Shown here one piece after another: positions 1 to 64,000 of a stretch of DNA of 64,000 nucleotides; within the stretch, counting starts at the first letter, position 1, and the number at the start of each line of letters is the position of its first letter. A program made the translations under genes and the position numbers. The notes beneath the pieces were generated by a model. It had not been told where the DNA came from and did not search any database. It worked only from the letters and a program-made list of their open reading frames with translations. Origin of the DNA: Kushneria sinocarnis (GTDB lineage Bacteria > Pseudomonadota > Gammaproteobacteria > Pseudomonadales > Halomonadaceae); NCBI RefSeq assembly GCF_003633775.1, contig NZ_RBIN01000003.1, forward strand, positions 310,001 to 374,000, in the 5' to 3' direction.

Positions 1-232
1 CCTCGTCGTAGCGACGATGTTCGGCATGCACGGCCACGATGACCCGTTCGCCGGGCAGCGCTCGCTCGACAAAGAGCGTCTTGCCCTCTGCGTTGCGCGC
101 CACACCCCGGCCATCGTGTGCCTGACGCTCGATGAGCAGCTGCCCGTCCTGTGGCGGTTCACTTCGGGCTGTCGAAGTGCGGCGTCGTTTCGGTCGTTCG
201 GCGACCGGCCGGCGAGTTCCCAGTCGAGCCAT
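1..232 (-). CDS. rlmD: 23S rRNA (uracil-5-)-methyltransferase RlmD, N-terminal part (cut by window edge)
   Basis: Only the first 77 codons are in the window; the gene runs off the left edge. The translation begins MARLGTRRP, has a basic, Arg-rich leader, then a segment reading IERQAHDGRGVARN and VERALPGERV, which is the pattern of the N-terminal TRAM domain of RumA/RlmD enzymes. That family methylates U1939 of 23S rRNA using SAM. The start ATG lies 4 bases after the cysM stop, so it is likely co-transcribed with cysM; cysM followed by rlmD is also the order in Pseudomonas. The catalytic domain is not visible, so a related TRAM-containing methyltransferase (RlmC/TrmA type) cannot be excluded from the sequence alone. 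Confidence 0.8.
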   Translation of the reverse strand, partial: MARLGTRRPVAERPKRRRTSTARSEPPQDGQLLIERQAHDGRGVARNAEGKTLFVERALPGERVIVAVHAEHRRYDE

Positions 233-236
233 GGCG

Positions 237-1136
237 CTACTGCTGCCCGGGCGCATAGAGACCGGTGGAGAGATAGCGATCTCCCCGGTCACAGACAATG
301 AAGGCGATCACGGCGTTCTCGACCTCTTCGGCAATCCGCAGCGCTCCGGCCAGCGCCCCGCCGGAGGAGACACCGGCCAGGATGCCTTCCTCCCTGGCCA
401 GCCGACGCATATGCTCTTCCGCCTCGTGCTGGCCGATGTCGAGCACCCGATCCACCCGGGCCTGATCAAAGATCGAGGGACGATAGGCTTCCGGCCAGCG
501 CCGGATACCCGCGATCTTCGCGCCATCCTCGGGCTGCAGGCCGATGATCTGGACGGCCTCGTTGCGCTCCTTGAGATAGCGCGACACCCCCATGATGGTG
601 CCGGTGGTCCCCATCGAGCTGACGAAATGAGTGATGGTGCCCCCGGTCTGGCGCCACAGTTCGGGCCCGGTCGTCTCGTAGTGCGCCAGCGGATTGTCGT
701 GATTGGCGAACTGATCGAGCGGCTTGCCCCGCCCTTCGCCAATCATCCGCTGCGCCAGATCGCGGGCGCCCTCCATGCCCTCCTCGCCGGTCACCTCGAT
801 CAGCTCGGCCCCATAGGCCGCCATTGCCTGCTTGCGCTCGGCGCTGGCGGTCTCCGGCATGATCAGTACCATGCGATAGCCCTTGATGGCTGCGGCCATT
901 GCCAGCGCAATGCCGGTATTGCCGGAGGTCGCCTCGATCAGGGTATCGCCCGGTGCGATCTCCCCCCGGGCTTGCGCATGAGCCAGCATCGACAGCGCCG
1001 GACGATCCTTGACCGAGCCGGCGGGGTTATCGCCTTCCAGCTTCGCCAGCAGCACATTGTTGCGACCGGCGGTCATTCGCTTGAGCTGCACCAGCGGCGT
1101 ATTACCCACGATCTGCTCGAGGGTCGGATATGCCAT
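237..1136 (-). CDS. cysM: Cysteine synthase B (O-acetylserine sulfhydrylase)
   Basis: PLP-dependent enzyme joining O-acetylserine (or, in CysM, phosphoserine-type or thiosulfate chemistry) to sulfide to make cysteine. The 299-residue protein starts AYPTLEQIVGNTPLVQL, carries the PLP lysine in NPAGSVKDRP and the phosphate-binding loop EATSGNTGIALA, and has SSGGALAGAL near the end. The length fits CysM rather than the longer CysK. The open frame extends 29 codons further upstream, but ATG at 1136 has a good ribosome site (AGGAGAAGG) and matches family N-termini. A sigma-70 type promoter lies just upstream at 1209-1237. The rlmD start follows its stop by 4 bases. Confidence 0.93.
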   Translation of the reverse strand: MAYPTLEQIVGNTPLVQLKRMTAGRNNVLLAKLEGDNPAGSVKDRPALSMLAHAQARGEIAPGDTLIEATSGNTGIALAMAAAIKGYRMVLIMPETASAERKQAMAAYGAELIEVTGEEGMEGARDLAQRMIGEGRGKPLDQFANHDNPLAHYETTGPELWRQTGGTITHFVSSMGTTGTIMGVSRYLKERNEAVQIIGLQPEDGAKIAGIRRWPEAYRPSIFDQARVDRVLDIGQHEAEEHMRRLAREEGILAGVSSGGALAGALRIAEEVENAVIAFIVCDRGDRYLSTGLYAPGQQ

Positions 1137-1208
1137 TGCCTTCTCCTGTCCCGCATGTGCCTTCCGGCCATGGTTCATGCCGCAGGTCACGCCTGCGCGA
1201 TAGCCGGC

Positions 1209-1237
1209 ATTATACTCGCCCACCCTGAGCGCGTCAG
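1209..1237 (-). promoter_or_regulatory. Probable sigma-70 promoter of cysM-rlmD
   Basis: Reading the minus strand, CTGACG (1237-1232), a 17-base spacer and a perfect TATAAT (1214-1209) precede cysM by about 70 bases. It lies in the 117-base gap between pdxJ and cysM, suggesting that cysM-rlmD is transcribed independently of the lepA-to-pdxJ string. This is a pattern match only. Confidence 0.5.
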
Positions 1238-1253
1238 GGCGAACACCGCCCTC

Positions 1254-2051
1254 TCAGTGTTGATGCGCGTCATCACCATGGTCGTGATCATGCGCTTCCA
1301 GAGCCTGTACCAGACCGGCCTCCTGGCCTGCGATGATCAGACGCTTCATTTCCGCCACGGCGTCCTTGAGTCCCACGAACAGTGCCCGGGCAATGATCGA
1401 ATGACCAATGTTGAGCTCGTTGATGCCGCCGATGGCCGCAATCGCTTCGACATTATGATAATGCAGGCCGTGACCGGCATTGACGATCAGCCCCAGATCA
1501 CCGGCCATTTCGGCCGCAGCCGCGACCCGGGCGTGCGCCTCCCGAGCCCTGTTGCCGGTGGCTTCAGCGTACTCGCCGGTATGCAGCTCAACGGTCGGCA
1601 CCCCCAGCTGATGAGCCGCCTGGATCTGTGCAGGCTCGGGATCGATGAACAGGGAGACCTCGCAGCCCGCTGCCGCCAGCCGCTGGCAGGCTGTCCCGAT
1701 GCGCTCTCGATCACCGGCAACATCCAGCCCGCCCTCGGTGGTCAACTCGGCACGCTTTTCCGGCACCAGACAGACGTGCGCCGGCCGGAGCCGTTCGGCC
1801 AGGCTCACCATCTCTTCGGTCACCGCCATTTCAAGGTTCATGCGCGTGTTGAGCATTTGGCTCATCAGCTCGACATCGCGGTCCTGAATATGGCGACGAT
1901 CCTCGCGCAGATGCAGGGTGATTCCGTCGGCGCCGGCTTCCTCGGCCAACAGGGCAGCCTGTACGGGGTCGGGAAACCGGGTGCCACGGCTCTGACGCAG
2001 CGTGGCAACATGATCGATATTGACGCCCAGCTGGATACGCGGTGGATGCAT
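1254..2051 (-). CDS. pdxJ: Pyridoxine 5'-phosphate synthase
   Basis: Condenses 1-deoxyxylulose 5-phosphate with 3-amino-2-oxopropyl phosphate to form PNP, the last step of the DXP-dependent vitamin B6 pathway. The 265-residue TIM-barrel protein begins [20 protein letters not shown], and has [19 protein letters not shown] and [12 protein letters not shown], all typical of PdxJ. ATG 2051 is chosen over an in-frame ATG 10 codons upstream because AGGAG sits at good spacing before it. It follows recO, as in many proteobacteria. The last 14 residues are unusually rich in His and Asp ([12 protein letters not shown]), an extension beyond the barrel that could bind metal; this is inference. Confidence 0.95.
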
Positions 2052-2124
2052 GGCACTACTCCTGTTACAGATTGTTCGCAATCATCCCGGCCGGAGGCCC
2101 CGAACCCGGAATGCCGAGATACCT

Positions 2125-2838
2125 TCATTCGGATCTGGTGTGACGACGTCGCACAATCAGATCCTGCATCAGCTCCCGTGAACGCAGTGGGCGATCGCCC
2201 AGCAGGGGCGCCAGTGCAGCCCGGGCCAGCGCCCGGGCCACGCCCGCCAGCCCGGGTGCCTCCCAGTCATCACGCGACAGCCACAGCAGCGCCCGCCCAT
2301 CCAGACCTGCCTCATCCTGCGCCGCCATCCGAAAGCGGCGCCAGTGTGGCTGATAGATGTAGCGTGCCGAAGGCTCAAGCGGTGTATCGCGCTCCGTCAG
2401 AAAGACCGGATCAGCGTCCAGACTCTCCAGCAGGGTAATTTCGAAACGACGCAGCGCACTGGCCCGTCGAGCCGGCACCGGGAGCGCCTCGAGCAATGCG
2501 CCATAAAAGATGAAAACCCGCTGTGCCGGGAGCTCCAGCGGCAGACAACGGGTCAGCAGCTCATTGGCATAGAAGCCGCACAACAGACCTTCACCTGCCA
2601 GCATGGCGCCCGGGCCTCCGGACTCGATCAGCCGCAGGGTCTTGAGTTCGCCCTCGCCCACCCAGGTCAGGTGCAGCGGAGAGAATGGCTGCAGACGATG
2701 CCGCGTTCGACTGCCGGGACGCATGGCGCCCCGTGCCACGGCACGAATCCGGCCGTGCTCCGCGCTGATCAGATCCACCAGCGCACTGGTTTCACGGTAG
2801 GCCCTGCGATGTAGTAGATAGGCCGGTTGGGGTTGCAT
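2125..2838 (-). CDS. recO: DNA repair protein RecO
   Basis: RecO works with RecF/RecR to load RecA on SSB-coated gaps. The 237-residue product (family about 240) starts MQPQPAYLLHRRAYRETSALVDL, the OB-fold N-terminus typical of RecO, followed by VARGAMRPGSR and a helical C-terminal domain with LLCGFYANELLTRCLP. The open frame extends 60 codons upstream through non-conserved sequence; ATG 2838 has GGAG at good spacing and fits family N-termini. The gap of about 195 bases to era is longer than usual for era-recO pairs. An alternative ATG at 2859 would add 7 residues. Confidence 0.9.
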   Translation of the reverse strand: MQPQPAYLLHRRAYRETSALVDLISAEHGRIRAVARGAMRPGSRTRHRLQPFSPLHLTWVGEGELKTLRLIESGGPGAMLAGEGLLCGFYANELLTRCLPLELPAQRVFIFYGALLEALPVPARRASALRRFEITLLESLDADPVFLTERDTPLEPSARYIYQPHWRRFRMAAQDEAGLDGRALLWLSRDDWEAPGLAGVARALARAALAPLLGDRPLRSRELMQDLIVRRRHTRSE

Positions 2839-3032
2839 GACCGGGCTCCACGCATTCATACCGGCAATCCTGACTGCCGGAGCAGTGTGATCCGGTGCCG
2901 TTGGCAAGCGGCGGTACTGCAGGAACAGCACCCCGGAAACAGATTCAGAAGCAGCCCCGCCACGCGCCTGCGCAGCCAGCCGAGGCTGCCTGCCGACCGC
3001 CGGTCGGGGCCGAAGCACCTGCTCCGTCGAAC

Positions 3033-3965
3033 TCAGTCGAGGTCGTAGCCCAGACTCTTCAGCGCCCTGGCGTCATCCGACCAGCCACTGCGCACCTTGA
3101 CCCAGAGCTTCAGCATCACCTTGCAGTCAAACGCCCGCTCCATGTCGACACGGGCTTCACTGCCGATCTTCTTGAGCCGCTGACCGCTTTCACCGATCAG
3201 GATCTTCTTCTGCCCATCCCGCTCGACCAGCAGCAGGGCATGGATATAAATGATCGAGCCTTCGTCACTGAACTGCTCGATCTCGACCGTCATCTGATAG
3301 GGCAGCTCGTCCCCCAGCTGACGCATGACCTTCTCGCGTACCAGTTCCGCCGCCAGAAAGCGTTCGCTGCGATTGGTGATCTGGTCTTCGGGAAAGAAAT
3401 GGACATTGGGCGAAAGATGTCGGGTCACTTCGGTCTCGAGTTCCTCGACCTGGGTGCCATGGCGCGCCGATACCGGCAGGATGGCGGCAAATTCGCGCTT
3501 CTGCGACAGCGCCGACAGCCAGGGCAGCAGCGCCGCCTTGTCCTTCATCCGATCGACCTTGTTGACGACCGCAATCACCGGTACCGAGACCCCGCTCAGA
3601 CGCTTGAGCACGATCTCGTCCTCGTCCGTCCAGCGGTCACGATCAATGATGAAGACCACGCAGTCGACATCCCGCAGCGCCTGGGTGGCAGCCTGGTTCA
3701 TGAACTGATTGATGGCGCGATTGCGATCACGCTGCATCTGATGCATGCCGGGCGTGTCGACATAGACGGTCTGGAGCTCGCCCTCCGTCTTGACCCCCAT
3801 GATCTGATGTCGGGTCGTCTGCGGCCTGCGCGAGGTGATCGACAGCTTCTGCCCCAGAATACGATTCATCAGGGTGGATTTGCCCACATTGGGACGGCCG
3901 ACGATGGCCACGAAACCGCAGCGCGTGGCCGGCGGCGTCGAAAGATCGATTTCTTCTTCACTCAT
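3033..3965 (-). CDS. era: GTPase Era
   Basis: Essential GTPase that binds 16S rRNA near its 3' end and assists 30S maturation. The 310-residue protein shows the G domain with GRPNVGKST (G1), VDTPGMHQ (G3) and NKVDRM (G4), then a C-terminal KH domain with [14 protein letters not shown]. Length and architecture fit Era. Its start overlaps the rnc stop by 4 bases (ATGA), so rnc and era are translationally coupled, the usual arrangement. The C-terminus ends LKSLGYDLD. Confidence 0.97.
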
Positions 3966-4663
3966 GAGCTTGCTCCACCCGTACCATGACGGGGCTCGAG
4001 ACGCGCCAGCGCCTGTTCGGCCGCCTGCTGTTCGGCATGACGGCGGCTGGATCCGCTGCCGGTAGTGGCATCTTCCAGGGCACTGACATGGCAGCTGACC
4101 CGAAAGGTCTGGGCATGTGCCTCGCCCTCCACCTCCAGCACCTCGTACTGCGGCAGCGCCAGCTGGCGTGACTGCAGAAACTCCTGCAGCCGTGTCTTGG
4201 GGTCCTTCTGATTGTCCTGCAGGTTCAGATCCTCGAGACGATGCGCATACCAGGCGAGTACCCGTTCGCGCACCGATTCCATGTCGCTGTCCAGATAGAT
4301 CGCCCCGATCACGGCTTCCATGGCATCGGCGAGGATGGATTCGCGCCGGTTGCCACCGCTTTTCATCTCGCCCGAGCCGAGCCTGAGTACCGGCCCGAGC
4401 TGAAATTCGCGAGCCAGTTCGGCCAGGGTCTGCCCCTTGACCAGACGCGCCCGCAGCCTGGAAAGCTGACCTTCACGCGCCTGGGGAAAGCGTGCAAACA
4501 GCGCTTCAGCGATCACGAAATTGACGATCGAGTCGCCCAGAAATTCCAGCCGCTCGTTGTTCCGACCGCCGAAGCTGCGATGCGTCAGGGCCAGCTCGAG
4601 CAGTTCGGGCTGATGGAAAGCATAGCCGAGGCGACGGCTCAGATCATCGAATGAGCTGCTCAC
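3962..4663 (-). CDS. rnc: Ribonuclease III
   Basis: Double-strand-specific RNase that processes rRNA precursors and structured mRNAs. The 233-residue protein has the signature [16 protein letters not shown] with the metal-binding Glu/Asp residues, a second catalytic patch [18 protein letters not shown], and a C-terminal double-stranded RNA binding domain beginning [11 protein letters not shown]. The gene sits between lepB and era, the standard lep-rnc-era-recO-pdxJ order. No DUF4845 gene is present between lepB and rnc, unlike in some Pseudomonas. Confidence 0.97.
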
Positions 4664-4729
4664 CGCTTCCTCCGCGCCAGGTTCATGCTGCTCATTAACG
4701 CTCTCGTTAGCTGTCAGGTGACTCGTGAT

Positions 4730-5545
4730 TCAGTGCAACAGACGCGCCTGGGTAAAATCGGGCAGTCCACCCTTCCAGTGCATCCAGACGGCAAAGGCCT
4801 TGCCGACGATATTGTTCTCCGGCACGAAGCCCCAGTAGCGGCTGTCATTGGAGTGATCGCGATTGTCACCCATCATGAAGTAATGCCCCGGCGGCACCGT
4901 GATTTCACGCATCTGCGGGCCGGGGTCATTGGGATTGTTGTAGATCCGGTGATCACGGCCGAACAGATGCTCCAGCAGCAGATCCTCTTCGGGGTTGGCA
5001 GCCGGCGCATCGTCGAGCAGCTCCTTGGGCACCGGCTTGCCATTGACGTACAGCTGCTTGTTTTCGTAACGAATATGATCTCCCGGCACGCCGATGACAC
5101 GCTTGATGAAATCGACATCGGGTTCCTGCGGGAAGCGGAAAACCATGATATCGCCTCGCTGAGGCTCGCCGACATCGAGAATCCGGGTATGCACGACCGG
5201 CAGCCGCAGACCATAGGCAAACTTGTTGACCACAATGAAATCGCCGACCTTGAGCGTCGGCCGCATCGACCCCGAGGGGATCTGAAAGGGCTCGATCAGG
5301 AAGGAGCGCAGGAGCAGTACTACCAGCAGTACCGGAAAGAAGGAGCGTGCGTAGTCCACATACCATGGATCACGCTGTGCCCGAACCCGCCGGCGGCGTC
5401 CGGAGGTCCCGGCGGCCGTTTCGCTGGCCGCATGATCAGCCGCCGGGCCCGGCGCCGTACGAAGCCGCCGCAACAGGACCAGATCCAGCAGCCAGACCAG
5501 GCCGGTCACGGCCACGGCGAGCACGAGCAAAAGGGTGAAATCCAT
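4730..5545 (-). CDS. lepB: Signal peptidase I
   Basis: Inner-membrane protease that removes signal peptides from Sec and Tat substrates. The 271-residue protein has two N-terminal membrane segments (about residues 3-26 and 69-86) separated by a charged cytoplasmic loop rich in Arg/Ala. The catalytic Ser lies in IPSGSMRPTL, the catalytic Lys in DVDFIKRVIGVPGD, and the conserved GDNRDHSNDSRYWG box follows. It lies 81 bases after lepA and 66 bases before rnc on the same strand, consistent with a lepA-lepB-rnc-era-recO-pdxJ transcript. Confidence 0.96.
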   Translation of the reverse strand: MDFTLLLVLAVAVTGLVWLLDLVLLRRLRTAPGPAADHAASETAAGTSGRRRRVRAQRDPWYVDYARSFFPVLLVVLLLRSFLIEPFQIPSGSMRPTLKVGDFIVVNKFAYGLRLPVVHTRILDVGEPQRGDIMVFRFPQEPDVDFIKRVIGVPGDHIRYENKQLYVNGKPVPKELLDDAPAANPEEDLLLEHLFGRDHRIYNNPNDPGPQMREITVPPGHYFMMGDNRDHSNDSRYWGFVPENNIVGKAFAVWMHWKGGLPDFTQARLLH

Positions 5546-5626
5546 CGTCGCTTCCTGTTTCCTGTGCGGAGCCGAACGCCCCGGCGCGAGTCATCGCGGC
5601 AGCGGCATCACGCTACTGCGCACATC

Positions 5627-7444
5627 TCAATCATTGACCTTGAGCACTGCAAGGAAGGCATCCTGCGGAATTTCCACCCGGCCGACCTGCTTCATGCGCT
5701 TCTTGCCCTGCTTCTGGCGATCCAGCAGCTTGCGCTTGCGCGAAACGTCGCCGCCATAGCACTTGGCCGTGACATTCTTGCGCAGTGCCTTGACGGTAGA
5801 ACGAGCGACAACGTGTCCGCCAAGTGCAGCCTGGATGGCAACATCGAACATCTGCCGTGGCACCATCTCCTGCATCTTTTCGACCAGTACACGGCCACGC
5901 GAATGCGCCTGATCGCGATGAACAATGGTCGCCAGAGCGTCCACGCGATCACCGTTGATCAGTACGTCCAGCCGCGCCAGTTTCGCGGCCTCGAAGCGCT
6001 CGAAGCTGTAATCCAGCGAGGAGTAGCCCTTCGAAATCGACTTCAGCCGATCGAAGAAATCCATCACCACCTCACTCATCGGCAGCTCGTAGGTCAGCTG
6101 CATCTGGTTGCCCAGCACCTGCATGTCCAGCTGCACGCCGCGACGCACCACGCACTCGTTGATGACATTCCCCACGAACTCCTGGGGCACCAGGATACTG
6201 GCACGCACGATCGGCTCACGAATCTCGCTGACCGTGCCCATGTCGGGCAGTTTGGAAGGATTGGAGACATACATCATCTCCCCGTCTTCCATCACCAGCT
6301 CGTAGATGACGGTCGGCGCGGTCGTCAGCAGATCGAGATTGTATTCGCGTTCCAGCCGCTCCTGAATGATCTCCATGTGCAGCGTGCCGAGAAAACCGAC
6401 ACGGAAGCCGAAACCGAGAGCATCGGAATTTTCCGGGATGTAATCCAGCGAGGCATCGTTGAGCGCCAGCTTCTCCAGCGCATCACGGAACTCCTCGTAG
6501 TCATCGGCACTGATCGGGAACATGCCGGCGTAAACCTGCGGCTTGACCTTCTGGAAGCCGGGCAAACGCTGTACCTCGGGGGTTTTCGCATGCGTGATGG
6601 TATCGCCCACCGGTGCCCCATGGATGTCCTTGATGCCGGCGATCACGAACCCGACCTCGCCGGCACGCAACTGCCCGGTGGTTTTCTGGCGAGGAGTGAA
6701 TATGCCGATGTCGCTGACTTCCCATTCGCGACCGGTCGATTTCATCAGGATCCTGTCACCCTTTTTCAGGGTGCCATCGAACAGCCGAACCAGGGATACC
6801 ACGCCCTGGTAGTTGTCGAACCAGGAGTCGATGATCAGTGCCTGTACCGGCGCATCAGGATCGCCCCTGGGCTCCGGAATATCGGTAATCAGTCGTTCGA
6901 GCAGGGCTTCCATGCCCAGACCGCTCTTGGCGGAGACCCGGCAGGCATCGGTAGCCTCGAGCCCGATAATCTCCTCGATCTCGTGGGCCACCCGCTCCGG
7001 ATCGGCCTGGGGCAGATCGATCTTGTTGAGCACCGGCAGTACTTCAAGATCCTGTTCGATGGCGGTATAGCAGTTGGCGACCGACTGGGCTTCGACCCCC
7101 TGACTGGCATCCACTACCAGCAGTGCACCCTCGCAGGCGTAGAGCGACCGCGATACCTCATAGGAAAAGTCGACGTGACCGGGGGTATCGATGAAGTTGA
7201 GCTGATAGACGGTGCCATCCGCAGCGGTATAGTCCAGCGTGACCGACTGGGCCTTGATGGTGATCCCGCGCTCACGTTCGAGATCCATCGAATCCAGGAC
7301 CTGCTCGCGGATATCACGCTCACTCAGCCCGCCACAGATCTGAATGATGCGGTCGGCCAGCGTGGACTTGCCGTGATCAATGTGGGCAATGATCGAAAAG
7401 TTGCGAATGTGCTTTAGTTTTCCGTCACTTGCGTCAGTTGCCAT
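5627..7444 (-). CDS. lepA: Elongation factor 4 (LepA), ribosomal back-translocase
   Basis: Ribosome-bound translational GTPase of 605 residues (E. coli 599). The translation starts [16 protein letters not shown] and carries [11 protein letters not shown] (G1), RGITIKAQ (G2), DTPGHVDF (G3) and NKIDLP (G4), then LepA-specific C-terminal sequence ending in the [10 protein letters not shown] basic tail region. The open frame extends 27 codons upstream (to 7525), but ATG 7444 matches family N-termini. First gene of the minus-strand lepA-to-pdxJ string. Confidence 0.97.
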
Positions 7445-7618
7445 GTAGTCTATTGCGCCTTTGTGTACATGCATGGGTACACGTTCTGCAGGATAGGTCA
7501 GCTCGGCTGACACGAATGGGCGCATTGTATCTATTAAGACGTCCAGCGACCATCTATGGTGGCACTTCGTTCAGCAGAATGGCCGGCAACCTGATCGAGC
7601 CGGCCCCGGATGAGCATA

Positions 7619-7647
7619 GGGCCGGCACCCCTATCGGATGCCGGCCC
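7619..7647 (-). terminator. Hairpin downstream of mucD
   Basis: A perfect 9-base stem (GGGCCGGCA at 7619-7627 pairing with TGCCGGCCC at 7639-7647) with an 11-base loop lies 55 bases after the mucD stop and before the lepA promoter region. It lacks a clear T-run on the minus strand, so intrinsic termination is plausible but not certain. Confidence 0.45.
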
Positions 7648-7701
7648 TGCCATCAACGAAGCGGACCATGTCGCCATGACGGCCCCGTTTCGATTACCGC
7701 G

Positions 7702-9207
7702 TTACTGCTTGTCCTGTGCCTGCAGCCGCAGCGCCACGAACAGCGGCGTACCATTGCGCGAGATACGCACCGGTACCGCCTGGTCCTTCGGCAGCTGGCC
7801 GATCACTTCCCGCAGCTTCGACACCGAGTCGATCGCTTGCCGATTGACTTCGACAATCACGTCGCCACGCTGGATACCGGCCCTGGCCGCTGCACCGCCG
7901 GCATCGACCCGCTGCACCAGGACACCGTTGTCCACGCCCAGCTGACCGAGCTGATCTACATCGAGACCGGTTACCGCCAGCCCCATGCTGGGCTGATTGT
8001 TGTGCTGGCCGCTATCGACCTCGCCACTCTCGTTCTCGTCCGGCCAGTTGCCGACCCTGACGATCACCTTCTGCTGTTCGCCGTTGCGCAACAGCTCGAG
8101 ATCCACCTTCTCGCCGGGAGAGACCCTGCCGATGATGCGCGGCAGCACATCGGAACTCGAGATGTTCTGCCCCTCGGCCGACAGTACGATATCACCGGAT
8201 TGCAATCCTGCCTTCGCTGCAGGGCTATCGGGCGCCACCTGCGCGATCAGTGCACCGCGCGCCCTGTCCAGTCCGAACGAGTCGGCCAGATCACGCGACA
8301 CCGGCTGAATCACCACGCCCAGCCAGCCGCGGCTGACATGACCATTCTCCTTGAGCTGGTCGGCAACATTCATGGCCACATTGATCGGTATGGCGAACGA
8401 AACCCCCATGAACCCGCCACTGCGGGTGAAGATCTGCGAGTTGATACCGACCACCTGGCCATCGAGGTTGAACAGCGGCCCGCCGGAGTTGCCCGGATTG
8501 ATGGCCACATCGGTCTGGATGAACGGCACATAGGTCTCGCTGGGCAGGGTACGATTGATGGCACTGACGATCCCGGCTGTCACCGAATGATCGAAGCCGA
8601 AGGGCGAGCCGATCGCGGCCACCCACTCGCCGGTCTGCAGCGAGTCCGAATCGCCGATGTTCAGGGTCGGGAGATCATCGGCCTCGACCTTCAGCAGCGC
8701 GATATCGGTCTTCTTGTCCCTGCCGACCAGAGTGGCATCCAGCTCCCGCCGATCGTTGAGCCGGACCTTGATCTGATCGGCCTCGTCGACTACATGGGCA
8801 TTGGTCAGGATGTAGCCATCCTGGCTGATGATGAATCCGGACCCCAGCGAGTGCAGCTCTTCACTGCCGCTGCCACCGCCCTGCCCCCGACCGAAGCCGG
8901 GCGGCATCTGATCGCCGAAGAAGTGACGAAAGATATCCGGCAGCTGACCATTGGGGCCCATGCTGTTGTTGTCCACCTCACGTGTGGTGGAAATATTGAC
9001 AACCGCCGGGGCCGCCTGCTTCACCAGACTGGTGAAATCGGGCAGCCCCTTGCGGATTTCGGGATTGTCGGCGGCCTTGGCCGGAGACATCAGGCCCGCC
9101 ACGGCCAGCAGCAGCACACAGACTGCCAGCAGGGAGTACAGTTGCCGCAGGGTACTCCCGAACCTGGCGGAAACAGGTACACGGGGCAGGGTTTGTCGAT
9201 ACATCAT
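7702..9207 (-). CDS. mucD: Periplasmic Do-like serine endoprotease (MucD/DegP type)
   Basis: HtrA-family periplasmic protease and chaperone that degrades misfolded envelope proteins and keeps AlgU/sigma-E signalling low. The 501-residue protein has a signal peptide (hydrophobic stretch about residues 25-43, ending SPAKAADNP), a trypsin-like domain with His in ILTNAHVVDEADQ, Asp in KKTDIALLKV and Ser in NPGNSGGPLF, followed by two PDZ domains. The start is supported by AGGAG 8 bases upstream; a second ATG follows directly. It is the last gene of the algU-mucA-mucB-mucD cluster and has its own sigma-E type promoter at 9318-9344. Confidence 0.95.
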   Translation of the reverse strand: MMYRQTLPRVPVSARFGSTLRQLYSLLAVCVLLLAVAGLMSPAKAADNPEIRKGLPDFTSLVKQAAPAVVNISTTREVDNNSMGPNGQLPDIFRHFFGDQMPPGFGRGQGGGSGSEELHSLGSGFIISQDGYILTNAHVVDEADQIKVRLNDRRELDATLVGRDKKTDIALLKVEADDLPTLNIGDSDSLQTGEWVAAIGSPFGFDHSVTAGIVSAINRTLPSETYVPFIQTDVAINPGNSGGPLFNLDGQVVGINSQIFTRSGGFMGVSFAIPINVAMNVADQLKENGHVSRGWLGVVIQPVSRDLADSFGLDRARGALIAQVAPDSPAAKAGLQSGDIVLSAEGQNISSSDVLPRIIGRVSPGEKVDLELLRNGEQQKVIVRVGNWPDENESGEVDSGQHNNQPSMGLAVTGLDVDQLGQLGVDNGVLVQRVDAGGAAARAGIQRGDVIVEVNRQAIDSVSKLREVIGQLPKDQAVPVRISRNGTPLFVALRLQAQDKQ

Positions 9208-9317
9208 CGATCAGGCTCCTGAGCGCTGAAAGGGATCGTTACTCTTTAACGGTTCATGCCAATGCCCTGTCGAATGAATGCCTGCAAGAGCACGGATTCG
9301 ACAGCTGCACCCTCCCT

Positions 9318-9344
9318 ATTGACGCTGCAGGCATCGCGAAGTTC
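9318..9344 (-). promoter_or_regulatory. Sigma-E (AlgU) type promoter upstream of mucD
   Basis: On the minus strand GAACTT (9344-9339), a 16-base spacer and TCAAT (9322-9318) match the ECF sigma-E consensus GAACTT-N16-TCnnA. It lies about 110 bases before the mucD ATG in the 213-base mucB-mucD gap. degP/mucD genes are classical members of this regulon, which supports the call. Confidence 0.6.
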
Positions 9345-9420
9345 ACAGCCGGTTACAATTTTGGCCTGCAGGGGCATGGCACCCCTGCCACCGCCTGCAC
9401 AGGAGTTGGCGCAACAGCGC

Positions 9421-10431
9421 TCAGGAGGAGGGAGAAGCACCGCCGGCAGCGGGTGCGGCCGCGGTTTCGGCTTCTGCATCGTTGCCGGACTGCCAGTCGA
9501 TACCGGAAACGGTGTGGGTCAGCACCTCGGTGGGCACCTCTCCCACGGCAACCAGCTGCCAGCTCTGTCGGTCATGACTCAGATGGCGGGAGGCCGCGCG
9601 GAAGTTTCCCAGCTGATGCACGCCCTCGCGCAGTGATACGGCCTCATCGAGCGGCCCGAGAAAAACGCTGAGCGTTGACAGGCCATCGCTGTAGAGCTGA
9701 CGGCGCATGGTAACGCCATCAATGACCACTTCGTCATCGACCGGCTGGGGATAGAACCCTGGTGGCAGCCACTGGGGCGACCAGCGGGACTCGGGAAGCC
9801 GGCGGCGGTCGGGTAGTGCCAGTTGACCGGCATACAGGCTGACATCGGACAGACTGGCCAGCTGGATCACTTCCAGCGGATCCCCCTGCCGACCCAGCAG
9901 TTGCTGTTTCAGCAGCAGGCCGGTCGTGCGATCCAGCCAGAGACGGTGGCCGTAACGCAGCGCATCGCGCGGCTGAATATCAATGACCACCGCCTCGCGA
10001 TCGGCCACCCGGCTCTGGCCGACCATTCGGAACCGGTAGTGCCGCTTCATGGCCGTTACCACATCATCCTCATCACCACCGGCTCGATTCAGGGCCTCGG
10101 CAGCAATCTGCCAGCGACGCTCGAGATGAGCATTGCTGCGGACATCCGGATGAGGGCCATCCAGAAAACGCGTGGTTTCCCATTCACCCTCGTCACTGAC
10201 GCGATGCCGGATCTCGACGGTACGAATACCACCGGGGCCGATACGCATGGCCACCGCGCGAAAGTCATGGCAGCGGCCCGCCATGATGCTGTAGGCAAAC
10301 CACTGATCGGCCTGCTCCGGAGTACGCTGCTCCTTCAGGAGGCTGCAATCGATACGACCGGCTGCCAGACCGGTCATCGGCAGAGCCGACATGAGCGTGC
10401 CCAGCAGCAGTGCGCCAGTCCGACGATGCAT
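9421..10431 (-). CDS. mucB: Sigma factor regulatory protein MucB/RseB
   Basis: Periplasmic protein that binds the anti-sigma factor MucA/RseA and shields it from regulated proteolysis; lipids or mislocalised LPS release it. The 336-residue product has a signal peptide (MHRRTGALLLGTL to GLAAG), an N-terminal LolA-like MucB/RseB fold with the segment DRTTGLLLKQQLLG, and a C-terminal domain with VTMRRQLYSDGLSTLSVFL. Its ATG directly follows the mucA stop (10432), so the two are translationally linked. The C-terminus ends in an Ala/Gly-rich tail. No mucC/rseC follows; mucD comes next after 213 bases. Confidence 0.9.
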   Translation of the reverse strand: MHRRTGALLLGTLMSALPMTGLAAGRIDCSLLKEQRTPEQADQWFAYSIMAGRCHDFRAVAMRIGPGGIRTVEIRHRVSDEGEWETTRFLDGPHPDVRSNAHLERRWQIAAEALNRAGGDEDDVVTAMKRHYRFRMVGQSRVADREAVVIDIQPRDALRYGHRLWLDRTTGLLLKQQLLGRQGDPLEVIQLASLSDVSLYAGQLALPDRRRLPESRWSPQWLPPGFYPQPVDDEVVIDGVTMRRQLYSDGLSTLSVFLGPLDEAVSLREGVHQLGNFRAASRHLSHDRQSWQLVAVGEVPTEVLTHTVSGIDWQSGNDAEAETAAAPAAGGASPSS

Positions 10432-11094
10432 TCAGGGCTGACTCGCGGTACGCCCGCCGCCGGCAGGCTGCACGACCGGCATCCAGCTGTTGCTGACATG
10501 GTAGCCGGCCTGCTCGACATGGCGGTTCAGATAGCTCTGCAGCACCTTCGCCTGGGCGCGCTCGTCCTGTGGCGGCTGATCGGTAGCCGTCAGCCAGCCG
10601 GGAGTCGCCCCCACGGTCATGGCACCACTGCGCGCCGATCGGTTCAGGGCTGCCGGTTCCGCGCCATCGCCGGCGCGTGATGGCGACCAGTTCCGCGACT
10701 CCCGCTGGGTAGCCAGTTCGGACATGCCGGGGTCGCTGCCCTGACCGCCTCGATAGACCTGAACACCGGTAATGACCATGAGACTGACCGCGGCAGCAAT
10801 GGCGGCACTGCCCACGAACGAAAACGGTGTCCCCCGCCGCCCGGCGGAATTGTCGGTTTCCTCTTCCGTCGCAGCAGTTTCTTCACTGATCCGCGCGGCT
10901 ACCGCCGCCGAGATATCAGCGTTGACATCAATATCCCGCTCGCGACCGATGGCACTGCGGACCAGATGGTAGCGACGCCAGGTATCGGCTTCCTCGGGCG
11001 CGGCATCGAGGGATTTCAACACCCGCCGCAGTTCGAGTTCATCACCCTCGCCATCCATCAGCGCAGACAGTGATTCCCGTACCTTCTGATTCAT
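10432..11094 (-). CDS. mucA: Anti-sigma-E factor MucA/RseA
   Basis: Inner-membrane anti-sigma factor that sequesters AlgU. The 220-residue protein starts NQKVRESLSALMDGEGDELEL, the sigma-binding RseA N-terminal domain with the conserved ALMDGE motif. One membrane segment lies about residues 97-117 (AAIAAAVSLMVITGVQVYR), followed by a periplasmic tail ending HVSNSWMPVVQPAGGGRT that would contact MucB. It is about 25 residues longer than P. aeruginosa MucA. It lies 99 bases after algU. Identification rests on the N-terminal motif, topology and position. Confidence 0.9.
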   Translation of the reverse strand: MNQKVRESLSALMDGEGDELELRRVLKSLDAAPEEADTWRRYHLVRSAIGRERDIDVNADISAAVAARISEETAATEEETDNSAGRRGTPFSFVGSAAIAAAVSLMVITGVQVYRGGQGSDPGMSELATQRESRNWSPSRAGDGAEPAALNRSARSGAMTVGATPGWLTATDQPPQDERAQAKVLQSYLNRHVEQAGYHVSNSWMPVVQPAGGGRTASQP

Positions 11095-11193
11095 CCCGAA
11101 ACCCTCACACTCGGCGTGACCGATTTGCCACTACCCTCATTGACACCGGAAACGCCGACAAGTTTAGTCGCGACGCTTATCCGGCTCGCCGGA

Positions 11194-11799
11194 CTACTCA
11201 TGTACCACATCATCAGCCTGCTCCGGATGCAACAGCGGACGAATACGGTTATCAACCGCTTCACGTGCCCGAAAGATCCGGGAGCGGACGGTGCCCACGG
11301 GACACTGCATGATCTGGGCAATATCCTCATAGGCGAGCCCGTCGAACTCGCGCAGCGTAATGGCGGTCCGCAGATCCTCCGGCAGGTTGTTGATCGCCTC
11401 GAATACCACCGTTTCAAGCTGATCGCGGGCGATGGCGGCTTCGGGGGTATCGATATCCGACAGGCGACCACTGGTATCGACCACCTCGGCATCACTGATA
11501 TCGAGATCGCTGCCCGGCGGACGACGCCCGCGAGCCACGAGATGATTCTTGGCCGTATTGATGGCGATCCGATAGATCCATGTATAAAAGGCACTCTCGT
11601 TACGAAAGCGCGGCAACGCCCGGTAGGCCTTGATAAAGGCCTCCTGGGCGACATCCTGGACCTCGGCCTGATCGTGGACATAGCGACCGATCAGACCAAT
11701 GAGCTTGTGCTGATATTTCTTGACGAGCAGATCGAAGGCGCGCGAATCCCCCTTCTGAGCCCGATCAACCAGCTGCGCATCGGTTTCCCTCACGCCCAT
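11194..11799 (-). CDS. algU: ECF sigma factor AlgU/RpoE (sigma-E)
   Basis: Extracytoplasmic-function sigma factor for envelope stress. The 201-residue protein has sigma region 2 (VKKYQHKLIGLIGRYV, QDVAQEAFIKAYRAL, FYTWIYRIAINTAKNHL) and region 4 (LPEDLRTAITLREFDGLAYEDIA, PVGTVRSRIFRAREA, each part shown short). ATG 11799 is preferred over a start 13 codons upstream because GGGAGGGG precedes it and homologs begin close to this point. A strong autoregulatory-type promoter lies at 11990-12017. First gene of algU-mucA-mucB-mucD. Confidence 0.96.
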   Translation of the reverse strand: MGVRETDAQLVDRAQKGDSRAFDLLVKKYQHKLIGLIGRYVHDQAEVQDVAQEAFIKAYRALPRFRNESAFYTWIYRIAINTAKNHLVARGRRPPGSDLDISDAEVVDTSGRLSDIDTPEAAIARDQLETVVFEAINNLPEDLRTAITLREFDGLAYEDIAQIMQCPVGTVRSRIFRAREAVDNRIRPLLHPEQADDVVHE

Positions 11800-11989
11800 C
11801 CGTCCCCTCCCGGTCGGAGAGTCCGGTGACCTGGGCATTTCGACCCGGACAGTAACTTGTTGGGTCCCGCTGAATGGGACAATCGTATTGCTATCATGGC
11901 GTCAACCTGGTACCCGGGTCGTCATCATCTGCCGACAGTGTTCCCCTTTATTTTCGCTCCATCAAGCGAAACCGGCCCGAGCAATCCCT

Positions 11990-12017
11990 TGAGACTGCGT
12001 TGGCGGCACAAAGTTCC
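11990..12017 (-). promoter_or_regulatory. Sigma-E (AlgU) autoregulatory promoter of algU
   Basis: On the minus strand GGAACTT (12017-12011), a 16-base spacer and TCTCA (11994-11990) match the P. aeruginosa algU promoter pattern GAACTT-N16/17-TCTGA. It is about 190 bases before the algU start. Autoregulation of algU is well established in Pseudomonas; here it is inferred from the sequence match. Confidence 0.7.
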
Positions 12018-12027
12018 GTGTTAACAT
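12000..12027 (+). promoter_or_regulatory. Possible sigma-70 promoter of aroF
   Basis: On the plus strand TTGGCG (12000-12005), a 16-base spacer and TAACAT (12022-12027) form a moderate sigma-70 match about 80 bases before the aroF ATG. The spacer contains the -35 element of the oppositely directed algU promoter, so the two would compete for polymerase. Each hexamer has only 4 of 6 consensus bases. Confidence 0.35.
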
Positions 12028-12108
12028 CATCGGGAAATTCGCCCGTTCTCCGGGGCAATACGGACTTACCGCTCGACACTTGCCCGGCACCCATCGTACA
12101 GGTCCATC

Positions 12109-13185
12109 ATGTCCGAACAGAGAATCAACAACCTGAACGTTACCGCCCAGGATGTGCTGATCACCCCTGACGCCCTCAAGCGTGAGGTCCCGCTCAGCGA
12201 ATCCGCGGAAAACACCGTCATCGACAGTCGCGAGACCATTGCCCGGATCCTGGATGGCCGCGACCCGCGGCTGCTGGTGGTCATCGGCCCCTGTTCGATT
12301 CATGACGCGGAGGCGGCCCGGGAGTATGGCCGGCGACTGAAGGCACTGGCCGACAGCGTCAGCCACAGCCTGTTCATCGTCATGCGGGTCTATTTCGAGA
12401 AGCCACGCACCACCACCGGCTGGAAGGGATTGATCAACGACCCCCATCTCGATGACTCGTTCGCCATCGAGGACGGTCTGCATATCGCTCGCGGACTGCT
12501 GGTGGAACTCTGCGAAATGGGTCTGCCGCTGGCCACCGAAGCCCTCGATCCCATCTCGCCCCAGTATTTGCAGGACTGCATCAGCTGGTCGGCGATCGGC
12601 GCCCGTACCACCGAATCCCAGACCCATCGCGAAATGGCTTCCGGACTCTCCGGGCCGGTCGGCTTCAAGAATGGCACCGATGGCAGTCTCGACGTGGCGG
12701 TCAACGCCCTCAAGTCGGTGGCTCACCCGCACAATTTCCTTGGCATCAACCAGCAGGGCCAGGTCTCGATCATCCGGACCCGAGGCAACCCCTGGGGTCA
12801 TGTCGTGCTGCGCGGTGGCAATGGCAAGCCCAACTATGACAGCGTCAGCGTGGCCCTGGCCGAGCAGGAGCTGGAGAAGGCCGGGCTGAGACCCAATCTG
12901 ATGGTCGACTGCTCACACGCCAACTCCAACAAGGACCCCTCGCTGCAGCCACTGGTACTGGACAACATTACCCAGCAGATTCTCGAGGGCAATCGTTCGA
13001 TCATCGGCGTGATGCTGGAGTCCCACCTCGGCTGGGGGGCGCAGAAACTGCCCGATGATCCCGCGCAGCTCGAATATGGTGTCTCGATTACCGATGCCTG
13101 CATCGACTGGCCGACAACCGAACGCATCCTCACCGACATGGCCGACAAGCTGGCCGAGGCGCTGAAGGGGCGTCTGGCCGGCTGA
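12109..13185 (+). CDS. aroF: 3-deoxy-7-phosphoheptulonate (DAHP) synthase, AroF (Tyr-sensitive) type
   Basis: First step of the shikimate pathway: PEP plus erythrose 4-phosphate to DAHP. The 358-residue class I enzyme shows LLVVIGPCSIHD, MRVYFEKPRTTTGWKGL, GARTTESQTHREMASGLS and VDCSHANSNKD. Several stretches (LITPDALKREVPLS, GLPLATEALDPISPQYL) resemble E. coli AroF more than AroG or AroH, so Tyr-sensitive regulation is likely, though the isozyme call is inferential. It diverges from algU and converges with dinG. Confidence 0.92.
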   Translation: MSEQRINNLNVTAQDVLITPDALKREVPLSESAENTVIDSRETIARILDGRDPRLLVVIGPCSIHDAEAAREYGRRLKALADSVSHSLFIVMRVYFEKPRTTTGWKGLINDPHLDDSFAIEDGLHIARGLLVELCEMGLPLATEALDPISPQYLQDCISWSAIGARTTESQTHREMASGLSGPVGFKNGTDGSLDVAVNALKSVAHPHNFLGINQQGQVSIIRTRGNPWGHVVLRGGNGKPNYDSVSVALAEQELEKAGLRPNLMVDCSHANSNKDPSLQPLVLDNITQQILEGNRSIIGVMLESHLGWGAQKLPDDPAQLEYGVSITDACIDWPTTERILTDMADKLAEALKGRLAG

Positions 13186-13202
13186 GTCCCTGCCGGCCCA
13201 CC

Positions 13203-13231
13203 CCGGCATGGCGCCTTGAGCGTCATGCCGG
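13203..13231. terminator. Possible bidirectional hairpin between aroF and dinG
   Basis: CCGGCATG (13203-13210) pairs with CATGCCGG (13224-13231) across a 13-base loop in the 61-base gap between the convergent aroF and dinG stops. Neither side has a T-run, so this is a weak terminator candidate supported mainly by position. Confidence 0.3.
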
Positions 13232-13246
13232 TGGCCCGCCGAGGAT

Positions 13247-15397
13247 TCAGGCCGAAGCGCTGCTGGCCGCGGTTTCGATATCACGCTCGAAGGGTGGCAG
13301 TGCATCCAGCAATGCCTTGCCGTAGCGTCGTGTCAGCACGCGCCGGTCAAGCAGCGTGATGCGCCCGGAATCAACCTCCTTGCGGATCAGCCGGCCACAG
13401 GCCTGTACCAGCCGAATCGAAGCGTCCGGTACCGAGATACGCATGAAGGGATTGCCCCCGCGCGACTCGATCCACTCCGCCATCGTCGCCCCCACCGGAT
13501 CATCCGGCACCGAAAACGGCAGGCGGGTAATGATGACGTGCGTCAGGTACTCACCAGGCAGATCGACCCCCTCGGCAAAGCTGGCCAGACCGAAGATGAT
13601 GCTCCCCTGACCGGCATCCACCCGGGCCCTGTGCTGTCTAAGCAGTTCGTGACGTGGCAGCCGATCCTGGCAGAGCACCCGCGCGGCCACGGCCTCGGTC
13701 AGCGATTCGGCTACGGCACGCAGCTGCCGGCGTGATGAGAACAGCACCAGTACCGCTTCATCGGCACCCAGCGCATCGACGAAGTCGACGATGGCGCGCT
13801 CGTGCCCCTGACGATCCGACGGATCAACCGCCGCCACCGGGACCGACAACCGCGCCCGGGAGTAATCAAACGGACTGGGCAGCGCCTGGTAACGATAACG
13901 ACTGGCCAGCCCCGCCCGCTCCTGAATGCGATCGAAACGCCCCAGTGCCGTCAGCGTCGCCGATGTCAGCACGGCACCATAACAGCTGCCCCACAGATAG
14001 CGTGCCAGCGTTGGTGCGGCACTGACCGGGCTGGCCGAAAACATGATTTCGCCTTCCTGGGCACCGCGCTGCTGAAAGGAGAGCCAGCGGGCCTGGGGCG
14101 GCTCATCCTCACCGCGCTCGTCACTGGTGAAGGCCGTCCACAGCTCGGAGGCCTCGAGCGCCCGACCATGCAGCAGCGCCACCAGGGGCAGCCACTGCTC
14201 GGCCTGCTCGCGATCCAGACCGGTGGCCTTTTCGGGATCAAGACTCTCGCGCAGTATCTCGCTGATACTCTCGAGATGCCGCGACAGCTCGGCGAACGGC
14301 GTCACCAGCTGCTGCACCACCGTCAGCAGGGAGTCGGGCACCACCCCCAGCGGAAAGCGGTGATGCACACTCTCCTGCTCGCTGGCCGGCAAGCCTTCGG
14401 CATACTGCTGGGCCAGGCGGGCTACCTCACCCAGCTTCGGTTCCAGCGTGGCCAACAGGTCAGGGAACTCGCCCAGCAGGCGTGCCACGGTGGGCTGACT
14501 GCCCAGCGCCGTGGTGAGCTCGTTGAGCGACTTCTTCAGCTGGCCCAGCCAGCGCAATGCCGCATTGATGCCTAGCCGGTGGTAGAAGTGATCCAGGGCC
14601 TTGTCGGGCAGGTGGTGCCCTTCATCGAAGATGTAGATGCACTCCTTCGGCGGAGGCAGCACCATGCCTCCGCCGAGCGACAGATCCGAGAGCACCAGAT
14701 CATGGTTGGCCACGATGACATCGGCTTCATCCAGACGGCGCCGGGCCCGGAAGAAGGCGCAGGCCCCGAAATGACCACAGCGACGATTGGTACACTGCCG
14801 GTGATCGGTGGTCAGTGCCCGCCAGTGGCTGTCGTCGATACTTCCGTGCCAGCTGTCACGATCGCCCTCCCACCGACCAGCGGCATAGGCATCGGCCATC
14901 TCGTGCGCCAGCTCGCCCAGCGCCTCCCGGTCCGAGTGCAGCTGCTGTTCGAACATCGACAGGGTCGGATTGGCCTCGGCACCATCCATCACCTGTTCGA
15001 GTTTCGACAGGCACATGTAACGACCGCGTCCCTTGGCCAGCGCGTAGTCGAACGTCAGCCCGCTGTGCTCACGCACCGTCGGCAGATCCTGATGCAGCAC
15101 CTGCTCCTGCAGGGCCACGGTTGCCGTCGAAATCACCAGTCGCTTGCCGTGGGCACGCGCGATGGGCAGCGCCGCCAGCAGATAGGCCAGCGTCTTGCCG
15201 GTACCAGTACCGGCTTCGAGCACACAGACATGCTCGTTGCTGGTGCGGCACCCGCTGTCGTCACGCTCGATATCACCCAGCGTCCGGGCAATCTCGGCGA
15301 TCATCAGCCGCTGGCCGTAACGCGGCCTGAGCTCCAGCGCCTCCAGCACCTTCCGGTAGGCCTCCTGGATCTCGTCCTTCAGAGCCGTATCGAGCAT
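13247..15397 (-). CDS. dinG: ATP-dependent DNA helicase DinG
   Basis: Superfamily 2 5'-3' helicase of the XPD type that unwinds R-loops and D-loops and helps forks pass transcription. The 716-residue protein has Walker A in LEAGTGTGKTLAYL, a DEGHH Walker B box, and an iron-sulfur cluster segment whose cysteines are visible at GRYMCLSKLE and CTNRRCGHFGACAF. C-terminal helicase motifs include IIFGLASFAEGVDLPG and QACGRLIRKEVDSG. The length matches Pseudomonas DinG (about 714). It converges with aroF and is 31 bases downstream of rhlB. Confidence 0.94.
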   Translation of the reverse strand: MLDTALKDEIQEAYRKVLEALELRPRYGQRLMIAEIARTLGDIERDDSGCRTSNEHVCVLEAGTGTGKTLAYLLAALPIARAHGKRLVISTATVALQEQVLHQDLPTVREHSGLTFDYALAKGRGRYMCLSKLEQVMDGAEANPTLSMFEQQLHSDREALGELAHEMADAYAAGRWEGDRDSWHGSIDDSHWRALTTDHRQCTNRRCGHFGACAFFRARRRLDEADVIVANHDLVLSDLSLGGGMVLPPPKECIYIFDEGHHLPDKALDHFYHRLGINAALRWLGQLKKSLNELTTALGSQPTVARLLGEFPDLLATLEPKLGEVARLAQQYAEGLPASEQESVHHRFPLGVVPDSLLTVVQQLVTPFAELSRHLESISEILRESLDPEKATGLDREQAEQWLPLVALLHGRALEASELWTAFTSDERGEDEPPQARWLSFQQRGAQEGEIMFSASPVSAAPTLARYLWGSCYGAVLTSATLTALGRFDRIQERAGLASRYRYQALPSPFDYSRARLSVPVAAVDPSDRQGHERAIVDFVDALGADEAVLVLFSSRRQLRAVAESLTEAVAARVLCQDRLPRHELLRQHRARVDAGQGSIIFGLASFAEGVDLPGEYLTHVIITRLPFSVPDDPVGATMAEWIESRGGNPFMRISVPDASIRLVQACGRLIRKEVDSGRITLLDRRVLTRRYGKALLDALPPFERDIETAASSASA

Positions 15398-15428
15398 TCA
15401 GGCTCCCTGTCGGCAGGCTTGCCGTACA

Positions 15429-17891
15429 TTACTGCTGATCATCAAGCAGATGGGCCGGCGGCTGTTCACAGGGCAGCTTGTCATCGATGAAGCGCTCGAT
15501 CTCGGGCAGCGCAAAGGCATCCTCTTCGCCCACGAAGCTGATCGAAGTGCCCTGGGCACCGGCACGGCCGGTCCGGCCGATCCGATGGACATAGTCCTCG
15601 GGGTCTTCCGGCAGGGTATAGTTGATGACATGGCTGACATCGCTGATGTGAATGCCGCGCCCGGCCACATCGGTCGCCACCAGCACCGCCACTTCACCTT
15701 CGCGGAAGCGCTCCAGCGTCTTCAGCCGCTGTTTCTGCGGCACATCGCCGGAGAGCATGGCAACGCTGATGCCGGCCTCGCGCAGCTGCGCCTCGAGATC
15801 GCGCACATGGTCGCGCCGATTGGCGAACACCATGACCCGCTCAAGCTGTTCACGCTGGACCAGCCGTGTCAGCACGCCGAGCTTTTCGCTGTCACTGACC
15901 AGATAGACCCGCTGATCGATGTTGGGCGCCGCGCTGGTATCCACGGCAATCTCGACATGCTCGGCCTCATGGGTCCACTGTGCGGCCAGGTTGAGAATAT
16001 CGCGGGTAAAGGTCGCCGAGAACAGAAAGGTCTGACGCTCCTCCGGACGCGGCGTGGCACGAATGATGCGCTTGACGTCGGGAATGAAGCCCATCGACAG
16101 CATGCGATCGGCCTCATCGAGCACCAGCACCTCGACCTGGGAGAGATCGGCATCGCGCTTCTGGTGGAAATCCAGCAGCCGGCCTGGCGTGGCCACCAGA
16201 ATATCCAGCGGCCTGGTCAGACGCTGGCGCTGCTTCTGATAGTCCATGCCTCCCACGGCGCTGGCCACCTTCAGTGACGTGTGCCGCATCAGTGCCCTGG
16301 CATCCTTCTCGATCTGCAGTGCCAGTTCACGGGTCGGAGCAATGATCAGGGCGCGTGGCGCACCCGGCTTCTGGCGGCCCGGCGCCTCTTCCTCGAGGAA
16401 GTAGGCCAGAATCGAGATCAGAAAGGCCGCCGTCTTGCCGGTCCCGGTCTGTGCCTTGCCCACGACATCGCCACCCAGCAGGGTATGCTTGAGTGCTTCC
16501 GCCTGGATCGGGGTGCAGTACTCGAACCCCTGGTCGATGATGGCACGCATCAACGCCTCGGGCAGCTCGAAATCCTGGAAACGCCACTGGCCGGCTACGG
16601 CCGGAGGCTGATAGCCGGAGAGGTCAACCTGGCCGCCACGCGACTTGTCACGGCCACCGCGGCGTGTCTTGCGCCGGCGACGCTTGGGCTTGCGGTTGCC
16701 AGCTTCGCTCGACTCGTTGCCAGCGCCCTCTCCGGCTTCACCCTGGGAACCGGTTGTCGCCGCAGCGGCAGGCTGCGCTGCCTGCTCGCCGGTCTCGCTG
16801 TCACTACCGGCCTCCTGCTGCGCGGACTTGCCGGAACGACCGCGCTGACGCGATGGTTCACTGCCCTTCGAGGACGAGTCGGTCGTCTCGGCTGCCGGCC
16901 CTTGCGATGAAGCGCTCTCCTCTTCCCCGGCCTGTGACGAGGCTGCCTGAGACGTATCGTCTTCGTTGCCTGCAGTTTCCTGCGTCGCCGATGCCGCGTC
17001 CGCCTGACGCCGCTGACGCTGACCGCTGCGTGAACGACGATTGCTGCCGCTGCGCCGGTTACCGCCGTTGTCACCGCTCTCGGCCTGCTGCCGTGAGGAT
17101 CCGGAAGTACCTTCGCTGCCGGCATCGGCCTGCGCTTCGGGCTGTTCGGCAGCGGTCTGCGCCCTGCTGGCGCCATTGCTGTCAGCGCTAGCGGCCGAAG
17201 ACACCTGCGAGGCTTCCGCCGGCGACTCATCGCGCTCGGCCGAGGGGGAGTTTCGGGTACGTGCCGCGCTGCTGCTGCGCTGCCCGGAAGATTCGGCCCC
17301 GCCATTGTCCGACTCGGTACCGCGTGCAGGGACGTCATCGGCTACCGCCGAGGGCTCGACTGTCGAGGGCGCGGCCCCGGCCTGCTGCCGCACGGTGCGA
17401 CTGCCTGCTGCCTGCTGATCACTGCCCTGGTGCTGATCACTGCCCTGGTGCTGATCACCGCTCTGGTGCTGATCACTGCCCTGCTGCTGATCACCGCCCT
17501 GCTGCTGATCGCTCCCGGCATCCGCCTTGCGGGCACTGCTCGTCTGCCGGGCAGCAGCCCCATCGTCGGCCGGGGCAGCCGCGGCACCGGCCTGCGCAGC
17601 GCTCGACTCATCGGATGGCGATGAGGCCGGTGCCGGCCTCTTCGGATCATTCGATTCCGAAGAAGGCTGCGCCGCCTGCCTGTCTGCTTCGGCATCGCGG
17701 GCACTCGACCGCTCGCTATCGCCTGACTCATCACTTGATGCAGGCTGCCTGTTCGGGGTCGTCTCCGCTGAAGCGTCGCTGTCGCGCTGGCGGCTTCGTT
17801 CGGATGCCTCCCGATGCTCTTCGTCAGCCACCGGTCGCTCAGCCGATGTTTTCGATCCGCGGGAGGGGGTGTTCTTGTCCGACTCGCTCAT
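15429..17891 (-). CDS. rhlB: ATP-dependent RNA helicase RhlB with a ~430-residue low-complexity N-terminus
   Basis: DEAD-box helicase; RhlB unwinds RNA for RNase E in the degradosome. The 820-residue protein is nearly twice E. coli RhlB (421). The helicase core starts near residue 437 with the Q motif ([19 protein letters not shown]), then [49 protein letters not shown] and [20 protein letters not shown] and the C-terminal [14 protein letters not shown] segment resemble Pseudomonas RhlB. Residues 1 to about 430 are Ser/Ala/Glu/Gln/Gly-rich and predicted disordered, with hexapeptide repeats (DNA 17415-17522) and a basic [16 protein letters not shown] patch just before the core. ATG 17891 matches the acidic MSESDKNT start; the frame extends 19 codons upstream. 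Confidence 0.85.
17415..17522 (-). repeat. Tandem 18-base repeat, six copies, inside rhlB
   Basis: The plus-strand hexamer CTGATC recurs exactly every 18 bases at 17415, 17433, 17451, 17469, 17487 and 17505, with mostly CACTGCCCTGGTG between. In frame it encodes six copies of a hexapeptide of the form G/S-D-Q-H/Q-Q-G/S. Such a repeat is expected to vary in copy number between strains by slippage. Confidence 0.95.
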
Positions 17892-18202
17892 ATGCCGTCG
17901 TTCACCTTTCAAGGTATTGAAGCCGGCTGGCGGGCTGTACGCCTGCAATGGCGTAAACCGGCCTCGGAGCGCTGCCGCGCTCGACGAGACCGGCTGCTGG
18001 CCGCTGCCCCGAAGGGGGCGCGGCAGGCGACCCGCTACAGCCGCATGACTCGCTAGCCGGCGTATTGTACCAGTCTCGCGCCGTACTCGCGCCTGTTGTC
18101 AGCGAGGTACTGTCCTTTCCGATCACCACAGTGTATCGCAACGATTTCCGCCCGGTGCACTGCTCCTGGTAGAATCATTCGGGACAGCAACAGGAGTTGG
18201 TC
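17892..18202. other. Intergenic region between divergent rhlB and the small basic gene
   Basis: About 311 bases with no convincing gene. It holds the rhlB leader on the minus strand (a weak AAAGGTG about 12 bases before ATG) and, on the plus strand, a TAGAAT box at 18170-18175 with a poor -35 match 18 bases upstream, which could serve the small gene at 18203. A GC-rich stretch near 17990-18050 has no recognised function. Confidence 0.5.
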
Positions 18203-18436
18203 ATGACCAGACGCAAGAAGACCCGATCGATCGCCGACAAGGTGACGATTCGTACCGGACGACGCAAGGATTACCGCAAGTGGCGGCATGACAATCCCGA
18301 GGCCGTACGCTCCAGCGATCGCTTCTCCAGGAAAAAGCAGCAGCAGCGCAAAAGCCAAGCCGCACGCAAGCAGGAACGTCAGCGCCGCGAGGCCGCCTCG
18401 CTACCGCTGCACAGTGACAATGATCGGGAAACCTGA
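18203..18436 (+). CDS. Small highly basic hypothetical protein
   Basis: A 77-residue protein I do not recognise. It starts [21 protein letters not shown] and is dominated by Arg, Lys and Gln, especially the central [21 protein letters not shown], with no Cys and no membrane segment. The composition suggests nucleic-acid or ribosome binding, or a disordered helper, but no domain is evident. CAGGAG lies 7 bases before the ATG, which supports real translation. It ends 5 bases before xthA and so is likely co-transcribed with the base-excision repair nuclease. Basic GTPase-activator-like proteins (YihI type) were considered but show no clear match. Confidence 0.7.
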
Positions 18437-18441
18437 AGATC

Positions 18442-19254
18442 ATGCGACTGGTTTCTTTCAACATCAATGGCGTACGTGCGCGCCCGCACCAGCTTCAGGC
18501 TCTGGTGGAACAGCACGCCCCCGAGGTCATCGGTCTGCAGGAGACCAAGGTTCAGGACAGTGAATTTCCGCTCGCCGAGATCGAAACACTCGGTTACCAC
18601 GTCCACTACCACGGCCAGAAGGGACATTACGGTGTTGCCCTGCTGACCCGCACCATGCCGGAGGCCGTTTTCTACGGTTTTCCCGATGACGACGAGACAG
18701 CGCAGCGGCGCATGATCGGCGCTCGACTGATGACCTCCCGGGGGCCGCTGACGGTCTGGAACGGCTACTTTCCGCAGGGGGAAAGCATCCATCATCCGGT
18801 CAAGTATCCCCACAAGCGCCACTTCTACCAGCAGCTCACGCGTCTGCTCGAGGAGGATACGCCGCGTGACGAGGCCGTGGTGGTCATGGGGGATTTCAAC
18901 ATTTCGCCCACTGACAGCGATATCGGCATCGGTGAGAGCAACCGTCGCCGCTGGCTGCGCGAAGGCAAGACCAGCTTTCAGCCCGAGGAGCGTGAATGGC
19001 TGGGTCGCATTCATGACTGGGGCATGACCGACAGCTATCGCCATTGCCATCCGGCAGTCGATGATCGCTTCAGCTGGTTTGACTATCGCTCGAAGGGGTT
19101 CGAGCGCGAACCCAGGCGAGGCCTGCGTATCGATCTCATCCTGACCAGCCAGCCCTTGCTGGAGCGGGTGCGCGATACCGGGATCGACTACGAGCTGCGG
19201 GCCATGACCAAACCTTCCGACCACGCGCCCGTATGGGTCGATCTCGAGACCTGA
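18442..19254 (+). CDS. xthA: Exodeoxyribonuclease III
   Basis: Major AP endonuclease and 3'-5' exonuclease in base excision repair. The 270-residue protein starts [18 protein letters not shown], with the metal-binding Glu in GLQETKVQD, the catalytic Asp/Asn in [16 protein letters not shown], and the C-terminal His in [11 protein letters not shown]. Length matches E. coli ExoIII (268). It follows the small basic gene by 5 bases and converges with the TonB-cluster TPR gene. Confidence 0.96.
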
Positions 19255-19281
19255 CAGACAAAATCGCCACGGCCCCGAGCG

Positions 19282-20583
19282 TCAGCCCGGGGCTGCGGCA
19301 GGCTTATCGCGCTTTTTTCCGGAGTGCGAAGCACCACCCGCCCCCTCGAGCGCCTGTAGCCAGGCGCGGGCCTGATCGGCACTGTCGCCCTGCTGCGCGG
19401 CCTGACGGAAGGCCCGGCGAGCCTGATCATCCTCTCCCAGCTCATGGGCCGCCACGCCCCTGAGCAGCCAGAGCCGACCCGGCTGCTCGGCGCCCTGTTG
19501 CAGGGCCTGCTCCAGGGCCTCTATCGCACGCTGCCAGTGTCCCCAGCCATAGGCCAGTTCGCCCAGCTGACGCCAGTCGGCGGCCTCACCTGTACGTTCG
19601 GCCAGGCGCTGCCAGGCCTCCAGGGCCCTGTCACGTACCCGTGCCCGGGTCCAGGCCTGAGCCAGCAACCGGCGGTGCTCGACAGTGTCCTTCAACTGTT
19701 CATTGCTCAGGGCCGCATCCAGCAGTTCACCGGCACGTGCCGGCGTGCCACCGGCCATGTGCAACCGGATGCGCTGCATCAGATCATCGCGCCCCTGCAG
19801 GATGCCGCGCTGCCAGCCGGCCTCCCAGATGGCAGCCGCCCGACCCGGTTGCCCGCTGCGCTGATAGAGCGCAGCCGCACGCCGCCAGTCTTCGGGGTCG
19901 GCATCCTGTTCATCCAGCTGCGCTTCGATCATGGCCACCGCTGCACCACTGTTGCCGGTATGCTGATAGACGGTTGCCGCCAGCTGGCGCTGCTCCGGAC
20001 TCAGTGACGCTGAATCGCGACGCGCCTGATCGATCCACTCGCCGGCGGCCTGCCAGGCACCGCGCTCGGCATCGACCTGCGCTGCCGACCAGAGCGCCCC
20101 GGTAGGCAGTGAAGCCTGCCCTGCCCAGCGATGATACAGTCGCGACGCCTCATCCAGCTGATCCGCACGGGCGCGCAGCGCCGCTTCCTGCTGGAGCCAT
20201 TCCAGCCGTCTGGCATAGGGGGCCACCTCCATGCTGCGGGCCTGCGACAGCAGCTCCGCCGCCTGAGCGGGGTTGCCTTCACGCCTCGCCGCGCTGGCCG
20301 CCAGCTGCAGATAGAGCGCCCGGGCCCAGCCATCGGCCCCGCTGTCATCCAGCCGCTCAGCCCGGGCCTGCCCCTCGCGCAGCACCTGCCCGGTATTGCC
20401 CGCCGAAAGCTGCTGCTGCAGCTGCTGCAATTGATTCACCGTTGCCTGTGGCAAGGCCGGGCCATCCGCATGCGCCGGCAACACCAGCCCCATCATCAAC
20501 ACCAGCACGGCACTGGAGCAAGACAGCCAGCGCAGGGCGGTGCCGACGGCAATCCGAAACCTTCGACCGGGTTCAGTCACCAT
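19282..20583 (-). CDS. Periplasmic TPR-repeat protein of the TtpC-TonB cluster
   Basis: A 433-residue protein with a signal peptide (hydrophobic stretch ending VLPAHADG) followed by repeated helix-turn-helix TPR-like units such as DADPEDWRRAAALYQRSGQPGRAAAIWEAG (about residue 215 on) and WRQLGELAYGWGHWQRAIEALEQAL. ATG 20583 has GAGGAG 8 bases upstream; the frame opens 5 codons earlier at a TTG. It is the last gene of the DUF3450-ttpC-exbB-exbD-tonB operon, the position where Vibrio and Shewanella TonB2-type clusters also carry a TPR protein. Role not shown; probably a periplasmic partner of TonB or TtpC. Confidence 0.8.
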   Translation of the reverse strand: MVTEPGRRFRIAVGTALRWLSCSSAVLVLMMGLVLPAHADGPALPQATVNQLQQLQQQLSAGNTGQVLREGQARAERLDDSGADGWARALYLQLAASAARREGNPAQAAELLSQARSMEVAPYARRLEWLQQEAALRARADQLDEASRLYHRWAGQASLPTGALWSAAQVDAERGAWQAAGEWIDQARRDSASLSPEQRQLAATVYQHTGNSGAAVAMIEAQLDEQDADPEDWRRAAALYQRSGQPGRAAAIWEAGWQRGILQGRDDLMQRIRLHMAGGTPARAGELLDAALSNEQLKDTVEHRRLLAQAWTRARVRDRALEAWQRLAERTGEAADWRQLGELAYGWGHWQRAIEALEQALQQGAEQPGRLWLLRGVAAHELGEDDQARRAFRQAAQQGDSADQARAWLQALEGAGGASHSGKKRDKPAAAPG

Positions 20584-20594
20584 GCCCTGACTCC

Positions 20595-21371
20595 TCAATT
20601 CAGTTCGAAGACCAGCTTCTGGCGCGTGCGCACCGGCTGATCCTGCGCCTGATAGGTCGACTGCGAGACGGCCTGGCGCGCCGAATCGACAAAGATATCC
20701 CCGGGCCGCGAATCCACCACGCGAATGGAGTCATTACTGACATGACCATTCGGACGGATCACGAACTCCAGCACCACGTAGCCCTCCTGACCCCGCCGGC
20801 GGGCACGCATGGGATATTCCGGGCGCACCTGGTTGGTGGGTTCTGCCGAAGCCATCGGTGCCTGACTTTCGGCAGGCGCACCGCTCTGCTGGCTGGCTGG
20901 TGACGAGGATGCCTGCTGCGCGCTGTCGGACGACTGCTCGGCATCCGCCTGCTGCGTGGACTGCTGCGACCGGGGCTCGCGACTGGGCTGCTGCTCGGGT
21001 TGTGGCTGAGGATCGGGCCGGGGCTCCGGCTGCTGCACATCCAGCTGTGGCAGCGCCTCATCCGGCGAGACTTCGGGCTTCGATTGCGGCGGCAGCGGTG
21101 TCTGCTTCAGGGCTATATCGCTTTGCACATCGGAGGCGGGCTGCGGTGCCGCTGCCGGCCGCGGTGGCGCCGCCGGAGTCGAGGCGCTGGTCGCCGAAGA
21201 AGGCGTTTCGCTGCTCTGCGGTGCACTGTTGCGTGGCGCATCCACCATGGCCACCGACAGCTGCTTCGGCGGCTGACGAGGCGCCTGTGGCGGCGCCACC
21301 AGCAGCGCCAGCCCCAGAAACAGTGCCAGCGCCAGCACCATGCCGCCGGCCAGTGCAAGCAGTCGCCGCAT
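20595..21371 (-). CDS. tonB: TonB energy transducer
   Basis: A 258-residue protein with an N-terminal membrane anchor (ALAGGMVLALALFLGLALLV), a long Pro/Gln/Ser/Glu-rich periplasmic linker (about residues 35-170), and a C-terminal TonB domain with PEYPMRARRRGQEGYVVLEF, RVVDSRPGDIFVDSA and the closing KLVFELN. It transmits proton-motive-force energy from ExbB/ExbD to outer-membrane receptors. Its ATG overlaps the exbD stop (ATGA). The C-terminal domain is of the short TonB2 type. Confidence 0.9.
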   Translation of the reverse strand: MRRLLALAGGMVLALALFLGLALLVAPPQAPRQPPKQLSVAMVDAPRNSAPQSSETPSSATSASTPAAPPRPAAAPQPASDVQSDIALKQTPLPPQSKPEVSPDEALPQLDVQQPEPRPDPQPQPEQQPSREPRSQQSTQQADAEQSSDSAQQASSSPASQQSGAPAESQAPMASAEPTNQVRPEYPMRARRRGQEGYVVLEFVIRPNGHVSNDSIRVVDSRPGDIFVDSARQAVSQSTYQAQDQPVRTRQKLVFELN

Positions 21372-21775
21372 CAGTCGCCTCCCTCCGAGGCGGCCACGGC
21401 AATGTTGTCGACACCGGACTGACGAATGCGATCCATGGTGCGAATCAGCAGACCGGTCCGGGACTGTTGGTCGGCCTGGATGACCACGCTGCCATCACCG
21501 TCGCCCATGGCACCGGAAACCGCCTCGCCGACCCGATCGGCATCCACTGCTTCACCATTGACCCAGATGGCCCCTTCGGGCGTGATCGCCACCATGACCT
21601 GGGCATCCGGCCGGGCACTGGCAGTGCTGGCCTCGGGACGCTGGATATCGACCCCGCTCTCCTTGACGAAACTGGTCGTCACGATGAAGAAGATCAACAT
21701 GATGAAGACCACATCGAGCATCGGGGTCAGATCGACCCCGGCTTCCTCTTCCTGCTGCATGCGACGTCTACGCAT
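21371..21775 (-). CDS. exbD: ExbD/TolR biopolymer transport protein
   Basis: A 134-residue inner-membrane protein. It begins MRRRRMQQEEEAGVDLTPM, with the conserved DLTPMLDVVFIMLIFFIVT segment, whose Asp in the membrane helix is the proton-carrying residue of the family, then a periplasmic domain. ATG 21775 is the family start; the open frame extends 49 codons upstream in exbB antisense-quality sequence. It overlaps the exbB end by 8 bases and tonB by 4. Confidence 0.92.
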   Translation of the reverse strand: MRRRRMQQEEEAGVDLTPMLDVVFIMLIFFIVTTSFVKESGVDIQRPEASTASARPDAQVMVAITPEGAIWVNGEAVDADRVGEAVSGAMGDGDGSVVIQADQQSRTGLLIRTMDRIRQSGVDNIAVAASEGGD

Positions 21776-22301
21776 GACGGTCCTCCACGGCACGGGCGAG
21801 CCGATCATGCAGACGCTGATCCTCGCGGCGTACCAGATATTCGAAACGGCTGGTAAACAGCAGGCCCACCACGGCCACCGCCATTCCCGCCAGGGTAGGC
21901 AGCGTGGCGCGGGCCACGCCATCGGACATGCTGCGGGCCTGGCCGATGCCGGTCAGCGAGAGCGAGTCGAACACCTGAATCATGCCGGTGACCGTGCCCA
22001 GCAGCCCCAGCAGCGGACAGAGCGCGACCAGCAGCTTCAGCCACGGCAACGGACTGCGCAGCGACGCGAGCAGCTCCCGGCACCAGCATTCCCTCAGGGT
22101 ACGGGCACTCCAGCTGACATGTTCGTGACGCGCCTGCCAGCGTTCGATCAGCGCCCGGCGTTCGTGGCGATAGCGCCGCTGCCAGTACAGCAGCCGCTCG
22201 ATGCCGAGAGCGAACATCACCATGGCGGTCAGCGCGATGGCAACCAGAACCGGCCCGCCGGCCTCGACCAGACGAACAATGGGGTCAATGACCTGATCCA
22301 T
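21768..22301 (-). CDS. exbB: ExbB (MotA/TolQ/ExbB) proton channel protein
   Basis: A 177-residue protein with the MotA/TolQ/ExbB domain: an N-terminal membrane helix (VLVAIALTAMVMFALGIERLL) and two C-terminal helices around LKLLVALCPLLGLLGTVTGM and TLPTLAGMAVAVVGLLF. ATG 22301 has GAGAG upstream; the upstream in-frame ATG at 22328 lacks a ribosome site. The start overlaps the end of the TtpC-like gene by 17 bases. This short ExbB is the second of two ExbB-family proteins in the operon, as in Vibrio TonB2 clusters. Confidence 0.9.
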   Translation of the reverse strand: MDQVIDPIVRLVEAGGPVLVAIALTAMVMFALGIERLLYWQRRYRHERRALIERWQARHEHVSWSARTLRECWCRELLASLRSPLPWLKLLVALCPLLGLLGTVTGMIQVFDSLSLTGIGQARSMSDGVARATLPTLAGMAVAVVGLLFTSRFEYLVRREDQRLHDRLARAVEDRHA

Positions 22302-23688
22302 GCTCTCTCTCGCGATGCTCCCGGACATCCGCGGCCAGCGACTGCTCCTGACGATCGAGATATTCCGCCAGAGCCGCGCTGGCGCGGCCTTCGACGCTGT
22401 TCATCAGCCGCCGGCTGCGACTGGCCAGTGCGGTATGGGCAAACAGCAGCGGAATGGCCACGATCAGCCCGATCACCGTGGTCACCAGCGCCTGACTGAT
22501 GCCGCCCGCCATGACCTTCGGATCGCCGCTGCCGAATACGGTGATCGACTGGAAGGTCCCGATCATGCCGGTGACCGTGCCCAGTAGCCCCATCAGCGGG
22601 GCAATCGCCGCCATCACCTTGATCAGCGCCTGCCCCCGTTCCAGTCGCGGCTGCTCGGCCAGCAGCATCTCGTCGAGTCTGGCCTCGAGCACTTCGGGAT
22701 CATGATAGCGCCGGATACTGCGAAAGCGGGTCAGGACACGACCGAGCGGATTATCCTCCTGCAGATGATCCAGGTTCCTGACCTGACGGCGCAGGCGGCT
22801 ACCGGTTACCAGCAGGTACCCCAGCTGCACCAGCGCTGCCAGAAGCCCCAGCGCACCCAGCGCCAGAGTGACATAACCGATCACACCCCCCTGGCCCAGA
22901 CGCTCCAGCAGCGTGGGCTGCTGGGCCAGCGCCCGGAGTACATCCCCCTGGGTGGGATCGACTGTAACCCGCCCCTGGCCATTTTCGGCAAAGTCGGCCA
23001 GCTGACTCGCTGCCGCTCCTGGCGTGTGTTCGGCCACTGTCAGGGTCTGGCCCTGTTCGGGAAGCTGAAGCAGATCGGGCGGACTGAAGGCATCCACACC
23101 GCCGACCCGAATCACCGGCCGCTGCCGTACGCTGCCATCCTGCCCCGCTACCGCCCGGGTTTCGCGGGTCACGCTGCCGCTGGCGGCGATCAGCGATGCC
23201 ATGCGGTCGGTATAGCCTTGCAGATCCGTCAGCGAGGGAATGGCATCTTCTTCGATCGCCTGCGGCAGCCGATCGGACTCTCCCAGCATCAGCCAGCTGC
23301 CCTTGAGCTCATCCCGGGTCCGGTCGATCTGCTGACGCAGTACATCAAGGACCGGCATCAGGTCGCCGCTGCCCGACTGGCGCTGCTGGCTGATATCCTC
23401 GAGCGCCTGCTGCTGCTGCTGACGCCGTTGCTGAAGCTGCTGCTGACGCTCTCGGGCCTGCTCAAGACGCTGCTGCGCCTGTTGCACGGCCTGACGCAGC
23501 TCGTCACGGTTGTCGAGCAGCCGGGAAAGACGCTCGCTGTCGCGCTGCTCGGCCGCCCGGGCCTGCTGCTGATACTGCTGAACCACCTGGTCAAGCGAGG
23601 GTGCCGCCCAGCTTCGGCCCATCATCAGCATACCGGCAGTCATCATCACTACTGCCCATATGACACGACGCCCGACATGCCCACTCAT
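22285..23688 (-). CDS. ttpC: TtpC-like MotA/TolQ/ExbB protein with periplasmic coiled coil
   Basis: A 467-residue protein that resembles TtpC, the extra ExbB-family component required by Vibrio TonB2 systems. It has a signal peptide (to SWAAP), a Gln/Arg-rich periplasmic coiled coil (about residues 35-100), a periplasmic domain, a membrane helix near residues 265-290 (YVTLALGALGLLAALVQLGYLLV, shown in part), and C-terminal ExbB helices with MAAIAPLMGLLGTVTGMIG and QALVTTVIGLIVAIPLL. Its ATG overlaps the DUF3450 stop by 4 bases. The symbol is by family position. Confidence 0.8.
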   Translation of the reverse strand: MSGHVGRRVIWAVVMMTAGMLMMGRSWAAPSLDQVVQQYQQQARAAEQRDSERLSRLLDNRDELRQAVQQAQQRLEQARERQQQLQQRRQQQQQALEDISQQRQSGSGDLMPVLDVLRQQIDRTRDELKGSWLMLGESDRLPQAIEEDAIPSLTDLQGYTDRMASLIAASGSVTRETRAVAGQDGSVRQRPVIRVGGVDAFSPPDLLQLPEQGQTLTVAEHTPGAAASQLADFAENGQGRVTVDPTQGDVLRALAQQPTLLERLGQGGVIGYVTLALGALGLLAALVQLGYLLVTGSRLRRQVRNLDHLQEDNPLGRVLTRFRSIRRYHDPEVLEARLDEMLLAEQPRLERGQALIKVMAAIAPLMGLLGTVTGMIGTFQSITVFGSGDPKVMAGGISQALVTTVIGLIVAIPLLFAHTALASRSRRLMNSVEGRASAALAEYLDRQEQSLAADVREHREREHGSGH

Positions 23689-24572
23689 GAATCGCTCCCG
23701 TTATTGCCCGCGGCGGATGCCGTACCACTCCGACGGTCACTTTCCGGCCTTTCGTCATTTTCCGTCGAAGCGCTGCTGCTCTCCCCGGCACTGTCGGATA
23801 GCGCAACCGACAGCGGCAGGGAGAGCAGTTCGGGACTGCGCTGATCATTGGCAATCTTCACGCCCCGGCGCACCTCTTCCAGTGCATCGCCGTCAAGGGG
23901 CTGCCACTCACCGCTGCCGGCCTGCCAGATACTGCCGCGATGACCGTCCAGCGTCAGGTAGTACCAGCCCACGCGACCCAGTCTCAGATACTGCACCCGG
24001 GTGTCTGCATCACCGTGCAGCGGCCCCTGCCATGCTTCGATGCCGGTACCGTAGTCCAGCTCCTGCTGCCAGGCGGACAGTACCCGCTTGAGCTTGTCGG
24101 CCCGGGACATCGAAGCCTCGCCCAGCATGCGATCCAGGCTGTCGAGCCGAGCCATGCGCTCACGCTGGTGAAAGGGGATGTCCGCCCTGACCAGCGCCCG
24201 AAGCTGTTTCACCATATTCTGGAGGGTGGCGGGCAGCGCCTCATCCGTGGCATCCATCGAAGCCAGCGCCTGACGCTGCCGTTCGATGCGCTGCTGCTGG
24301 CGCTCCAGCATCGGCGCCACGGTCCGATTGTGCTGCTCGAGCCGGTCCGCCGATTCGCGGGCATCCCGCAGCTGACGCAGCAGCTCCCGGGTTTCATCAT
24401 CGGCGTTATCGATCTTCTGCTGCAGAACCTGCTGTTGCTGCTGATGCTGACGAGTGGCATCACGTACCGGTGAATCGGCTTGGGCAGGCATTGCGGCAGC
24501 CATCGTGCAGGCCATGCTCAGGCAGGCTGTCGCCAGCCGCCGGACACCGGGATCATGCAGTAATAACCTCAC
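23685..24572 (-). CDS. DUF3450 periplasmic coiled-coil protein
   Basis: A 295-residue protein of the DUF3450 type that precedes ttpC in TonB2-like clusters. After a signal peptide (ending AMPAQADSP) comes a long coiled coil (QQQQQVLQQKIDNADDE, RQLRDARESADRLEQHN) and a domain with RVQYLRLGRVGWYYLTLDG and SGEWQPLDGDALEEVRRGV. The C-terminal 45 residues are Ser/Glu/Asp-rich and probably disordered. The start is called at GTG 24572 because CAGGAG lies 6 bases upstream; the frame also opens at a TTG eight codons earlier. First gene of the operon; a Fur-like palindrome lies 181 bases upstream. Confidence 0.8.
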   Translation of the reverse strand: MRLLLHDPGVRRLATACLSMACTMAAAMPAQADSPVRDATRQHQQQQQVLQQKIDNADDETRELLRQLRDARESADRLEQHNRTVAPMLERQQQRIERQRQALASMDATDEALPATLQNMVKQLRALVRADIPFHQRERMARLDSLDRMLGEASMSRADKLKRVLSAWQQELDYGTGIEAWQGPLHGDADTRVQYLRLGRVGWYYLTLDGHRGSIWQAGSGEWQPLDGDALEEVRRGVKIANDQRSPELLSLPLSVALSDSAGESSSASTENDERPESDRRSGTASAAGNNGSDS

Positions 24573-24752
24573 TCGGTTCTCCTGAAAGACAGCCAAACTC
24601 GGATTTCAGCTCGCCATGATTCGAACACGATGCAGCTCCATGGCACTGGCCGCCATGGCACACGCTGACCGGCAGGATGGGACTGCTCGTTCGGAAATCA
24701 GGGCAGCGCGACAGCGCCTCTGAAAATTGCCTTCCAGGGTAATAGAAACAAG

Positions 24753-24769
24753 AACAATTATCAATTGTT
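24753..24769. promoter_or_regulatory. Possible Fur-type operator upstream of the TtpC-TonB operon
   Basis: AACAATT (24753-24759), ATC, AATTGTT (24763-24769) is a perfect 7-3-7 palindrome in an unusually AT-rich pocket. It includes the AATTATCA core seen in Fur boxes and overlaps the probable promoter zone (a TATTAC box lies at 24744-24739 on the minus strand). Iron control of TonB systems is common; the match to the 19-base Fur consensus is only partial. Confidence 0.4.
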
Positions 24770-24818
24770 GTTGATCAGCATTGGCAGCAGCACCTCCGTC
24801 ATGATGGCCGGATACACT

Positions 24819-24846
24819 ACGGGCTGCTCCGTCGGGAGCAGCCCGT
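24819..24846 (-). terminator. Terminator hairpin after etfA
   Basis: A perfect 12-base stem (ACGGGCTGCTCC at 24819-24830, GGAGCAGCCCGT at 24835-24846) with a 4-base loop lies 95 bases after the etfA stop. There is no T-run, but the stem is strong and well placed between the etf and TonB transcription units. Confidence 0.55.
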
Positions 24847-24940
24847 AATGCCTGCCATTATCTGCTGGCGTCGCACCTGCCCCGTGACGCCCTGTCAGGG
24901 ATGAAACGGCATCATCGACGCCGGATGCCGGACGCCGGGG

Positions 24941-25900
24941 TCACGACTCATGCCGAGGAAGCTTCTCGACCAGCTCCGGGAGGATCTCGAACAGATCGGC
25001 GACCAGCCCGTAATCCGCCACCTGGAAGATCGGCGCCTCCTCGTCATGATTGATGGCCACGATTACCCGGGAATCCTTCATGCCCGCCAGGTGCTGAATC
25101 GAGCCGGAGATGCCCACTGCAATATAGAGCTCCGGCGCCACCATCTTGCCGGTCTGACCGACCTGCATGTCATTGGGCACGTAACCGGCATCCACGGCAG
25201 CCCGCGAGGCGCCGATACCGGCCCCGAGGCGATCGGCCACGGCCTCGATGAGGCGGAAGTTGTCGCCACTGCCGAGGCCGCGGCCACCGGAGACAACCAC
25301 CCGGGCCGACGAGAGCTCGGGCCGTTCGCCGCTGACCAGCTGCTCATCGACCAGACGCGACAGTCCGGTATCCTCCCCCGCGGCCAGCGCTGCCACGGGG
25401 GCCGCCTCCTGCGCCCCCACGGCATCGAAGGCAGTCGGCCGGATGGTCAGTACCCGCAGCGCATCATCACTCTGTACCGTAGCCAGTACGCTGCCGGCGT
25501 AGATCGGTCGCACGAAGGTATCGGGGCCCTGAACAGCCACCACCTCGGAGAGCTGGGCGACGTTACACAGTGCCGCCACACGCGGCATGATGCTGCGCCC
25601 GGTAGTGCTGGCCGCCGCCAGCAGGTGGGTATACTCCCCGGCCATGCCGGCCACCAGGGCCGCGGTGTTCTCGGCCGCGGCATGATCGTAGTGCGCTGCC
25701 TCGCAGCAGTGCACGCGCTGTACACCGGCCAGCCGCGCCACCTGCTCGGCAGCACGCTCGGCGCCACTGCCGACAACCAGCACCTCGATCGCTTCCCCCA
25801 GCGCGGCTGCCGCAGCCACGACCCGTGCGGTAGCGGCATCCGGTTCGCCACTGCTCTGCTCTGCCACGACCAGGGTGCGGACGGTCTGTTCACTGCTCAT
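24941..25900 (-). CDS. etfA: Electron transfer flavoprotein alpha subunit
   Basis: FAD-binding subunit of ETF, which takes electrons from acyl-CoA and other dehydrogenases. The 319-residue protein has an N-terminal domain (RTLVVAEQSSGEPDAATAR) and the C-terminal FAD domain with VVSGGRGLGSGDNFRLIEA, GASRAAVDAGYVPN, QVGQTGKMVAPELYIAVGIS and INHDEEAPIFQVADYG. Its ATG overlaps the etfB stop by one base. The partner dehydrogenase (ETF:ubiquinone oxidoreductase) is divergent at 26945. Confidence 0.96.
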   Translation of the reverse strand: MSSEQTVRTLVVAEQSSGEPDAATARVVAAAAALGEAIEVLVVGSGAERAAEQVARLAGVQRVHCCEAAHYDHAAAENTAALVAGMAGEYTHLLAAASTTGRSIMPRVAALCNVAQLSEVVAVQGPDTFVRPIYAGSVLATVQSDDALRVLTIRPTAFDAVGAQEAAPVAALAAGEDTGLSRLVDEQLVSGERPELSSARVVVSGGRGLGSGDNFRLIEAVADRLGAGIGASRAAVDAGYVPNDMQVGQTGKMVAPELYIAVGISGSIQHLAGMKDSRVIVAINHDEEAPIFQVADYGLVADLFEILPELVEKLPRHES

Positions 25901-26649
25901 CAGATCACTCCGGCTTCGTTCTTCAGGCGGTCTACCAGTTCATCCACGCTATCGACCCGTACCCCGGGCTGCCGCTCGGCGGGATAGTCGACACGCAGGG
26001 TGCGTACCCGGGGGGCCAGATCGACACCCAGGCTCTGCGCCGCGCGCGACTCGATCGGGCGCTTTTTCGCCTTCATGATATCGGGCAGTCGGGCAAAGCG
26101 TGGTTCATTGAGGCGCAGATCGACACTGATCACGGCAGGCAGCTGCAGTGCCAGGATGCGTAATCCACCGTCGATCTCGCAGGTCACCGTAACCGACTCG
26201 CCCGCCACCCTGATGTCGGACGCATAGGTGGCCTGCCCGCATCCCAGCATGGCGGCCAGCATCTGCGCCGTCTGGTTGTTGTCGGAATCGATCGACTGCT
26301 TGCCCAGCAATACCAGCCCGGGCTGCTCTTCTTCGACCACCCCGGCCAGCAGACCGGCCACGTGCAACGACTCCAGGGCCTCATCATGCTCCAGGTGCAG
26401 CGCCCGATCCGCGCCCAGCGCCATGGCCGAGCGCAGCTGTTCCTGAGCAGCCTTAGGTCCGATGGTGACCGCCACCACCTCGCTGGCAATGCCCTGCTCC
26501 TTGAGCCGCACGGCCTCTTCAAGCGCGATCTCGCAGAAGGGATTCATGGCCATCTTGGCATGCGCCAGATCGACGCCGGCATGATCCTCGCTGACGCGTA
26601 CCCGAACGTTGTAATCGATGACGCGCTTCACCGCGACGAGTACTTTCAT
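25900..26649 (-). CDS. etfB: Electron transfer flavoprotein beta subunit
   Basis: AMP-binding subunit of ETF. The 249-residue protein starts MKVLVAVKRVIDYNVRVRV and contains MNPFCEIALEEAVRLKEQG and VLLGKQSIDSDNNQTAQMLA, both typical of EtfB. The frame extends 23 codons upstream, but ATG 26649 fits the family and has GAGGGTG upstream. First gene of the etfB-etfA pair. Confidence 0.96.
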   Translation of the reverse strand: MKVLVAVKRVIDYNVRVRVSEDHAGVDLAHAKMAMNPFCEIALEEAVRLKEQGIASEVVAVTIGPKAAQEQLRSAMALGADRALHLEHDEALESLHVAGLLAGVVEEEQPGLVLLGKQSIDSDNNQTAQMLAAMLGCGQATYASDIRVAGESVTVTCEIDGGLRILALQLPAVISVDLRLNEPRFARLPDIMKAKKRPIESRAAQSLGVDLAPRVRTLRVDYPAERQPGVRVDSVDELVDRLKNEAGVI

Positions 26650-26944
26650 GACACCCTCATGAGTTGGAAAAACTTGCCGGCGCGACGATACGAGCGCCGG
26701 GAAGCGCCCGCTCGCCACGCTCGACAGACGGACCAGCGAAGCCGCGTTCCGGGCTATCGCGGGCAGTGTGTCTCGACATGTCCGATGGGCGATGTGTTGA
26801 TGGCAGCAAAAAATGGCACAATCGGTATGGCACTGCCATCACTGCCGAACATATCGCGTCAGCACGGCAGTGTAACATGCCGGATGGCCATGAGCCGGTC
26901 CCCCTGTCTCGCCCACTTGTTCATCAGAGAGTAGCTGGTTGCCC
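26650..26944. other. Divergent intergenic region between etfB and the ETF dehydrogenase
   Basis: 295 bases shared by the two divergent ETF units. I see short inverted segments around 26840-26890 (GGCAGTG and CACTGCC elements) and an A-run at 26807-26812, but no promoter good enough to call. A shared regulator for both ETF units is possible. Confidence 0.4.
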
Positions 26945-28630
26945 ATGACTGCAACGGATTTCGCGACCTCCCGAATCGACACCCCGATCGAAGAGCGGGA
27001 GAGCATGAGTTTCGATGTCATCATCGTGGGTGCCGGTGTGGCCGGCCTTTCCGCGGCCTGTCGGCTGATGCAGCAGGCCGAAGCGAACGGTAGCGAACTC
27101 TCCGTCTGCGTCCTGGAGAAGGGAGCGGAAGTCGGTGCGCATGTCCTGTCCGGCGCGATATTCGACCCGCGCGCCCTGACCGAGCTCTTCCCCGACTGGG
27201 AGACACTGGGCGCACCACTACATACCCCGGTCGAGCGCGACGAGTTCTACCGTCTCGATGAAGTGCAGGGCAGCACGCTGCCGGCAGCGCTGCTGCCGCC
27301 CTCGATGCACAACAGCGGCAACTACATCATCAGCGCCGGCGAACTCACCCGCTGGCTGGGCGAACGGGCCGAAGCGCTGGGCGTTGATATCTTTCCCGGA
27401 TTTCCCGCCCAGTCGCTGCTGGTCGATGACGGCGGCGGCATTGCCGGGGTCATGACCGGCGACATGGGAGTGGACCGCGACGATCAGCCGAAGGCCACCT
27501 TCATGCCGGGCATGGCGCTGTACGCCCGCTATACCCTGTTTGCCGAGGGATCACGCGGCCATCTCGGCCGGCAGCTGATCGAGCGCTTCGAGCTTGACCG
27601 CGACAGTGACCCGCAGCACTACGCCATCGGCCTCAAGGAGCTCTGGGAGGTACCCGCCGAGCAGCATCAGCCCGGGCTGGTCGTGCACGGCGTGGGCTGG
27701 CCGCTGCAGGGCAATGCCCAGGGCGGCTCGTTTCTCTATCACGGCCCCGATCGACAGGTGATGGTCGGTCTGATCATCGATCTCAACTATGCCAACCCCT
27801 GGCTTTCGCCCTTCGACGAATTCCAGCGGCTCAAGCATCATCCGAACTTCGCCCGCCATCTCGAGAGCGGCCAGCGCATCGGTTTCGGCGCGCGCTCAAT
27901 CACCAAGGGTGGCTACAACAGCCTGCCACGCATGGCCTTCCCCGGCGGGCTGCTGATCGGCTGTGACGCCGGCACACTCGACTTTTCACGCATCAAGGGA
28001 TTGCACACGGCGATGAAATCGGGACTGCTGGCCGCCGACAGCGTGACCGAGGCCTTGCAGATGGGCGATGACGCGCCGTCTACACTGACCGATTACGGCC
28101 AGCGTCTCGAGCAAAGCTGGCTGGGCGAGGAACTGCGGCGCAACCGCAACTTCGGCCCCGCCCTGCACCGCTTCGGCGATACCCTGGGTGGTGCCTGGAA
28201 CTGGCTCGATCAGAAGCTCGGCGGACGCCTGCCGGTTCTCCATGACCGCACCCGCGATCACGAAGCCATGGAGAGCATCGAGCAGCATGCGCGCATCGAG
28301 TACCCGCGCCCTGACAACCGGCTGTCGTTCGACAAGCCGAGTTCGGTTTACCTCAGCAACACCAACCATGACGAGGATCAGCCCAGTCACCTGCGGCTGA
28401 AGGATGACCGCATTCCCATCGAAACCAACCTGCCCCGTTACGCCGAGCCGGCCCAGCGCTACTGCCCGGTCGGCGTTTATGAGGTGGTGGAAAACGAGCA
28501 GGGCGCCCGCTTCCGGATCAACTTTCAGAACTGCATTCACTGCAAGACCTGTGACATCAAGGATCCGTCACAGAACATCGTCTGGACACCGCCGGAAGGC
28601 GGCGGCGGGCCCAACTACCCGCACATGTAA
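26945..28630 (+). CDS. etfD: Electron transfer flavoprotein:ubiquinone oxidoreductase
   Basis: Membrane-associated FAD and 4Fe-4S enzyme that passes electrons from ETF to ubiquinone. The 561-residue protein has the FAD-binding FDVIIVGAGVAGLSAACRL near the N-terminus, LSGAIFDPRAL, GGSFLYHGPDRQVMVGLI, FPGGLLIGCDAGTLDFSRIKG, and the C-terminal cluster-binding INFQNCIHCKTCDIKDPSQN with ending GGGPNYPHM. ATG 26945 gives a 20-residue leader; an internal ATG at 27005 preceded by CGGGAGAGC is an equally reasonable start. Divergent from etfBA. Confidence 0.96.
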   Translation: MTATDFATSRIDTPIEERESMSFDVIIVGAGVAGLSAACRLMQQAEANGSELSVCVLEKGAEVGAHVLSGAIFDPRALTELFPDWETLGAPLHTPVERDEFYRLDEVQGSTLPAALLPPSMHNSGNYIISAGELTRWLGERAEALGVDIFPGFPAQSLLVDDGGGIAGVMTGDMGVDRDDQPKATFMPGMALYARYTLFAEGSRGHLGRQLIERFELDRDSDPQHYAIGLKELWEVPAEQHQPGLVVHGVGWPLQGNAQGGSFLYHGPDRQVMVGLIIDLNYANPWLSPFDEFQRLKHHPNFARHLESGQRIGFGARSITKGGYNSLPRMAFPGGLLIGCDAGTLDFSRIKGLHTAMKSGLLAADSVTEALQMGDDAPSTLTDYGQRLEQSWLGEELRRNRNFGPALHRFGDTLGGAWNWLDQKLGGRLPVLHDRTRDHEAMESIEQHARIEYPRPDNRLSFDKPSSVYLSNTNHDEDQPSHLRLKDDRIPIETNLPRYAEPAQRYCPVGVYEVVENEQGARFRINFQNCIHCKTCDIKDPSQNIVWTPPEGGGGPNYPHM

Positions 28631-28648
28631 CCGACCGGCCGGCCGGCT

Positions 28649-29497
28649 TCAGATATCCGGACGGCGGCTCGGATGTTCGGTCGCCACCGGCCGGCTCGGG
28701 TCACTGCTCCACTCGCTCCAGGAGCCGGGATAAAGCTTCGGCAGTGGCCGGCCGAGCGCCGCGTGCGCCAGAATGATCAGACAGGCACTGATGCCTGAAC
28801 CGCAGTAGGCAATACTCTGCTGTCCGGTGGCCGGCAACAGCTGTTCCAGTTCGGCACTGTCGATCAGGCAGCTGGTATCGTCCAGCATCGAGGCACCCGG
28901 CAGATTGTGCGCCCCGGGGATATGACCGGCGACCGGATCGATCGGCTCGTTGTCACCGCGATAGCGGGTCGCCGGACGGGCATCGAGCAGCAGCGCGTTA
29001 CCGCTGGCCACCTCATCGGCAGACGCGATCATGTCGTGGTTGAACTCCGGCTGCCAGCCGCTCGGCGTCGGCAGCGGGGTCTCGCCGCTCTCCAGCCGCC
29101 CGCCATCGGCCTGCCACACCTGAATGCCACCGTTGAGCACATGCACGTTTTCGTGCCCGGCCCAGCGCAGCATCCACCACGCCCGGGCAGCGGCCAGCTG
29201 GCCACCGGCATCGTCATAAACCACGACCCGCACGCCGGGATCGATCCCCCAGTGCTGCAGGGTCTCTTGCCACTGCGCCGGGGCCGGCAGCGGATGACGC
29301 CCGCCATGGGCACCACCCGGCGGTGCCGACAGCTCGCGGTCCATGTCAGCGTGCAGCGCCCCCGGCAGATGCCCTTCCAGCCACATCCGGCGGCCGGCTT
29401 CGGCATCATCCAGCCGTGCCCGGCAGTCGAGAATCAGCAGCGGGCGTGGGTCACGCTGCCAGAGTGCCAGCGTGGAAATATCAATCAGGGCAGCCAT
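28649..29497 (-). CDS. Rhodanese-type sulfurtransferase (SseA-like)
   Basis: A 282-residue protein with two rhodanese domains. The N-terminal inactive domain has LLILDCRARLDDAEAGR and ARAWWMLRWAGHENVHVLNGG; the C-terminal domain carries the catalytic Cys in IAYCGSGISACLI. The loop CGSGIS resembles the mercaptopyruvate sulfurtransferase type (CGSGVT) more than the CRKGVT of thiosulfate transferases, so 3-mercaptopyruvate is the likelier sulfur donor, but substrate cannot be decided here. Convergent with etfD; 8 bases upstream of the helicase stop. Confidence 0.85.
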   Translation of the reverse strand: MAALIDISTLALWQRDPRPLLILDCRARLDDAEAGRRMWLEGHLPGALHADMDRELSAPPGGAHGGRHPLPAPAQWQETLQHWGIDPGVRVVVYDDAGGQLAAARAWWMLRWAGHENVHVLNGGIQVWQADGGRLESGETPLPTPSGWQPEFNHDMIASADEVASGNALLLDARPATRYRGDNEPIDPVAGHIPGAHNLPGASMLDDTSCLIDSAELEQLLPATGQQSIAYCGSGISACLIILAHAALGRPLPKLYPGSWSEWSSDPSRPVATEHPSRRPDI

Positions 29498-29505
29498 GGC
29501 AATCC

Positions 29506-31710
29506 TTACTTGTTGACAACGCGTTCAATGGGCGCGCGGGCCGCTACCAGCCGGCGACGCCCTGCTCGACTGAAACTGACCTCCAGAATACAACGCTCCC
29601 GTTCGCCTTCCACGATTTCAATCGCACCTTCACCGAAAACGGCATGATGAATGCGCTCACCGGGTCGCCATCCGGATACACCGGCCGCATGCGTCCCGCC
29701 GGACCGTGATTCGCCAGCCGTTACCGTCAGGGGACTGCCCACGGCCTGCAGGTAGCGCTGTACCAGTGCCGGCTGCGATACGGCAGGTGTGCTGCCATCA
29801 TACGCCTTCAGCTGCCGATCGATACGCATGCAGTCCGGCCAGGCGGTTTCGCCGATGAAGCGGCTGGCCTGCCGCTGCCCGCCATCCCGGCAGAGCAGCA
29901 GCGACTCCCGCGCCCGGGTAACACCGACATAGAAAAGCCGGCGCTCCTCCTCCAGGGCCGCATCACTCAATGGCGCTTCGCGGCTGTAGGCCGGGAAATC
30001 CTCCTCGTTGAGGCCCCATAACACGACCATGGGCCACTCCAGCCCCTTGGCACCGTGCACCGTGGAGAGCAGCACCCCCCCTTCGGCCACCTCGACGGGA
30101 TTCTTGAGCAGCGCGATAAAGGCCGTGGGATCATCCGCCAGCTCACCGGCCTGCTCGATCAGTACATCCAGCAGCCGGATATCCTCCTCTCCCTTGTCGC
30201 GTCGGGCCGCGGCACGACGCAGCAGCTTTTCGGCATCCAGCGTATCGACCACGTGCGCAAGCAGCCGGGCCGGTGACCAGGCAGCAAGTGACGGCAGGTC
30301 ACACAGTAATGTCCAGCGCTTCTTGAGGTTGCGCCGCTGCACGGGACGCAGGCCGCTCAAGAGCGGCGAATGCTTGTCCGGCCACTGCTGATGTTCCGCC
30401 AGCTGCTGGCAGAGTCGCTCGAGCCGCTCGCGTGCCACGAAGGTCGTGGGCTGCTCGAACAGCAGCTGCAGATGCTGCGGGTCGCGCAGCAGCGAGGCAT
30501 CCATGGCCAGCTCCAGAAAGCCGGCAAGCGCTCGCACCAGCGGCAGACGAAACACGAACCGATCCTCGCGCCCGAGCCGAAAGGGAATGCCCTGGCGCAG
30601 GAAATGCAGCTGCACCGGCACCGTCAGCGTCCAGCTGCGTACCAGAATGGCTACTTCATCCAGCCGTCGGCCACCGGCCACCCAGTGCTGCACCTGCTCG
30701 ATCAGCGCGCGGGTGCCACTGCACTGATCGATCCGGGTCACCGGATTATCGGGGGCCGCCAGCGTCAGCTGATCGGGACGGCGCTGATTGGCAAGAATGG
30801 CGTGGTTGGCCACCAGGGCCAGGGCATGACCATGGCGAAAGGTGAAGCTGAGAGCATAGTCACGCGGTCTGCCAAACAGCGCTTCGAAGCGCTCGCCCAT
30901 GGCATCGGGACGCGCCCCTCGCCACTCGTAGATGCACTGGTTGGCATCGCCGACCGCCATCACGCTCGCCCGGCCCCCGCTCAGCATCGCCAGCAGCTGC
31001 AGCTGGGCCTCGTTGATGTCCTGATACTCATCGACCACGACATGATCCAGAAAGCCGCCGACCCGATCGCGCAGGGCCCGGTCGCGCCGCAACGCTTTCA
31101 GTGGGCGATAGAGCAGATCGGCATAGGTCATCAGCCCCTGACGCTCGAGCAGGCCCTCGAGCGCCCGGCAGGCCGCCGGAAAGTGACCGGTATCGCTGCC
31201 GTAATCCAGCCGCTCATAGAGCCTTTCAGGCGCACAGCATTCCGCCTTGACCAGATCACAGAACTGGGTGAGGGTTTCCAGCCGTTCGGTTTCAAGTGCC
31301 GTTTCCAGGCGCTCCGGGTCATCCTCGAGCACCTGCTGCAGGGCCTGCTTGAGGAGCCGCTCATGCTGCCAGTCGGCTTCCAGCAGCTGTCTCGGTTCCA
31401 GCACGCCCCAGCGGGTCAGGGTCGTGGTCAGCCGGTGGCCGATGGAGTGAAAGGTCCGCACCCGCGGCAGCTCGGCACCGGATGGCGCATGCTGCTGCAG
31501 ACGGCGGGTGAAATCCTCGCGCGCCGCGCGGTTGAACATCAGCACCATCAGCCGCCCAGCCGGCACCCCGCATCCCAGCAGATACAGCACCCTGGCCACC
31601 AGCGTGGCAGTCTTGCCGGCCCCTGCCACGGCCATCACCCGGGCATGGCCCTGGTCGTGATGAACCACGGCATGCTGCTGCTCGGTCAGTTCCGGATCGG
31701 TTGCCGCCAC
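29506..31710 (-). CDS. UvrD/Rep-family superfamily 1 DNA helicase
   Basis: A 734-residue 3'-5' helicase of the UvrD/PcrA/Rep group. Motifs: LTEQQHAVVHHDQGHARV (Q motif), AVAGAGKTATLVARVL (Walker A), VVDEYQDINEAQLQLL (Walker B), GDANQCIYEWRGA, SFTFRHGHALALVANHA, STVHGAKGLEWPMVVLWGLN and VGVTRARESLLLC. A Tudor-like C-terminal domain (RIHHAVFGEGAIEIVEG) is also present. Motif details differ from canonical UvrD, so it may be a paralog with another role. The frame opens at TTG 31725, but GTG 31710 has GGGGAG just upstream and lies 11 bases after the DUF1285 gene stop. Confidence 0.88.
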   Translation of the reverse strand: MAATDPELTEQQHAVVHHDQGHARVMAVAGAGKTATLVARVLYLLGCGVPAGRLMVLMFNRAAREDFTRRLQQHAPSGAELPRVRTFHSIGHRLTTTLTRWGVLEPRQLLEADWQHERLLKQALQQVLEDDPERLETALETERLETLTQFCDLVKAECCAPERLYERLDYGSDTGHFPAACRALEGLLERQGLMTYADLLYRPLKALRRDRALRDRVGGFLDHVVVDEYQDINEAQLQLLAMLSGGRASVMAVGDANQCIYEWRGARPDAMGERFEALFGRPRDYALSFTFRHGHALALVANHAILANQRRPDQLTLAAPDNPVTRIDQCSGTRALIEQVQHWVAGGRRLDEVAILVRSWTLTVPVQLHFLRQGIPFRLGREDRFVFRLPLVRALAGFLELAMDASLLRDPQHLQLLFEQPTTFVARERLERLCQQLAEHQQWPDKHSPLLSGLRPVQRRNLKKRWTLLCDLPSLAAWSPARLLAHVVDTLDAEKLLRRAAARRDKGEEDIRLLDVLIEQAGELADDPTAFIALLKNPVEVAEGGVLLSTVHGAKGLEWPMVVLWGLNEEDFPAYSREAPLSDAALEEERRLFYVGVTRARESLLLCRDGGQRQASRFIGETAWPDCMRIDRQLKAYDGSTPAVSQPALVQRYLQAVGSPLTVTAGESRSGGTHAAGVSGWRPGERIHHAVFGEGAIEIVEGERERCILEVSFSRAGRRRLVAARAPIERVVNK

Positions 31711-31721
31711 GCTCTCCCCGT

Positions 31722-32318
31722 TCAAGCGGATGTGCCCCGGGGCGGGGCATCAATCATGTCCGGCGGCGGATAGCCCAGCGGCTGCCAGACACCGTCACTT
31801 TCCAGGCCGAGTTCATGACGGTCCTCGATCAGGCGAATCTCGCCCTGCTCGATCAGGGTCATGAAAACACTGTTGCCGAGCCGGGCATGCAGGCCGAAAC
31901 GCACTGCCACGGTCGGAGGCCGCTCCTTTTCGTCGCGCTCGAGCCGGTGCGTGGCCCCCAGCGCCAGACGGTCCCCCGTGCCGGTGGTCAGCCACCAGAC
32001 CGGCACGCCATGCTCATTGACCTCTCGCCGGGCATCGACGATCAGCAGGGGATGATCCTCGACCCGGATACGCCACTTCTCCACCGGCGTGAGCAGATAG
32101 TAGTCACCGTCCGACTCCCGGCGCAGTAATCTGGAAAGCTGGCGCATCACGCGCGGATGCGACACGTGACGCCCCTCGTGCCACCACTCGCCACGCCGAT
32201 CGATACGCATGTCGATATCGCCGCAGAAGGGAGGCTGCCACTCCATGAGGGGCGGCAACTGCTCCTCGTCATCGGCCAGCGCTTCGATCCAGGCCCCGAA
32301 GGGAAAGGATGTGGACAT
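31722..32318 (-). CDS. DUF1285 family protein
   Basis: A 198-residue cytoplasmic protein of unknown function. Visible features: FCGDIDMRIDRRGEWWHEGR, PRVMRQLSRLLRRESDGDYYLLTPVEKWRI (split motifs), VEDHPLLIVDA and, at the end, DGVWQPLGYPPPDMID, all hallmarks of the DUF1285 family common in Pseudomonas and Halomonas. ATG 32318 is supported by GGGAGG; the frame continues 52 codons upstream without conservation. It sits between tatD and the UvrD-like helicase on the same strand. Confidence 0.82.
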   Translation of the reverse strand: MSTSFPFGAWIEALADDEEQLPPLMEWQPPFCGDIDMRIDRRGEWWHEGRHVSHPRVMRQLSRLLRRESDGDYYLLTPVEKWRIRVEDHPLLIVDARREVNEHGVPVWWLTTGTGDRLALGATHRLERDEKERPPTVAVRFGLHARLGNSVFMTLIEQGEIRLIEDRHELGLESDGVWQPLGYPPPDMIDAPPRGTSA

Positions 32319-32334
32319 GCAGCCTCCCGCTTGC

Positions 32335-33195
32335 TCAACCGTCGACGGACTCCGGCACAGCCTGCCGGAACAGGCGATAGAAATTGGATGTGGTCTGCAT
32401 GGCGACCTCATCCAGGCTGATACCGCGTACCCGAGCGATGGTGCGCGCCACCTCGATGACATGCCCGGGCTCATTGGACTGCCCCCGATAGGGTACCGGC
32501 GCCAGCCATGGACTATCGGTTTCGATCAGCAGCCGATCGAGCGGAATGACGCGAGCCAGCTCACGGACCGACTCGGCACGGGCGAAGGTCACGATACCGG
32601 AGAGCGAAATGTAAAAGCCCATTCCGATCGCTTCCCGGGCCATGTCGAGATCCTCGGTAAAGCAGTGCAGTACCCCGCCGATGGCGGGGTCACTGTAGCG
32701 CGCGATCATTTCCAGAGTGGCATCGCGTGCACCCCGGGTATGAATGCTGACCGGCAACTCGGCACGCGTGGCAGCCTGCAGGTGGGTGGCAAAGCGGGCG
32801 AGCTGACGTTCACGGTCGATACGCGGCTGCGCCGAGCCCTCGGCCGGCAGGAAATCGAGGCCGATCTCGCCGATCGCCACCGGATCAAAGCGTTCGATGG
32901 CCGCCTCGACCTCCTCGAGAGTCATCTCCCGTTCGGGATCGGCCAGCGGATGCACCCCGCCGGCATGGACGATCTCGTCATGACGCCGTGCCATGGCCAC
33001 CAGAGCGGGAACGCCCGACCAGTCGGTAGCCACGGCCAGACAGCAGCGTACGCCATGGGAGCGGGCTCTGGTCAGCGTCTCATCAAGATGACCTGATCCG
33101 TCATCGTGCCCGGCCACGCCAAGCCGATCCAGATGACAGTGGGAATCGACCAGGCCGACTCCGTGAGAGAGTGTTTCGGATGTTTCTGCGGGCAT
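32335..33195 (-). CDS. tatD: TatD-family hydrolase/deoxyribonuclease
   Basis: Metal-dependent amidohydrolase-fold hydrolase of 286 residues, with VDSHCHLD, AIGEIGLDFL, PVSIHTRGARDA, LHCFTEDLDM and LIETDSPWLAPVPYRG providing the metal ligands. It lies directly after pilZ at the end of the tmk-holB-pilZ string, which makes it the TatD/YcfH-type homolog normally found beside holB. Exact substrate is not known; related enzymes have 3'-5' exonuclease activity or act as D-aminoacyl-tRNA hydrolases. Confidence 0.9.
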   Translation of the reverse strand: MPAETSETLSHGVGLVDSHCHLDRLGVAGHDDGSGHLDETLTRARSHGVRCCLAVATDWSGVPALVAMARRHDEIVHAGGVHPLADPEREMTLEEVEAAIERFDPVAIGEIGLDFLPAEGSAQPRIDRERQLARFATHLQAATRAELPVSIHTRGARDATLEMIARYSDPAIGGVLHCFTEDLDMAREAIGMGFYISLSGIVTFARAESVRELARVIPLDRLLIETDSPWLAPVPYRGQSNEPGHVIEVARTIARVRGISLDEVAMQTTSNFYRLFRQAVPESVDG

Positions 33196-33205
33196 GATCG
33201 GTCAC

Positions 33206-33541
33206 TCAGAATGTATAACCGGAACGCGAAGGCGTTCCAAGGCCGTCAAGCAGGCGTTCGATCCGCAGCCGCAGCGCATGTTCGGCAGCATCGAAGTGCA
33301 CCCCAATGCCGGCGGCCCGGCGGCCCGAGACCCCGGGTGGCGATACCCAAGCCACCACCCCCGATACCGGGATGCGCTCGCCTTCATCGGGCAGACGCAG
33401 CAGCAGATAGACGCGTTCGCCCAGTGCGTATCGCTCATCGGTCGGCACGAAGATACCGCCCTGCTCGAGCTGCGGCATCCAGGCCGCCTGCAGGGTCTCC
33501 AGCTCATCGAAAGCCAGCGATAGTGCCTTGTGGGACGCCAT
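33206..33541 (-). CDS. pilZ: PilZ, type IV pilus assembly protein (non-c-di-GMP-binding type)
   Basis: A 111-residue protein closely resembling P. aeruginosa PilZ: AAWMPQLEQGGIFVPTDERYALG, LLLRLPDEGERIPVSG and VAWVSPPGVSGRRAAGIGV (motifs shown in part). The usual c-di-GMP motifs RxxxR and D/NxSxxG are absent; the corresponding loop reads QLEQGGIF. In Pseudomonas this gene also follows holB and is needed for pilus biogenesis. ATG 33541 has AAGGAG at good spacing; a longer frame to 33580 is not needed. Confidence 0.87.
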   Translation of the reverse strand: MASHKALSLAFDELETLQAAWMPQLEQGGIFVPTDERYALGERVYLLLRLPDEGERIPVSGVVAWVSPPGVSGRRAAGIGVHFDAAEHALRLRIERLLDGLGTPSRSGYTF

Positions 33542-33582
33542 GGTTTCTCCTTGCAGGTCAGTAGGCCGGCTACACGTCACGG

Positions 33583-36253
<2,671 letters not shown>

Positions 36254-36295
36254 TCAGCAGCTTCCTCGACAGTGTTCGGGGGTGTCTTCATGACA

Positions 36296-37150
36296 TTACA
36301 TTCGGGGATAGCCCAGCCGGGCGTGTGCCGCTGCCTGCAGGTCCCGCAGTGGCTTCTGGACTGCGGGATCCCGAAGCCGCCAGTGGCAACGCAGCACAGC
36401 CGTATCAGACCGGACCCCCTCCAGCCAGCGCTCGAGCGGCCAGACCCCCTGCACACTATTGAACACACAGGCGGCTTCGGCCTGCTCGAGTGCTGCCGGG
36501 CCGGCTTCGACTTCGGTCAGCTGTCCTTCTTCCAGCAGTACCTCGCGCAGCGTGCCTGCCACGCCACACTGCTCCAGCCGGGGCGTCAGCCAGCGTCGGG
36601 CATCACGATCGAACCAGGCCAGATTCATGGCGGTGGCTTCGATCAGTACCCCCTCGCCATCACGGAGCAGCCCTTCGGCAATGGCCGGATCCGTCCACTC
36701 CCGGCGCGCCAGCACATTATCGAGCCGGTTGAGATGCTTGAGTCCTGCCAGGGCAGGCTGCCGGGCCAGGCGCCAGGCGCAGCTGCGTACGGCAATGCCG
36801 TCCTGCCAGCGTTCGGAACGAGGAGCAAAGGGCATGATGCGCCACCGCAGGCGCGGCTGTACATCCTCGGGCACCTGATAACCGCGCCCCCCGCTCCCGC
36901 GGGTGATCATCAGCTTGAGGATCGCCAGACCGTGACCGGCCTGCGCCGGCAGAACCGTCAGCGCATCAGGTTCGGGAGCCGGAATGCCCAGACGCTGCAG
37001 GCCGGCATGCAGACGCGCCAGATGTGACTCCCACAGGAGAGGCTGGCCGTCACGCACCAGAATGGTTTCGAACACGCCGTCGCCAAAGGCCAGGCCACGA
37101 TCATCAACCGGGACCGGTGCGTCACCGCTTGAATGCACCTCGGCATTCAT
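36296..37150 (-). CDS. pabC: Aminodeoxychorismate lyase
   Basis: PLP enzyme of fold type IV that splits 4-amino-4-deoxychorismate to p-aminobenzoate and pyruvate for folate synthesis. The 284-residue protein starts with DDRGLAFGDGVFETILVRDG (split) and has the PLP lysine in GLKHLNRLDNVLARREW and IEATAMNLAWFDRDA. The family resembles branched-chain and D-amino acid aminotransferases, but the fabF-pabC-mltG context fixes the assignment. It follows fabF by 12 bases. Confidence 0.92.
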   Translation of the reverse strand: MNAEVHSSGDAPVPVDDRGLAFGDGVFETILVRDGQPLLWESHLARLHAGLQRLGIPAPEPDALTVLPAQAGHGLAILKLMITRGSGGRGYQVPEDVQPRLRWRIMPFAPRSERWQDGIAVRSCAWRLARQPALAGLKHLNRLDNVLARREWTDPAIAEGLLRDGEGVLIEATAMNLAWFDRDARRWLTPRLEQCGVAGTLREVLLEEGQLTEVEAGPAALEQAEAACVFNSVQGVWPLERWLEGVRSDTAVLRCHWRLRDPAVQKPLRDLQAAAHARLGYPRM

Positions 37151-37162
37151 GGCAGCACTCCG

Positions 37163-38401
37163 CTACAGCTTCGAGAAGACCAGCGAACCATTGGTACCGC
37201 CGAAACCGAAGGAGTTCGACAGCACATAGTCGATCTTCATGTCGCGGGCCGTATGCGGGACATAGTCAAGCTGACAGCGTTCATCGGGGTTGTCGAGATT
37301 GATGGTGGGCGGTGCCACCTGATCCCGCAGCGCCAGAATGGAGAAGATCGCCTCCACCGAACCGGCAGCTCCCAGCAGATGCCCGATCATCGACTTGGTC
37401 GAGCTGACCGCAACACTTCTGGCGGCTTCTCCCATGATCTGCTCAACGGCACGGCTTTCGGCAACATCGCCGGCCGAGGTCGAAGTGCCATGGGCATTGA
37501 TGTAGTCGATCCTGTCGGGATCGATGCCGGCATCACGGATGGCATTGCGCATTGCCAGTGCCGCTCCGGTACCGCTTTCCGGCGGCGCCGTCATGTGGTG
37601 GGCATCATCACTCATGCCGAAACCACAGAATTCGGCATGGATGGTCGCCCCCCGGGCCCTGGCATGCTCATACTCCTCGAGCACGAGAATCCCGGCCCCA
37701 TCGGAGAGCACGAAACCGTCACGGTCGCGGTCCCACGGCCGACTGGCCGCTGCCGGATCATCATTGCGTGTGGAGAGCGCCCGTGCGGCGGAGAAGCCGC
37801 CGACACCCAGCGGTGTGGTCGCCATTTCGGCACCGCCGCAGATCATGACATCGGCATCACCGTAGGCGATGGTACGCGCGCTGTAGCCGATGTTATGGGT
37901 ACCCGAGGTGCAGGCCGTGGTAATGGCAATATTGGGGCCACGAAACCCGTACTGAATCGCCAGATTGCCCGAGATCATGTTGATGATCGAGCCGGGTACA
38001 AAGAAAGGAGAGACGCGTCGCGGCCCGCCCTTGAGCAGGGCATTGTGATTGGTTTCGATCATCGGCAGGCCACCGATGCCGGAACCGATCGCCAGGCCGA
38101 TGCGTTCGGCGTTCTCCTCGGTGCATTCGATCCCGGCTTCACTGATCGCCTGAGCCGCTGCGGCCATCCCGTACTGAATGAAGAGGTCCATCTTGCGGGC
38201 CTCCTTGGGATTGAAGTACAGCCCCGGATCGAAATCCTTGATGGATCCGCTGAAGCGGGTATTGAAGGCACTGGCATCGAAATTCTCGATCGGCCCGATA
38301 CCGCTGCGACCTGCGGTAATGGCACTCCAGCTATCCTCGACGGTATTACCCACCGGGGTAATCAGGCCCATGCCGGTTACCACAACCCTTCTGCGAGGCA
38401 T
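37163..38401 (-). CDS. fabF: Beta-ketoacyl-ACP synthase II
   Basis: Elongates acyl-ACP with malonyl-ACP. The 412-residue thiolase-fold protein begins [19 protein letters not shown], with catalytic Cys in [12 protein letters not shown], His in [11 protein letters not shown] and His in [12 protein letters not shown], and ends [17 protein letters not shown] 38401 has GGAGG upstream; the frame opens 11 codons earlier. A hairpin lies in the 245-base gap between acpP and fabF, so fabF may be expressed at a lower level than acpP. Confidence 0.97.
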
Positions 38402-38577
38402 TGGTCTTCCTCCAAACAGCCAAATGGATGCCACAGCGCCCTCTGATGGGGCACGCTGCAGGCATCACTCCATTATACCGATTGTCGAACCTTCCGGGAC
38501 GGTCTGATGCCGTAAAAACGGTAGCCGACAACAGCGCATTATCCGGCCATGAACACCGAATGAACGCTTCAAAACGA

Positions 38578-38611
38578 CAGGGCCGCCTTGCCTGACGACA
38601 AGGCGGCCCTG
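38578..38611 (-). terminator. Intrinsic terminator or attenuator between acpP and fabF
   Basis: A perfect 13-base stem (CAGGGCCGCCTTG at 38578-38590, CAAGGCGGCCCTG at 38599-38611) with an 8-base loop is followed on the minus strand by TCGTTTTG. It lies 36 bases after the acpP stop and about 175 bases before fabF, so acpP transcripts probably end here in part, with read-through or a separate promoter for fabF. Confidence 0.75.
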
Positions 38612-38646
38612 CAATGCACGAGTGGTGCGGGAACCGTCAACCAGGA

Positions 38647-38880
38647 TTACTGGTGAGCAACAATATAATCGATCGCTTCCTGCACGGTCGTGATCTTTTC
38701 GGCTTCCTCATCGGGAATTTCGGTATCGAATTCCTCTTCAAGTGCCATCACCAGTTCAACGGTGTCGAGCGAGTCGGCGCCGAGATCTTCAGTGAAGGAA
38801 GAGCTGTTCTGAATCTCTTCTTCCTTGACGTTCAACCGCTCGGCTACAACCTTCTTCACACGCTCTTCGATGGTACTCAT
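38647..38880 (-). CDS. acpP: Acyl carrier protein
   Basis: The 77-residue acidic protein has the phosphopantetheine attachment Ser in [19 protein letters not shown] (Ser followed by Leu-Asp), and ends [14 protein letters not shown]. It carries growing acyl chains for the fab enzymes and for lipid A and phospholipid synthesis. AGGAG supports the ATG. It sits between fabG and fabF with gaps of about 97 and 245 bases; a terminator hairpin follows, which fits its usual high, separate expression. Confidence 0.98.
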
Positions 38881-38977
38881 TGGCTTACTACTCCTGGTTG
38901 TGCAAATCCGCCAGCTCGAAACTGCCGGGTAGTTTATAGACCGCTATAGATCGACGCAACCGCGCGTCAGGCGGACC

Positions 38978-39721
38978 TCAGCGCATGTTCATGCCACCGT
39001 TGACATGCAGGGTTTCACCGGTGACATATGAGGCAGCGTCACTGGTCAGAAAGCCGACCGCTGCCGCAATCTCCTCGGGTTCACCGAGACGGGCCAGCGG
39101 GATCTGTCCCAGCAGGGCGTCACGATGTTCCTCGGGCAACTCCCGGGTCATGTCCGTTGCAATGAAGCCGGGCGCCACGGAATTGACGGTGATGTTACGC
39201 GAGGCCAGCTCTCGAGCCAACGAGCGCGTAAAGCCTTCCATGCCAGCCTTGGCTGCAGCGTAGTTGGTCTGACCGAGATTGCCGAGGGTGGCCACCACCG
39301 AACTGACATTGACGATGCGGCCGAAACGGGCCCGGGTCATGCCGCGCAGGCACGCCCTGGAAACCCGATAGACGGATTTGAGATTGGTGTCGAGCACCTC
39401 GTCCCACTCGCTGTCCTTCATCCGCATCAGCAGATTATCGCGGGTAATGCCGGCATTGTTGACCAGAATGGTCGGTGCCGCAAAACGCTCCCCCACCCGG
39501 GCAAGCAGTTCGGCCACGGCATCGCCATCGGTCACGTCAAGCATCATGCCCGCGCCTTCAATACCGTGCGCTGCCAGGTCGGCATCGATGCGTTCGGCAC
39601 CACTCTCACTGGTGGCAGTGCCCACCACGATCCGGCCCTGACGCCCCAGCTCGCGTGCAATCGCCTGACCTATCCCGCGGGTGGCACCGGTGACCAGTGC
39701 CACACGTGCTTCATCTGTCAT
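38978..39721 (-). CDS. fabG: 3-oxoacyl-ACP reductase
   Basis: NADPH-dependent SDR of 247 residues. It starts MTDEARVALVTGATRGIGQA, has NNAGITRDNLLMRMKDSEWD (split), the catalytic Ser in VNVSSVVATLGN, the YAAAKAG Tyr/Lys pair, and ends SYVTGETLHVNGGMNMR. ATG 39721 is the family start; the frame extends 16 codons upstream. The gene follows fabD by 53 bases in the plsX-fabD-fabG-acpP string. Confidence 0.97.
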   Translation of the reverse strand: MTDEARVALVTGATRGIGQAIARELGRQGRIVVGTATSESGAERIDADLAAHGIEGAGMMLDVTDGDAVAELLARVGERFAAPTILVNNAGITRDNLLMRMKDSEWDEVLDTNLKSVYRVSRACLRGMTRARFGRIVNVSSVVATLGNLGQTNYAAAKAGMEGFTRSLARELASRNITVNSVAPGFIATDMTRELPEEHRDALLGQIPLARLGEPEEIAAAVGFLTSDAASYVTGETLHVNGGMNMR

Positions 39722-39774
39722 ACCTGCACTCTCTTGTTGCCAACAACACTCTCCCTCGGAAGGTGGCATGCACC

Positions 39775-40737
39775 TTACCGCGAGGACTCCGAGGTCCCAC
39801 GGGCCAGTTCCAGCGCTGCCGCCAGACTTTCGGGATCATTGGCAGCCAGCCCGCGACTGCCACTGACAATGCGCTTGCCAAGCCCGGTCAGCACCTTGCC
39901 GGGACCGCACTCGATGAAAATCCGGGCACCGCGATCCGCCAGGGTCTGCATGCAGGAGGTCCAGCGCACCGGCTGATGCAGCTGGGCGACCAGCCGTTCG
40001 GTAATCTCACTCGTCTCGGCATGCGCCCGGCCATCGACATTCTGTACCACCTCGTAGCGAGGCACGCGCAGCTCGATGCGACTCAGCGCTTCCTGCAGAC
40101 GCTCTGCCGCCGGCTCCATCAGGGCGCAGTGGGAAGGCACCGATACCGGCAGCGGCATGGCCCGGCGGGCCCCGGCCTGCTGGCACAGCTCAATGGCCCG
40201 CTCCACGCCACTACGATGGCCGGCAATGACCACCTGCCCGGGGGCATTGTAATTGACTGCAGCCACCACCTCACCACCTTCGGCGGCGTCCCGGCAGGCC
40301 TGCTCCACGATACTGTCTTCCAGCCCCAGAATGGCGGCCATGGCGCCCTGCCCTTCCGGCACGGCTGCCTGCATCGCCTCACCGCGCAGTCGAACCAGTC
40401 GGATGCCCTCGGCAAAGCTCATCGCTCCGGCACAGACCAGCGCACTGTATTCGCCCAGACTGTGGCCGGCCATCGCCTGCGGACGCGGCCCTTCCAGCTC
40501 CTGCCAGATTCGCCATATCGCAACGCTGGCCGCCAGTAGCGCCGGCTGGGTACAGCTTGTCGCATTGAGCACCTCGGCCGGGCCTTCCTGGGTCACATGC
40601 CAGAGATCGTACCCCAGCGCTTCGGAAGCCTCTTCAAAGGTGGTACCCACCACACTGTAACGCTCGGCCAGCTCTCGCAACATGCCTACCTGCTGTGAGC
40701 CCTGACCGGGAAATACCAGGGCCGGGGAATCGGTCAT
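39775..40737 (-). CDS. fabD: Malonyl-CoA:ACP transacylase
   Basis: Transfers malonyl from CoA to ACP. The 320-residue protein starts MTDSPALVFPGQGSQQVGML, with the catalytic Ser in MAGHSLGEYSALVCAG, the Arg-containing IRLVRLRGEAMQAAVP, and the active-site His in VPSHCALM. ATG 40737 has AGGTGAACCG upstream. The gap to plsX is 144 bases and shows no gene. Confidence 0.97.
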   Translation of the reverse strand: MTDSPALVFPGQGSQQVGMLRELAERYSVVGTTFEEASEALGYDLWHVTQEGPAEVLNATSCTQPALLAASVAIWRIWQELEGPRPQAMAGHSLGEYSALVCAGAMSFAEGIRLVRLRGEAMQAAVPEGQGAMAAILGLEDSIVEQACRDAAEGGEVVAAVNYNAPGQVVIAGHRSGVERAIELCQQAGARRAMPLPVSVPSHCALMEPAAERLQEALSRIELRVPRYEVVQNVDGRAHAETSEITERLVAQLHQPVRWTSCMQTLADRGARIFIECGPGKVLTGLGKRIVSGSRGLAANDPESLAAALELARGTSESSR

Positions 40738-40881
40738 CGGTTCACCTATGCGTTCATTGGTCGAAGGACTCGGACCCGATCCGCACATGATCGGAAGCTC
40801 GTCACAAGGCCTTTCGCCGCGTGCGTTTTCGTCTGTACCGTCGATCACGATACAGGCGGAAACGATCGCCCGGGGCCCACC

Positions 40882-41922
40882 TCAGCCCGCGGCCCCGGTA
40901 GCCAGTGCCGCTGCCAGTCCGGCACTCAGCTGACCGGCGATCTCATGGTGCGCCCGCCGTATGGCCCAGCCGAACCCGTGGGCATCGGCGCTGCCGTGAC
41001 TCTTGACCACCGTTCGCTGCAGTCCCAGCAGACTGGCGCCATTGTAGCGAACCGGATCGAACTCCCGACGAAAACGGGACAGCGCAGGCCGCGCCAGCAG
41101 GCTGGCCAGCCTTGAGCGCCAGCTGTGCTGAAAACACGCGCTCAGACGCTCTACCAGCAGTTCGATCAGTGCCTCACCGCTCTTGAGCGCGATGTTACCT
41201 ACCATGCCATCGCAGACAGCCACATCGATAGCGCCACCGAAAAGGCCATCGCCTTCCACGAACCCACGATAATCGAAGGCAGCATGGTGCTGACGACGCA
41301 GCAGCTCATCCGCTTCACGAATTCTTCTCTCGCCCCGCCCCGGCTCGACTGCCACGTTGAGCAGCGCCACACGCGGGCAGGCGACCCCGTCGACGGCGCG
41401 CGCCATTTCGGCACCGATGCGGGCAAATTGCAAGAGATGCGTTGGTCGAGTGTCCACGTTCGCCCCCAGATCCAGCAGATAGCAGCGACCCGGACCGCGC
41501 GCCGGAATGGCCGTACTGATGGCAGGACGTGACAGACCGGCAATCATGCCGAGCTGCTGGCGGGCCAGTGCCATCAGCACCCCGGTGGCACCGGCACTGA
41601 CACAGCCGTCCGCCCGCCCGTCAACTACCGCCTGCAGGGCTGCATGCAGGCTGCTGCCGGAGGATAGCGAGGGAAGACGAAGTGCACGGGAAGGCGAGAG
41701 AGTATCCGGCAGGCGCAGTGGCGCATCCACGATCGTCACGCGCTCCGGGATATCGGCATTTCTGCAGGAACGGGGGAGCGAGCCGAGCTGCGCCTCGAGC
41801 TGATCCCTGGCGCCGTAGAGCAGCACCTCAAGCTCAGGCAGGGCTGCAAGCGCTTCAATGCTCCCCCTGACAGTAGCGCGGGGACCGAAGTCCCCGCCCA
41901 TGGCGTCAACGGCAAGACGCAC
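40882..41922 (-). CDS. plsX: Phosphate acyltransferase PlsX
   Basis: Makes acyl-phosphate from acyl-ACP for phospholipid synthesis. The 346-residue product starts (GTG)RLAVDAMGGDFGPRATVRG, has SAGATGVLMALARQ, DLGANVDTRP and CDGMVGNIALKSGEALIELL, as in PlsX. The GTG start has only a weak ribosome site and lies 21 bases after the rpmF stop, suggesting coupling to rpmF. The Ala/Gly-rich C-terminus ends ALATGAAG. Confidence 0.95.
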   Translation of the reverse strand: MRLAVDAMGGDFGPRATVRGSIEALAALPELEVLLYGARDQLEAQLGSLPRSCRNADIPERVTIVDAPLRLPDTLSPSRALRLPSLSSGSSLHAALQAVVDGRADGCVSAGATGVLMALARQQLGMIAGLSRPAISTAIPARGPGRCYLLDLGANVDTRPTHLLQFARIGAEMARAVDGVACPRVALLNVAVEPGRGERRIREADELLRRQHHAAFDYRGFVEGDGLFGGAIDVAVCDGMVGNIALKSGEALIELLVERLSACFQHSWRSRLASLLARPALSRFRREFDPVRYNGASLLGLQRTVVKSHGSADAHGFGWAIRRAHHEIAGQLSAGLAAALATGAAG

Positions 41923-41943
41923 GAGTGCCGCGTCGCGGCTCGA

Positions 41944-42120
41944 TCAGTCGTCGACTTCGACGATCTGGCGGCCACGATAGTAGCCGTCCGGAGCGACATG
42001 ATGGCGACGGTGGGTCGTACCGGTTTCCCGATCCTGCGCCAGGGTCGGCTTGCGCAGGGCATCATGGGCGCGACGCATGCTACGCTTGGCACGAGACTTA
42101 CGATTCTGTTGGACAGCCAT
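41944..42120 (-). CDS. rpmF: 50S ribosomal protein L32
   Basis: A 58-residue basic protein, [20 protein letters not shown], then a central segment, [20 protein letters not shown] and a closing DD. It matches the E. coli L32 form (no zinc Cys). It lies between yceD and plsX, the conserved yceD-rpmF-plsX arrangement. It is short and easily missed by gene finders with length cut-offs. Confidence 0.97.
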
Positions 42121-42153
42121 GAGGTGTCTCCAGTCAGGGCATCAAATGGGTGA

Positions 42154-42675
42154 TCACTGATTCTTCAGCGAGCGCAGCACACTGAAGGGATTGTCATCAG
42201 CAACCGTTTCTTCGGAATCTTCACCGCTTTGCAGTGCATCACGCGAGACGGGACATTCCGACTCGTCGTGATAAACCACCTGCGGCAGCATGAGGAGCAC
42301 TTCATCCTCGACCACCGGCAGGAGTTCCAGCTGATCGTCTTCCACGATCACCGGCTCGTAGCGGGACGGCAGCGCTGAAGCCAGAGCATCGCTGGTAATC
42401 ATGCCCAGCAGAAAGGAATTCTCCAGTGCCACCGGCATCGGCTGCAGGCAGCGCTGACACGGCATCGCCAGATCCAGCGCCAGCCACCCTTCGATATGGC
42501 GCTGGCCCTGCTGATCGATGTCGAATGCAAGCGTAACCTGGCAGCTGCCTGCCTGGCTGCCGACAGCCTCGACAAGCCGAGGCATGTCCTCAAGCGGCAC
42601 ACTGCCCTCAAGCCGCTCGGCATTGGCTGCCAGCCGCCAGGGCTCGACACTTTTCGGCAATCGCGTGGTTGACAT
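42154..42675 (-). CDS. yceD: 23S rRNA accumulation protein YceD (DUF177)
   Basis: A 173-residue DUF177 protein that in E. coli affects 23S rRNA levels. It begins MSTTRLPKSVEPWRLAA, aligning with the E. coli YceD start, has the Cys pair in MPCQRCLQPMPVALEN, an acidic segment EPVIVEDDQLELLPVVEDE, and ends NPFSVLRSLKNQ. There is no ribosome site before the ATG (the upstream bases read GCGCGCCT), and a near-consensus promoter ends just before it at 42685, suggesting a leaderless or nearly leaderless message. First gene of the yceD-rpmF-plsX-fab string. Confidence 0.92.
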   Translation of the reverse strand: MSTTRLPKSVEPWRLAANAERLEGSVPLEDMPRLVEAVGSQAGSCQVTLAFDIDQQGQRHIEGWLALDLAMPCQRCLQPMPVALENSFLLGMITSDALASALPSRYEPVIVEDDQLELLPVVEDEVLLMLPQVVYHDESECPVSRDALQSGEDSEETVADDNPFSVLRSLKNQ

Positions 42676-42684
42676 AGGCGCGCA

Positions 42685-42713
42685 ATAATAGGGATTGTCG
42701 GGAGTAGTGTCAA
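42685..42713 (-). promoter_or_regulatory. Near-consensus sigma-70 promoter of yceD-rpmF-plsX
   Basis: On the minus strand a perfect TTGACA (42713-42708), exactly 17 bases of spacer, and TATTAT (42690-42685). Transcription would start at about 42678-42679, only 3-4 bases before the yceD ATG at 42675. Confidence 0.75.
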
Positions 42714-42839
42714 AACTGCAGCGTGATCGCGCGGTGCTGCACCAATGACCAGATTTCCACACCGTGGTCGAAAACGCTACTGTCGCCCGCTCGATGACGG
42801 CATCAGTGGCTTCGATATCGTCTTCATCAGGAAACCTCC

Positions 42840-43430
42840 ATGCCCTCTCTTGTTCTGGCATCCGGCTCGCGCTGGCGCCATCAGCTGCTGACCGATCTCG
42901 GTCTGCCCTTCGAGCATGCCAGCCCCGACATTGATGAAACGCCCCATGCCGGCGAACTGCCCCAAGGGCTTGCCGAGCGCCTGGCGCGGCGCAAGGCGGA
43001 GGCGCTCGGCACCCGCTTTGCCGAGCATCTCATCATCGGTTCCGATCAGGTCGCCTGGTTCGATGGCGAGCTGCTGGGCAAGCCGCACACCGAAGCCCGG
43101 GCCCGCGAGCGGCTGGCCCGTTTCTCCGGCCGGCGTGTGCAGTTCTTCACGGGGCTTGCGCTGCTGGATAGCCGTACCGGCCGCTGCCGCACTCACGTCG
43201 AGCCCTTCGATGTGGTCTTTCGCTCTCTGAGCGAACAGGAGATCAACCACTACGTGCGTCGCGATCAGCCGCTCGACAGCGCCGGCGGCTTTCGCATGGA
43301 AGGGCTGGGCATTGCCCTGTTCGAGCGACTGGACGGTCGCGATCCCAACGCCCTGATCGGCCTGCCGATGATTGCCCTGTGCGACATGCTGCGCGACGCC
43401 GGTCTCGACCCGCTGACCGGCGCCGGCTGA
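42840..43430 (+). CDS. yceF: Maf-family nucleoside triphosphate pyrophosphatase (YceF type)
   Basis: House-cleaning NTP pyrophosphatase that, in YceF, prefers 7-methyl-GTP. The 196-residue protein starts MPSLVLASGSRWRHQLLTDL, has LARRKAEAL, IIGSDQVAWFDGELLGKPHT, RVQFFTGLALLDS and ALIGLPMIALC. GSDQVA replaces the GADTVV seen in canonical MafA/B, which points to the YceF branch. It is divergent from yceD (164-base gap) and converges with sppA. Confidence 0.9.
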   Translation: MPSLVLASGSRWRHQLLTDLGLPFEHASPDIDETPHAGELPQGLAERLARRKAEALGTRFAEHLIIGSDQVAWFDGELLGKPHTEARARERLARFSGRRVQFFTGLALLDSRTGRCRTHVEPFDVVFRSLSEQEINHYVRRDQPLDSAGGFRMEGLGIALFERLDGRDPNALIGLPMIALCDMLRDAGLDPLTGAG

Positions 43431-43440
43431 AACGGCCATT

Positions 43441-44472
43441 TCAGGGTGTCTGATAACGTACCGGCGAACCGCCCAGCTCGCCCAGCCCCAGCCAGTGAGC
43501 AGCCACCTGCCCGAACCGGCGCGAGAGCTGCTCGAACGGAGCGACGCTGGGGGTAAAATCGACGGTGCATCGACTGCCGGTCAGGCGCTCGGCTACATCG
43601 TCGACACTGGCCAGACCGTCGATCAGACCGAGCTCCCGGGCGCGCTCACCGGTCCAGACCAGCCCGGAAAAGAGCTCCGGGGTGTCCGTCTTCAGACGGT
43701 CGCCCCGCCCGGCCCTGACGGCCTCGATGAACTGCTGGTGCGTACGGTCCAGCACCGACTGCCAGAACTGCCGCTGATGTTCACTGATCGGCTGGAACGG
43801 ATCGAGAAAGTCCTTGTTGTTGCCGGCGGTGAATATCCGCCGCTCCACACCCAGCCGCTCGATCGCATCCTGCAGTCCGAAACCGGAGTAGATCACACCG
43901 ATCGAGCCGACCAGGCTGGCGGGCGCCGCATAGATCTCATCGGCAGCCGAAGCCGCATAATAGGCCCCACTGGCACCGATATCCTCGATCACCGCCACGA
44001 TCGGCTTGTCACCCTGCTGCTGGAGACGCCTGATTTCACTGTAGATGCGCTGGGACTGTACCGGGGAACCGCCCGGACTGTTGATGCGCACGATGACCGC
44101 ACCGGCCGGGCTCTGCCACGCCTTGCGAATGCCTTCGATCATGCGATCCGCACTGGCCCGGGAGTCACTGTCGATCACCCCCTTGAGCTCTACCACGGCA
44201 GCCTGTCCGGCACGGCCACCGGCGCTTTCCGTTTCGAGCACACCCCGTACGCCCCCTCCGATGATCGCCAGCAACAGCATCAGCCAGATCAGCCGGAAAA
44301 AGATCTTCCAGCGGCGGCTGCGGCGCTGCTCCTTCAGGGTTTCTCCCAGCCAGCGATCCATCATCTCGATCTGGGCCAGGCGCTGACGCTCCCGAAGCGC
44401 TTCGCTGCCTTCACCCGCGGTCTCGGAAGACGATGCCGGAGCCGACTCATCCCATTGCAACCTGTCACTCAT
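43441..44472 (-). CDS. sppA: Signal peptide peptidase SppA (S49 family)
   Basis: Inner-membrane serine protease that degrades cleaved signal peptides. The 343-residue protein has one N-terminal membrane helix (IFFRLIWLMLLLAIIGGGVRG), the catalytic Ser in IGASGAYYAASAADEIYA, SLVGSIGVIYSGFGL and a Lys in TAGNNKDFLDPFQP. This is the short (36 kDa type) SppA with one S49 domain. The start overlaps the HAD phosphatase end by 8 bases. Confidence 0.9.
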   Translation of the reverse strand: MSDRLQWDESAPASSSETAGEGSEALRERQRLAQIEMMDRWLGETLKEQRRSRRWKIFFRLIWLMLLLAIIGGGVRGVLETESAGGRAGQAAVVELKGVIDSDSRASADRMIEGIRKAWQSPAGAVIVRINSPGGSPVQSQRIYSEIRRLQQQGDKPIVAVIEDIGASGAYYAASAADEIYAAPASLVGSIGVIYSGFGLQDAIERLGVERRIFTAGNNKDFLDPFQPISEHQRQFWQSVLDRTHQQFIEAVRAGRGDRLKTDTPELFSGLVWTGERARELGLIDGLASVDDVAERLTGSRCTVDFTPSVAPFEQLSRRFGQVAAHWLGLGELGGSPVRYQTP

Positions 44473-45151
44473 GACTCACTCCTGTCATTTCACCGGCTGC
44501 GACCAGCCAATCGAACATCGCCGCCGGTTCATCGGCCAGCCACAGCGGCTCATGCGCCTGCAGCCGGGCCCGGTCGTGAACGCCCCAGCCGACTCCGAGC
44601 TGGTCCATACCCAGCTGCCGCGCCATGCCGAGATCATATTCGCTGTCACCGATCATGATGGCCTCCTCCACCGGCACCTGCAGCTGCGCAAGCAGCTCCG
44701 TGAGCATCAGCGGGTCGGGCTTGGAACGGGTCAGATCCGCCGTACGTGTCGCATCGAACCAGTGGCCGCTGCCGGAGCTCGCCAGGATGCGATCCAGCCC
44801 GCGGCGACTCTTGCCGGTTGCGACCGCCAGACGCTGATCGCGATTTTGTCGCAGTCGGGCGATACCCGCTTCGACCCCGTCGAAGAATGGCATCGGCGCC
44901 TCCCGGGTTTCGGCCGCCACGAAGTGTTCGGAGTAACACTGGCGCAGCCGCTCGGCCTGCTCGGTGGTCATGCCCGGACAGAGCCGGGCGATGGCCTCCG
45001 GCAGTCCCAGTCCGATGATGTCACGCACTGCCTCTGCGGAAAGCGGCGCCCAGCCGACATCGCGGGCCGCCCGCTGCATGCACTCAACGATGCGTGGCGC
45101 CGAGTCCATCAGGGTGCCATCCCAGTCGAAAATGATCAGTCGGTAACGCAT
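44465..45151 (-). CDS. HAD-superfamily hydrolase (phosphoglycolate phosphatase-like)
   Basis: A 228-residue HAD subfamily IA phosphatase with RLIIFDWDGTLMDSAPRIVE (motif I), VATGKSRRGLDRIL (motif II), SKPDPLMLTEL (motif III) and MIGDSEYDLGMARQLGM (motif IV). It is common in the rluC-HAD-sppA string of Pseudomonas and Halomonas; substrate is unknown. ATG 45151 fits the family; the frame opens at 45190 and would then overlap rluC. Confidence 0.87.
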   Translation of the reverse strand: MRYRLIIFDWDGTLMDSAPRIVECMQRAARDVGWAPLSAEAVRDIIGLGLPEAIARLCPGMTTEQAERLRQCYSEHFVAAETREAPMPFFDGVEAGIARLRQNRDQRLAVATGKSRRGLDRILASSGSGHWFDATRTADLTRSKPDPLMLTELLAQLQVPVEEAIMIGDSEYDLGMARQLGMDQLGVGWGVHDRARLQAHEPLWLADEPAAMFDWLVAAGEMTGVSHE

Positions 45152-45167
45152 CTCTCGGGTATCCAGG

Positions 45168-46112
45168 TTATTGTCGTCGCAGGTGTTCAAGCACGGTGCT
45201 CAGCTCTTCATCCAGCGGGGCCTTGAGCGTCACTGCCCGCCCACTGCGCGGATCGGGAAAGGTCAGCGCCTGGGCGTGCAGGAAAAGCCGCTGCAGCCCG
45301 AGCGACCGTGCCAGATGCTCCCCCCGACGGCTGCCATACTTGGCATCGCCCAGCAGCGCGTGCCCCAGGTGGGCCGCATGCACCCGAATCTGATGGGTGC
45401 GACCGGTGATCGGCTCGGCCTCCATCAGGGCGGTCTCGGCGAACTGCTCCTGCAGGGCAAAGCGGGTGCGGGAGCGCTTGCCATCGCTGGCGACCCTGAC
45501 CCGCCGCTCGCCGTTACCGGCCTCGAAACGCTCCAGTGGCGCACTGACGAAATCCCGGCGCGGCGGCCACTTGCCCTGTACCAGGGCGAGATAACGCTTA
45601 TCCATGCGCTTGCCTTTCATCGCCTCGTTCAGTGACAAGAGCGCCTCGCGCGACTTGGCCAGCAGCAGCACGCCGGAAGTATCGCGATCCAGTCGGTGGA
45701 CCAGTTCGAGAAAATCGAGATCCTCGCGCACCTGACGCAGCGCCTCGATCAGACCGATCTTGACACCGCTGCCGCCGTGCACGGCCAGCCCCGAAGGCTT
45801 GTTGATTACCAGCCAGTCCCGGGATTCGGAGAGCACGCTGCCGGCCAGCAGGTTCTTGAGGTTGTCACTGACCTCCTGAACGGCCTCCGCCGGCGACAGA
45901 CGCAGGGGCGGTACCCGCACCCGGTCACCGCTGACGAGTCGCTGATCGGCGCGGGCCCGACCGCCATTGACCCGCACCTCCCCACGCCGCACGATCCGGT
46001 AGATCAGCGAGCGCGGCGCCCCCTTGAGCCGGGCCAGCAGAAAATTGTCCAGACGCTGTCCGGCCTGGTGCTCACCAATATCGAGCCACTGTACTTCACG
46101 ACCTTCGGCCAT
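45168..46112 (-). CDS. rluC: Ribosomal large subunit pseudouridine synthase C
   Basis: Isomerises U955, U2504 and U2580 of 23S rRNA. The 314-residue protein has an N-terminal S4 RNA-binding domain (QRLDNFLLARLKGAPRSLIYR) and the catalytic Asp in HRLDRDTSGVLLLAKSREA, then RYLALVQGKWP and GRTHQIRVHAAHLGHALLG (each shown in part). It is divergent from rne, the same arrangement as in E. coli and Pseudomonas. Confidence 0.93.
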   Translation of the reverse strand: MAEGREVQWLDIGEHQAGQRLDNFLLARLKGAPRSLIYRIVRRGEVRVNGGRARADQRLVSGDRVRVPPLRLSPAEAVQEVSDNLKNLLAGSVLSESRDWLVINKPSGLAVHGGSGVKIGLIEALRQVREDLDFLELVHRLDRDTSGVLLLAKSREALLSLNEAMKGKRMDKRYLALVQGKWPPRRDFVSAPLERFEAGNGERRVRVASDGKRSRTRFALQEQFAETALMEAEPITGRTHQIRVHAAHLGHALLGDAKYGSRRGEHLARSLGLQRLFLHAQALTFPDPRSGRAVTLKAPLDEELSTVLEHLRRQ

Positions 46113-46690
46113 TTGCGCTTCCCACCGTCTCGCTGGCTTGCACTTGTAAATAACGCTGCATTCTATCCGATATGAACGCCCACGCCCTCAATTGCCGGCT
46201 CAATGCTTTATTGTTATATTCCGGTAGCGTTCGAAGGGAGCATGGATCACCCTGCAACGCCTGCCCGATCGACACGCAGGCCCTTGCGTTCATTACGAAT
46301 TCGAACGACGAATTACAGTTTTTCAGCGCCCGGATGCCCGAACGCGGGACGGGATAAGCCAATACCGTACCGGAAGCCGGCGGCGCCGAATCGATAAATG
46401 CCAGGTGTCTGGTGGCTGGCTACAGGACCGGTGAGCGTCGATTGCTGCCGCGACATGTCCTGCCGCCGCCTTGTACTCAACATGATCAAGACAGTATGGA
46501 TCCCCGCAACTCATGACAGGGGTTGCCATGCAGACGCATTCCCGACATGCGCTGAGCACAACACGAAGCAGTAGCGGTTCGCCCGTCGCCGACGCTCGTG
46601 TCACCGTTTCACTCCGTCGACGCTGCAACCGTGCGCGCCGGAGCCCGGACACGACGGCCACCTTTCGGTGCGCACAGTCAGCGAGAGAAC
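46113..46690. other. Divergent rluC-rne intergenic region with long rne leader
   Basis: 578 bases without a gene. The part at 46140-46330 is AT-rich and contains the promoter candidates; 46330-46690 would be the transcribed rne leader. In enterobacteria this leader folds into hairpins that RNase E itself recognises for feedback control. I could not assign a homologous hairpin by eye. Confidence 0.5.
46192..46220 (+). promoter_or_regulatory. Probable sigma-70 promoter of rne
   Basis: TTGCCG (46192-46197), exactly 17 bases, TATATT (46215-46220). It would give an rne leader of about 460 bases, comparable in scale to the 361-base leader of E. coli rne. Confidence 0.5.
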
Positions 46691-49600
46691 ATGAAACGCA
46701 TGCTCATCAATGCGACCCAGCCCGAAGAGCTCAGGGTCGCTCTGGTCGACGGACAACGCCTGTATGACCTGGACATCGAATCCGGTGCCAGGGAACAGAA
46801 AAAGGCCAATATCTATCGCGGGCGCATTACCCGGGTAGAGCCCAGCCTGGAAGCCGCCTTCGTCGACTTCGGTGCCGAACGACACGGCTTTCTGCCCCTC
46901 AAGGAAATTTCCCGCGAATACTTCGTCCGTGACTCCAGCCAGGGGGGACGCCCCAACATCCGCGAAGTCATTCGCGATGGTCAGGAAGTCATTGTCCAGG
47001 TCGACAAGGAAGAACGCGGCAACAAGGGTGCGGCACTGACCACCTTCATCAGTCTGGCCGGTCGCTTTCTGGTACTGATGCCCAACAATCCGCGTGCCGG
47101 CGGGATTTCACGGCGGATCGAGGGCGAGGAACGGGCCGAACTCAAGGAAGCCATGAGTGGGCTGGAAATGCCGGAAGGCATGGGCGTCATCGTGCGCACC
47201 GCCGGTATCGGCCGTTCCAGCGAAGAGCTGCAGTGGGATCTGAACTACCTGGTACAGATCTGGGAGACGATCACCGAGGAATCCGGCAAGCGCTCGGCGC
47301 CCTTCCTGATCTATCGCGAGTCCAATGTCATCATCCGCGCCATGCGGGATTACCTGCGCCAGGATATCGGCGAGGTCCTGATCGACGACCCCACCGTCTA
47401 TAACGAGGCACTGGGCTTCGTCCAGCAGGTGATGCCCACCTATCAGCAGAAGATCAAGCCCTACCGGGATGATGTCCCGCTGTTCTCGCGCTTCCAGATC
47501 GAGTCCCAGATCGAAACCGCCTACGAGCGTGAGGTCAAGCTGCCCTCCGGCGGCTCCGTGGTGATCGATCATACCGAGGCACTGGTCTCGATCGACATCA
47601 ACTCCTCACGCGCCACCAAGGGCGGCGATATCGAGGAGACCGCGCTGCAGACCAACCTGGAAGCCGCCGACGAGATTGCACGCCAGCTGCGCCTGCGCGA
47701 CATCGGTGGCCTGGTGGTCATCGACTTCATCGACATGGGCCCCTCGCGCAATCAGCGGGAAGTGGAAAACCGGGTACGCGATGCCCTGAAGATCGACCGC
47801 GCCCGGGTCCAGATCGGCCGCATTTCGCGCTTCGGCCTGATGGAAATGTCCCGCCAGCGGCTGCGCCCCTCGCTGGGAGAAACCAGTGGCGTGGTCTGCC
47901 CGCGCTGCAACGGTCAGGGCACCATCCGCGACGTGCGCTCGCTGTCGCTGTCGGTGATGCGGCTGATCGAGGAAGAGGCGATGAAGGACCGCAGCGCCCA
48001 GATTCGCGCCATCCTGCCGGTGCCCGTGGCCACCTATCTGCTCAACGAAAAGCGCAGCGTGCTCAGCGATATCGAGCGTCGTCAGGGCGTACGCGTGATG
48101 CTGCTGCCGCAGCCCGACCTGGAAACTCCGCACTACGAGGTCCATCGGCTGCGCGATGACCAGGTCGACCCCGAGGATGCCGGCAAATCGAGCTATGAAC
48201 TCTCGGTGGAGTTCGATACCCACGAAGCCGATGAGTCCACCTTCAGCAAGCCCACCCCTCGCGCCGAAGCCGCCGTCAGCTCGGTCGCCTACACCGCACC
48301 TGCCCCCGACAGCAGCCGCCAGACGCAGGCGGCCGAAACGCCCGATCCCGGTGAAGGCGGCTTCATCGGCCGGCTGTTGCGGGGCGTTGGTCGACTGCTG
48401 GGCAACGAGGAGCAGAGCACCCGTCGTGGCGAGGCCCGACAGGGAAGCGACAAACGCTCGGGCGATGGCAATGGCAGTGGTCAGCATGCGCAGGGCGGCG
48501 CTCGCCATCAGCATGAGACCCGCGAAACCGGCAGCCAGTCTCAACGCAGCGAGCGAGAGCAGGACCAGAACCGCTCCAGCGAACGCGGTGACAACCGCTC
48601 GCGGCGCAGCGGTGAGCGTCAGCAGCGCAGTAGCAACGGTCAGGGTGAGCAGCGCCAGGACAATCGTGGCAAGCGTGACAATCGTCAGAAGGAACATAAC
48701 GGCCGCCAGAAGGACGAACGCCAGAAGGATCAGGACAGCCGGCAAAAGGACGACAACCGCCAGAAGGATCAGGACAGCCGACAGCAGGACGACAATCGGC
48801 AGAAATCCGGCGAGCGTCGCCACGACGAGAACGGCAAGGGCAAGGGTCGATCCGACAATCGCAGCGGTAACGGTAACAAGCGCGGCAAACGGGACAATCA
48901 CTCCGGTCATCCGCAGCGCGATCAGGTCGCAGGGAGCGGCAGCGGCGAAGAGCAGCCCTCGTCCGGGTCATCCGGTGACGGGAAAGGCAGTGACAAGGGT
49001 ACCGGGAAGCAGGATGCCGCAACCCCCGAGAGTACTCCGACCAATGACCGCACTCGCAACAACCCGCGTCAGCGCTCACGGCAGTATGCGCTGAAACCGG
49101 CTGCCGTGGCCGAACAGGAACGCCTGCAGGCCGAAACCGACGAGAGTGAGGGTACCGTCACGTCGAGCGCCACCGGAACGCCGGCAACGGCTGAAACGAC
49201 CGGGAGTGCCAGAGGATCTGCCTCGGCGACCTCCGACACGGCGCCCCGGCAACAGAGCACCTCGGCCGAGACCGGCAGCCAGCAGCGCAGCACGTCGTCA
49301 TCACGACGCAGGGACACACAGGGCAAGGCCACCGGCTCTTCCGATGATCGGACCACCGATGACAGTACACCGGCCTCCACCCCGTCCCGGGACCATAATG
49401 GCAAGGCCCACGCCAGCGCCTCCGAGCCCGAAGGCAAGCCGGCTTCCAATGCGGCTACCGACCACACGGTCACCGAGTCGGCCGAGCAAGCCAAGCCGCG
49501 TGCTCATCCGCACTCAACCGACGGCGGTCACAAGAGCGCCGACGACTCACAGGCGGCCGCCACGCGTGACACAGCCGATCCGGCCGACAGCGATGCGACA

Positions 49601-49738
49601 GCCGGTTCCGGTTCGCGGAAGCCGACAGCGGCCGAAGACGAAGCGGCAGCACAGCCTGCACAGCGCCGCGGCCGGGCCCACAATGACCCGCGCGAGAAGC
49701 GCAGGCGCGAGCAGTCCTCCAGCGACTCCTCGAACTGA
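46691..49738 (+). CDS. rne: Ribonuclease E
   Basis: Essential endoribonuclease and degradosome scaffold. The 1015-residue protein starts [20 protein letters not shown], with an S1 domain ([20 protein letters not shown], shown short), the DNase I-like catalytic residues in [15 protein letters not shown] and VVIDFIDM, and the zinc-link CPRCNGQG. Residues from about 510 on are low-complexity: Arg/Gln/Asp-rich repeats (DNA 48719-48796), a basic [15 protein letters not shown] region and the terminal [13 protein letters not shown] motif similar to Pseudomonas RNase E. The frame extends 31 codons upstream of ATG 46691, which has GAGAG before it. Confidence 0.97.
48719..48796 (+). repeat. 39-base tandem duplication in rne
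   Basis: Two adjacent 39-base copies (48719-48757 and 48758-48796) differ at only four bases and encode [13 protein letters not shown] and [13 protein letters not shown]. Degenerate RQK/DDN copies flank them on both sides. Likely to vary in number among strains. Confidence 0.9.
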
Positions 49739-49789
49739 TCGGGGCGGCAGGTAAAGGGCGCCGCCCTTGCCTGCCGGGCGACAACAGAC

Positions 49790-49825
49790 AACAGGGCCCG
49801 ACCGATAGACCGGTCGGGCCCTGTT
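49790..49825. terminator. Bidirectional terminator between rne and murB
   Basis: A 15-base perfect stem (arm ACAGGGCCCGACCG at 49791-49804 with its complement at 49811-49824, plus one more pair) and a 6-base loop, ending in TTTGTC on the plus strand. It sits between the convergent rne and murB stops. Confidence 0.8.
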
Positions 49826-49862
49826 TGTCAGGAGCACCCCGCTGCCGAGCGTGCCATGACCA

Positions 49863-50903
49863 CTACCCTGTCACGCCATACAGCCGGGGTTCGGGGTCGA
49901 GATTGACTTCGAACGTCTGGCGAACGGCATCGCGAATGCGCTCAGCCAGCGTCATCAGCTCAAGGGCGCTGCCACCGCCATGATGTACCAGCACCAGCGC
50001 CTGGCGGTCGTGCACCCCGACATGGCCGCTGCGATGGCCACGAAAGCCGCACTGTTCGATCAGCCAGCCGGCCGCCAGCTTGACCCTGCCTTCGCCGGCA
50101 GGATAGTGCGGCATCTCGGGATGGCACGCCTGCAGTCTTTCAAAGTGAGCGCGGCTGATGACCGGATTCTTGAAGAAGCTGCCGGCATTGCCCAGTTGTT
50201 CCGGATCGGGCAGGCGTTCGCGCCGCAGCGCACTCACGGCTTCAGCGACCCGGGCGGGTGTCGGCTGCTGCACACCGCACAGCGCTTCCACCCTGCCGCG
50301 CAGCTGGCCGTAACCCAGCCGGGGGGCGGCATGACGGGAAAGCCTCAGCTCCAGCCGGACGATCAGCATTCTGCCCGCCAGTTCCCCCTTGAAGACGCTG
50401 TCACGATACCCGAAGGCACATTCGGCCCGGCTCAGGATCCGGTAGCGGCCACTGTCGATTTCAAGACAGTGCACCCGCTCGACAAGATCGGCCAGTTCCA
50501 CACCATAGGCCCCGATATTCTGGATCGGCGCGGCACCGGCACTGCCCGGGATCAGCGCCAGATTCTCCAGTCCCCACCAGCCATCAGCCGTGATCTCGCG
50601 TACCAGCGCCGGCCAGTCTACGCCGGCCTCAACATGCAGCAGGGCCTCATCACTGCCCGATGCCCCGGGCTCCAGCCAGTAGTGCCGGGCACTGGAGCGC
50701 AGCACGGCGCCCTCCAGCCACTGCCCGAGCACGACATTGCTGCCGCCACCCAGCACGGTCAGGGGCCAGCCACGGCGTCGAATCAGGGCCAGCGCCTGGC
50801 GATGATCCTCCAGGGTGCAGGCCTCGAACAGGCAATCGGTACCGCTCGGCAGCCGCAGGCTGTTGGCCCGTGCCAGCGATGCCCGGTGATGAATGCGCAG
50901 CAT
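49863..50903 (-). CDS. murB: UDP-N-acetylenolpyruvoylglucosamine reductase
   Basis: FAD enzyme reducing UDP-GlcNAc-enolpyruvate to UDP-MurNAc. The 346-residue type I MurB has LTVLGGGSNVVLGQW, LALIPGSAGAAPIQNIGAYG, the catalytic Ser in NAGSFFKNPVIS and a closing catalytic Glu region EVNLDPEPRLYGV. Length matches E. coli (342). Its ATG overlaps the phosphatase stop by one base. Confidence 0.95.
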   Translation of the reverse strand: MLRIHHRASLARANSLRLPSGTDCLFEACTLEDHRQALALIRRRGWPLTVLGGGSNVVLGQWLEGAVLRSSARHYWLEPGASGSDEALLHVEAGVDWPALVREITADGWWGLENLALIPGSAGAAPIQNIGAYGVELADLVERVHCLEIDSGRYRILSRAECAFGYRDSVFKGELAGRMLIVRLELRLSRHAAPRLGYGQLRGRVEALCGVQQPTPARVAEAVSALRRERLPDPEQLGNAGSFFKNPVISRAHFERLQACHPEMPHYPAGEGRVKLAAGWLIEQCGFRGHRSGHVGVHDRQALVLVHHGGGSALELMTLAERIRDAVRQTFEVNLDPEPRLYGVTG

Positions 50904-51376
50904 TACAGCCCGTGCCGGCGACGCAACTGTGCAATCAGGCCGGTACAGGCCTGGTCGATCAGCTCATAGACCCGACTGAAGCCCTCTTCGCTGTCGAAAT
51001 AGGGATCCGGAATTTCCCGCTGATCGCTGTCGGCAAAGTCCATCAGCAAGGCAACATGCCCCCGGCTGCCGGCGGGCCGACGCTCCTCGAGGACGGCCAG
51101 ATTGGATTCGTCCATTGCCAGCAGGTAATCGAACTTCTCGAAGTCTCTTGCCTGCAGCTGTCGCGCGACCAGCGTGTCGATATCGATATCACGGCTACGG
51201 GCTTCGCGAATGGCTCGCGCATCGGGGCTCTCACCGATGTGATAATCCCCTACCCCACAGGAATCCACCGTAACGCGACCCGCCAGCCCCTCTCGAGCAA
51301 GACGCGCACGCAGCACGCCTTCCGCGGTCGGCGAGCGGCAGATATTGCCCAGACAGACAAAGAGCACCTGGATCAT
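50903..51376 (-). CDS. Low-molecular-weight protein-tyrosine phosphatase
   Basis: A 157-residue cysteine phosphatase with the CX5R loop in VLFVCLGNICRSPTAEGVL and the general-acid Asp in IPDPYFDSEEGFSRVY. In other bacteria, such proteins (Wzb, Etp, PtpA types) control exopolysaccharide or cytoplasmic signalling; here it is coupled to kdsB (4-base ATGA overlap) and murB, so a housekeeping or cell-envelope role is possible, but no BY-kinase gene is in the window. Confidence 0.92.
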   Translation of the reverse strand: MIQVLFVCLGNICRSPTAEGVLRARLAREGLAGRVTVDSCGVGDYHIGESPDARAIREARSRDIDIDTLVARQLQARDFEKFDYLLAMDESNLAVLEERRPAGSRGHVALLMDFADSDQREIPDPYFDSEEGFSRVYELIDQACTGLIAQLRRRHGL

Positions 51377-52140
51377 CGAGCGGCCTCCATGATGGCACGG
51401 ATACGCACCACATCCTCGGGTGTATCAACGCCCGGCGCCCAGTGTTCGCTGCTATCGGCGACGCTGATGGCGTAGCCATGATAGAGCGCCCGCAACTGCT
51501 CGAGCTGCTCAAGGCGTTCCATGGGCGCTTCGGACAGGGCGGCGTAGCGTCCGAGGAAACCGGCACGGTAGGCATAGAGCCCGACATGGCGCCGCCAGGG
51601 CCCGGCCGCCAGACTCACCGCCGCCCCCCCGTCGAAGCGATCGCGATCCCAGGGAATGGGCGCCCTCGAGAAATAGAGCGCCCGCCCGCGCGCGTCGCAG
51701 ACCACCTTGACGACGCCCGGCCGCATCAGGGCGTCATGATCCTCGAGCGGTTCGGCCAGGGTCGCCATCGCAGCCCCTTCATCCTCGAGCAGGCGCGAGC
51801 GAACCCGTTCGATCATGGTGGGAGGCAGCAGCGGTTCGTCACCCTGCACATTGACCACACAGGTATCGTCGGCCAGCCCCAGCTGCCCGGCCACCTCGGC
51901 CAGCCTGGCAGTGCCGTTGACATGATCGCCCCGGGTCATGCTGACTTCACCGCCGAAGGCGCGCACCGCCTCGGCAATCCGCTCATCATCGGTGGCCACC
52001 AGCACCCGGTCGAGCCCGGCCTCGTGCGCCCGCCGCCAGACATGTTCGATCATGGGTCGTCCGGCCAGCTCGATCAGCGGCTTGCCGGGTAGCCGACTGG
52101 AAGCGTAGCGAGCCGGAATGACGGCCAGTGATTCACTCAT
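51373..52140 (-). CDS. kdsB: 3-deoxy-manno-octulosonate cytidylyltransferase
   Basis: Activates Kdo as CMP-Kdo for lipid A inner core synthesis. The 255-residue protein starts [20 protein letters not shown], with [34 protein letters not shown] and [15 protein letters not shown] 52140 overlaps the Trm112-like gene by 8 bases; the longer frame to 52263 has no family support. Confidence 0.95.
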
Positions 52141-52336
52141 CCCCGGCCGGCGCCTTGCCCAGCTTTTCCTCGACGCCGAGGACACGGGCCTGCTCTTCGA
52201 GCATGACCGGAATGCCATCGCGGATCGGATAGGCCAGCCCGCTTTCGCGACAGACCAGTTCACCGGCCTGACGATCGTAGATCAGTTTGCCCTGGCTGCG
52301 TGGGCAGACCAGCAGGGCGAGCAATTCCTTGTCCAT
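52133..52336 (-). CDS. Trm112/YcaR family small protein
   Basis: A 67-residue protein starting [18 protein letters not shown], with [20 protein letters not shown], the Trm112-like fold of E. coli YcaR. One Cys is present in LVCP and one in LVCR, whereas a full zinc knuckle would need four, so metal binding is not obvious. GGAGAG supports ATG 52336. The lpxK-YcaR-kdsB order is conserved in gammaproteobacteria. Confidence 0.9.
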
Positions 52337-52408
52337 GGCACTCTCCGCCGGGATCACGCGGATCCCGCAATGATTGAACGGTACGCGGCCTTGCGCGCTT
52401 CTGTCATG

Positions 52409-53392
52409 TTACAGCGTCTCGAGGCGCTGACGCAGCCACTCGATCAGCTCCGCCTCGGGACGGGCCTCGATATCCAGTGCCCAGCAGCGCTCATTGGCAA
52501 AGCGGCGGCATTTGACCGCATCCTTGGCGGTCATGACCACCGGCCGGTTGTCGGCAAAACGCAGATCCTGGGCCGTGAAGCGGTAGTGATCGGGAAAGGG
52601 ATGACGCTGAAAATCCACCCCGAGCCGCTCCAGCGTACCGAAAAAGCGTGCCGGGTTGCCGATCCCGGCCAGGGCATGCACCCGCCCCGAGAAGGGACGA
52701 TCGGCAATGCTGTAGCAGACATTGTCATTGAGATGGCGCCAGGCATGCGGTACCAGCGTCATGGAGTACTGACTGGCCGGCACGCGCACGCCCAGATCAC
52801 CATTGGTAATCACGGCATCCACATCGGCCAGCCGATCAAGCGGCTCGCGCAGCGGCCCGACCGGCAGGCAGCGATGATTGCCGAACCCCTTCTGGCCGTC
52901 CACCACCACCAGCTCGATGTCGCGCCCCAGCGGGAAGTGCTGCAGGCCGTCATCGGAGAGCAGGATATCGCAGCCCGCTGCAATCAGCTTGCGTGCTGCC
53001 CGGGGGCGATCGGGGTCCACCGCTACCGGCAGCTGGGTCTGCTGCGCCAGCATCACCGGCTCGTCACCGGCATAGGCCGTGTCGGTGGTTTCATCGACGT
53101 ACAGCGGATAGCGTGACGCGTGTCCGCCGTAGCCGCGCGCAATGATCCCCGGGTGCCACCCCTGATCGCGCAGCCAGCGCCCCAGCCAGGCCACCAGCGG
53201 CGACTTGCCGGTGCCGCCGAGGGTGATGTTGCCCACCACGATCACCGGTACCGAGGCATGCCATACCTCGCGATCGCCGTTCTGGAAGGCCTGACGCCGC
53301 CGGCGCACCACCGTACGATAGAGCCGCTCCAGCGGGGTCAGCAGCTTTACCCAGCGGGCATCACTGTACCAGGCCTGTTCAAGTCGACGCAT
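52409..53392 (-). CDS. lpxK: Tetraacyldisaccharide 4'-kinase
   Basis: Phosphorylates the lipid A disaccharide. The 327-residue membrane-associated kinase has VIVVGNITLGGTGKSPLVAWL, GIIARGYGGHASRYPLYV, DILLSDDGLQHFPLGRDIEL and VVDGQKGFGNHRCLPVGPLREP (parts), all typical of LpxK. It follows msbA by 33 bases, the usual msbA-lpxK pair. Confidence 0.95.
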   Translation of the reverse strand: MRRLEQAWYSDARWVKLLTPLERLYRTVVRRRRQAFQNGDREVWHASVPVIVVGNITLGGTGKSPLVAWLGRWLRDQGWHPGIIARGYGGHASRYPLYVDETTDTAYAGDEPVMLAQQTQLPVAVDPDRPRAARKLIAAGCDILLSDDGLQHFPLGRDIELVVVDGQKGFGNHRCLPVGPLREPLDRLADVDAVITNGDLGVRVPASQYSMTLVPHAWRHLNDNVCYSIADRPFSGRVHALAGIGNPARFFGTLERLGVDFQRHPFPDHYRFTAQDLRFADNRPVVMTAKDAVKCRRFANERCWALDIEARPEAELIEWLRQRLETL

Positions 53393-53425
53393 GCACTCTC
53401 CGGTGTATTTGCTGACGTACCGACC

Positions 53426-55186
53426 TCAGGTCAGCTCATCGGTACGTGAAGGTTCTTCCTGGAACTGCACCCGGTAGAGCGCGGCATAGGCCCCGTCCTG
53501 ATCCAGCAGCTGCTGATGGGACCCCTGCTCGATGATTCGCCCCTGATCCATGACCAGAATGCGGTCGGCCCGCTCGATGGTGGACAGCCGATGTGCGATG
53601 ACAAAGGTCGTGCGCCCCTGACAGACCCGCTCGAGTGCCTGCTGGATATAACGCTCGGACTCCGTATCCAGCGCCGAGGTCGCCTCATCCAGAATCAGCA
53701 GCGGCGCATCACGGAAGATGGCGCGCGCGATGGCGATACGCTGACGCTGCCCGCCCGAAAGCATGACCCCGTTATCTCCGACCACGGTGTCATAGCCGTG
53801 CGGCAGTCGCTCGATGAACTCCTCGGCATAGGCTGCCTCGGCAGCGGCCCGAACCGCTTCCGGATCGGGACTGTCGATACCATAGGCGATATTCTCGGCC
53901 ACGGTGGCATTGAACAGCGTCACCTGCTGGTTGACCAGCGCAATCTGACGACGCAGCGCCTTGAGATCGAAGGACTCCAGCGGGATCTCATCCAGCGTGA
54001 TGGCCCCCTGCGTGATGTCATAGAAACGCGGCAGCAAATTGACCAGCGTCGTCTTGCCGCTGCCCGAGCGCCCGACCAGCGCCACCATCTCGCCGGGCTC
54101 GACCTCGAGGTTGATGTCCTGCAACACTTCCGGCAGCTCGGCCCCGTAACGAAAGCCGACGCCGCTCATGCGTACCCGCCCTTCCACTCGGCCGGGATCG
54201 GTATCGCCATGATCAGGCTCGGGTTCGCGATCGAGCAGGCCGAACAGCTCCTGTGAAGCCGCCAGCCCCTTCTGGATCAGGCCGTTGATGTCGGTCAGCG
54301 ACTTGATCGGCTTGATCATCATCGAGGCGGCGGTCAGAAAGCCGACGAACTCACCGGCATTCATGTCGCCCAGCAGATCCGGTGCCAGCGCCAGCCATAC
54401 CAGCACTGCCAGCGAAACGGCCACCAGGGTCTGGATGACCGGCGCACTGATCGCCTTGGTCAGTGCTTCCTTGAGACTCTGCCTGCGGTTGTAGTCACTC
54501 GCCCGGTGAAAGCGCTGATACTCGTACGCCTGGGCACCGTGCATGCGCACCACCCGATAGCCCGAGATGGCCTCGGAAGCCACATGCGTCACATCGCCCA
54601 CCGAGCGCTGAATGCGTCTCGACAGACGCCGAAACCGGCGACTGGCGTAACTGACCACGCCCCCGATCAGGGGCGTAACGGCCATGAAGACCAGCATCAG
54701 CTTCCAGTTGGTCCAGAACAGGTAGATCGTCAGGCCGACCACCAGCATGCCCTCCTGCAGGATCACATTGAGGGCCTTGGTAGCAGCGCCGGTAACCTGC
54801 TCGACATGATAGGTCACACGCGAGATCAGATGACCGCTGGAGTGCTGATCGAAGAATCTCCCCGGCAGGTGCAGCAGGCGGTCGAACACCTCGACCCTGA
54901 GCCGATGCACCACATTGCGCGCCACGTACTCCATGCCATAGGACCCCAGAAAGGTACCAATTCCGCGGGCAATGAAGATCCCGATCAGCAGCAGGGGCAT
55001 CACCATCCGGAAATCGGCATCGGGATTCTGGATGCCATTGGTCAGATATTCCATGATACGCGCCATCAGCGTACTGGAACCGGCATAAATGGCGTTGCCG
55101 ATCAGGGCTACCACGAATGCCTTCCAGAACGGACGCACATACTTGAGCAGGCGCTTGTAGAGCGCCCAGCTGGTATTGTCTTTCAC
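53426..55186 (-). CDS. msbA: Lipid A export ATP-binding/permease protein MsbA
   Basis: ABC exporter that flips lipid A-core across the inner membrane. The 586-residue half-transporter has six membrane helices in the first 320 residues and an ATPase domain with [17 protein letters not shown] (Walker A), MLSGGQRQRIAIARAI (signature) and PLLILDEATSALDTESERY (Walker B). GTG 55186 (protein MKDNTSWALYKRLL) is chosen because GGGGAG is at good spacing; ATGs upstream lack a ribosome site and would overlap comEC. Length is close to E. coli MsbA (582). Confidence 0.94.
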   Translation of the reverse strand: MKDNTSWALYKRLLKYVRPFWKAFVVALIGNAIYAGSSTLMARIMEYLTNGIQNPDADFRMVMPLLLIGIFIARGIGTFLGSYGMEYVARNVVHRLRVEVFDRLLHLPGRFFDQHSSGHLISRVTYHVEQVTGAATKALNVILQEGMLVVGLTIYLFWTNWKLMLVFMAVTPLIGGVVSYASRRFRRLSRRIQRSVGDVTHVASEAISGYRVVRMHGAQAYEYQRFHRASDYNRRQSLKEALTKAISAPVIQTLVAVSLAVLVWLALAPDLLGDMNAGEFVGFLTAASMMIKPIKSLTDINGLIQKGLAASQELFGLLDREPEPDHGDTDPGRVEGRVRMSGVGFRYGAELPEVLQDINLEVEPGEMVALVGRSGSGKTTLVNLLPRFYDITQGAITLDEIPLESFDLKALRRQIALVNQQVTLFNATVAENIAYGIDSPDPEAVRAAAEAAYAEEFIERLPHGYDTVVGDNGVMLSGGQRQRIAIARAIFRDAPLLILDEATSALDTESERYIQQALERVCQGRTTFVIAHRLSTIERADRILVMDQGRIIEQGSHQQLLDQDGAYAALYRVQFQEEPSRTDELT

Positions 55187-55232
55187 GTACGCTCCCCGCG
55201 GTATTCGTCGCTGCGCCATTGGCGGCGAGCTG

Positions 55233-57575
55233 TTACGACGTCTCGGATGTTCGCCGCTGGCCGACATGCAAGGCACCGGACAGCGGCGCTGATTCTACCC
55301 CAGCACAGCCACCTTCGACACCGCCGACAGCCATCCGATCACTGGCATGATGGCGTACCCCCCGAATGCTGCCGCCGCCTCCGCGAACGAGATCGAGCGT
55401 GACAGCCCCATCCACGGCCGTGCTCCACAGACAGCTGCGGGCATGATGAAAGCGCCGGACCACGGCATCAGCGGGGTGGTGGTAGCGATTGAGATAACCG
55501 GCACTGAAAATGACATGGCGTGGCTTCAGATGATTGATCAGGGCGCTGCCCGAACTACTGCTGCTGCCGTGATGGCCCGCCACCAGCAGCGTGATCGGCC
55601 CCGCCGCCAGATGTGCCAGAAGCTGTCGTTCGACAGCGGTATCGGCATCCCCGGTCAGCAGCACCCGGTGCCGACCATCGGTAATGGCCAGTATACAGGA
55701 GCGTTCATTGTCCTCGGCCGGCAGGGTGACATCCGCCATCGGCCAGAGAAACCGAAAGGTGATGCCATCGACCCGCCACGCCGCTCCGGCACGGCAGGGG
55801 GTGATACCGGAAACCGCCATGGTGTGCCGGGTCGGCGCCCACCAGTGGCCGACATCATGCCGTTCGGCCAGCACCCGAACGCCGCCGGCGTGATCGAGAT
55901 CGCCATGACTGACGATCACACCGTCGAAGTGCCCGGGGGTCTGCCAGAGGGTCATGATCGGCGCAAAGCCGCTCGGAAAACGGGGCCCGGTGTCATACAG
56001 CCAGCGCGAATGCGCGGTCCGAATCTCGACCAGCTCCCCCTGACCGATATCGTGTACCACCACCGACCAGTGCCGGCTGTCCGACGCCAGTGGCGCCAGC
56101 CCGGGCAGTACCAGCAGCAGGCTCAGCGAGGCCGGAATGCGCCAGCGCAGATCAAGTCCGGGCAGCAGCCAGCAGAGAGCCAGCAGGCCCAACACCATCA
56201 TCAGCGGCAGCTTCAGCCAGTGCGCCGGCTGCCAGGCTGGAAAATGGCTCGCCAGCGCCGTAATGGCCTGCGCAAAGCCGTCGGCGCACAGACCGAACAG
56301 CTGCCAGAGCCAATCGGTCAGCATTGGCAAGGGGGTCAGCAGCCAGCCGAGCAGGCCCAGCGGCACCATGATCATCGTTACCCAGGGGATGGCGAGCAGA
56401 TTGACCGGCAGTGCGATCAGCGACAGCCGATCGAATGCCCAGAGCGAGGCCACCGCAGTTACCAGCGCCATCAGGCACTGTGTGCGCAGCAGCACCATGC
56501 CCCCACGCCCGCGTGGCCGACGGCACCAGGCCATGATCAGGGTGGCCACGGCACCGAACGACAGCCACAGACCGGGCGACATGATCTCCAGCGGCTGACA
56601 GAGCACCACCACCACCAGCGCCAGCCACCACCCCTGCCATACGCCCGGCGCATGACGACCACTGGCCACCCACAGCCCGATGATTGTCATGATGGCCGCC
56701 CGCAGTACCGGGGCGCCAAAACCGGCCAGTGCGGCATAACCGAAGGTTGTCAGCGCCGCCATCAGCCAGGGCCAGTCCAGCATCCGCCAGCGCGTCGGCT
56801 GCAGCAGACGGCTCAGGCCACGACACAGCAACAGCGCCCAGACCGCCACCAGCGACACATGCAGTCCGGAAACGACCATCAGATGCGAGGTCCCGGTATC
56901 CGCCAGCGCCTGCCACTGCGCCCCTGACAGGGCTTCGCTGCGCCCCAGGGTCAGCGCTGCCAGCCACGCCCGGGCAGCCCCCGAAGGAGCATGCGCCTTC
57001 AGCTGTTGATCCAGCCAGGCCCCCACCGGCCGATGCGCCGCCTGCTGCAATACTGCCCGGGGAGCATCCCGGACATAGCCTGTGGCACCAAATCCCTGTC
57101 GGATCAGCCAGTAGCGATAATCGAAGCTATCGGGATTGGCATAACCGTGCGGGGGTTTCAGCCGGGCAGTCAACTGCCAGTGCTGACCAATGGCGAGCGG
57201 CTCGGGCCGATACCAGTTCAGCCGTACCCGACCCAACCCCTCACACTTCGGCAGCCCGTGGTGCAGGGGATGACAGCTCGTCACCACCAGTGCCAGCCGG
57301 TCCCGGCCCTGCAGCGTCTCGAGCTCGACAATCCTGCCGGTCAGGCGCACCTCCTGACCGGCCAGACCGTCCGCCAGCAGGCGGGGCTTCGCCATGATGG
57401 CATGCCCCCCGGCCAGCAGTGCCACCAGTAGACACCCCACGAGCAGCCACCGGCGCAGGGCCAGCGCCAGCATCAGCAACAGCATCCAGAGCGGCGCCAC
57501 GGCCGGATACCCCTTGAGCGCCAGCCAGCCGCCGGCCACGGCACTCATCGCCAGCAGCGGCAGGTGCCATTTCAT
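55233..57575 (-). CDS. comEC: ComEC/Rec2 DNA uptake channel
   Basis: Inner-membrane channel for single-stranded DNA in natural transformation. The 780-residue protein has an N-terminal DUF4131/OB-like region (EVRLTGRIVELETLQGRD), a multi-helix competence domain (about residues 215-480) starting HLMVVSGLHVSLVAVWAL, and a C-terminal metallo-beta-lactamase-like domain with GVIVSHGDLDHAGGVRVL and LLVAGHHGSSSSSG. It is divergent from the DUF2062 gene and ends 46 bases before msbA, the usual comEC-msbA-lpxK neighbourhood. Confidence 0.92.
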   Translation of the reverse strand: MKWHLPLLAMSAVAGGWLALKGYPAVAPLWMLLLMLALALRRWLLVGCLLVALLAGGHAIMAKPRLLADGLAGQEVRLTGRIVELETLQGRDRLALVVTSCHPLHHGLPKCEGLGRVRLNWYRPEPLAIGQHWQLTARLKPPHGYANPDSFDYRYWLIRQGFGATGYVRDAPRAVLQQAAHRPVGAWLDQQLKAHAPSGAARAWLAALTLGRSEALSGAQWQALADTGTSHLMVVSGLHVSLVAVWALLLCRGLSRLLQPTRWRMLDWPWLMAALTTFGYAALAGFGAPVLRAAIMTIIGLWVASGRHAPGVWQGWWLALVVVVLCQPLEIMSPGLWLSFGAVATLIMAWCRRPRGRGGMVLLRTQCLMALVTAVASLWAFDRLSLIALPVNLLAIPWVTMIMVPLGLLGWLLTPLPMLTDWLWQLFGLCADGFAQAITALASHFPAWQPAHWLKLPLMMVLGLLALCWLLPGLDLRWRIPASLSLLLVLPGLAPLASDSRHWSVVVHDIGQGELVEIRTAHSRWLYDTGPRFPSGFAPIMTLWQTPGHFDGVIVSHGDLDHAGGVRVLAERHDVGHWWAPTRHTMAVSGITPCRAGAAWRVDGITFRFLWPMADVTLPAEDNERSCILAITDGRHRVLLTGDADTAVERQLLAHLAAGPITLLVAGHHGSSSSSGSALINHLKPRHVIFSAGYLNRYHHPADAVVRRFHHARSCLWSTAVDGAVTLDLVRGGGGSIRGVRHHASDRMAVGGVEGGCAGVESAPLSGALHVGQRRTSETS

Positions 57576-57713
57576 GGTGCCATCTCACCGGATCGGCGAA
57601 GGGTCGACGGGCTTCCCTCAGGCGGATTCAGACTGCAAAAACCCAATTCGAAGGTTCCCATGTCATGGTGGTCACATGGATAATGCCGTTTCCTCCTGTC
57701 AGTGTCGGACTTC

Positions 57714-58235
57714 ATGCGTCGCCAACTGCTTCAACGCTACCTGCCCGATCCGGAACGCCTGCGTCGTTACAGGTCGCTGCGCTTCGTGCATCCGTTGATC
57801 GACAAGCGCGCCCTGTGGCAGGTGTCCCGACATACCATTGCCAATGCCGTCTCGGTGGGACTTTTCTGTGCCCTGCTGCCGATTCCCTGCCAGATGCTGG
57901 TGGCTGCCCTCGGCGCCTGGATCATGCGGGCCAATCTGCCGCTGTCGATCGCGCTGGTCTGGCTGACCAATCCGCTGACCATGCCGGTGGTGTTCTATAC
58001 CACCTATCGGGTAGGCGCCTGGGTGCTGCAGCGGCCGATCATGCAGCTGCCCGATCAGCTCAGCGTGCAGTGGTTTGCCACCCAGCTGACGGATGCCATG
58101 CCCTCCCTGATTCTGGGCTCGCTGATCTGCGCCATGGTTATCGGCGCGCTGGCCAATATCTTGACCCGGCTGATCTGGCGCTGGCAGATCACCCGCCTCT
58201 GGCGCCGTCGCCGCCACCGCTCCTCCCGCCACTGA
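57714..58235 (+). CDS. DUF2062 inner-membrane protein
   Basis: A 173-residue protein starting MRRQLLQRYLPDPERLRRY, with ANAVSVGLFCALLPIPCQML, RANLPLSIALVWLTNPLTMP and a C-terminal membrane helix, SLILGSLICAMVIGALANIL, then a basic tail. The central P-rich helices and the TNPLTMP motif are characteristic of DUF2062. Function is unknown. ATG 57714 fits family N-termini; a GTG four codons upstream is also possible. No strong ribosome site was seen. It lies beside comEC, as in Pseudomonas. Confidence 0.87.
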   Translation: MRRQLLQRYLPDPERLRRYRSLRFVHPLIDKRALWQVSRHTIANAVSVGLFCALLPIPCQMLVAALGAWIMRANLPLSIALVWLTNPLTMPVVFYTTYRVGAWVLQRPIMQLPDQLSVQWFATQLTDAMPSLILGSLICAMVIGALANILTRLIWRWQITRLWRRRRHRSSRH

Positions 58236-58339
58236 ACTCCCGCTTTGACCGGCGTACCGCTACCAACCAGGTTAAGGGGGGATTCGGCGTCCGCCCCGGG
58301 CGGCGTCGCAAGGTTCAACAGTCAGGAGGACGACCCATC

Positions 58340-59137
58340 ATGGATCTGGGAATCAGCAACCGCGTCGCGATCATAACCGGCGCAGCCGGCGGGCTGGGCT
58401 TTGAAACGGCGCGTGTACTGGCCGAGGAAGGGGTGCGGGTCGTACTCAGCGACACTGATGATTCCGCCGTGAAACAGCGGGCCGAAGAGCTCGGCGCCGA
58501 CTGCTGTACTCACGTCGGTGATCTCACCCGTCAGGCAGACGCCGATGAACTGGCCCGCTGCGCCCTGGAACGCTTCGGTACCATCGATATCGTGGTACAC
58601 ACGGCCGGTATCACCGGCGCCAAGGGCGAGCCGCTGGAGATGAGTGACAGCGACTTCGAAGCGACCTGGCAGGCCAACCTGATGTCATCGGTCCGCATTG
58701 CCCGCGCCACCTTCCCTGCCATGCGCGAACGGGGCTGGGGTCGGTTCGTCTGCGTCAGTTCGGAAAATGCCGTGCAGCCCTACTGGGACGAGGTCGTCTA
58801 CAACGTCTCGAAGGCGGGCCTTTCCGCATTCGTCAAGAACCTTTCCTACGGCGAGGCGAAACACGGCATCCTCTGCAATACGGTCGCCCCGGCCTTCATC
58901 GAATCCCCCATGACCGATGGCATGATGCATCAGCGCAGTGACAACCTGGGGGTCTCGTTCCAGCAGGCCGTGGAGTCGTTTCTGGACGAGGAACGGCCCG
59001 GCATTGCCCTCGAACGCCGCGGTCAGGCCCATGAGGTGGCCGGTCTGATCGCCCTGCTGGTGTCCGAACGGGGCTCGTTCATCAACGGTGCCAACCTGCG
59101 CGTCGATGGCGGCGCCGTGATGTCCGTCCAGAACTGA
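58340..59137 (+). CDS. SDR-family oxidoreductase
   Basis: A 265-residue short-chain dehydrogenase. It has the NAD(P)-binding AIITGAAGGLGFETARVL, VVHTAGITGAKGEP, the catalytic Ser in VCVSSENAVQPYWD, YNVSKAGLSAF (Tyr/Lys pair) and a closing FINGANLRVDGGAVMSV. An acidic Asp after the second strand (LSDTDDSAV) favours NAD over NADP. AGGAGG supports ATG 58340. Substrate is not predictable; relatives include 3-oxoacyl-ACP and sugar or steroid reductases. An in-frame open stretch upstream to 57665 is fortuitous. Confidence 0.85.
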   Translation: MDLGISNRVAIITGAAGGLGFETARVLAEEGVRVVLSDTDDSAVKQRAEELGADCCTHVGDLTRQADADELARCALERFGTIDIVVHTAGITGAKGEPLEMSDSDFEATWQANLMSSVRIARATFPAMRERGWGRFVCVSSENAVQPYWDEVVYNVSKAGLSAFVKNLSYGEAKHGILCNTVAPAFIESPMTDGMMHQRSDNLGVSFQQAVESFLDEERPGIALERRGQAHEVAGLIALLVSERGSFINGANLRVDGGAVMSVQN

Positions 59138-59142
59138 AGGGC

Positions 59143-59173
59143 TGCGCCGCTCCGGCGGATGCGGAGCGGCGCA
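59143..59173. terminator. Bidirectional terminator between the SDR gene and lolD
   Basis: A perfect 12-base stem (TGCGCCGCTCCG at 59143-59154, CGGAGCGGCGCA at 59162-59173) with a 7-base loop fills the 48-base gap between convergent genes. Confidence 0.6.
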
Positions 59174-59185
59174 TGGCGTGGCCGG

Positions 59186-59869
59186 TCACGCCTCCTGAGT
59201 CAGGCGCCCGTGATCGAGCGTCAGGATTCGATCCTGATGTGCGGCAATCCGGCGATCATGGGTCACTACCACAAAGGCACTGCGCGAGCGCGCCGCCACG
59301 TCATCCATCAGCTCCAGAATATTGCCGGCCGTGGTCTGATCGAGATTACCGGTCGGTTCATCCATCAGCACCAGACTGGGATCGGTCACCAGCGCCCGGG
59401 CGATGGCCACCCGCTGCCGCTCTCCACCGGAAAGCTCACCCGGCTTGTGGTGGCCCCTGGCCCCCACGCCGACGCGCTCCAGCAGCGCCGTCGCCTTTTC
59501 CGCCGCCTCATGGCGGCGATGCCCGCGTATGATCAGCGGCATCGAGACGTTCTCGATGGCGGTAAACTCCGCCAGCAGATGGTGAAACTGGTAGACGAAC
59601 CCGATATGGCGGTTGCGAAAGCGGCCGATGGCGCTTTCCGACAGCCCCTGCAGGGTCTGCCCGGCAATCCGGATCTCGCCACCGGAGGGCTGATCCAGCC
59701 CGCCCAGCAGATTGAGCAGGGTCGTCTTGCCGGACCCCGAACTGCCGACAACGGCCACCCGCTCACCGGCATGCACCGTCATCTCGAGCTGATCGAGCAC
59801 GGTCACTTCCTGGGGCCCCTCGCGATAGACGCGCACCAGCTGACGACACTCCAGCATGACATCACTCAT
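59186..59869 (-). CDS. lolD: Lipoprotein-releasing system ATP-binding protein
   Basis: ATPase that powers release of outer-membrane lipoproteins from the inner membrane to LolA. The 227-residue protein has [20 protein letters not shown] (Walker A), [20 protein letters not shown] (signature) and [15 protein letters not shown] (Walker B). Its ATG overlaps the permease stop by 8 bases, so the two are coupled. Confidence 0.94.
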
Positions 59870-61103
59870 AGCGCAGCACCTCCGCCGGCTGAACGCGCGC
59901 GGCCCGCCAGGCCGGATAGAGCGTGGAAAGGAAACTCAGGGCGAAGGCCACACCGACAATCACGCCGATATCACTCCACTGCAGCCGCGAGGGCAGATAG
60001 CTGATGAAATAGACGTTGGGATTGAGGAACTGCACATTGAAGACGGCCTCGATCCACTCGAAGATGTCCGAAATCGACAGCGCCAGGGCGATGCCGATGC
60101 CCAGGCCCAGCAGGATGCCGATGATGCCGATGGTCAGCCCCTGGACGATGAAGATGCCCATGATGGTCCGCGGCGTGGCGCCCAGGGTCCGCAGGATGGC
60201 GATGTCGGCATGCTTGTCGGTCACGACCATGACCAGGGTCGAGACGATGTTGAACGCCGCCACGGCCACGATCACCATCAGCAGCAGTCCGATCAGATGC
60301 TTCTCCATCTGGATGGCCTGAAAGAGATTGCCCTGGGTATAGGTCCAGTCGACGCCGCGATAACCCGGTGGCAGGCTGTTGATGATATCCCTCGTGATGG
60401 CATGCGCCTTGAACAGGTCATCGAACTCGAGCCGGATGCCCTGCGCCTCGCCGGACTGACGCGCCAGGGCCTTCATGTCGCCGAGACTGGTATAGGCCAG
60501 ATTGCCATCGACCTGGGCGCCGACACTGAAGATCCCCGAGACGGTGAAACGCTTGAGCCGGGGAAATACACCACCCGGGGTAACCGAGGCCTCCGGTACC
60601 AGCAGCGTTATCTGATCCCCGACCCCGACGCCCAGATTGCGGGCCAGCAGGCTGCCCATGACCACATTCCAGCTGCCGGATTCGAGTGAATCGAGACTCC
60701 CGGCGGTCATGTGGTCTTCCACGATCGACACCCGTTTTTCCGCCTCGGGCTCAATGCCCTCGACCATGGCGCCGGATGTGTTGCCGCTGGCCGAGAACAT
60801 GCCCTGCTGCTGAATGTAGGGCGCCGCCCCCGTCACATGCTGATGCTGCTTCAGTCGATCAGCCAGGGCATGCCAGTCCCGGACGCCCTCGCTGGCCTCG
60901 ATGCGACTGTGCGGCACCATCCCCAGCACGCGTGAACGCAGCTCATGATCGAAGCCGTTCATGACCGAGAGCACCAGAATCAGCACGGCCACGCCGAGCG
61001 TCAGCCCCAACATCGAGGTCAGCGAAATGAAGGAAATGAAATGATTGCGTCGCTTCGCTCGGGTATAGCGAAGACCGATCAGAAATGGGAGGCGATCCAG
61101 CAT
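59862..61103 (-). CDS. lolC: Lipoprotein-releasing system transmembrane protein (LolC/LolE family)
   Basis: A 413-residue inner-membrane permease with one N-terminal helix ([20 protein letters not shown]), a long periplasmic domain and three C-terminal helices. The loop [20 protein letters not shown] resembles the LolA-binding Hook of LolC. MELxRxLGA-type segment [20 protein letters not shown] precedes the last helices. Only one LolC/E-type gene flanks lolD here, so it may be a LolF-type single permease, unless a lolE lies elsewhere. ATG 61103 fits the family; the frame opens 16 codons earlier. Confidence 0.88.
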
Positions 61104-61290
61104 CGATATTCCAGCCGCAGACAGAAGCGGCCATGTTACGGATTTTGCCACGGCTGTGCACCATACCTGTCACGTGACCTTTGCCGTCGGGCTGCTAGAA
61201 TGCAGCCCGGAAGTCATGGGCCGTGGCACGGCTCGTCATCCGCTTCTTCACCCACGCCCCCCTTTCCGCTGCTGCTCCGGGACAATCAAG

Positions 61291-62346
61291 ATGCTGCGCA
61301 TGCTGCCCGAATGGTCTCCCCAGGATGCCATCATGCTGACCTGGCCCCACGCCAATGGTGACTGGGCCGACCTCCTGTCGATCATCGAAGCCACACTGGA
61401 GACGATCGCCACGGTCATCAGCCGCTATCAGCCGGTGTTGATCGTGGTGCCCGATCAGACCGCCCGGGAACAGCTACAGCAGCGCCTGGTCCGCCTGGGG
61501 GCCGAGCCCGCGCAGCTCCGGTTTCTTGTTGCCCCCAGCAATGACACCTGGGCACGCGATCATGGTCCGATCGGCATCATGCGCCATGACGCGCCTGAAC
61601 TGCTGGATTATCGCTTCACCGGCTGGGGCGGCAGGTTTCCGGCCGAGGACGACGATGCGCTGAACCGCCGGCTCGGCACGGCCGGCGCCTGGCAGGCCCC
61701 GCTGCACTCGCATGACGATCTGGTACTGGAAGGGGGCGCGCTGGAAACCGATGGTCAGGGTACCCTGCTGACCACCGAGGCCTGCCTGCTCAACCCCAAC
61801 CGCAACCCGCAGCTGGATCGGGCCGGGCTTGAACAGCGGCTGGCCCGGGATCTCGGCATCGACCGGGTGCTCTGGCTGCGCAGCGGTTACCTGGCAGGCG
61901 ATGATACCGACAGCCACATTGATACCCTGGCCCGCTTCTGCGATGCCGGCACCCTGGCCTACGTGCGCTGCGACGATCCGGAGGACCCCCACTTCGAAGC
62001 ACTGGCGGCCATGGAGCGGGAGCTGCAGCAGCTCCGCCAGCGTGACGGCTCACCCTATCGACTGATCGCCCTGCCATGGCCGAAGCCCTGCTTCGATCCG
62101 GAAGACGGCCATCGCCTGCCGGCCACCTATGCCAACTTCCTGATCATCAACGGTGCGGTACTGGTCCCCGTCTACGCCGATGCCGCGGATACCCGGGCCC
62201 TGCAGGCCATGGCCACGGCCTTCCCGGAGCGGGATATCATTCCCATCGACTGTCGCAGCGTCATCCGCCAGCATGGCAGCCTGCACTGTCTGACCATGCA
62301 GCTGCCGCAGGGCACGCTGAATCACTCTGCAGCGGAGGTATCATGA
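61291..62346 (+). CDS. aguA: Agmatine deiminase
   Basis: Converts agmatine to N-carbamoylputrescine. The 351-residue protein of the PAD-porph family starts MLRMLPEWSPQDAIMLTWPH, with NDTWARDHGPIGIM, VLEGGALETDGQGTLLTTE, AGDDTDSHIDTLARF and the catalytic Cys in QHGSLHCLTMQLP. The start has only a weak ribosome site; the next Met three codons later is also possible. It overlaps aguB by 4 bases, and the two form the arginine-decarboxylase-type putrescine pathway. Divergent from lolC. Confidence 0.93.
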   Translation: MLRMLPEWSPQDAIMLTWPHANGDWADLLSIIEATLETIATVISRYQPVLIVVPDQTAREQLQQRLVRLGAEPAQLRFLVAPSNDTWARDHGPIGIMRHDAPELLDYRFTGWGGRFPAEDDDALNRRLGTAGAWQAPLHSHDDLVLEGGALETDGQGTLLTTEACLLNPNRNPQLDRAGLEQRLARDLGIDRVLWLRSGYLAGDDTDSHIDTLARFCDAGTLAYVRCDDPEDPHFEALAAMERELQQLRQRDGSPYRLIALPWPKPCFDPEDGHRLPATYANFLIINGAVLVPVYADAADTRALQAMATAFPERDIIPIDCRSVIRQHGSLHCLTMQLPQGTLNHSAAEVS

Positions 62347-63251
62347 GCCCGGATCTCAACGTCGGCATCGTCCAGCAGCGCGCCTGGAACGACAAGCATC
62401 GCAGCCTCGACGAGAGCGAACGCGGCCTGCGCGCACTGGCTGCGCGGGGCGCCCGGCTGGTGCTGCTGCAGGAGCTGCACGCCACCACCTACTTCTGTCA
62501 GACCGAGGACACCAGCGTCTTCGACATGGCCGAGTCCCTTGAGGGCCCGACCGTCACCCGGCTGGCCGGACTGGCGCGTGAGCTCGATCTGGTCATTGTC
62601 GGCTCGATCTTCGAGCGTCGCGCTGCCGGTCTCTATCACAACACGGCCGTGGTGCTCGATCGGGATCGCGGGCTGGTGGGCACCTACCGCAAGATGCACA
62701 TTCCCGATGATCCCGGCTTCTACGAGAAGTTCTATTTCACTCCTGGTGACAGCGGGCATGGCCGGGGCCGGGGCTTCACACCGATCGATACCTCGCTCGG
62801 TCGACTGGGGGTGCTGGTGTGCTGGGATCAGTGGTATCCCGAAGCGGCCCGGCTGATGGCGCTGGCCGGCGCCGATCTGCTGCTCTACCCGACCGCAATC
62901 GGCTGGGATCCCAATGATGATGCTGCCGAACAGCAGCGTCAGCTGGAGGCCTGGCAGCTGATCCAGCGTTCCCACGCCGTGGCCAACGGGTTGCCGGTGG
63001 TGGTGGCCAACCGTATCGGCCACGAGGCCGACCCTTCCGGTCACGGTGACGGCATCGATTTCTGGGGCAACAGCTTCATCGCCGGTCCCCAGGGGGAACT
63101 GCTGGTACAGGCCGACAGGGAAACGGAGCACCCGATGGCCACCCTCCCGCTCGGTCGCAGTGAAACGGTACGCCGGATCTGGCCCTACCTGCGGGACCGC
63201 CGGATCGACGCCTATCAGGATCTCACCGAGCGCTATCTCGATCATCGCTGA
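62343..63251 (+). CDS. aguB: N-carbamoylputrescine amidase
   Basis: Nitrilase-superfamily enzyme that hydrolyses N-carbamoylputrescine to putrescine. The 302-residue protein has the catalytic triad in LVLLQELHATTYF (Glu), TYRKMHIPDDPGFYEKFYF (Lys) and LGVLVCWDQWYPEAARL (Cys). Its ATG overlaps the aguA stop (ATGA), so production is coupled. aguA-aguB pairs are widespread in Pseudomonas and Halomonas; no arginine decarboxylase gene is in the window. Confidence 0.94.
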   Translation: MSPDLNVGIVQQRAWNDKHRSLDESERGLRALAARGARLVLLQELHATTYFCQTEDTSVFDMAESLEGPTVTRLAGLARELDLVIVGSIFERRAAGLYHNTAVVLDRDRGLVGTYRKMHIPDDPGFYEKFYFTPGDSGHGRGRGFTPIDTSLGRLGVLVCWDQWYPEAARLMALAGADLLLYPTAIGWDPNDDAAEQQRQLEAWQLIQRSHAVANGLPVVVANRIGHEADPSGHGDGIDFWGNSFIAGPQGELLVQADRETEHPMATLPLGRSETVRRIWPYLRDRRIDAYQDLTERYLDHR

Positions 63252-63291
63252 GCCCCGGGCGACACCGCTCTCTGTACCCGCTCGACGGAAG

Positions 63292-63315
63292 CCGTTATGC
63301 TTCGCAAGATAACGG
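63292..63315. repeat. Inverted repeat in front of the Tus-like gene
   Basis: CCGTTAT (63292-63298) and ATAACGG (63309-63315) are perfect complements, and inner CTT/AAG triplets continue the pairing with one bulged G. The element ends 16 bases before the start of the Tus-like gene and could be an operator, an mRNA hairpin or part of a binding site for its product. Confidence 0.6.
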
Positions 63316-63331
63316 TATAAGGAGGTCCGCC

Positions 63332-64000
63332 ATGACCCTGCAGTACCAACTGCTTGCCGAACTGGAGCACGCCTTCGATGCACTCGTCGACAGTACCGAG
63401 GCCCTGCTGGCGCACTGTGATCGCCAGTGGCCGGCGGCCTGGGCCCTTGGCACGCAGCCGGCGGACAGCCAGTGGCTGCGTCGGGCCCTGACGGATTTCT
63501 GGTATCAGGATGGTCAGGATGGCCGCACCACCCGCAACTACATCGGGCTGGTGGTCGCCGATGCGGTCATGCTGGAAGAGGTGGCCAGGATCAATCGGTG
63601 CAAGGATCACTTCGCCGCCCTGCTGGAACAGATCCGTCGCGATCATCCCGCCATGGTGCCCGAGATCAAGGCGACCCTGCCCTTTCGTCATCCGGTGCTG
63701 CACGATCACCTGCGGGGCGAAGGCCTGGCCCGGCTGCATCTCAAGCAGTGCTGGCGCCACATTCCCGTGGCGGAAGCGCCGGTAGCCCGGGTCCGCATGG
63801 CCTGGTACTCGAGCGGTCGTTCGATCAAGCGCCTGACCGTCAGCGAGGTGGAAGAGAAGCTGTCGCGGCTCAACAATGAAGCGGCCCATGTGCGCATTCA
63901 GTGGCAGAAGCTGGCGGGACTGCCCAGCGGCGAGATACTGGCGCAGGTACAGCAGCAGGCGCCGCTGATGCGCGCCAATCTCTTCTACCGGGAGCCGCTC
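63332..64000 (+). CDS. tus: Tus-like DNA replication terminus site-binding protein, N-terminal part (cut by window edge)
   Basis: The first 223 codons of a gene running off the right edge. The start has GGAGG at good spacing. The segment RVRMAWYSSGRSIKRLTVSE followed by VEEKLSRL resembles the E. coli Tus stretch that reads [22 protein letters not shown], and the preceding LHLKQCWRHIP aligns with the LNAYRTLTVLH region. The N-terminal part (YQLLAELEHAFDALVDSTEA) fits the helical start of Tus. Tus binds Ter sites and blocks replication forks from one side. The match is by motif memory over one region, so the call is moderate. Confidence 0.6.
   Translation, partial: MTLQYQLLAELEHAFDALVDSTEALLAHCDRQWPAAWALGTQPADSQWLRRALTDFWYQDGQDGRTTRNYIGLVVADAVMLEEVARINRCKDHFAALLEQIRRDHPAMVPEIKATLPFRHPVLHDHLRGEGLARLHLKQCWRHIPVAEAPVARVRMAWYSSGRSIKRLTVSEVEEKLSRLNNEAAHVRIQWQKLAGLPSGEILAQVQQQAPLMRANLFYREPL

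Follow-up and report, generated by a model that had tools for sequence, protein, structure and literature searches.

A promoter abutting the yceD start codon in Kushneria sinocarnis, its conservation among Gammaproteobacteria, and a predicted near-leaderless yceD-rpmF mRNA

How is the first gene of an operon expressed when its promoter leaves almost no room for a leader? The question is raised by yceD of Kushneria sinocarnis (DUF177, PF02620; 173 amino acids; positions 42154..42675, minus strand), which lies in the window, the 64,000-nucleotide stretch of DNA analysed here. The original prediction was of a promoter made up of TTGACA, a 17-base spacer and TATTAT, with 9 bases left between it and the yceD ATG, and of a resulting mRNA that is leaderless or nearly so. 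We found the predicted elements on the minus strand, from 42713 to 42675: the -35 element TTGACA (42708..42713), the 17-base spacer (42691..42707), the -10 element TATTAT (42685..42690), seen both by reading the sequence and by promoter scan, and then TGCGCGCCT (42676..42684) followed directly by the ATG. The two hexamers agree with the sigma-70 consensus (TTGACA/TATAAT) at 11 of 12 bases, and the spacer of 17 lies within the allowed 16-18. The nine bases after the -10 element, comprising the discriminator and a predicted very short leader, are GC-rich, as is typical of stringently controlled promoters. A likeness to the genome's own rRNA promoter (TTGACA...TAAAAT-GCTCACTC) was set aside, since the discriminators differ.

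A consensus scan of 4 kb found the near-ATG promoter to be the sole promoter-like site on either strand, a count that is not above chance (1 versus a shuffle mean of 0.6, sd 0.8). Because this is too weak a test, whole-genome patterns and comparative tests were used instead.

Conservation of the promoter-to-ATG distance

We aligned 80 named Halomonadaceae loci, the best 80 of 159 relatives, with Phytohalomonas and Kushneria nearest among the named hits. TTGACA-N17-TAnnnT is present in 79 of them, ending 9 nt before the ATG in 78 and 8 nt before it in one; the remaining locus has CTGACA, with the spacing unchanged. The -35 hexamer is the same in 79 of the 80, and the spacer, more variable in sequence, has a length of 17 in 79 of the 80. 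Columns -15 to -1 show a mean identity of 98%, versus 51% for columns -70 to -41 (79 loci; L037 was left out because of a one-base gap). Whether relatives keep the promoter-to-ATG distance, which the original prediction had left to comparison, can thus be answered: it is kept in 79 of 80 Halomonadaceae loci, and far beyond the family.

The arrangement is nearly unique to yceD in Halomonadaceae genomes. Across the 3.5-Mb genome the pattern TTGACA-N16..18-TATNAT-N7..11-ATG matches once, at yceD, and the reversed-pattern control not at all. A strict version with N8..10 gave 40 matches in 41 Halomonadaceae genomes (control, 1), of which 38 carry the yceD motif, one each in 38 genomes; 34 of these 38 coincide in coordinates with the yceD match, and those in G004, G027, G028 and G033 were assigned by the motif alone. 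The other two strict matches lie at G035:C33:35204-35244 and G024:C13:78713-78753. Three genomes without a strict match (L345, L346 and L347; genera g3 and g22) keep the promoter and GCGCGC; in them 16 nt separate the -10 element from the ATG, 7 more than usual, and no Shine-Dalgarno (SD) sequence is seen by eye. A stricter class-wide DNA pattern was found in 7 of 75 genomes, each time at the yceD start, and is too narrow to gauge how common the arrangement is.

That the arrangement might be a peculiarity of Halomonadaceae is ruled out by loci of the order and the class (GTDB Gammaproteobacteria, which include the Betaproteobacteria) and by E. coli K-12: most of these loci share the geometry, as does E. 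coli. The E. coli sequence reads TTGACT-N17-TAATAT-GCGCGCCCT-ATG, with the same promoter-to-ATG geometry and weaker hexamers than those of Kushneria; by eye, a terminator-like hairpin adjoins its -35 element. The order sample comprised 70 of 140 matching genomes, taken in order of E-value and skipping our own genome and four other Halomonadaceae. The class sample comprised 90 of 117 matching genomes, also in order of E-value, skipping our own genome and one member of the order; these 90 loci carry different family labels. Scanning 150 bases upstream of the chosen start, with ATG preferred over GTG/TTG, we found that in 141 of 160 loci (63/70 in the order and 78/90 in the class) the top-scoring promoter ends 7-11 nt upstream of the chosen ATG; in 106 of the 160 the distance is exactly 9 nt. 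Dinucleotide shuffles gave the 7-11 nt geometry in 70 of 1600. Among 20 further loci (8 hand-picked from the next in the order list, and 12 class loci added by hand from a search of the phylum, one of them also present in the class search) 16 fitted, bringing the running total with the mechanically chosen start to 157 of 180. Among the 23 loci outside 7-11 nt, inspection by hand revealed six (L130, L188, L220, L244, L182 and L338) in which an in-frame ATG follows the -10 element at a distance of 9 or 10 nt, and these would raise the total to 163/180.

Since this choice of start favoured an ATG near a fixed place, we also ran a start-free test, which looked within the 330 bases upstream of the YceD domain for a promoter scoring at least 10 and, 7-11 nt beyond that promoter, an in-frame ATG. 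This test was positive in 142/160 and 18/20 loci, 160 of 180 in all, and negative in 20. Two order-level loci depart from the rule in their own ways. L131 (genome G207) has its near-leaderless ATG opening a five-codon frame, ATG ACA ACC AAC CCG TGA, and the yceD ATG lies 4 nt after the stop of this frame, as if reached by reinitiation. L337 (genome G209) keeps the promoter and GCGCGCTT, and the ATG at 10 nt is directly followed by TAG; with its chosen ATG 33 nt after the -10 element, it is a natural loss of the arrangement.

The start-free test was positive in none of 50 loci of the same phylum outside the class (50 of 85 matching genomes, the 30 best by E-value and 20 hand-picked), of which only 15 have a promoter scoring at least 10 at all. 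Eight outside-class loci (L297, L301, L304, L306, L307, L309, L310 and L312) carry GATAATGCGCGC, as class promoters do, and a leader containing GGAGG then separates it from the ATG; in the six of these that were scanned, the -10 element ends 32 nt before the ATG. The discriminator and the length of the leader are therefore separable. As the data are unrooted, the short yceD leader is either an innovation of the class or a feature lost outside it.

Start codon, translation signals and the predicted 5' end

An SD sequence, defined as any of AGGA, GGAG, GAGG or AAGG at -18 to -5 of the start, is absent before the yceD ATG, in agreement with the original prediction. It was found at yceD in none of the 80 Halomonadaceae and in 1 of the 141 order and class loci with a near-ATG promoter. 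The next gene, rpmF (ribosomal protein L32, PF01783; 58 amino acids; 41944..42120, minus strand), has the SD GGAG at 42128..42131, and rpmF was preceded by an SD in 73/73 Halomonadaceae and 52/52 order and class loci in which it was found (rpmF was located by a simple motif, and was missing in 7/80 and 89/141 loci, many of the latter stretches being too short). The 3' end of the genome's 16S rRNA carries GGATCACCTCCTT, a normal anti-SD. Together with the SD at rpmF, this indicates that the SD machinery is present and that yceD does not use an SD in the ordinary place. The start codon is ATG in the window and in 141/141 near-ATG loci, and in 159/160 loci overall, where the selection rule preferred ATG. 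The base after the ATG (+4) is T in 70% of the 141 class and order loci and in 93% of the 80 Halomonadaceae, and a pyrimidine stands at +5 in 87% of the former, these being raw frequencies. Weak 5' folding, seen in 89% of these 141 yceD genes, is common to many genes and not specific.

Could the start codon itself be misassigned, the true one being an upstream in-frame codon, or a codon further downstream that is preceded by an SD? The yceD frame of the window is open for 62 codons upstream, to another ATG (42676-42861, minus strand), so that a frame of 235 amino acids runs from 42861, and only 26/80 Halomonadaceae are without an upstream in-frame start and only 45/80 without an upstream ATG. 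Against this, no alternative upstream start exists in 94 of the 141 class and order loci, and a stop lies within 20 codons in 104 of them. The N-terminal motif LP..V.P falls, by eye, within about 12 codons of the ATG in most loci listed, and alignment by eye with YceD starts from E. coli and elsewhere (M..LP..V.P) upheld the claim that the ATG is correctly placed. We consider a misassigned start very improbable. The open frame may nevertheless lead gene finders to call the start too far upstream, and is a warning to them.

Where, then, would transcription start? In the 106 loci with spacing 9, which share the GC-rich discriminator (class consensus TGCGCGCTT), a purine occupies position 6 after the -10 element in 88%, C occupies position 7 in 90%, a pyrimidine position 8 in 99% and T position 9 in 96%. 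Purines are scarce at positions 7-9 (7%, 1% and 1%), and the A of the ATG stands at position 10. By the rules for sigma-70 start sites, RNA preferably begins at a purine that follows a pyrimidine and lies 6-10 nt from the -10 element. Given the scarcity of purines at positions 7-9, the likely initiators are G6, giving a 4-nt leader, or the A of the ATG, giving none. In the window we thus infer, from base composition in the class and these rules, a start at G42679 or at A42675 of a leaderless ATG (42675..42679, minus strand). In E. coli, position 6 is C. Both predicted starts would fall within the definition of leaderless mRNA used for Salmonella, a leader of 0-6 nt and no SD (PMC3293720; here and below, cited reports are drawn on in excerpt). 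G at position 6 is kept in 18/30 loci with spacing 8 or 10 (listing read by eye), which slightly favours either a start at G6 or a role of this base in the discriminator.

The latter bears on the possibility that the constraint acts at the level of DNA only, the GCGCGC discriminator being kept for sensitivity to ppGpp/DksA or for a regulator, with the ATG merely abutting it and the leader having no role in translation. Retention of G6 is in keeping with this, as are the eight outside-class loci that combine the discriminator with a normal leader, and the three Halomonadaceae genomes, and some others, in which the promoter is kept and the ATG has moved away from it. GC-rich discriminators are, moreover, characteristic of stringently controlled promoters. 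Transcription of fabHDG/plsX is reported to be lowered in the E. coli stringent response (PMC3896788). A constraint on DNA alone leaves unexplained why an ATG lies 7-11 nt from the -10 element in 160/180 class loci, why the bases at -2 and -1 are near-invariant pyrimidines, and why an SD is nearly absent at yceD and present at every rpmF found. We regard it as rather unlikely.

Another possibility is that a second upstream promoter, or read-through, produces a leadered yceD mRNA and that the near-ATG promoter is minor. In E. coli K-12 the annotated small RNA sraB (1146589-1146757; L111:1590-1758) ends 36 bases before yceD, so read-through from this region would be conceivable. Two E. coli yceD promoters, yceDp1 and yceDp2, are recorded (PMC13060810). 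Furthermore, in the excerpted part of PMC4681348, Romero et al. (2014) name just five mRNAs of E. coli (dicA, pgpA, racR, rhlB and ymfK) whose leaders are shorter than 10 nt, and the absence of yceD from that list counts against a near-leaderless mRNA. On the other hand, the 4-kb scan of the window revealed no other promoter on either strand, the near-ATG promoter scores best within 150 bases in 141/160 loci, and even a leadered RNA would be without an SD at yceD. An upstream origin of the yceD mRNA thus appears improbable.

Proposed expression of yceD-rpmF and comparison with known leaderless mRNAs

We favour the reading in which the yceD-rpmF transcript would start at the near-consensus sigma-70 promoter whose GC-rich discriminator adjoins the yceD start codon. 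With the discriminator abutting the start codon, the primary mRNA would be leaderless or carry a leader no longer than about 5 nt, and with a leader of 0 to about 5 nt YceD would be translated by the leaderless route, through recognition of a 5'-terminal AUG, while rpmF, on the same RNA, would be translated from an SD of its own. Purifying selection would hold the promoter-to-ATG distance at 9 nt (at times 8 to 11) in most of the class examined. A leader of 0-5 nt, and old purifying selection on this distance, are very probable. For the full explanation (a near-leaderless yceD-rpmF promoter, leaderless translation of YceD and spacing selected in most of the class examined) we estimate a probability of roughly 75%. 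The leaderless or near-leaderless mRNA of the original prediction is therefore supported in silico by the conserved ATG and spacing, the missing SD at yceD, the SD at rpmF and the lack of another promoter in 4 kb.

The use of such an arrangement would most likely be to provide a modest amount of YceD, an assembly factor, beside abundant L32 from one stringently controlled promoter. Stringent control of the yceD promoter is suggested by its GC-rich discriminator, which lies next to the -10 element as in stringently controlled sigma-70 promoters; at yceD, where the response to ppGpp is a prediction, the discriminator differs in running into the start codon. Deletion of yceD lowers 23S rRNA in E. 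coli, as does mutation of duf177a in plastids (PMC5049393). The proposed low-output leaderless first gene is comparable to acuR, which is leaderless, lies in an operon and is poorly translated (PMC3293720). A more far-reaching proposal is that no leaderless housekeeping gene of Gammaproteobacteria is kept more widely than yceD and that leaderless translation is a conserved control device, with the 50S-assembly factor made only by intact 70S ribosomes at a 5'-terminal AUG and L32 by 30S/SD initiation, so that the YceD:L32 output would track the ribosome pool and ppGpp. This we offer as speculation, and think it doubtful.

Leaderless mRNAs have been described as rare in enterobacteria (PMC9031893). 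Reported counts include 82 leaderless sites in E. coli by Cappable-seq (PMC4782308), 97 transcripts with a 5'-UTR of at most 7 nt in RegulonDB (PMC5230787) and 33 leaderless genes in Salmonella (PMC3293720). They are not rare everywhere in the GTDB class, as 4.67% of primary starts are leaderless in Cupriavidus metallidurans (PMC7563307) and 72 plus 42 leaderless genes are given for Burkholderia cenocepacia (PMC4603805). The named examples from E. coli and its relatives (lambda cI, Tn1721 tetR, pgpA, rhlB, dicA, racR and ymfK) resemble yceD in having the start codon at or near the 5' end, which for yceD is predicted, and no SD. Apart from pgpA and rhlB, they are mostly regulators of prophages or mobile elements, whereas yceD is the first gene before that of L32 and its geometry is conserved across the class. 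The leaderless genes predicted by Zheng et al. (2011; PMC3160421) likewise lack an SD and have a TATA-like box some 10 bp upstream of the start codon. That study, as excerpted, gives whole-genome fractions and, of 239 gammaproteobacterial genomes, assigns leaderless genes to only 15, mainly from Xanthomonadales and Legionellales; COG1399 has no occurrence in its main text. The E. coli yceD-rpmF operon (Tanaka et al. 1989, as cited in PMC13060810 and PMC5049393) has the gene order and promoter-to-ATG geometry of Kushneria, and differs in its weaker hexamers and in the sraB RNA gene just upstream.

The literature searched, which covered neither supplementary tables nor subscription papers, yielded no description of yceD as leaderless or of its promoter-to-ATG spacing as conserved. 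yceD would thus add to the known leaderless mRNAs, and the depth of its conservation is unusual. If true, a housekeeping start codon locked to its promoter through most of a class would be a native and genetically easy system for studying what leaderless initiation is for, its geometry being shared by E. coli K-12. Should the E. coli promoter turn out to be weak or not in use, there would be less reason to propose a class-wide function, and the sequence fact would stand. At this locus a promoter element and a start codon evolve as one unit.

The flanks of yceD-rpmF bear on the extent of the transcript. Downstream lies plsX (PF02504; 40882..41922, minus strand, with a GTG start as listed mechanically), which may share the yceD-rpmF transcript. 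The two E. coli sources, as excerpted, disagree, plsX being placed in the same transcript as yceD by PMC3896788, and PMC5049393 stating that an operon joining yceD and plsX has not been found. Upstream, a divergent maf-like gene (PF02545; 42840..43430, plus strand) lies outside the operon. In the yceD-maf intergenic region of Halomonadaceae, groups of species share TTGTAACC-like or (C)TGTACAG motifs about 10-25 bases upstream of the -35 element, which perhaps belong to the divergent maf promoter.
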